DNA of 22,972 nt from a virus. The DNA lies in the IMG/VR virus record IMGVR_UViG_3300008105_000022, positions 1 through 22,972 of that record. One strand, written 5' to 3'. Below, one piece after another: positions 1-22,972 of this stretch. How positions within the stretch are numbered: position 1 is the stretch's first letter; every line of letters starts with the position of its first letter. Position numbers and translations under genes: made by a program. The notes beneath the pieces are model-generated. The model searched no databases, was not told the DNA's origin, and was given only the letters and a program-made list of their open reading frames with translations.

Positions 1-170
1 AGATCAATAGTCGGACCGCGATGCACGCGGAAAGCGTTCTGTCTGCGCTTCTGTTTACGCCAAGCATGCACGCCGACGAACACAATGCCAAGAGCATACA
101 AGACAATGAACCATGCCGAGATAACCCCAGTCAAGGTTAGCACAACAAGAGCCGCGAGAATAGGAAGCAT
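1..170 (-). CDS. Small membrane protein, C-terminus beyond the left edge
   Basis: An open frame starts with ATG at 170 and runs off the left edge after 56 codons. The start is well supported: AGGAG lies 6 nt before the ATG. The N-terminus is strongly hydrophobic, with one long or two short membrane segments covering about residues 3-34. A basic tail follows (WRKQKRRQ around residues 36-43). The layout suggests an inner-membrane protein with a cytoplasmic positive patch. It is the first gene after the roughly 800-nt structured non-coding stretch and would be on the same leftward transcript, so it is probably an early gene. I do not recognise a family. A small host-interaction protein is possible, but that is inference. 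Confidence 0.6.
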   Translation of the reverse strand, partial: MLPILAALVVLTLTGVISAWFIVLYALGIVFVGVHAWRKQKRRQNAFRVHRGPTID

Positions 171-208
171 TGTATTCTCCTCTGTATCTCTACTTGAATA
201 ATCAAGCA

Positions 209-338
209 TTAGTGAGTTACAAAAACGGATAGATACAAGGTCCGCTAAGACCCTGTAACCGTATGGATGCAATCCTGCATCAACTTTTATCGGTCTATAA
301 GTTAGCGCTTACGTCTATCCGCTTTTGGAACTCACTAA
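209..338 (-). other. 25-bp near-perfect helix closing a branched RNA domain
   Basis: The arms at 209-233 and 314-338 are inverted copies of each other. On the minus strand they give 23 Watson-Crick pairs, one G-U pair and one mismatch. The 80-nt interior holds a perfect 6-bp tetraloop hairpin at 266-281. It also offers alternative pairings, for example between the CGCTAA and TTAGCG blocks. The helix is long enough to be an RNase III substrate. It ends about 38 nt before the next start codon, so it may separate the RNA from the downstream gene. Confidence 0.6.
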
Positions 339-950
339 GCACAACTAGCGTTATGCCTAGTGAGAACACCAATCTAGCCTTCGCTAAGCATTCGCGGCTT
401 ATAACCTCATCAGCAACAAAACATTCGGAACTCGCGTTTGTCGAATGTCCTTGTCGTTGCATAGCTATAAGAGCTAGCACTTAACACGGCTCTACCAGAG
501 ACTTAAGGCTTGCGCTTGCACAAGTGTCGGACTGCCGACTGTTCGTGCAAAGGGTTCCATCCTGCTAGCTGCACTCGATTAAGAGCGACCGTTTGTCAGA
601 CAGTCTTGCTAGGTAGCCCGGCTCTCCACCGGATTTCATCCCTGCGAGGCTATCCCTAGTGTCATGACTAGAGAACACGGTGCAACTCCCGCCACCGCCT
701 GTTTCGCCTTCATTGCAGCGTATCCGCGCTTGCTTCGGAATACCCTTTAAGCCGGTATCTAGCTTTCAATTCCTTACAGCATTAGGCTTATGCTGTCAAC
801 CTGTTTGTGAGGGAAGCCTCACTATTTATATGCTTATGTCAGTGTCGAGAGTTACAGAGCTAGGAACACGTTGCCGAAGCGGTTTGTTACCTAGACCGTC
901 ATTCCGATCTGACTGATCCCTTATAGAGCATCTTTAGATCGATGTCTATA

Positions 951-1004
951 GAGATTTATGAGATAGACCGTGAAATTCCAGAACCCGGTCTATCCTTAAA
1001 TCTC
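951..1004 (-). promoter_or_regulatory. Bipartite hairpin, possible RNase III processing site
   Basis: The lower stem is 8 bp (951-958 with 997-1004). It is separated from a 9-bp upper stem (962-970 with 986-994) by an asymmetric internal loop of 2 nt on the 5' side and 3 nt on the 3' side of the minus transcript. The apical loop is 15 nt. It starts 8 nt after the stop of the 63-aa gene. The architecture and the GATTTA/TAAATC lower stem recur in the hairpin at 5588-5632. No U-run follows, so it is unlikely to be a terminator. Confidence 0.5.
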
Positions 1005-1011
1005 TTCGTTC

Positions 1012-1203
1012 TCAAGCCTTCATAAGGCGATTGAACGCTGCGACGAAGATTGTCATGAACACGCACGACACAATGAAATTCGTTGCACTCTGGAGCGGAT
1101 AGAAACCAATCAACCCTGCTAGACCAAACGGAAGAAACAGGAACGAGAGGATTGCACCAACTAGCATCGCGATCAGCAGGACCGCCTTGGTTATCTCTTT
1201 CAT
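1012..1203 (-). CDS. 63-aa early membrane protein
   Basis: This small protein has two predicted membrane segments, at about residues 6-30 and 38-57. A short loop joins them and the C-terminus is basic (RLMKA). I chose the ATG at 1203, which has a purine-rich AAAGAG about 6 nt upstream. The in-frame ATG at 1254 has no ribosome site and lies at about the predicted transcription start. The gene sits immediately downstream of a near-consensus sigma-70 promoter, so it would be read by host RNA polymerase early in infection. Its stop is followed within 10 nt by the bipartite hairpin that opens the structured RNA region. I see no family signature. Small two-helix phage proteins of this size are often host-takeover or exclusion factors, but nothing here proves that. 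Confidence 0.55.
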   Translation of the reverse strand: MKEITKAVLLIAMLVGAILSFLFLPFGLAGLIGFYPLQSATNFIVSCVFMTIFVAAFNRLMKA

Positions 1204-1246
1204 ATTCTGCTCTTTCTCTCTAATCAGGATCAGTTGGTCAATCCAA

Positions 1247-1329
1247 CCTTGCATCTGTTATATCCATACTGATTGTGTCTGTCAATCCCTTTTTATTGCA
1301 TCCTTGCATTTTTCTGATGCATCCATGCA
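1247..1329 (-). repeat. CCTTGCAT-type short repeats flanking the early promoter
   Basis: CCTTGCAT occurs exactly at 1247-1254 and 1302-1309, and CCATGCA at 1323-1329. In plus-strand reading the last two lie in a 13-bp direct repeat with a 21-bp period (1297-1309 and 1318-1330). They are embedded in an ATTGCAT/ATGCAAT dyad (1295-1301 with 1325-1331). The sites bracket the -35/-10 elements on both sides, the arrangement of an operator pair. Confidence 0.4.
1250..1285 (-). promoter_or_regulatory. Host sigma-70-type promoter (early, leftward)
   Basis: On the minus strand, TTGACA (1280-1285) is followed by a 17-bp spacer and TATAAC (1257-1262). This is a perfect -35 box and a five-of-six -10 box at optimal spacing. 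An A-rich run sits just upstream. Transcription would start near 1250 and run into the 63-aa gene and the structured RNA region. Confidence 0.7.
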
Positions 1330-1510
1330 ATCTCTGTAATTTTTGTATCCTATTATAGAGTATCAATCTCTAGTTGTATCTGTATCTTATATCATATCAG
1401 TCTGTATCAATATATGTATGTATAATTATATATATTCTTGTATTATATATCTATTTATATTTCTATCTTCGATAGTATAAGGATACCGATACAGTAAACA
1501 ACAAGATTGC

Positions 1511-1530
1511 TTCTTATATCTAATAAGGAG
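1511..1530 (-). promoter_or_regulatory. Third, weaker copy of the phage promoter-like motif
   Basis: The minus strand reads CTCCTTATTAGATATAAGAA. It matches the motif upstream of the tail-fibre gene over TCC-TATTAGATATAA but diverges in the 3' part, where the other two copies read AACAC. Its position in the non-coding junction would fit a phiOR/phiOL-like element. In such AT-rich DNA a chance match is possible. Confidence 0.3.
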
Positions 1531-1622
1531 GGATATAGGATTTAATTAGATATCTAATGATATCAATGAGTTAGAATATAATGTATTCTATCTAGTAGTA
1601 TAATCAATTATATCTATGTATA

Positions 1623-1763
1623 TTAATCAGGATAGGATGAAATAACAATCATAATAGCAATACAGATGCCCACAAGAGCTAACACAATCCATACCAGTTC
1701 AAGCACTCGTATGCTATCCGGCTTAATGTCATTTATATCTATGCTTATAAAATGTAGAACCAA
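1623..1763 (-). CDS. Doubtful short ORF encoding a transmembrane peptide
   Basis: From TTG at 1763 the frame encodes 46 aa; from GTG at 1706 it encodes 27 aa. The C-terminal part is a clean hydrophobic helix (about 20 residues rich in Ile, Val, Leu) ending in SSYPD. The DNA is somewhat richer in G+C here than the AT-rich sequence on either side. Neither start has a recognisable ribosome site, so translation is uncertain. I list it because this phage uses TTG often and small membrane peptides surround it. Confidence 0.22.
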   Translation of the reverse strand: MVLHFISIDINDIKPDSIRVLELVWIVLALVGICIAIMIVISSYPD

Positions 1764-1847
1764 TATGTATTTTCAGGATTAAATACTTCTGTATATTTAA
1801 GGGCTATGGGGGGAATCCAGCATCGGCAGATTGTTAGATACCCGCAC

Positions 1848-1881
1848 AAAAAATTCTGCAATTTTCGCCATCAGCCAGAAT
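1848..1881 (-). terminator. Likely rho-independent terminator ending the late operon
   Basis: ATTCTG and CAGAAT form a 6-bp stem with a 17-nt loop (1876-1881 with 1853-1858). A run of five to six U follows on the minus transcript. It lies about 65 nt after the stop of the 237-aa gene, the last late gene. The stem is weak, but the U-run is good. Confidence 0.5.
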
Positions 1882-1925
1882 ATACGCGAACCCGTATAAA
1901 CAACGGATATACGAACTCGCGTATA
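1881..1925 (-). other. Perfect 9-bp inverted repeat just after the last late gene
   Basis: TATACGCGA at 1881-1889 pairs perfectly with 1917-1925. A further CGTAT/ATACG pairing is possible inside the loop. It directly precedes the U-run terminator at 1848-1881 and may strengthen it or protect the 3' end of the late mRNA. Confidence 0.5.
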
Positions 1926-1946
1926 ACTAGGCATAACTAAATACAA

Positions 1947-2660
1947 CTAGATGTAATCTACGTACCCGATAATCTGAGCAGCCGCCGTAGCCGTTGCATC
2001 ATTGTTAGCAACAAGCCCTGTGCATGCAAACGCAAGTCCAAGCGGAAACACTCTACCAAGCACTGAAGTAAACACAGGAGAAGCGCCGTTAGCTGGAACC
2101 TGCACAATAGCCACAGGAATGTCTGAGGCAAGCACTGGAGCCGAAGCTTTGTTGTACAGCTTCACAAACGCCGGTGTAGCAGTAAGATTCTGGAATCCAT
2201 ACCCGTAAAGTTTACGAGCACCCGCAGCACCAATAAGCTGCGTGTTTGTACTAGCAGTAGATATGAACGGAAATGAAAGACTAGCACGATCTAGCACATT
2301 AACAGGAAGTGTTCCACTGCCGAAGCCGACAGAGGCTACCACACTACCAGACGTGTACGCTGTAATACGCGCACGAATCCGGCCCGCAAACAACGGGAAA
2401 AGATACTGACCTCCGGCTGTGATAGGTCCAGTGCTGTAGATGTTAGAAGCAGATGTATTGACGTACGGGATTTCAAACCAAGTTTGACCATCAGTCAGAG
2501 TAGCCTGCAACTGCACACTAGCATTGAACGTACCAGACAGTTCCAAAAAGCCGTAGCTGAACAGCCCAACGTCTACATCAAACAAGTCGGCATTAAGTGC
2601 AGATCTTTGTACAGCAACAATATCGTTATACTTATGAAGATTAGAATTTTGAGCGACCAA
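1947..2660 (-). CDS. Probable virion surface/structural protein, 237 aa
   Basis: The start is TTG at 2660, with AAGGAG 6 nt upstream and no competing ATG. The protein has no membrane segment or Cys-rich motif. It is rich in Ser, Thr, Ala, Val and Gly, in short beta-strand-like blocks. The N-terminal part (about 1-125) looks like one beta domain. The C-terminal part (about 130-237) looks like a second, with the pattern KLYGYGFQNLTATPAFVKLY and then a Pro/Ala/Asn loop and a final Tyr-Val-Asp-Tyr strand. Such blocks are common in phage decoration, fibre or accessory virion proteins. It lies downstream of the terminase genes, separated from the 128-aa gene by a terminator-like hairpin. Its expression could therefore be set by partial read-through. 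A virion role is inferred from composition, not from a firm family match. Confidence 0.6.
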   Translation of the reverse strand: MVAQNSNLHKYNDIVAVQRSALNADLFDVDVGLFSYGFLELSGTFNASVQLQATLTDGQTWFEIPYVNTSASNIYSTGPITAGGQYLFPLFAGRIRARITAYTSGSVVASVGFGSGTLPVNVLDRASLSFPFISTASTNTQLIGAAGARKLYGYGFQNLTATPAFVKLYNKASAPVLASDIPVAIVQVPANGASPVFTSVLGRVFPLGLAFACTGLVANNDATATAAAQIIGYVDYI

Positions 2661-2670
2661 TATAGTCTCC

Positions 2671-2707
2671 TTAAAAGAGGACCTGTGCCCGAATTAACAG
2701 GCACAGG
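2671..2707 (-). terminator. Hairpin with U-rich tail between the two accessory virion genes
   Basis: CCTGTGCC pairs perfectly with GGCACAGG (2700-2707 with 2682-2689) around a 10-nt loop. The transcript continues UCCUCUUUU, a broken U-run. The ribosome site of the next gene begins within the tail. It may be a leaky terminator or an mRNA 3' stabiliser. Confidence 0.5.
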
Positions 2708-2719
2708 ATATTAGTGCTA

Positions 2720-3106
2720 TTAGGTCTGAACGTTATTATCAGACGGCTGAGTACGCGTAGTGATTTCCTCGTACTGCACAACCACGTCAACCTGAGCACC
2801 GGCCCACGCAGTCACAGCTTCCACGAACAGCGTCTGAGACGTAACCTGATAGTTTTCAATCGTCGGAAGAGTAGAAAGAATAGCGTTAGCACCGATAGCC
2901 TGCGCAGTAACAATTTGCGTACCGCCAGCAGACGTACCAATACGAATACCGCCCGTCACAACGTTAGCGGTACGGTTACGGAAGTAGATGCGCCGGAGCA
3001 TAACACCAGCCGGCAGAACAATCTGACCGTTGGCAGTAAGTGTAGCAGTACGATTGCCGCGAACAGGCGCAGCACGCTGAGCTTCAAAGAAATTCGGCAG
3101 AGCCAT
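2720..3106 (-). CDS. Probable small decoration/accessory virion protein, 128 aa
   Basis: The ATG at 3106 has AAGGAA 7 nt upstream. The sequence alternates short hydrophobic strands with polar turns. A central block reads LPAGVMLRRIYFRNRTANVV and is followed by GGIRIGTSAGGT. The C-terminus is a beta strand (QVDVVVQYEE) and then a polar tail. There is no signal peptide or membrane segment. This beta-sandwich-like pattern is often seen in phage head-decoration or fibre-associated proteins. The gene begins right after the GC-rich structured block and is paired with the 237-aa gene, which has similar composition. The two may assemble on the same virion surface. I do not recognise a named family, and the role is an inference. 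Confidence 0.6.
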   Translation of the reverse strand: MALPNFFEAQRAAPVRGNRTATLTANGQIVLPAGVMLRRIYFRNRTANVVTGGIRIGTSAGGTQIVTAQAIGANAILSTLPTIENYQVTSQTLFVEAVTAWAGAQVDVVVQYEEITTRTQPSDNNVQT

Positions 3107-3366
3107 ATTATAGTTCCTTGTATAGTTTTACATGTAAAAATTGTGGTTATAAATCCTGAATACCGCGCCTGTCGGCCTCTCGGCCATCTAGGGCGCACGG
3201 GGCCCGCTCAGGCGGCTTAGGGAGGGCCGCTGGCCGGCAATCTAGACCCGGAAGCTACGTGTATAGCCTCGGATCAAAACGCCCGCTGGCGGGCCATCCC
3301 TGCCTCGCCTAGGAAAGGATCAACCTAGGCGATCTAATCCCCGCTCGGGAACTCTATAGCCCCGTG
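3107..3366 (-). other. GC-rich intergenic block of successive hairpins
   Basis: No gene is supported in these 260 nt. From the right on the minus strand: a CCCC/GGGG and GTGC/GCAC hairpin overlapping the 131-aa stop (3361-3383); a 9-bp inverted repeat at 3305-3313/3324-3332; a GCCCGC/GCGGGC hairpin followed by GUUUU (3276-3294); a GCCG/CGGC and a CCGC/GCGG hairpin in 3200-3240; and a GCGCC/GGCGC stem enclosing a GGCC stem with a GAGA tetraloop (3165-3196). Most of the block is clearly richer in G+C than its neighbours. The GNRA loop exists only on the minus strand, which favours an RNA read leftward. Confidence 0.55.
3276..3294 (-). terminator. Possible rho-independent terminator after the terminase operon
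   Basis: A perfect 6-bp G+C stem (3281-3286 with 3289-3294) with a tiny loop is followed by GUUUUGAUC on the minus transcript. The U-run is short, so termination may be partial. That would still allow read-through into the two accessory virion genes. Confidence 0.45.
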
Positions 3367-3762
3367 CTAGTCTTGCACAGGGGTCCCGTAGACACGGCCA
3401 GTGCCGTTCTGCCGGGCAATCCGGTTATTCTCGTACTCAACCTCGGCTGCAAGAGCCGTCTTATCTGCGCTAAATCGCGCAATAGCGTGCAGAGCAGCGG
3501 TCTTAAGGGTGTTCATGAACAATTCATGCTTGTCGTCCTGCCCGCGAATGTTACCAGCAGCCAGCAGGAGTTCTTTACGGAGGGCCGAAAGAAAGCCCCA
3601 CTCGTCACGCGGCCATTCAACAAGAGCAGAATTAGCAGAAACGCCAGTAACAGGGGTTACTGCGGGGGTTTCTTGAACCTGCTCCGCATCTTTTTCAGAT
3701 TGAACTTTACCAGATTCAGTAACAGCCCCAGCATCAAGTTCAGTAATGGTTTCATCAGTCAT
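3367..3762 (-). CDS. Hypothetical protein, 131 aa, downstream of the large terminase
   Basis: The ATG at 3762 follows the terminase stop by 9 nt, with AAAGG 6 nt upstream, so it is co-translated with the packaging genes. The first 45 residues are acidic and Thr/Pro/Val-rich and look disordered. Residues 46-131 look helical and contain a conserved-looking EWPRDEWGFLSALRKELLLA stretch and a charged helix. There is no membrane segment, signal or metal motif. I do not recognise it. Position suggests a packaging accessory or late protein, comparable in place to the small genes after T7 gene 19. That is context only. Confidence 0.7.
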   Translation of the reverse strand: MTDETITELDAGAVTESGKVQSEKDAEQVQETPAVTPVTGVSANSALVEWPRDEWGFLSALRKELLLAAGNIRGQDDKHELFMNTLKTAALHAIARFSADKTALAAEVEYENNRIARQNGTGRVYGTPVQD

Positions 3763-3771
3763 TATTAGCCT

Positions 3772-5571
3772 TTAAAATCGTCTCTGAAACTTACTCAGAG
3801 CGTTAGGAGTATTATTGCGCAGACCGTGGAAACCCGGAAGTTTCCTACCGTCACCAAGCGGGTTATTCATAAGCTTTCTGTACTGCTCTTGCTTTGCAGC
3901 AGCGGCAGCTTTAGCCTCGTCTTGCGCTAGAGCCTCTACCCAATACCGGGCAGAACCTGCAACAGCGTCTAGCCGGTCATCATGCAGAAGAGAACCGGGC
4001 TCTCGTGTAATACGAGACATCTGCCAAAACATACTGTACGTACTGCGCTTATCGGCAGGGTACTGTTGGCATTGTTTCCAGTCTTCAACAAGTAGGTCTT
4101 CGTGCACAGCGAACTTACCAGAGCCAATCATGGGCTCTAATGTATCAATGATACGTAGTTCTTTTTGTCCACTCTCCCACACGTCCTCAAGGCCGCACTG
4201 ATGCGCCTTAATTAGATGCGGTTCCCACACAGCGCGGAACGCGCCTTTACCATAGTTCTCTTCGATGCTGATATGACGAGGCTTCCAGCGCTTAGCAACT
4301 TCTGTAAGCCAGTTCAGTTGCCTCTCTGTAAATCCACCAGGCATACCGCCAACGGCGTACAGCCAGACACGTCCAGCAAGGAAGCCTGTAATTGCGTATG
4401 CAAGCTCATCCGCGTTCTTACCGCCACCAGACGGATCTACGTACATATGCCCGCCTTTCAGTGCACCGAAATCTTCGGCACTACTGACACGGAATATGCT
4501 TTCTTTATGCACGGGATGGTCTGTAGGAAGCTGAATCTTATGCTCATCAGTACGAGCAAAGTTCAGAATCATGGGAGCACGCTTTTCGTCCCTGTCAAAG
4601 GCCATAACCCGAAGGTTCAGTAGCTTCAATGGGAAACGCTCTGCATCAGACAATGCAGTACTAAGCATGTGCTGCAATTGGAAGTAAGCAGCGCCTTGGT
4701 CGATCTCTTTCTTGTTTAGTGCCTCTTCATTAAGCAGCACTTGATCGGTGACTTGGCCGCGTTCGCCAGTAGGCCCGCCTCCTGTACGGAGAGTAGGATT
4801 CTTTGCGAGGCGCTGTTTAATCAACGGAGCCAGATACGACCCGTATGAAACTTCTTCTTCTTTAGTAGGATACCTACCCGGCCAGATACGAATATCGTAC
4901 CCGCGTCCCGGCAACGTATTGTACACGCTATCAATACTCTGCGGTGTACCAAGCCAGACAATATCTCCGGTAGAACAAATCGAGGTAAAGTCTAGAGTAA
5001 GGTGTAGCAAGCGCGCACGCTGATGCTGAGTTTGGCTGTTCTTAGAACTTTCCACATCGTCAGCAATTAACAGGTCCGCACGCTTGCCCTGCATGTTTGA
5101 GGTAATACCGATGCACCTGATAGAAGGTGACTTTTCAGGACCCTTCAGAGTGTAGTGAATATCAAACGCCTCGACACTGGCTCTATCACCAGCAGACCGA
5201 TCAGGACGCATGCACTCTAGCTCATCCATACCATTAATGATCTGGATGATCCAGTTAGAGATTTCTTCGGCCATATCAGAGCCAGACGATACAATAAGAA
5301 CACGCGTAGACGGATCATGAATAAGACGCCACACCGCATAAATAGCAGTAATGGTAGTCTTAGCCTGTCCACGCTGTGCTTGGATCATTCGGTACTGAGG
5401 ACCGTTAGCAAGATACTCTCCGATATCTATTTGTAGCTCGGAGCACTTAAAGCCCATAAAGTCTTCGATAACGTCAACCAACAGGTCTTCAAATTTGGCA
5501 TAATGTTTTTGTAGAAGCTCAAGATTCTGCCATCTTTCGAGAGCTTGTTCTTCTGTCTCTCTACCGGCCAT
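3772..5571 (-). CDS. Large terminase subunit (T7 gp19-like)
   Basis: This is the ATP-driven DNA packaging motor and concatemer-cutting nuclease, acting at the portal of the prohead. The N-terminal ATPase has a Walker A variant AQRGQAKTT at about residues 65-73. Its Walker B is LLIADDVE at 167-174, where two Asp precede the Glu. The C-terminal RNase H-like nuclease shows MYVDPSGGGKNADE at about 376-389, EENYGKG at about 437-443 and HDDRLDA at 530-536. These supply the expected acidic triad. The length of 599 aa is close to T7 gp19 (586). The start at 5571 has GGAGG 4 nt upstream. A bipartite hairpin lies between it and the small terminase gene and overlaps that gene's stop. There is no sign of truncation. 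Confidence 0.95.
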   Translation of the reverse strand: MAGRETEEQALERWQNLELLQKHYAKFEDLLVDVIEDFMGFKCSELQIDIGEYLANGPQYRMIQAQRGQAKTTITAIYAVWRLIHDPSTRVLIVSSGSDMAEEISNWIIQIINGMDELECMRPDRSAGDRASVEAFDIHYTLKGPEKSPSIRCIGITSNMQGKRADLLIADDVESSKNSQTQHQRARLLHLTLDFTSICSTGDIVWLGTPQSIDSVYNTLPGRGYDIRIWPGRYPTKEEEVSYGSYLAPLIKQRLAKNPTLRTGGGPTGERGQVTDQVLLNEEALNKKEIDQGAAYFQLQHMLSTALSDAERFPLKLLNLRVMAFDRDEKRAPMILNFARTDEHKIQLPTDHPVHKESIFRVSSAEDFGALKGGHMYVDPSGGGKNADELAYAITGFLAGRVWLYAVGGMPGGFTERQLNWLTEVAKRWKPRHISIEENYGKGAFRAVWEPHLIKAHQCGLEDVWESGQKELRIIDTLEPMIGSGKFAVHEDLLVEDWKQCQQYPADKRSTYSMFWQMSRITREPGSLLHDDRLDAVAGSARYWVEALAQDEAKAAAAAKQEQYRKLMNNPLGDGRKLPGFHGLRNNTPNALSKFQRRF

Positions 5572-5587
5572 CTGGCCTCCATTATAA

Positions 5588-5632
5588 TTGATTTATTGAG
5601 ACGGCCACCGTAGCAGCCGTCTTGTAAATCAA
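5588..5632 (-). promoter_or_regulatory. Bipartite hairpin between terminase genes, possible RNase III site
   Basis: The lower stem is 8 bp (5588-5595 with 5625-5632), extendable by one A-T pair. The upper stem is 7 bp (5599-5605 with 5616-5622) with a 10-nt loop. The internal loop is 2 nt on the 5' side and 3 nt on the 3' side of the minus transcript. It overlaps the small-terminase stop and ends 17 nt before the large-terminase start. T7 has a processing site (R18.5) in the comparable place. Confidence 0.55.
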
Positions 5633-5949
5633 TCTGTGTCTGGTTCTAGATGCACAACGTTCCCAACCTGACGACGCTTCTTTGCCTTAGCAGCAAGCTT
5701 CTGTTCAAGTTCAGACATTGTGTTTCCAGCTTCCGGGGCACACGTAATTTTATTCGAGTCAAGAAATTTTACAGCTACAGAGATTAGAGCAGGATTGATA
5801 ACAACTTCTACGTCGTTACCGTTTTCATCCTGCGCCGGATTCTCTTGCTGCGCAATCACTTTATCCAAGGCATTAATCATCACCTTGGCAACCTTAGTAT
5901 GCAGATCACCAAGAGCGCCTTCTGATGCGGGTCCTTTAGAGGTCGTCAT
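5629..5949 (-). CDS. Small terminase subunit (T7 gp18-like)
   Basis: This is the DNA-recognition partner of the large terminase. I place the start at the ATG at 5949, giving 106 aa. A longer frame exists upstream but would read through the holin gene with an unlikely Cys/Arg-rich leader. The protein has a helical N-terminal half (LHTKVAKVMINALDKVIA), a short central acidic linker (DENGNDVEVVINPA) and a FLDSNKITC segment. It ends in a basic helix (KLAAKAKKRR) followed by a short acidic tail. This matches the small, highly helical gp18-type subunit (89 aa in T7). It overlaps the holin gene by 14 nt and has only a weak purine-rich ribosome site, so translational coupling to the holin is likely. 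Assignment rests on position, size and sequence character. Confidence 0.85.
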   Translation of the reverse strand: MTTSKGPASEGALGDLHTKVAKVMINALDKVIAQQENPAQDENGNDVEVVINPALISVAVKFLDSNKITCAPEAGNTMSELEQKLAAKAKKRRQVGNVVHLEPDTD

Positions 5950-6148
5950 ACTTATTTGCTTTCTTAAATAGAACGTTCCACGCCTTCGGCACTTCTTGCA
6001 CAAGGCGGGCAATCAATAGCAGGAAACCTAGCACAGCCGCAATATGGCTGTAGTAAGAAATAAACCCTGCAAAAAACATGCTCACGATAGCGATAATATA
6101 TGTAGTCGCTGCGGTTGCATACGTTGAAATTGACTCCTGAATCTGCAT
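5936..6148 (-). CDS. Class II holin (T7 gp17.5-like)
   Basis: This 70-aa inner-membrane protein should form the lesion that triggers lysis. It has a short polar N-terminus and two membrane helices (about residues 15-32 and 36-53) joined by a tight SYYSH turn. A basic tail rich in Lys follows. This is the class II, N-in/C-in pattern, and the T7 homologue is 67 aa. The start at 6148 has AAGGAG 7 nt upstream. It lies between the tail-fibre and small-terminase genes, exactly as in T7. No endolysin or spanin gene is present nearby; T7 keeps its lysozyme in the early/middle region, which is outside this window. The spanin that T7 encodes between genes 18 and 19 is absent here. Confidence 0.9.
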   Translation of the reverse strand: MQIQESISTYATAATTYIIAIVSMFFAGFISYYSHIAAVLGFLLLIARLVQEVPKAWNVLFKKANKYDDL

Positions 6149-6169
6149 CCGCAGTCTCCTTGATAAATA

Positions 6170-7981
6170 TCAGTATTGATACTGACCAGCCGGAACGAAA
6201 TTAGCGGCAGCGCCTGCACTGAAAGCACCGCCCGCTTTCATACCCTTCCACGCGAAATCGACGCATTTGCCAGTGACAGCGCTTTCGTATTGCACCGCAA
6301 AGCGAGCACGGTTTGCGCCGTCTCCGAAACAATCACGGAAATGGACTACACGCGCAGTTGCAGGCATATATACCAGCGCGTAATCGGTGGGCGTATCTTT
6401 AGCAGCGTCTTCAAACGTGCAACCGAGCATACGGATCTTCTGACCTCCGATCACCGCCGCCTGCTTGCGGCAGAAACCAATGCGGGTTTGGTCGAAGTTC
6501 ACATCCTGAACATTACTTTCAATGCGAACAGCCTCATTGTCGGCATTACCTTGCGGGTAAAGGTCGCCCGTCGCTCCAGATGTGTTTGAAAACAGGCACT
6601 GGTCAAAATCGAAATACCGGGCCTTAATCATGTAAAGAGATCGATCTTTTGCTCGATCCGTCTCAAAAACATTGAACCGACAATATTGCGGAAATTCGTT
6701 TGGGTCGTTAGACGGCGAATTTATGTAAAGGCCATTATTGGCTCCCAACATATACAGCCCGTTTGTGGTCACGCCATAAACCGGGCCTTCGATGAACATT
6801 CCATCGGTGCCGCCGTTATTACACTGCACGTTGACATTCTTGTAAACGATCACATCGGAGCGCGTGGCGGTCGGCGCAACGTTGGCCTGATGATTGATGG
6901 CCCTGCCATTGGTGGCGTTCGGGAAGTTCAGGTCAACGTCTTCAAAAGTCAAATCGTTAACCCGATTGGTGTCAATGCCTGAGTAAAGCCCATCAAACAC
7001 GCATTTCCATACCGAGCCTTTGGCATTGTTGCGATAGCGCAAGGCAATGCCTGAGGTTCGCGCATTTAGATGCACGACATGCAGGTGTTCAAGATCGGCA
7101 TAGAATGTCTCTGACGTCGAACCGAAATCGAAAATATCACCAGTGGTTGCGGCAATTTCGATGCGCGCCTTGGCTCCAACTCCCGATACCCTGAGGTAGC
7201 TTGTTTGGTCGCCGGGCTTGAACATTTGAATGCGGCCATTAAACCGCCACGCGCCGGAAGGTGGTGCTGGCAACCAAACAGTTCCTCCACCGCCAGTAAT
7301 CACGGCGTCGATGGCTGCGTTCAGTTGCGCAGTTTCATCTGCACCTTGTCCAAGCGCCCCGAAATCAAAAGGCGTCACGCCGTAACGCTTTATATAATCG
7401 GTAATATCGTTAACAGATTCAGCAGCAGCAACACTAATAGCAGCACTAGCAGCAGCAGAAGTAGCTGCCGCAGTAGCCGCAGCACTTGCTGCTAAAATCG
7501 TCGGCACTTGCGTTACAAGATCACCTGTGCGATCATCTACATATTGTTTATTGGCTAGATCTGTTGATGCAGTAGGTGTCCTAGCGTTAATACCAGTAAA
7601 ATTAGCAAAATCCAAATCTCTGCCTAGAGACGCGAATCTGCCGTCCAACACTTCCTGCACAGCCATAATCGTCTGTAGCTGAGAAATGTCTAGGTTCATT
7701 TCATCAAGAACATCGCCGTTACTAAAGTTCACAATAAGCGATTCTTTAGGAACAGTACGTTCGAATACAATAGGTACGCCAATTCCTGCGGGCGTACCTG
7801 CAATTTGAAATAGGTTAGGTCCAAGGAACGTGATGGCTCGGTAAACAGGATTACCAAGACCATCAACCTCGTTCCCTACGCGCGCAGTAATATGCGTTGG
7901 ATCAATATACCCCAACGTAAAGTTCACTGGATATTGCGTAGACACGCCATCCCCTATTTTAGTTACACGGGAGAACGCCAA
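6170..7981 (-). CDS. Tail fibre/tailspike, T7 gp17-like N-terminus and beta-helix C-terminus
   Basis: This is the receptor-binding protein of the tail. Residues 1 to about 150 match the gp17-type particle-binding domain (DGVSTQYPVNFTLGYI at 11-26, then VFERTVPKESLIVNFSNGDV and a MNLDISQLQTI segment). Residues about 163-190 form an Ala/Thr/Ser-rich linker. From about residue 198 the sequence (YGVTPFDFGALGQGADET, then GGGGTVWLPA) opens a right-handed beta-helix of the pectate-lyase type, typical of polysaccharide-binding or degrading tailspikes. No active-site residues can be named. The start is TTG at 7981 with AAAGGA 8 nt upstream. The C-terminal two thirds differ in codon use from the N-terminus (more GCC, ACC, GTG), which indicates domain replacement. 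A promoter-like motif lies 29 nt upstream. Confidence 0.9.
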   Translation of the reverse strand: MAFSRVTKIGDGVSTQYPVNFTLGYIDPTHITARVGNEVDGLGNPVYRAITFLGPNLFQIAGTPAGIGVPIVFERTVPKESLIVNFSNGDVLDEMNLDISQLQTIMAVQEVLDGRFASLGRDLDFANFTGINARTPTASTDLANKQYVDDRTGDLVTQVPTILAASAAATAAATSAAASAAISVAAAESVNDITDYIKRYGVTPFDFGALGQGADETAQLNAAIDAVITGGGGTVWLPAPPSGAWRFNGRIQMFKPGDQTSYLRVSGVGAKARIEIAATTGDIFDFGSTSETFYADLEHLHVVHLNARTSGIALRYRNNAKGSVWKCVFDGLYSGIDTNRVNDLTFEDVDLNFPNATNGRAINHQANVAPTATRSDVIVYKNVNVQCNNGGTDGMFIEGPVYGVTTNGLYMLGANNGLYINSPSNDPNEFPQYCRFNVFETDRAKDRSLYMIKARYFDFDQCLFSNTSGATGDLYPQGNADNEAVRIESNVQDVNFDQTRIGFCRKQAAVIGGQKIRMLGCTFEDAAKDTPTDYALVYMPATARVVHFRDCFGDGANRARFAVQYESAVTGKCVDFAWKGMKAGGAFSAGAAANFVPAGQYQY

Positions 7982-8009
7982 TTGAGATTTCCTTTAAGTA
8001 GCAATCATT

Positions 8010-8029
8010 GTGTTATATCTAATAGGGAC
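8010..8029 (-). promoter_or_regulatory. Phage RNA polymerase promoter candidate upstream of tail fibre
   Basis: The minus strand reads GTCCCTATTAGATATAACAC, followed by AATG. It shares 17 of 20 positions with the motif upstream of the capsid gene. The core TTAGRTAKAACAC resembles the SP6 promoter (TTAGGTGACACTATAG). The position equals that of phi17 in T7. It overlaps the last codons of the preceding gene. Confidence 0.55.
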
Positions 8030-11000
8030 GGTTTTCATATTCTTTCAATGCCTGTAGTGCAAGTTCAGGTGCTGTAAGCTGCTCTGTAGGTTCTTCAGAC
8101 TCAGGTTTCTTTTTGTCATGTTTCATTGCATTTAGAGCGGCAGAGAAGCCGTACAGGTTGCCAATTAGGGGCGTTGTCTGTAGAGCACGCACATCATTGT
8201 TAGTGTAGTCGCCTGTAGCAACATTCAACAAAGCACCAGGTATATTAGCCATCCGGTTCAGCGTAGTAATAGAAGCCGGAACAGCAAACACGTTGCTATC
8301 AATTCCTCTAGTGTACTCATTAAACTTAAGGCTATCAATACCAAGCACGTTCATAACTGGATCTGTCCACATTGGAATCCAACCAGTCATGTTGCTGTAG
8401 CCAATAGCGCCCTTCGCAATCTTTTCCGAGTTAAGATTCTGAGTGTTGCCCTTAACAGCTTGAGCAGCCGTGTACGCAGTAGCAGCAGTAGCCAGTCCAT
8501 AGAAGAAAGTAGCAAAGGCTTCTTGATCTACAAACTTCATATTACGCAGAACTTGCTTCTGAATTGCAAGCAACGGGAACGTCTTAAGCTGTGCAAACAA
8601 GGCAGCAATTCCGTTCGTCGAGAACAGAATGTTACCCTCGCCAATCATGGCTTTCTGCACGACTTGGTTTACGTGCCTGTTCAAACTAAGCGCAAAGTCT
8701 TCTGCCGTATCGGCATCCCACTTGTCAAAGTTTAACTTGTACAATACCCCGTCCTTAAATTCAACAGTACCGTTATCGACGTACTTTTTAATACGCGCAT
8801 AGGTCTTAGGATCAAGGCCGAGATCTTCTGCACGGGCACCTGATAAGTCGTCACGCAGCCCTTTCATGTTAGTCATAATCTTATCAGCGGCAGATGTAAT
8901 TGCAATACGCTGTTGTACATTCTGCACAGCGTAGTACCCGGAGATATAACCCTGTACACGCTGGCCAACACCAAGAACACGGTCTAGGCGCATAAGCAAG
9001 TCGCTTTGTGCAGTACCGTTCACGTTCATGTCAAGATTAAGATCATCACGATACAAACGATGTTCTGGCACCATAATAGACAAGTGCCTTAAATCTTTAG
9101 CAAGCTCGCTCTTAGGATCATTAGTTGCGGCTTTAAGCGCTGCGCCTGCATGATCCCACCAACGATCGATACCGACCGCTGCAATTTGCGCACCTGTCTC
9201 CGCTGTCTGTGTAAGACCAAGACCGTTAAGCAGAGCAAGATTAGTAAGACGCTTCATACGAATGACTGTCGGACTAAGGCCACCAGCAACGGGACCACCA
9301 TCAAAATATGAGAACAAGTTATCGATATCTTCTGCGCTAAGATGCTTGTCTTCATCAATGATATCGTTAATCTTCTCCTTCATGTTTCTAGCACCAGAAT
9401 GGCTAGGACCACGGGCCTGTTGCTCATCAAGGATAGCTGCCTTAATATCGTTACGATCCGTAAGCGAGCGAATGCCTTTACGAGCAAGCGCAGCATTACC
9501 GGAAGTACCCCGAGAGCGTCTAGAAATGTTATGCACAAGATCCGTCTCGAACAGATCAATCATCTTTATACCGTTAGACGCAGTAGTGCGCATATCAACA
9601 TCAATACGGCTTTTAGTATAGCCCTTCTGTCCGCGTTCAGCAGCAGCGCTTGTAAGTGTATCAAGCAGAGAGTCAATCTCTTTCTGCGGCATACCGTTAG
9701 AGCGGAGCATGTCTTCAAGGAAGCCACGCCCGTCAGCACGAAGCATACCAATTAGATTAGTATCTACTCCTGTAGCGTTAGCTCGTGCTCGGCGCACAAC
9801 TGCATCTGCAAACAGCGTCGCATTGGCAGCGCCCATACCCGGATGCTGTAGCTGATACGCTTCTGCAATAGCTGCACTGATATCAGCAGGTTTTCTACCA
9901 CTACGGATCAATCTCTCGATCTTATCGCTAGACCAGCGTTGTGGTACATACCCCGAGTACGCTTCAATATCCTCGTACCCTTTAATAGAGAATTCGCCTT
10001 CCCTACCCTTACCGATAGCAACATCAAGCTTAGACCATTCGTCATGCGCATCAGCCGCAGCTTTAACAGCAGGATGCACACTACGTACAGTTCCCGGAGG
10101 ATCGTAAGCACGACCATTGAGTTCAAAATAAATAAGCTCGTTAAACTCTTCTTGTACTCTTCCAGAAAGAAATTTTCGATCGTACCAGCTAAGCCCTTTC
10201 TCCTTAGCGTACAATTGCCAAGCTTCGTCATACGCAGGCAAGAACGCTCCAAGCAACTGCTTTTCGTAATGCAACTTAAGCATGGAAGCAGAGCGATTAT
10301 TACGCACAATGCCGCTTGCACTTTCCATGGTGTCGTACGCAAGTTTTTTACCAACACTAGATCCTGATCTGGCTAAACGATCAAAATCGGTAGCAAGTCC
10401 TGACGCTTTAATCGCCTCATGAAATCTGTATGCTGATTTTGCAACTGGGTCTGCTTTGTTAGCAAGCTCCGGGTAGGCTTCTGCATAGTTATCAGGAATA
10501 AGTTGTTGACGCTCCCAAACAATCGCTTCCGAAATAATTTGACGTGATCGAGTGTTAGTAACGTTCTGCAATGGATTACTTTGCAGCGTCTTTGCACCAG
10601 CAGAAGCAGGCGTACCAAAGCCTGGAAGGTTTTCACCGTTACTATCCGGCTTGATAGCTACGTCTTTGATATCAAACGCCTCTGGTCCTCTTGCACCTTC
10701 TGTTTTAGGAGCAGGACCTTCATCCGCCTTGATTTCAGCATCGATAGCCCTACGAGTACCGTACACATCGTCCGTAGGGATAAATGTTTCGGTACGAATA
10801 TCACGCTTTTCAATAGCGCCCATCGTCTCCATGTACTCTTTGAACTCAGCACGAAGCCGATCCAAAGAGTCATTCGCGAGTTCTTCACTTGACTTAGATA
10901 CAGGTACCTCTACGTCCTTAGGCTTCGTAGGTACAGTCAGATTAATATCTGGTTTAACCTCAGGAGTAGGTCCGCCCTTTTCGGGAACCGGGATGTCTGG

Positions 11001-11753
11001 AGCGCGCCGGGCAGCGGCGGCACCTAGAGCACCGAACGCCACGCCAGCGAGCCCCGCCGACGGGATCATTGTCCAGTCCCCTGTAGTACCAGCCTCGTAC
11101 GCCATACCCGCCGCTACGCCCTGCGACACCCCGCCTGCAACGGCACCCTTCGCGACCGTCCCGCCCTTCGCGAGCTTCACCGCGCCGCCAGTCGCGAAAG
11201 CAATCGGCGTGTCCAGATCAATGATACCAGCCAGTGCTCGAAGCACGAAAGTACTAATAGGTTTTTGCTCTGCTCTCCGCTGCAAGATATCTTGATCTCG
11301 CAATTCTTGTACGGTATCAGAAACAATCGCCTGTGCTTCTGCTTGGTTGTTTGCTAACTTGATTTGTTTAATAGCCTGCGGAGTAAGTGAATGTTTGTGT
11401 TGTTCGATAAATTGGTCCGGGTTAAATGACGGGTCTGGTCCTGTACCACCAAGCTGTGCTCGCTCGAATCTTTTGAATACAGTGTTTGCCCAATTGCCTC
11501 CGCTGTTAAATTCTGCAACTACGGTGTCAATAGGACCTAGCTGATATGCCTTCCAATTAAGCTGTGCTTCTTTGGATTTTACAGGACCACCGATACTGTC
11601 TACTTCACTAGTCTCAATAGCAATACCGCGAACAGAAGCAGGCGGTGCCAAATCCAGAGGATCAGGCACGCCAGTATTTGAAAACGGATTGCTGTTAATT
11701 CCAGCGTCAGTGTCAACCTTCTTATTAGGATTTAGCAGATCAATTCCGCTCAT
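8019..11753 (-). CDS. Large internal virion protein (T7 gp16-like position)
   Basis: This 1244-aa protein should be ejected into the cell envelope at infection and help form the DNA channel. It matches gp16 (1318 aa in T7) in place and size. The usual lytic transglycosylase domain at the N-terminus is not apparent. Hydrolase domains are instead found in the preceding gene. Residues about 180-262 are Gly/Ala-rich and hydrophobic (GGAVKLAKGGTVAKGAVAGG and following), like a membrane-inserting segment. They are encoded by DNA of about 70% G+C, against 47% on either side. The middle is long and helical. Near the C-terminus are ALFAQLKTFPLLAIQKQ and a short hydrophobic FATFFYGLATAATAYTAA stretch. 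The ATG at 11753 has AAGGAA 4 nt upstream and follows the previous stop by 8 nt. Homology is inferred from context and features. Confidence 0.8.
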   Translation of the reverse strand: MSGIDLLNPNKKVDTDAGINSNPFSNTGVPDPLDLAPPASVRGIAIETSEVDSIGGPVKSKEAQLNWKAYQLGPIDTVVAEFNSGGNWANTVFKRFERAQLGGTGPDPSFNPDQFIEQHKHSLTPQAIKQIKLANNQAEAQAIVSDTVQELRDQDILQRRAEQKPISTFVLRALAGIIDLDTPIAFATGGAVKLAKGGTVAKGAVAGGVSQGVAAGMAYEAGTTGDWTMIPSAGLAGVAFGALGAAAARRAPDIPVPEKGGPTPEVKPDINLTVPTKPKDVEVPVSKSSEELANDSLDRLRAEFKEYMETMGAIEKRDIRTETFIPTDDVYGTRRAIDAEIKADEGPAPKTEGARGPEAFDIKDVAIKPDSNGENLPGFGTPASAGAKTLQSNPLQNVTNTRSRQIISEAIVWERQQLIPDNYAEAYPELANKADPVAKSAYRFHEAIKASGLATDFDRLARSGSSVGKKLAYDTMESASGIVRNNRSASMLKLHYEKQLLGAFLPAYDEAWQLYAKEKGLSWYDRKFLSGRVQEEFNELIYFELNGRAYDPPGTVRSVHPAVKAAADAHDEWSKLDVAIGKGREGEFSIKGYEDIEAYSGYVPQRWSSDKIERLIRSGRKPADISAAIAEAYQLQHPGMGAANATLFADAVVRRARANATGVDTNLIGMLRADGRGFLEDMLRSNGMPQKEIDSLLDTLTSAAAERGQKGYTKSRIDVDMRTTASNGIKMIDLFETDLVHNISRRSRGTSGNAALARKGIRSLTDRNDIKAAILDEQQARGPSHSGARNMKEKINDIIDEDKHLSAEDIDNLFSYFDGGPVAGGLSPTVIRMKRLTNLALLNGLGLTQTAETGAQIAAVGIDRWWDHAGAALKAATNDPKSELAKDLRHLSIMVPEHRLYRDDLNLDMNVNGTAQSDLLMRLDRVLGVGQRVQGYISGYYAVQNVQQRIAITSAADKIMTNMKGLRDDLSGARAEDLGLDPKTYARIKKYVDNGTVEFKDGVLYKLNFDKWDADTAEDFALSLNRHVNQVVQKAMIGEGNILFSTNGIAALFAQLKTFPLLAIQKQVLRNMKFVDQEAFATFFYGLATAATAYTAAQAVKGNTQNLNSEKIAKGAIGYSNMTGWIPMWTDPVMNVLGIDSLKFNEYTRGIDSNVFAVPASITTLNRMANIPGALLNVATGDYTNNDVRALQTTPLIGNLYGFSAALNAMKHDKKKPESEEPTEQLTAPELALQALKEYENRPY

Positions 11754-11761
11754 GATGTTCC

Positions 11762-14700
11762 TTACTTACTGAGTTCTCCAAGCATTTTTCCAATCTCTGC
11801 TCCTCGCTCTTTAGCGATAGCCTCGGATTTAGATTTAGCTATAGGACTAACCAATGCTTTAAAGAAAGCATCCATCGTTTGATTAATAATGCCCGGCTGC
11901 TCTTTCTGTTTGTTGTACCATTCACCAATGGCTCTAACAGGAATATGTTTTACATCGCCAAGCGTCTCTTGCTTAGTTTCGTCTTTGTACAGATCGATAC
12001 TAAGAACGCCCATGTCAGGATTATACGTAATCGCAACTCCTGGGTCACGCCTTGCAGTAGACGGCAGCAACGATTTTGGATTGTCTTCGCTTACAGGCGT
12101 AGTTAAACCACGCCACGTAGCAGAAAGAAATCCTTCCCTTTTGCTGTCATACAAACCATTAGTCCACAACTTAGATCCGTGCTCTTCCAAGAACATTTTA
12201 ACTGCGTCATCAGCAGCCTGCGGACCATGCTGGGTAACACCCATTACTTTATGAAGCTCGTAGCCGGGCTTCGTAATAATCAAGTTACCAGCAACAGCAG
12301 TAGAGTTGTTCTGCAAATCCTGAGTTGCCTTTTCAAGGCTCACCTTAGCATCCTGATTAGGATACTGCATATGGTAATGCTCAGCACGTTGCATAACGTA
12401 CGCCTCTGCTCTACGTGTATGCCTACGAATTTGCTCTACGTCACGCACGCTATCGTCGTACACAAGACCCTCAAAGAAACCAATCTTTACTTTGTTTGTA
12501 AGAGTTTCATTGACGCTCTTTTTCATATCCTGACGCCACGTAATGTCCTTAGACAACTTCTCTTGAGGATCAGTAATCTTTGTAGACATAAGCTCGTGAG
12601 CTTTGAGTAGAGCCTGATCTCGATTAAGATCACCAGCATCTAACGCGTACGCAGTCTCAAGTAGAGCCCTCACATCTTCATCGCCAATAGTACGTGCAAT
12701 ATAACCGTCTTTTAGGTTCGGCGTATTACGCATAATGAGATACGCGTCGTAAGCCTGTCGAGCACCCTCAGTCAGTTTACCGTCTTTACTTAGAATGTTT
12801 CCTTTAAGCGCGCCAACAAGTTGCCCGTGCGTCTCTTTGTCTACAACTCCATGGTTTTGTAGCTCAAGCATAGTCTTTTTAATGATCTCTGCTTTTGCGT
12901 CTCCGGGAGCCATTTTACCAGCAGACACCAAATCACTATAGGTTTTAGCATGCTCTTCTTTAATACGTATAACTCCGTATTCTTGAAGAGTCATATTCTG
13001 CTTTTCGCCTTTTGAGTTCGCTACTTCAATAGAACCAGACAACTCGCTAAGACCGTGCTTCTGCGTACGCGCTCGTTCAACTTGTGCAATATCTGCGTCA
13101 CGCTTTTCTCGTGCAGCAGCAATACGTTCTGCTTCTTTACGAGTATTTGTCTTGTACGACTGGTCAATACTAAACATCTGACCAACAATTGACTTAACAT
13201 CGTTCTCAGTAGCGCCGTACTTCTTAGCAATTTCCTGAGCTTCTCTAGCTGTAACAACAAAGTCTGCGCCGACTTGTAACTTTTGGTACAATCCACCGAT
13301 CTCGTTAAGAAAGTCTGGATTACCTAGCTGACTGTTTGCACCTGCGCCCTCACGTTGTCTAATACGATCAGTAGCCTGATGCGCTAGACTGCGCGCAGTA
13401 GTGTCGTCAAGTATCTTAGCATTAAATTGCTTTTCGATCTCTTCTAGCGCAGCAGTTGCGTTCAATTCACCGCGCTCAACGCGCCCAAGAAAATCATTGC
13501 GCCAAGTCTCACGACTAGCACTGAACCCGCTAAGAAGTTTCTGATTAAAGTTCTTCTCAGCACGCAATACTTCATCGATGTCAGAAGGCTGAGCTTTAAG
13601 CTCGTGCAGAATAGCTACGCCACCCGCATCTCTGAACAACGAGTCGTCACCTGCATCAAGCCCACGGCGCATTGCATCTGCAACCGCTCTAGCTTTTTCT
13701 GGGCCGTTTAAGCCTGAGTAACCACGTACAAGGTTCTGTATCTCAGTACCAGAGTAAGCAGGTTGCGCGGGAATCTGACCCGGCGGCTCAGCAGCGGCCT
13801 GCTTGAACCATGCAGGAGCATCCTCCATTTTAGTATTAGTCTTGTCATGCATAAACCATGACTGACCATCTTTGTTTTGGTCTTTTGTATCGACATGCAA
13901 AACGTTAGGCATATTCGAGTACGTACCAAAACGCAGCACACCACGAGAGCGCAGTTCCCGTACAAGCTGTACACGCTGTTGCTCACTCATGCCCGTCATA
14001 TCAATGTCGGATGCATTGCCTGTAGTGTGCTCTCCTGCGCTGTACCCACGGAACATCTTAGCTTGTTCAACTGGATGATCCTCACCACGATGTCCAGAGA
14101 GGACACGCAGAGGCACTCCGAGCGCAGCACTGGTATCAGTCAGAGCAGAGCGGAACGTAGGTTGCAGCTTGTCCTGATTAGGATCACGGAACTCTAGCTT
14201 GCCTTCTCCGCTGAAGCTAGCGCCTGCCTTACCAGCAAACACATGCCCGCCGATCTTGATGGCTCCACCAGCCTTAGCCGCCTCGCTGTCGAACCAGACG
14301 GGTTTTTCTTTACCCATCAAGCGCATACCCTCAGGGCTGTAATAATGCGTGGCCCCGCCTGTAAGATCTACAGTACGCCCGCTCATAACGGCGTCGTAAA
14401 TCTTACCGGCGCGTTCGTACAGTGGGCTACCGGGATTGATATCCGCAGCAGCAAGTTTACCGTCATTCCAGACAGAGAACTGCTTAGGCTCTTTAGCTAC
14501 TCCAGCAATAGAATTAGAAAATCTACCGTTCTTATCTAACGCACGGTTCCTAAGAACATGCGCAACTGCTGCCATACCATCAGTACCTTGATTAGCAGCT
14601 TCACCGAGAATCGTACGAATACCAATATCCCGGTCCTCCTCGCTACTATTAATTGCAGCAGCAATCGGAATAGGAGTAAGTCTGATATTGCCATCAGGAT

Positions 14701-15325
14701 CAGTTACAGATCGGGTAGGACTAGTCTGCGCTACACCGCCTAACATAGCAGAGAATTTACTAATCCTCTGCTCCTTCTGATATTCCGAGTGTTTAACAAC
14801 CTGACTCTGTGCAAGTCGCGGGCTGAGTTCTTCGAACGCAGCCACCGCAACCTTACGCGCATTAGGATCAGTAATACCGTCTAGAACAGCTCTACGCTTC
14901 TCAGCCAAGAACTGTTGATACTGATCAGGCTGCATAGTGCGCCCTGCTTCTGCAAGCGCAACTGATTCGTTAGTAAACCACGAGTTAACTTTATCTCGGG
15001 CCGCAAGAGTGTTATATCCCTCCTGCGTGTAACGATTTCCGTTACGTGCCATCTCTTCTTCTGTAACGCCAGTAAGGCGAGCGATCTTACCTTCAACAAT
15101 AAGATCGTCTCTGCGCTTATCCATAACGTTAGTCAGGGCATTAGTCAACCCATCCATTGCGGATGATAGTGCACTAGCCTGCTTAGAAGCTGCTCCGGTA
15201 GGATCACCAACATTCGGCGGCCTAATCCCTTGAATAGCAAGGGAACGCTCAGGAGCTTGTTCACGGCCAGTAATTGCTAGTGGATCATTAACAACTTCGC
15301 GTCGGCCTTGATCGGTGCCTGCCAT
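11762..15325 (-). CDS. Internal virion protein with SleB-like and M15-like peptidoglycan hydrolase domains
   Basis: The 1187-aa protein sits where T7 has gp15 (747 aa) but is much longer. Residues about 232-365 resemble the SleB/CwlJ cell-wall hydrolase family (IRTILGEAANQGTDGMAAVA, then HVLRNRA). The probable catalytic Glu is 242. Residues about 388-495 look like an M15-type zinc peptidase, with SGHRGEDHP, then GEHTTGNASDID and NVLHVDT. These supply the zinc pattern His433, Asp440, His477. The remaining 700 residues are helical and charged, as in internal core proteins. It probably opens the cell wall during DNA ejection, cutting both glycan or amide bonds and peptide cross-links. The start at 15325 has AAGGT 6 nt upstream. 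Domain names are from motif recognition only. Confidence 0.85.
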   Translation of the reverse strand: MAGTDQGRREVVNDPLAITGREQAPERSLAIQGIRPPNVGDPTGAASKQASALSSAMDGLTNALTNVMDKRRDDLIVEGKIARLTGVTEEEMARNGNRYTQEGYNTLAARDKVNSWFTNESVALAEAGRTMQPDQYQQFLAEKRRAVLDGITDPNARKVAVAAFEELSPRLAQSQVVKHSEYQKEQRISKFSAMLGGVAQTSPTRSVTDPDGNIRLTPIPIAAAINSSEEDRDIGIRTILGEAANQGTDGMAAVAHVLRNRALDKNGRFSNSIAGVAKEPKQFSVWNDGKLAAADINPGSPLYERAGKIYDAVMSGRTVDLTGGATHYYSPEGMRLMGKEKPVWFDSEAAKAGGAIKIGGHVFAGKAGASFSGEGKLEFRDPNQDKLQPTFRSALTDTSAALGVPLRVLSGHRGEDHPVEQAKMFRGYSAGEHTTGNASDIDMTGMSEQQRVQLVRELRSRGVLRFGTYSNMPNVLHVDTKDQNKDGQSWFMHDKTNTKMEDAPAWFKQAAAEPPGQIPAQPAYSGTEIQNLVRGYSGLNGPEKARAVADAMRRGLDAGDDSLFRDAGGVAILHELKAQPSDIDEVLRAEKNFNQKLLSGFSASRETWRNDFLGRVERGELNATAALEEIEKQFNAKILDDTTARSLAHQATDRIRQREGAGANSQLGNPDFLNEIGGLYQKLQVGADFVVTAREAQEIAKKYGATENDVKSIVGQMFSIDQSYKTNTRKEAERIAAAREKRDADIAQVERARTQKHGLSELSGSIEVANSKGEKQNMTLQEYGVIRIKEEHAKTYSDLVSAGKMAPGDAKAEIIKKTMLELQNHGVVDKETHGQLVGALKGNILSKDGKLTEGARQAYDAYLIMRNTPNLKDGYIARTIGDEDVRALLETAYALDAGDLNRDQALLKAHELMSTKITDPQEKLSKDITWRQDMKKSVNETLTNKVKIGFFEGLVYDDSVRDVEQIRRHTRRAEAYVMQRAEHYHMQYPNQDAKVSLEKATQDLQNNSTAVAGNLIITKPGYELHKVMGVTQHGPQAADDAVKMFLEEHGSKLWTNGLYDSKREGFLSATWRGLTTPVSEDNPKSLLPSTARRDPGVAITYNPDMGVLSIDLYKDETKQETLGDVKHIPVRAIGEWYNKQKEQPGIINQTMDAFFKALVSPIAKSKSEAIAKERGAEIGKMLGELSK

Positions 15326-15334
15326 GTTTGTACC

Positions 15335-15850
15335 TTATTTCTTACCTGTCAATTTGCTGTACGAATTTGTTAGGTCCGTACCAAAGTTCAACATATAGGT
15401 TGCAATGTTAGGAGACGGAATAAACGAGAAGTCTTGATTAGTAGCTGCCTGAAATGCGCTATTAAGCCGCTGTTGATCTGCTTGCAGATACTGCGCCGCT
15501 AGATCATCAGTAAGACGAGCCTGTTGCATACTTGCATTACGCTCAACATCAAACTGCACCATATTCACAGAACGCCCCGCTGTATTCTCAGCAGCAGCAG
15601 ACGCCTCAGCAGCCGCAGAGGTAACGTAAGACGATCGCCTTACCATGAACCTCTGCGTTGATATTCGTTCTTCCATCAAACGCTCGTTAGTAGTAATAGC
15701 GTTTTGATTGTTGGCATCAGCCAAGCGCGTCATGGCGTTTCTGTATTCTTGCCATTGACGCTTAGCCTTTGCCTCTTTATCAGCCTGTAGATAAGAGCCT
15801 ACGTTCTTAAACAGGCTAGTCATACCATTTACGGCTAGATCAGCCCACAT
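15335..15850 (-). CDS. Internal virion protein (T7 gp14-like)
   Basis: This 171-aa core protein (196 in T7) is expected to lodge in the outer membrane on ejection. The N-terminus has a short amphipathic segment (MWADLAVNGMTSLFKNVGSY). It is followed by a long Gln/Ala/Arg-rich helical region and a flexible C-terminus ending in basic residues. A segment at about 78-92 (SAAAEASAAAENTAG) is Ala-rich, as in many gp14-type proteins. The ATG overlaps the stop of the tail tubular B gene (TAATG), with GGAGGAG 4 nt upstream. It lies directly before the two large internal proteins. T7 gene 13 has no counterpart between it and gene 12. Confidence 0.88.
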   Translation of the reverse strand: MWADLAVNGMTSLFKNVGSYLQADKEAKAKRQWQEYRNAMTRLADANNQNAITTNERLMEERISTQRFMVRRSSYVTSAAAEASAAAENTAGRSVNMVQFDVERNASMQQARLTDDLAAQYLQADQQRLNSAFQAATNQDFSFIPSPNIATYMLNFGTDLTNSYSKLTGKK

Positions 15851-18222
15851 TAAGCTCCTCCGCTTTCAACGCGTCTACCACGCTTGCTGTATTGCCCAAT
15901 CCACTCAATAATTAGAATTGTAAGTGGCATATGACTATCAGTGTAAAATTCTACTTCTGCATCATCTATCTCAAGACGAAACGGCATAATGAACTGTTCG
16001 TCTGACAAAGGTTGCTGACCGACGATATTATCGATAGCCCCAATAGTACGACTATTAAAGCGCACCTCAGGACCGTCACCATACACAGAGCGCATCTTAC
16101 CGATGACTTCTCCTGTATTGAACAGACTTAAAATAAACTTAAGAATGCGCAGCTTGCCAGTACCAACAACAACCTTGTCCCGGTCTTTGACGAGTGGCAT
16201 TGTAGGAATAAATCTTGATTTGAATCGTGTACCAACAACCAGATTCCCACCAACCATACTCCGCTTTAATGTTACGCGCCATCCGTTGTTTAGTGTGTCA
16301 AACGCAATACTCTGTATCGGTACAGTGAGCCCCGGATTAGGACAACCTGTACCTTGTACACAAACAAGATTGTCATCCTTAAGGTACGTAAACGGAAGTA
16401 GGAACGCAGTGTTCACCCCGTTAACGTCAAACCGCTGATCCAAATACACAGGGTATGGAACACCGCTTTGCGTCTGCACATCTAGCGGCATACGTAATAG
16501 ATAATATCCATTCCCGATTTGCTGCACAAAATACACTCGATCTTCATCAAAGAAACTATATACAATTGGATGCTTACTAGTCCAACAATGCCAAGCCGAC
16601 TGCACCTTTTCGGTGTCCGACCAGATGTATTGGTAAATGTAAACACGCGTTTTGTTATCGTTAGTGTGAACCATCAGCATGTCATAGTTAGACGATGCAG
16701 ACAAATGAACAGCCTTACCTTCGATGTATTTTTTTACGTGCTGCGTAATTGGACGACTATCATTGATTTCCGTATTGCCCTCCGCAAAGAACTCTCGAAT
16801 AGAGGAGTAAGCACCGTAGTTAGCAGCAAAGAAAATGTTCTTGCCAGCGCCTACCGGATGCGCTCCAGTCTCCGATTCAAACTTAGTAGTAAGAACAAGA
16901 CTTGCGTTCTGAGGGGTTGCTTTGCTGCGCCCGAACACGACAAACTGCGCTTCATTGCTGAACACAACTAGATCGCGGTTGAACTGCACAGCAGATTCAA
17001 AAGCCGACGCTTCCACAGTAGATTTAATATCAATAGGGTCTGTATCCGCGAGTGCTGATGCTGAACCAAACCAATGATTATACGGGCTGTTAGTTCTTGA
17101 CATACAAACGTTAGAGCCTGCAATAAGAACACTTCGGCCTTGGAAGCTAGAAATATCCTTAATTGGGTTACCAATAAAAGATGGGTTCGGATTAGATACT
17201 TCTGTACCCACGCCCCTACTAGCCCACGATGCTTGCTTAAAATCAAACGCCGTACCCGTATATTCTAGCACATGCGGCATTGTGGTAAGATTGATCTTGT
17301 GCTTTACATTAGGAGCAACAGTTTCTTGCCAGTATCCTGCAAGACCAAATCCTGCCACAGACGGCGTAGAACCGTATGCAGCACTGTCCACAACAAACTT
17401 AAACCACAGGTCTTTTTCCGGGTCAGTCTTTTCTGCAACCCGACACACGTACAGATGCGGCGCAATTCTAGGAAGGTCCGCAGTCTTTGTAACAGTATCG
17501 TTCATGCATTTGATATTGACATTACCGTAACCGTCAGCCGCTGTGCACTTAAATTCAGCACCACTACGATGAATAAGGATAACGTCTTCTTTACGTACAA
17601 CGGTATATCCCGTAAGGTTTGTAGTAAGCTGCGTTGTCAATGCAGTAGCAATAAAAACTGTATCTACCTGAGCCGAGTGCGCAGGTACGCTACCGTCAGG
17701 GGTAGTATGAGTTGCCCGCACAATACCGTCAACCGACACTGTATAGGTACGTCCATAGGCACCACCAAGAATCTGTATAATACTGGCGTACACCGGTGCT
17801 CTGTTAAAATAGCTTAACAAGTCCGGCAACATAGCCGGTACTACGCTCTGGTTTACAAACAGTGTATTATCTTCTTCGTCTGTATGCGCACGAAACGTAC
17901 CAGCAGTTGCTAAGTAGGGCGCAGCAGCCGAGTCGATATTAACAGTATACGCAGTTGCGTTCAGATCGCGCACTTTAATAGTGTTGTCATGACATAACGC
18001 AATGTACCTATTACCGTCACGCGTCTTAAAGTTGTGCCATCCCTTAACGTTAGTGGCTGTACCCAAGAATCCGACTAGATCAGTAGGCGGACGTCTCGTT
18101 AGCCCTGTAACAGGATCACTAGTAAAGTTTTCTTGCAGAGTACACTGGCCAGTAAGCCTGTCTCGAATTGGTTGTTGAGACACACCCTGCAATAGACTTT
18201 TAAGACTGCCATCTACTTTCAA
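15850..18222 (-). CDS. Tail tubular protein B / nozzle (T7 gp12-like)
   Basis: At 790 aa (794 in T7) this is the nozzle of the short tail tube, to which the fibres attach. The N-terminus carries the family marks GVSQQP at about residues 13-18 and LTRRPPTDLV near 41-50. The rest is beta-rich, as in the six-bladed propeller of gp12. The gene starts with TTG at 18222. GGAGG lies 6 nt before it, and the TTG shares two bases with the TGA stop of tail tubular protein A, so translation is coupled. The nearby ATG is out of frame, which leaves no doubt about the TTG start. Confidence 0.95.
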   Translation of the reverse strand: MKVDGSLKSLLQGVSQQPIRDRLTGQCTLQENFTSDPVTGLTRRPPTDLVGFLGTATNVKGWHNFKTRDGNRYIALCHDNTIKVRDLNATAYTVNIDSAAAPYLATAGTFRAHTDEEDNTLFVNQSVVPAMLPDLLSYFNRAPVYASIIQILGGAYGRTYTVSVDGIVRATHTTPDGSVPAHSAQVDTVFIATALTTQLTTNLTGYTVVRKEDVILIHRSGAEFKCTAADGYGNVNIKCMNDTVTKTADLPRIAPHLYVCRVAEKTDPEKDLWFKFVVDSAAYGSTPSVAGFGLAGYWQETVAPNVKHKINLTTMPHVLEYTGTAFDFKQASWASRGVGTEVSNPNPSFIGNPIKDISSFQGRSVLIAGSNVCMSRTNSPYNHWFGSASALADTDPIDIKSTVEASAFESAVQFNRDLVVFSNEAQFVVFGRSKATPQNASLVLTTKFESETGAHPVGAGKNIFFAANYGAYSSIREFFAEGNTEINDSRPITQHVKKYIEGKAVHLSASSNYDMLMVHTNDNKTRVYIYQYIWSDTEKVQSAWHCWTSKHPIVYSFFDEDRVYFVQQIGNGYYLLRMPLDVQTQSGVPYPVYLDQRFDVNGVNTAFLLPFTYLKDDNLVCVQGTGCPNPGLTVPIQSIAFDTLNNGWRVTLKRSMVGGNLVVGTRFKSRFIPTMPLVKDRDKVVVGTGKLRILKFILSLFNTGEVIGKMRSVYGDGPEVRFNSRTIGAIDNIVGQQPLSDEQFIMPFRLEIDDAEVEFYTDSHMPLTILIIEWIGQYSKRGRRVESGGA

Positions 18223-18839
18223 GCAGAGCCTCCATCAAGTCTGTTAAAGCCTCGCGTCTGATTACCGTAAGTCTGCAATCTCTGAGCAATTGGATTATCC
18301 AGTGCACTAGTTGCAATAGTAGTAAGGCGCTTGGCCGACAAACGTTGCCACGCTTCTTGACGCTGACGCTCTAGTTCATTAGTCTTGTACGAGTCCCCAT
18401 CGTCTGCAATGTACGCAACCTTAGCGCATTGCCGCATTAAGTATTCGGCGGCAACCGCAGGGAGGTCTTCGATAGGCAAACGAACGATCATGTCTACGTA
18501 CACAGGTTGGTTAAGCACGTTCGTATGCTTGTACGTATCATAAATGAATTTACCGCGCTTAACAAACCGGAGCTTTTCCGCAGGCGATTTATCGTACAAG
18601 CGGGACACAGTTAGAGCCAGTACATCGGCAGGCGCTTCTACTCTGCCAGTAGTATCAACAGCAAGCTTGATTTCTCGCTCTGTGTTGAACCACCAGCCAA
18701 TGCTCTGGAATGCAATATCTTCTATATTGAGAATACGCTTTGCAGACGCAACAGACGGATGTAGTGTACTAAGTGAGCTTACGCCACCTTCTCCAATAGT
18801 AGTAAGAATATGGTCAATGATTATACTTTCGTCGAGCAT
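18219..18839 (-). CDS. Tail tubular protein A / gatekeeper (T7 gp11-like)
   Basis: This 206-aa adaptor ring protein joins portal and nozzle. The N-terminus (DHILTTIGEGGVSSLSTLHP, then AKRILNIEDIAFQSIGWWFN) is the typical gp11 pattern, and the C-terminus ends in a Gly-rich RGFNRLDGGSA. I place the start at the ATG at 18839, with GAGG 5 nt upstream. A longer reading from 18872 would extend into the terminator hairpin after the capsid gene and can be discarded. It is the first gene after that terminator, so its expression depends on read-through, as in T7. It overlaps the next gene by four bases. Confidence 0.93.
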   Translation of the reverse strand: MLDESIIIDHILTTIGEGGVSSLSTLHPSVASAKRILNIEDIAFQSIGWWFNTEREIKLAVDTTGRVEAPADVLALTVSRLYDKSPAEKLRFVKRGKFIYDTYKHTNVLNQPVYVDMIVRLPIEDLPAVAAEYLMRQCAKVAYIADDGDSYKTNELERQRQEAWQRLSAKRLTTIATSALDNPIAQRLQTYGNQTRGFNRLDGGSA

Positions 18840-18851
18840 AAGTACCTCATG

Positions 18852-18886
18852 AAACAAAAAGGCCGCACCCAATTAAGGGCACGGCC
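18852..18886 (-). terminator. Rho-independent terminator after the capsid gene (T-phi position)
   Basis: A 10-bp stem (18877-18886 with 18861-18870; 8 Watson-Crick and 2 G-U pairs) with a 6-nt loop TTAATT is followed by five U, a G and three more U on the minus transcript. It begins 7 nt after the capsid stop, the location of the T7 late terminator. It would make capsid mRNA more abundant than tail mRNA. Confidence 0.9.
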
Positions 18887-18893
18887 TGTAGTA

Positions 18894-19868
18894 TTACGCA
18901 CGGAAGACAACGCCGCAACAATCAGGACGATTGACGGTAACGCCAAACGCAAGGAAGCTGTCAATGAACCACTGCTTCTCTTCACGGTTGAACCACACAT
19001 CGCTCGTAAGCGGGATGGTTTCACCAGCGAACAGGGACTTCGGATGCATGATAACTGCAACGGCCTTAGCCTGAGCAGCAGACACATCGTACGCGTTACC
19101 GTTGTTCGTATTCGAGAGGAAGTGATTGGTAATGGCCGCCTGCGGAATACGCGAGGTCTTGACAATACGGACGCCTGCGCATTCCTGCACAATCATCTTG
19201 CCGAAGTTACCGTTACCTTCGCTGAAATCACGGCTGATAAGCTTGTTGCTGTTAGCAAGAACCTTGTACATTTTAGGACGAACGAACAGCACCAGTTCTT
19301 CAACCGGAATCTCTTCCTCTTCCATATCCGTGACGATAGCAGCAATAGCCGCCTCAAGCTTATCGGGATCGAGTTCGTCACCAACAGCAGTGAGTGTGCG
19401 ATTCTTACCAGCACCGATAGACTGTTTAGAAGGCGTACCATCTCCAAGCACAGGAGCAGGAGCCACCGCGCCCTTAATGGTCATAATAAGGAACGCCTGA
19501 TCGAACAGGAAGCCAAGCTCCTTACCATGATCCTGCGCAAGCTCCATACGCGCATCAAAGTGCGTCTGGAACTCATTCAGCATAGAGCGGGTGTCACGCG
19601 CAAGCACAACCGTATCAACGGTGAGCTGCACTTTACCGAACGGAGTCTGATCGGAAGCAGGCCGCACACCCGGCACAAGGGCCTTAAGCGTAGTACGACC
19701 CACACGGTTGTTAGTAATCGTGTCAGTGTTACGAACCGGCCGGATACGGACAAACTGCCGCATCATCGAGGTTTTCTTAAACTGAGCCTCGGTCTCACCG
19801 CCATACTGTTCAATCAGTAGGTTTTTATCAACGTCCGACAGGTTAGGGCCGGGAATTTCATAACTCAA
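18894..19868 (-). CDS. Major capsid protein (T7 gp10-like)
   Basis: At 324 aa (345 for T7 gp10A) this forms the icosahedral shell. The sequence has the HK97-type character. An N-terminal arm is followed by a long extended stretch (KTSMMRQFVRIRPVRNTDTI), then an LDARD-like helix region (HFDARMELAQDHGKELGFLF) and a beta-rich P domain. The start must be TTG at 19868, because the neighbouring ATG at 19861 is out of frame; AGGAG lies 8 nt before the TTG. A phage-promoter-like motif sits 33 nt upstream and a strong terminator 7 nt downstream, so the gene is a high-level transcription unit of its own. I see no frameshift extension comparable to T7 gp10B. Confidence 0.95.
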   Translation of the reverse strand: MSYEIPGPNLSDVDKNLLIEQYGGETEAQFKKTSMMRQFVRIRPVRNTDTITNNRVGRTTLKALVPGVRPASDQTPFGKVQLTVDTVVLARDTRSMLNEFQTHFDARMELAQDHGKELGFLFDQAFLIMTIKGAVAPAPVLGDGTPSKQSIGAGKNRTLTAVGDELDPDKLEAAIAAIVTDMEEEEIPVEELVLFVRPKMYKVLANSNKLISRDFSEGNGNFGKMIVQECAGVRIVKTSRIPQAAITNHFLSNTNNGNAYDVSAAQAKAVAVIMHPKSLFAGETIPLTSDVWFNREEKQWFIDSFLAFGVTVNRPDCCGVVFRA

Positions 19869-19900
19869 ATTAGTAGCTCCTAGGGATAAAAATTACTTTA

Positions 19901-19920
19901 GTGTTCTACCTAATAGGGAG
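19901..19920 (-). promoter_or_regulatory. Phage RNA polymerase promoter candidate upstream of capsid
   Basis: The minus strand reads CTCCCTATTAGGTAGAACAC, followed by TAAAG. It lies in the 69-bp gap between scaffold and capsid, the place of phi10 in T7. The TTAGGT block and the ACACTA block both match the SP6 promoter, although spaced 1-2 nt further apart. The copy upstream of the tail-fibre gene supports it. Confidence 0.6.
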
Positions 19921-19937
19921 TGGAACCTACTAGGTCT

Positions 19938-20798
19938 TTAGATACCAGCAGCCATACCGGCCTTACGTCTCTGATCGATAATAGCAATCTCGTGCGGCTT
20001 AGACCCGCGCTCGTGCGCTGCTTTAAGCTCAGCGACATACTCTGCACGAGTAAGCGGAGTACCAACAACGTTGCCAGTGCTAGTACCAGTAGCCAGCTTA
20101 GTGGCTGCTAGGCCCTTGGTACCGCCATCAGTATTATATAGACGCAGGAGCTCTCGTGCACCGATCTCGGCACGATTACCACCTTCGTTCAAAAGATCGC
20201 GGATTGCGTTAACCTGCTTTTTAAACGCAGGGTCAGCCGCTTCCTTAGTCTGGGCCCACGTCTTGACAGTGTTCCAGTTCTGCTCGCCACCAAATATTTC
20301 ATGCGTCTGCTTAACAGTCGCCTGCACAGCAGCGTTCTGGTTATTGTAGTAAGTCTCTACACCAGTCTTAACAAGATAGGTCTTTGCAGAGCCAAGCTTA
20401 GCTTCAATAGTGCTCCAGTCAATGTCAGCCAGATTACCAGACTGCATTGCTTTAGTGAAGAACTCCTGTGCTTCTTGCGGAGTAACGCCAGAATCCTTAA
20501 GAACTTCAATTGCAGCATCAGCAGCAGGATCACCAATCTTGATGAACTGCCCGGCCGGTGCTTTCTTGTCGCCTTCTTTAGCAGGATCTTCTTTCTTAGG
20601 CTCGTCCTTCTTTGCAGTAGAACTGTCCTCGTCTGATTCTTCCTGTATGTGCGGCTTACCCTTCTTTTCAGGAGGCTCGTTGCCGGGCTCAGACGGCGGC
20701 TTAGGCGCACCTTCGAAAGTCTGCCCCGGATTAAGATCGTTCTTGCCTGCGCCCTGTGCCGCAAGCGGATCAGGCTTCTCGTTATTAGTATCGCTCAT
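19938..20798 (-). CDS. Capsid assembly scaffolding protein (T7 gp9-like)
   Basis: This 286-aa protein (307 in T7) guides prohead assembly and is absent from the finished virion. The N-terminal third is low-complexity and very polar (Pro, Glu, Lys, Asp, Ser), consistent with a disordered scaffold. The middle and C-terminal parts are helical (VLKDSGVTPQEAQEFFTKAM, then WAQTKEAADPAFKKQVNAIR). The C-terminus is basic (DQRRKAGMA), as expected for the capsid-binding end. The ATG at 20798 lies 5 nt after the portal stop. The only AAGGAG is about 12 nt upstream, inside the portal gene. Position between portal and capsid makes the call firm. Confidence 0.93.
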   Translation of the reverse strand: MSDTNNEKPDPLAAQGAGKNDLNPGQTFEGAPKPPSEPGNEPPEKKGKPHIQEESDEDSSTAKKDEPKKEDPAKEGDKKAPAGQFIKIGDPAADAAIEVLKDSGVTPQEAQEFFTKAMQSGNLADIDWSTIEAKLGSAKTYLVKTGVETYYNNQNAAVQATVKQTHEIFGGEQNWNTVKTWAQTKEAADPAFKKQVNAIRDLLNEGGNRAEIGARELLRLYNTDGGTKGLAATKLATGTSTGNVVGTPLTRAEYVAELKAAHERGSKPHEIAIIDQRRKAGMAAGI

Positions 20799-20803
20799 TA
20801 CGA

Positions 20804-22393
20804 TTATTGTGCTCCTTGTACAGCAGCCTTACCAGCTTCCGCTGCGACTGCGCCTTGTGCCTTCATTTGTTCCTGTTCCACCAGCGCCTGTTGCTGTTGC
20901 ATTTGATTTTGCTGCATTTGCGCTTCTGTCATAAGGAACTTATTGTATTCAATCTGTCGAGCCGTTCCACAGAACGCCATGAACTTAAGCGGGTCAATGC
21001 CTGCACGAATATCTTCTGGCACAGCCTCTAGCATAGCTAAGTCGGAAATAAACAGCCTTAGGCTATCCATTTCTCCTTGCCGGCTCAAGCTGTCCATACC
21101 AGTGATGATGTTAGGACGAATGTCCCATCTGTCACCGTCGAACTCAATCTGGTCCAGAAGAATGTTTGCAGTAGGAACCTGCCACTGTAACGCAAGGCGT
21201 GAATAAACACCACCGTTGCTAGTTTCAAGTTCGTTAGCAAGCATGCGTATTTCTTCTGCCGTAACTCGCTCTGCGTCTCTGGTCATAGCCGAGTTCAGCA
21301 AGAACGCCTGTGCAAGGTTCCGTTCATTCCGCTCGATCATGCTCAGAATAAATTGTGCGTCGCTTTGTTTGTTAGTCTGGATAGCAACTACGTCACCTTC
21401 ACGTCCTGAGTGGTACGATCCGGCTGCGGATGTGTTTAGTAGCTCTACGTCTACAAGAGACGCTGGGTTTACAAGAAACTTAATGTCTCCCATTATACCG
21501 GCAAGATTAATCAGCGATTGATGATACACTTCAAGCGCATGGAACGTAGCCGCGTATTCTTCAACAAGGCCGCGCCCGTAGTCTTCGCCGCGCGATAGGT
21601 TCCACGTAAGCACAACCCACGGAAGCTTATCTCGCGGGTAGAACACGCCATCAGTATCTAGCTTTACTCCGCATGCTTCCTGATACACATAGAACTTACC
21701 GTTGTCTTCCAAACGAATCTGAGTGTACACAGTAATGTTAGCAGAGTCTTCGTAAGCAGCTTCGCCACTTGCTTTACGAATAGACTTAATCTGGATTTGC
21801 ACGTCTGGATGAAAAGTTTCAAACGACTTTTCTTCCTTAGTCATTATCTCGATAACAGTACCAGAAAGATCTCTTACAACACAATAGTCACGAATGTTGT
21901 AGACTTGAACTGATTTATTCGGAGGATGATAAATAAGCGCATTACCAGTGATGATAAGCAACTTAGCGGCATTAGTAGCATTTGGCCTGTATTCGACCAT
22001 GTTCTGTCGATCAGTAGCCTCTTGTTCTACATCAGCAAGTTCTTTTTCAAGCTCCGCAACAGCCGCTGCAATTTCTTTCTCGTCGTCTAGTCCAGACATA
22101 CGAGCAATATTCTGCATTGTCTTCTTAGGCAGATGCAATCGAAAGAATGCACCTTGCGGCCGGAAAAGAGTAGTAACAACTTTATTCGACAAATGGTTTA
22201 CGCAGCGTGCGCCGATACTGTCATTAGTACCACGTAGAAGCGTACCCTCAGTTGTCTTACTGTTTGCAGTCGGGAACAAGTACGGCAACGTCCAACGTGC
22301 GTATTGTTCAGACATATTAAGGACGTTAGATTTAAGCGCGTGCAATTTACTCCAACGCGCATCTAGAGTATTAGTTAGTTTAACAGGTTCCAT
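20804..22393 (-). CDS. Portal / head-tail connector (T7 gp8-like)
   Basis: At 529 aa (536 in T7) this forms the dodecameric ring through which DNA enters and leaves. The N-terminus (ARWSKLHALKSNVLNMSEQY, then ARWTLPYLFP) is characteristic. An NHLSNKVVTTLFRPQGAFFRL segment follows, and the middle holds the VEEYAATFHALEVYHQSLIN helix. The last 45 residues are Gln/Met/Ala-rich (QMQQNQMQQQQ, repeated Gln-Met) and probably flexible. The start at 22393 has AAGGGG about 5 nt upstream, overlapping the stop of the 70-aa gene. The small upstream genes are therefore in the same late operon. Confidence 0.95.
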   Translation of the reverse strand: MEPVKLTNTLDARWSKLHALKSNVLNMSEQYARWTLPYLFPTANSKTTEGTLLRGTNDSIGARCVNHLSNKVVTTLFRPQGAFFRLHLPKKTMQNIARMSGLDDEKEIAAAVAELEKELADVEQEATDRQNMVEYRPNATNAAKLLIITGNALIYHPPNKSVQVYNIRDYCVVRDLSGTVIEIMTKEEKSFETFHPDVQIQIKSIRKASGEAAYEDSANITVYTQIRLEDNGKFYVYQEACGVKLDTDGVFYPRDKLPWVVLTWNLSRGEDYGRGLVEEYAATFHALEVYHQSLINLAGIMGDIKFLVNPASLVDVELLNTSAAGSYHSGREGDVVAIQTNKQSDAQFILSMIERNERNLAQAFLLNSAMTRDAERVTAEEIRMLANELETSNGGVYSRLALQWQVPTANILLDQIEFDGDRWDIRPNIITGMDSLSRQGEMDSLRLFISDLAMLEAVPEDIRAGIDPLKFMAFCGTARQIEYNKFLMTEAQMQQNQMQQQQALVEQEQMKAQGAVAAEAGKAAVQGAQ

Positions 22394-22402
22394 CCTAGCC
22401 CC

Positions 22403-22615
22403 TTAAAGATTAAGGCCCGGCACGCCCTGCCTGTCAATTTTCTTAGTACGCTTCACAGAAACGCCAGTACCCTCAGAAGTCACTTCGCTAGTGCTGTCCG
22501 TCGAGTCTTTAACAATGGCATCTGCATCGCGCGCATCGTCTGCTTCACGAGCAGGTATCATCTGTTGGGCTGCTTTCGGTTTGCCCATAAGCGTTGACAA
22601 TAATTTAGTGCACAT
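22403..22615 (-). CDS. Small hypothetical protein, 70 aa, upstream of portal
   Basis: The ATG overlaps the stop of the 88-aa gene (TAATG), so the two are translationally coupled. The protein is polar and Asp/Ser/Thr-rich in the middle. It has a short basic/hydrophobic start (MCTKLLSTLMGKPK) and a conserved-looking end (KKIDRQGVPGLNL). The upstream neighbour shares the Met-Cys start and a GLxL end, so both may belong to one family. No membrane segment or catalytic motif is seen. Small genes just before the portal gene are common in podoviruses, and some are minor virion or assembly factors. The function here is unknown. Confidence 0.75.
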   Translation of the reverse strand: MCTKLLSTLMGKPKAAQQMIPAREADDARDADAIVKDSTDSTSEVTSEGTGVSVKRTKKIDRQGVPGLNL

Positions 22616-22881
22616 TACAAACCTAGACCTCCACGACCAAGCCCACCAAGAGTTTTTCCTTCAATACGTTTCTCTTTAAATGAGTTGTACTCTGGAGCAA
22701 CATCTTCGCTAGTGCTGGCGACATCGCCACCAACTCGTACAACTGCTTCACCTTGCCTTGCGGTAGGTGCAGGCGCTGCGGGATTCTCTACTTTTGGTGG
22801 TTTAGGGATTTTGCTTGTTGCGCCAAGCAAGGCACTACCTGCACTAAGTCCCACCATCAACAATGAAATTGGATCACACAA
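22615..22881 (-). CDS. Small hypothetical protein, 88 aa, Gly-rich C-terminus
   Basis: The start is TTG at 22881, with AGGA 7 nt upstream. The N-terminus (CDPISLLMVGLSAGSALLGA) has one short hydrophobic stretch at about residues 5-21. A Pro/Ala-rich segment follows (PKPPKVENPAAPAP). The C-terminus is Gly/Leu-rich and repetitive (LGGLGRGGLGL). This is a recognisable style of small phage protein found ahead of portal genes, but I know of no proven function. It begins 9 nt after the stop of the acetyltransferase-like gene and overlaps the next gene by one base. A membrane-associated or minor virion role is possible. Confidence 0.75.
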   Translation of the reverse strand: MCDPISLLMVGLSAGSALLGATSKIPKPPKVENPAAPAPTARQGEAVVRVGGDVASTSEDVAPEYNSFKEKRIEGKTLGGLGRGGLGL

Positions 22882-22890
22882 ATTTATATC

Positions 22891-22972
22891 CTACTCAAGT
22901 TTAAGTTTTAGATTTGCACCCGTAGTTACAAATCCATGCCTGTGGTACAGCCTCTCGACTGCATCAGTTCGG
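22891..22972 (-). CDS. C-terminal end of a probable GNAT acetyltransferase
   Basis: Only the last 26 codons lie in the window, ending in TAG at 22891-22893. They read VERLYHRHGFVTTGANLKLK and then LE. The pattern of a helix followed by LY-x-R-H-GF and a closing strand is the usual C-terminal motif of Gcn5-type N-acetyltransferases. The substrate cannot be told. The gene is 9 nt upstream of the 88-aa gene and clearly in the same operon. Confidence in an ORF end is high; confidence in the family is moderate because so little is visible. Confidence 0.6.
   Translation of the reverse strand, partial: RTDAVERLYHRHGFVTTGANLKLKLE

Follow-up and report, generated by a model that had tools for sequence, protein, structure and literature searches.

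We identified a structured non-coding RNA of about 710 nucleotides (nt) in a fragment of a T7-like phage genome. The RNA occupies positions 205..913, on the minus strand, of a 22,972-base stretch that is an entire virus record and is referred to here as the window. Its fold is conserved, with extensive covariation. We interpret the RNA as a member of an undescribed class of structured non-coding RNAs, about 600-850 nt long, found in T7-like alphaproteobacterial phages. According to this interpretation, to which we assign a probability of about 55%, the RNA would be transcribed by the host, freed by RNase III and active in trans.

The minus strand of the window bears genes for portal, scaffold, capsid, tail, internal virion, tail fibre and terminase proteins, named by analogy with annotated relatives. 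The large terminase shares 60-68% identity with its counterparts in Rhizobium, Sinorhizobium, Agrobacterium and 'Nostoc' phages of the family Autographiviridae. Downstream of the terminase gene come an AT-rich stretch (about 1280-1900) and then the RNA region, with which the early region opens. The first early open reading frame (ORF) past the RNA (3..170, minus strand) encodes a small membrane protein; its ATG is at 170 and its Shine-Dalgarno sequence is GAGGAG. Contig L003 is near-identical to the window and extends 3.8 kb further into the early genes.

Covariation and coding potential

Covariation was assessed by comparison with L007, an IMG/VR contig carrying a homologue of the RNA region (79-85% identity). 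Pairs predicted from the window alone were checked in L007. This identified 26 compensations in which both sides had changed, against a null mean of 7.6 and a maximum of 16 in 2000 shuffles. Within a trimmed core, 38 predicted pairs had changed. Of these, 27 still pair, 18 by both-sided change (null 2.3), and 11 are broken, compared with 35.8 in the null. The adjacent AT-rich non-coding stretch (87% identity) was used as a control; none of its 37 changed pairs was compensated on both sides and 28 were broken. Coding neighbours gave 0-1 both-sided compensations, but merely 8-19 of their pairs had changed. One control region, in group C, showed some excess compensation (P 0.018). A first-pass annotation of this DNA had proposed a densely folded RNA here and suggested covariation across homologues as a check. 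The comparison with L007 is decisive, and confirms the proposal.

The same annotation had counted at least a dozen local helices and placed them on the minus strand. The two-sequence consensus of the window and L007 contains about 25 helices of at least three pairs, and is far more stable for the minus strand than for the plus strand (-194.7 vs -145.2). Counting G-U against A-C mismatches did not discriminate between the strands. Fold energies were also calculated for the region 181-1020. These were -302.6 kcal/mol for the minus strand (z = -7.0 relative to dinucleotide shuffles) and -267.7 for the plus strand (z = -5.8). Coding controls of 600 nt from the same window ranged from z +0.4 to -4.7; hence, fold energy alone is weak evidence. 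The z-score was dropped as a criterion, given the overlap with coding controls, from which many relatives were not separated.

Comparison of reading frames indicates that the RNA carries none that is conserved. Only two minus-strand starts in 205-1004 are preceded by any Shine-Dalgarno-like sequence. They give 37 and 15 amino acids (aa) and both are weak. The earlier statement that no ORF here has a ribosome site therefore holds only in that no site is convincing. Longer minus-strand frames of the RNA region are not kept in L007. The plus-strand frames at 263-484 and 680-916 are antisense to all nearby genes and diverge in L007. Conserved protein frames running through the region would have refuted a non-coding RNA, and none was found: the frames are short and lost in L007.

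Extent and architecture

We place the 5' end of the RNA near 913 because of homology with L007, a probable promoter at 948-920 and the position of a landmark, M1. The promoter (920..948, minus strand) is sigma-70-like, with the arrangement TAGACA-17 nt-TATAAG, and is a consensus match only. Its -10 box is 39 nt from M1 in the window; the distance in L007, where M1 reads GCTTAGGCAAC, is 40 nt. A second sigma-70-like consensus match, TTGACA-17 nt-TATAAC (1257..1285, minus strand), is upstream of a small ORF. Its hexamers and spacing are those of the L007 promoter (TTGACA-17-TATAAC) and its spacer sequence has diverged. The small ORF (1012..1203, minus strand) is predicted to encode a membrane protein of 63 aa from the ATG at 1203, or 80 aa from the ATG at 1254. 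Hence, window positions 1012-1285 hold a promoter and an ORF, and a long predicted hairpin follows at 1004-953 (953..1004, minus strand; AGAGATTTA..GGATAGACCG paired with CGGTCTATC..TAAATCTCT). This hairpin is outside the RNA. L007 has the promoter, without the ORF or the hairpin, so the simplest reading is that both were probably inserted recently. The first-pass annotation had drawn the RNA as about 800 nt spanning 205-1004. That RNA is real but starts near 913, and 914-1004 is hairpin and promoter.

With promoters upstream and a ribosome site downstream, the region is very likely transcribed. Transcription by host polymerase from the sigma-70-type promoters is supported but, in the absence of transcript data, not proven. 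If correct, this would make the RNA the first of the infection. Action early in infection, as had been suggested, remains an inference from the host-type promoters and the position.

All elements of the fold described here are on the minus strand, and are given from 5' to 3'. M1 (GCTTCGGCAAC, 870..880), near the 5' end, has the clade-wide form GCTnnGGCrAC. It is followed by two hairpins (776..822; pairings 822-817/812-807 and 796-790/782-776) that give no covariation information because their sequence is invariant in L007. A long pairing, present in the two-sequence consensus, joins 763-742 to 509-494. Within it, an 8-bp hairpin (653..674; TCTCTAGT/ACTAGGGA) shows both-sided change in L007. 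Next is a three-way junction (565..612) that is kept in both L007 and Agrobacterium phage Alfirin. Its outer helix, 612-608/569-565, encloses hairpins 605-600/592-587 and 585-583/576-574, the latter with the loop TTAATC. Across the L007 and Alfirin comparison, 9 of the 14 junction pairs have changed on both sides; the outer helix, for example, is CUAGC/GCUAG in the window, CACGC/GCGUG in L007 and CACAC/GUGUG in Alfirin. Landmark M2, TGGAACC (553..559), lies between the junction and a further hairpin (515..551) formed by 551-543/523-515 and an inner helix, 539-535/530-526, with a CAGT loop. Landmark M3 (GCAGTCC, 535-529; GCAGkCC clade-wide) is part of this hairpin. The junction and hairpin 551-515 are both recognisable in Alfirin. 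None of 500 shuffles reaches any of the covariation measures, and pairings slid out of register collapse.

A long branched arm (377..490) follows, with 10 both-sided changes relative to L007. It consists of helices 490-488/379-377, 486-478/390-382, 471-469/400-398, 459-442/427-411 and 438-436/431-429. A 15-bp hairpin (331..364) is identical in L007. The 3'-terminal domain (209..338) is closed by a 25-bp helix, 338-314/233-209, and ends 38 nt before the next start codon. We infer that the 3' end of the RNA is just beyond this helix. The two strands, 209-233 and 314-338, are 92% complementary, and the helix is the sole segment of 152 in the window to score at least 18. L007 ends inside the terminal domain, short of the 3' strand of the helix, which cannot be compared there. 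The helix had been described as closing the whole RNA, and two pairs in helices as possible only as G-U on the minus strand. The helix exists, but closes the 3'-terminal domain alone. It has two imperfect positions; one is indeed G-U on the minus strand, whereas the second, C-U, fails to pair on either strand.

Relatives of the RNA

In about 20 relatives that infect alphaproteobacteria, the corresponding place carries no ORF over about 0.6-0.85 kb. Annotated relatives have 1.1-1.9 kb without a convincing annotated gene, from the terminal or AT-rich region to the first early gene. The second half of this stretch, 0.6-0.85 kb, has about 50% G+C. IMG/VR relatives, found via capsid and terminase, have a gene-free stretch too. 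RHEph08 is an exception; its deposited record opens near the first gene. The record of Alfirin (L127:2585-4150) contains several tiny gene calls on the opposite strand, here the minus strand, across the leader and RNA region, which are probably spurious. The same probably applies to the label 'attachment site attL' over the RNA in RHph_TM34.

The landmarks GCTnnGGCrAC, TGGAACC and GCAGkCC occur in many relatives, across groups A-D and Alfirin. M2 followed by M3 was found in 7 regions, an order met in 0.1% of shuffles. M1 followed by GGAACC was also found in 7 regions (0.04% of shuffles). In every case the ordered landmarks are on the transcribed strand; the opposite strand has none. Covariation was evident within groups: RHEph15 and Y1_20 differ by 23 compensations (null 7.4), L199 and L202 by 15 (null 5.4) and RHEph15 and L206 by 14 (null 4.5). 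NMeng1 and L203 showed little compensation. NMeng1 (L123) is recorded as a Nostoc phage, with a cyanobacterial host, yet is placed firmly among phages of Rhizobiales; its true host may be a companion bacterium.

Between groups, local similarity links Alfirin to L007 (E 2e-7), Paso (5e-19) and N37 (1e-9), N37 to Palo (5e-10) and X3_9 to RHEph15 (7e-14). These E-values rest on short segments. When a covariance model of the junction (R1) was searched against 43 records, it matched only the window group and Alfirin. Consequently, the unity of the class rests on position, the short landmarks and the terminal helix. A home-made structure-aware alignment across groups brought no clear gain. Searching phages with the whole region by blastn gave no match, and matches to DNA patterns in IMG/VR and GTDB were confined to the same two lineages.

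In most relatives, a helix of 20-25 bp that closes a domain of 50-85 nt directly precedes the first gene. Helices scored over the 300 bases leading up to that gene reach 15-25 in most relatives, with interiors of 48-126 nt. Scores are 25 for the window, 22 for RHEph15, 22 for L201, 23 for NMeng1 and 21 for L212. Caulobacter phage Percy and Brevundimonas phage BC have comparable helices (17 each). Shuffled sequences have mean scores of 10-12, and T7 (10) and SP6 (11) are at this chance level. The helix sequences differ between groups (UUUGUUAUCUUGCAUGUACCAG/CUGGUACAUGCGAGAUAACAAA in RHEph15, UAGUUGGUUAUGUGAGCAUACA/UGUAUGCUCGCAUAACCAACUA in L201 and UUGGUGAUAGUAUGCAGCACAGGA/UCCUGUGUUGCAUUCUAUCACCAG in L212) and the pairing stays. 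Hence, the helix itself is what is kept. Simpler hairpins occupy the place in N37, ParMal1, L208 and phiKMV. For Atu_ph02 and MedPE the helix reaches P 0.05 only, and Paso, Alfirin and L209 have no significant terminal helix in this 300-base interval. Comparable long stems are present between other early genes of X3_9, RHEph15, Palo and NMeng1, and such recurrence fits a processing signal.

Several relatives have a second long-stem element, of about 100-155 nt, between early genes, at or near the stretch upstream of the endolysin and primase genes (L121:5729-5828; L124:5899-5997; L129:6862-7003; L123:37603-37758, minus strand). In NMeng1 it adjoins an annotated pseudo-tRNA. It is possibly a further processing site or a small structured RNA.

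In every relative examined, Percy and BC among them, the early genes begin, or nearly begin, with a member of phrog_1448, a family of unknown function (e.g. L003:6982-7524, beyond the window; L121:951-1541; L125:1481-2020; L218:1401-2120). The encoded protein is a candidate partner of the RNA. The link is only positional, since the family is also found in phiKMV-like phages; it is absent from T7 and SP6.

Possible roles and known systems

In the mechanism that we favour, the RNA would be transcribed first in infection by host polymerase. RNase III may then cut the terminal helix and release the RNA from the early mRNA. The freed RNA would act in trans as a folded molecule, alone or with protein, perhaps in host takeover or in protection of the incoming phage. 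The structure rests on covariation; processing and function are inferred, in the absence of transcript, cleavage or phenotype data. In T7, RNase III cleaves the early mRNA between genes, and one of these sites, R0.3, immediately precedes gene 0.3. A duplex of 20-25 bp with almost no imperfections, in the equivalent position, would probably be recognised by RNase III, and its cleavage would free the RNA. A more specific version, in which the RNA is the first product of infection across this T7-like branch and, once released by RNase III, serves host takeover as a trans-acting machine or scaffold, perhaps with phrog_1448, remains tentative and falls somewhat short of even odds.

The RNA might instead be a giant cis-acting 5' leader, with no separate RNA formed. 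It could protect a 0.7-kb transcript that is not translated against Rho and nucleases, or control transcription or translation of the early operon. The region directly precedes early genes in every relative, conserved phrog_1448 is among the first few genes, if not the very first, in all, and no terminator was found between the RNA and the next gene, so that the RNA could be mere leader. However, its size and many conserved loops (UUAAUC, AUGGAACC, CAGk) exceed the needs of known antitermination or translational leaders, and the immediately following gene varies (small membrane proteins in the window, N37 and Palo). Trans action is somewhat likelier because the conserved features are internal loops and junctions, not gene-start elements. 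A cis role is a doubtful but tenable account. More restricted still is the idea that only the terminal helix functions, as an RNase III site of the kind found in T7 early mRNA, and that the remainder is a passenger. No other element is kept as widely as the helix, similar long stems lie between other early genes and a hairpin occupies this position in phiKMV. Against this, all compensatory changes relative to L007, which stops before the 3' strand of the helix, are outside the terminal domain. We consider a role for the helix alone improbable.

Inverted repeats acting as DNA, in an origin, packaging or recombination site, could be expected near a genome end, where this region lies, and the G-U count leaves that reading open. 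The nested multi-helix architecture with conserved loops, the greater stability of the minus-strand consensus, the upstream promoters and the downstream ribosome site all speak for RNA, and a DNA-level signal is very improbable. The poorest candidate is a divergent GOLLD, ROOL, OLE, HEARO or intron missed by current models. It would agree with the length and phage context, which resemble those of GOLLD and ROOL (PMC12286853), but the 22,972-base window is without tRNA genes (the remainder of the genome was not covered) and the Rfam models gave no support. Strict and relaxed searches of the window and relatives (4227 models, E <= 10) returned only UCA1 at E 8.9, a chance hit. No covariance model for GOLLD, ROOL, group I or group II introns, HEARO or OLE matched. 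The first-pass annotation had recognised no landmarks of GOLLD or ROOL, and had advised searching all Rfam models, HEARO included; its impression is borne out. Its suggestion of a new class gains support from the covariation, the lack of a conserved frame and the lack of an Rfam match.

The RNA looks like an undescribed class within the large structured phage RNAs of unknown function. To our knowledge, few RNA classes of such size and complexity exist, and the phage examples, GOLLD and ROOL, are still without a function. GOLLD, too, is a large non-coding phage RNA with multiple helices; many of its members exceed 800 nt, and one end is more conserved than the other. It differs in that its expression is reported during lysis, and the window RNA is at the early-region start of T7-like phages, not at tRNA islands. 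ROOL shares the large ornate form, the phage or prophage setting and the want of a known protein partner, but lies in another genomic place. Both RNAs are often near tRNA islands and form RNA cages (PMC12286853).

The T7 leader is similar in being host-transcribed, at the left end of the genome, with a double-stranded element a short way ahead of the first early gene. The window meets two features of such a leader: host-type promoters upstream (consensus matches at a position shared with L007) and a long double-stranded element, here 25 bp, before the first early gene. However, only about 175 nt separate promoter A3 from gene 0.3 in T7, no long helix was found there and phrog_1448 is missing; we know of no conserved leader fold in T7. 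The packaging RNA of phi29 (174 nt) binds the packaging motor. This RNA is also structured, and its gene lies at the left end of a podovirus genome, but the phage is unrelated and nothing ties the window RNA to packaging.

No earlier description was found in open-access papers; subscription papers and preprints were outside the scope of the search. The Atu_ph02 genome paper does not mention a non-coding or intergenic feature (PMC6630229). The 'empty' leaders of T7-like phages can harbour conserved genes, and the class would be categorically new if a distinct trans function were shown. The carriers are small T7-like phages, and several grow on ordinary laboratory hosts: Atu_ph02 and Atu_ph03 infect Agrobacterium C58, and the RHEph phages infect Rhizobium etli. 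Such hosts and the presumed position as first RNA make the function of a giant phage RNA directly testable.

Two other features of the window lie on the far side of the RNA promoters. A short block like TTTTTnnGnGCGGGTATCTAA...CCCCCC (1800-1870, minus strand) recurs past the late genes in many relatives, twice in Alfirin, and is a candidate packaging or end-of-late-transcription signal. The neighbouring positions 1947-2660 encode a 237-aa protein, of which residues about 131-230 have 43-49% identical relatives in many otherwise unrelated viral contigs.
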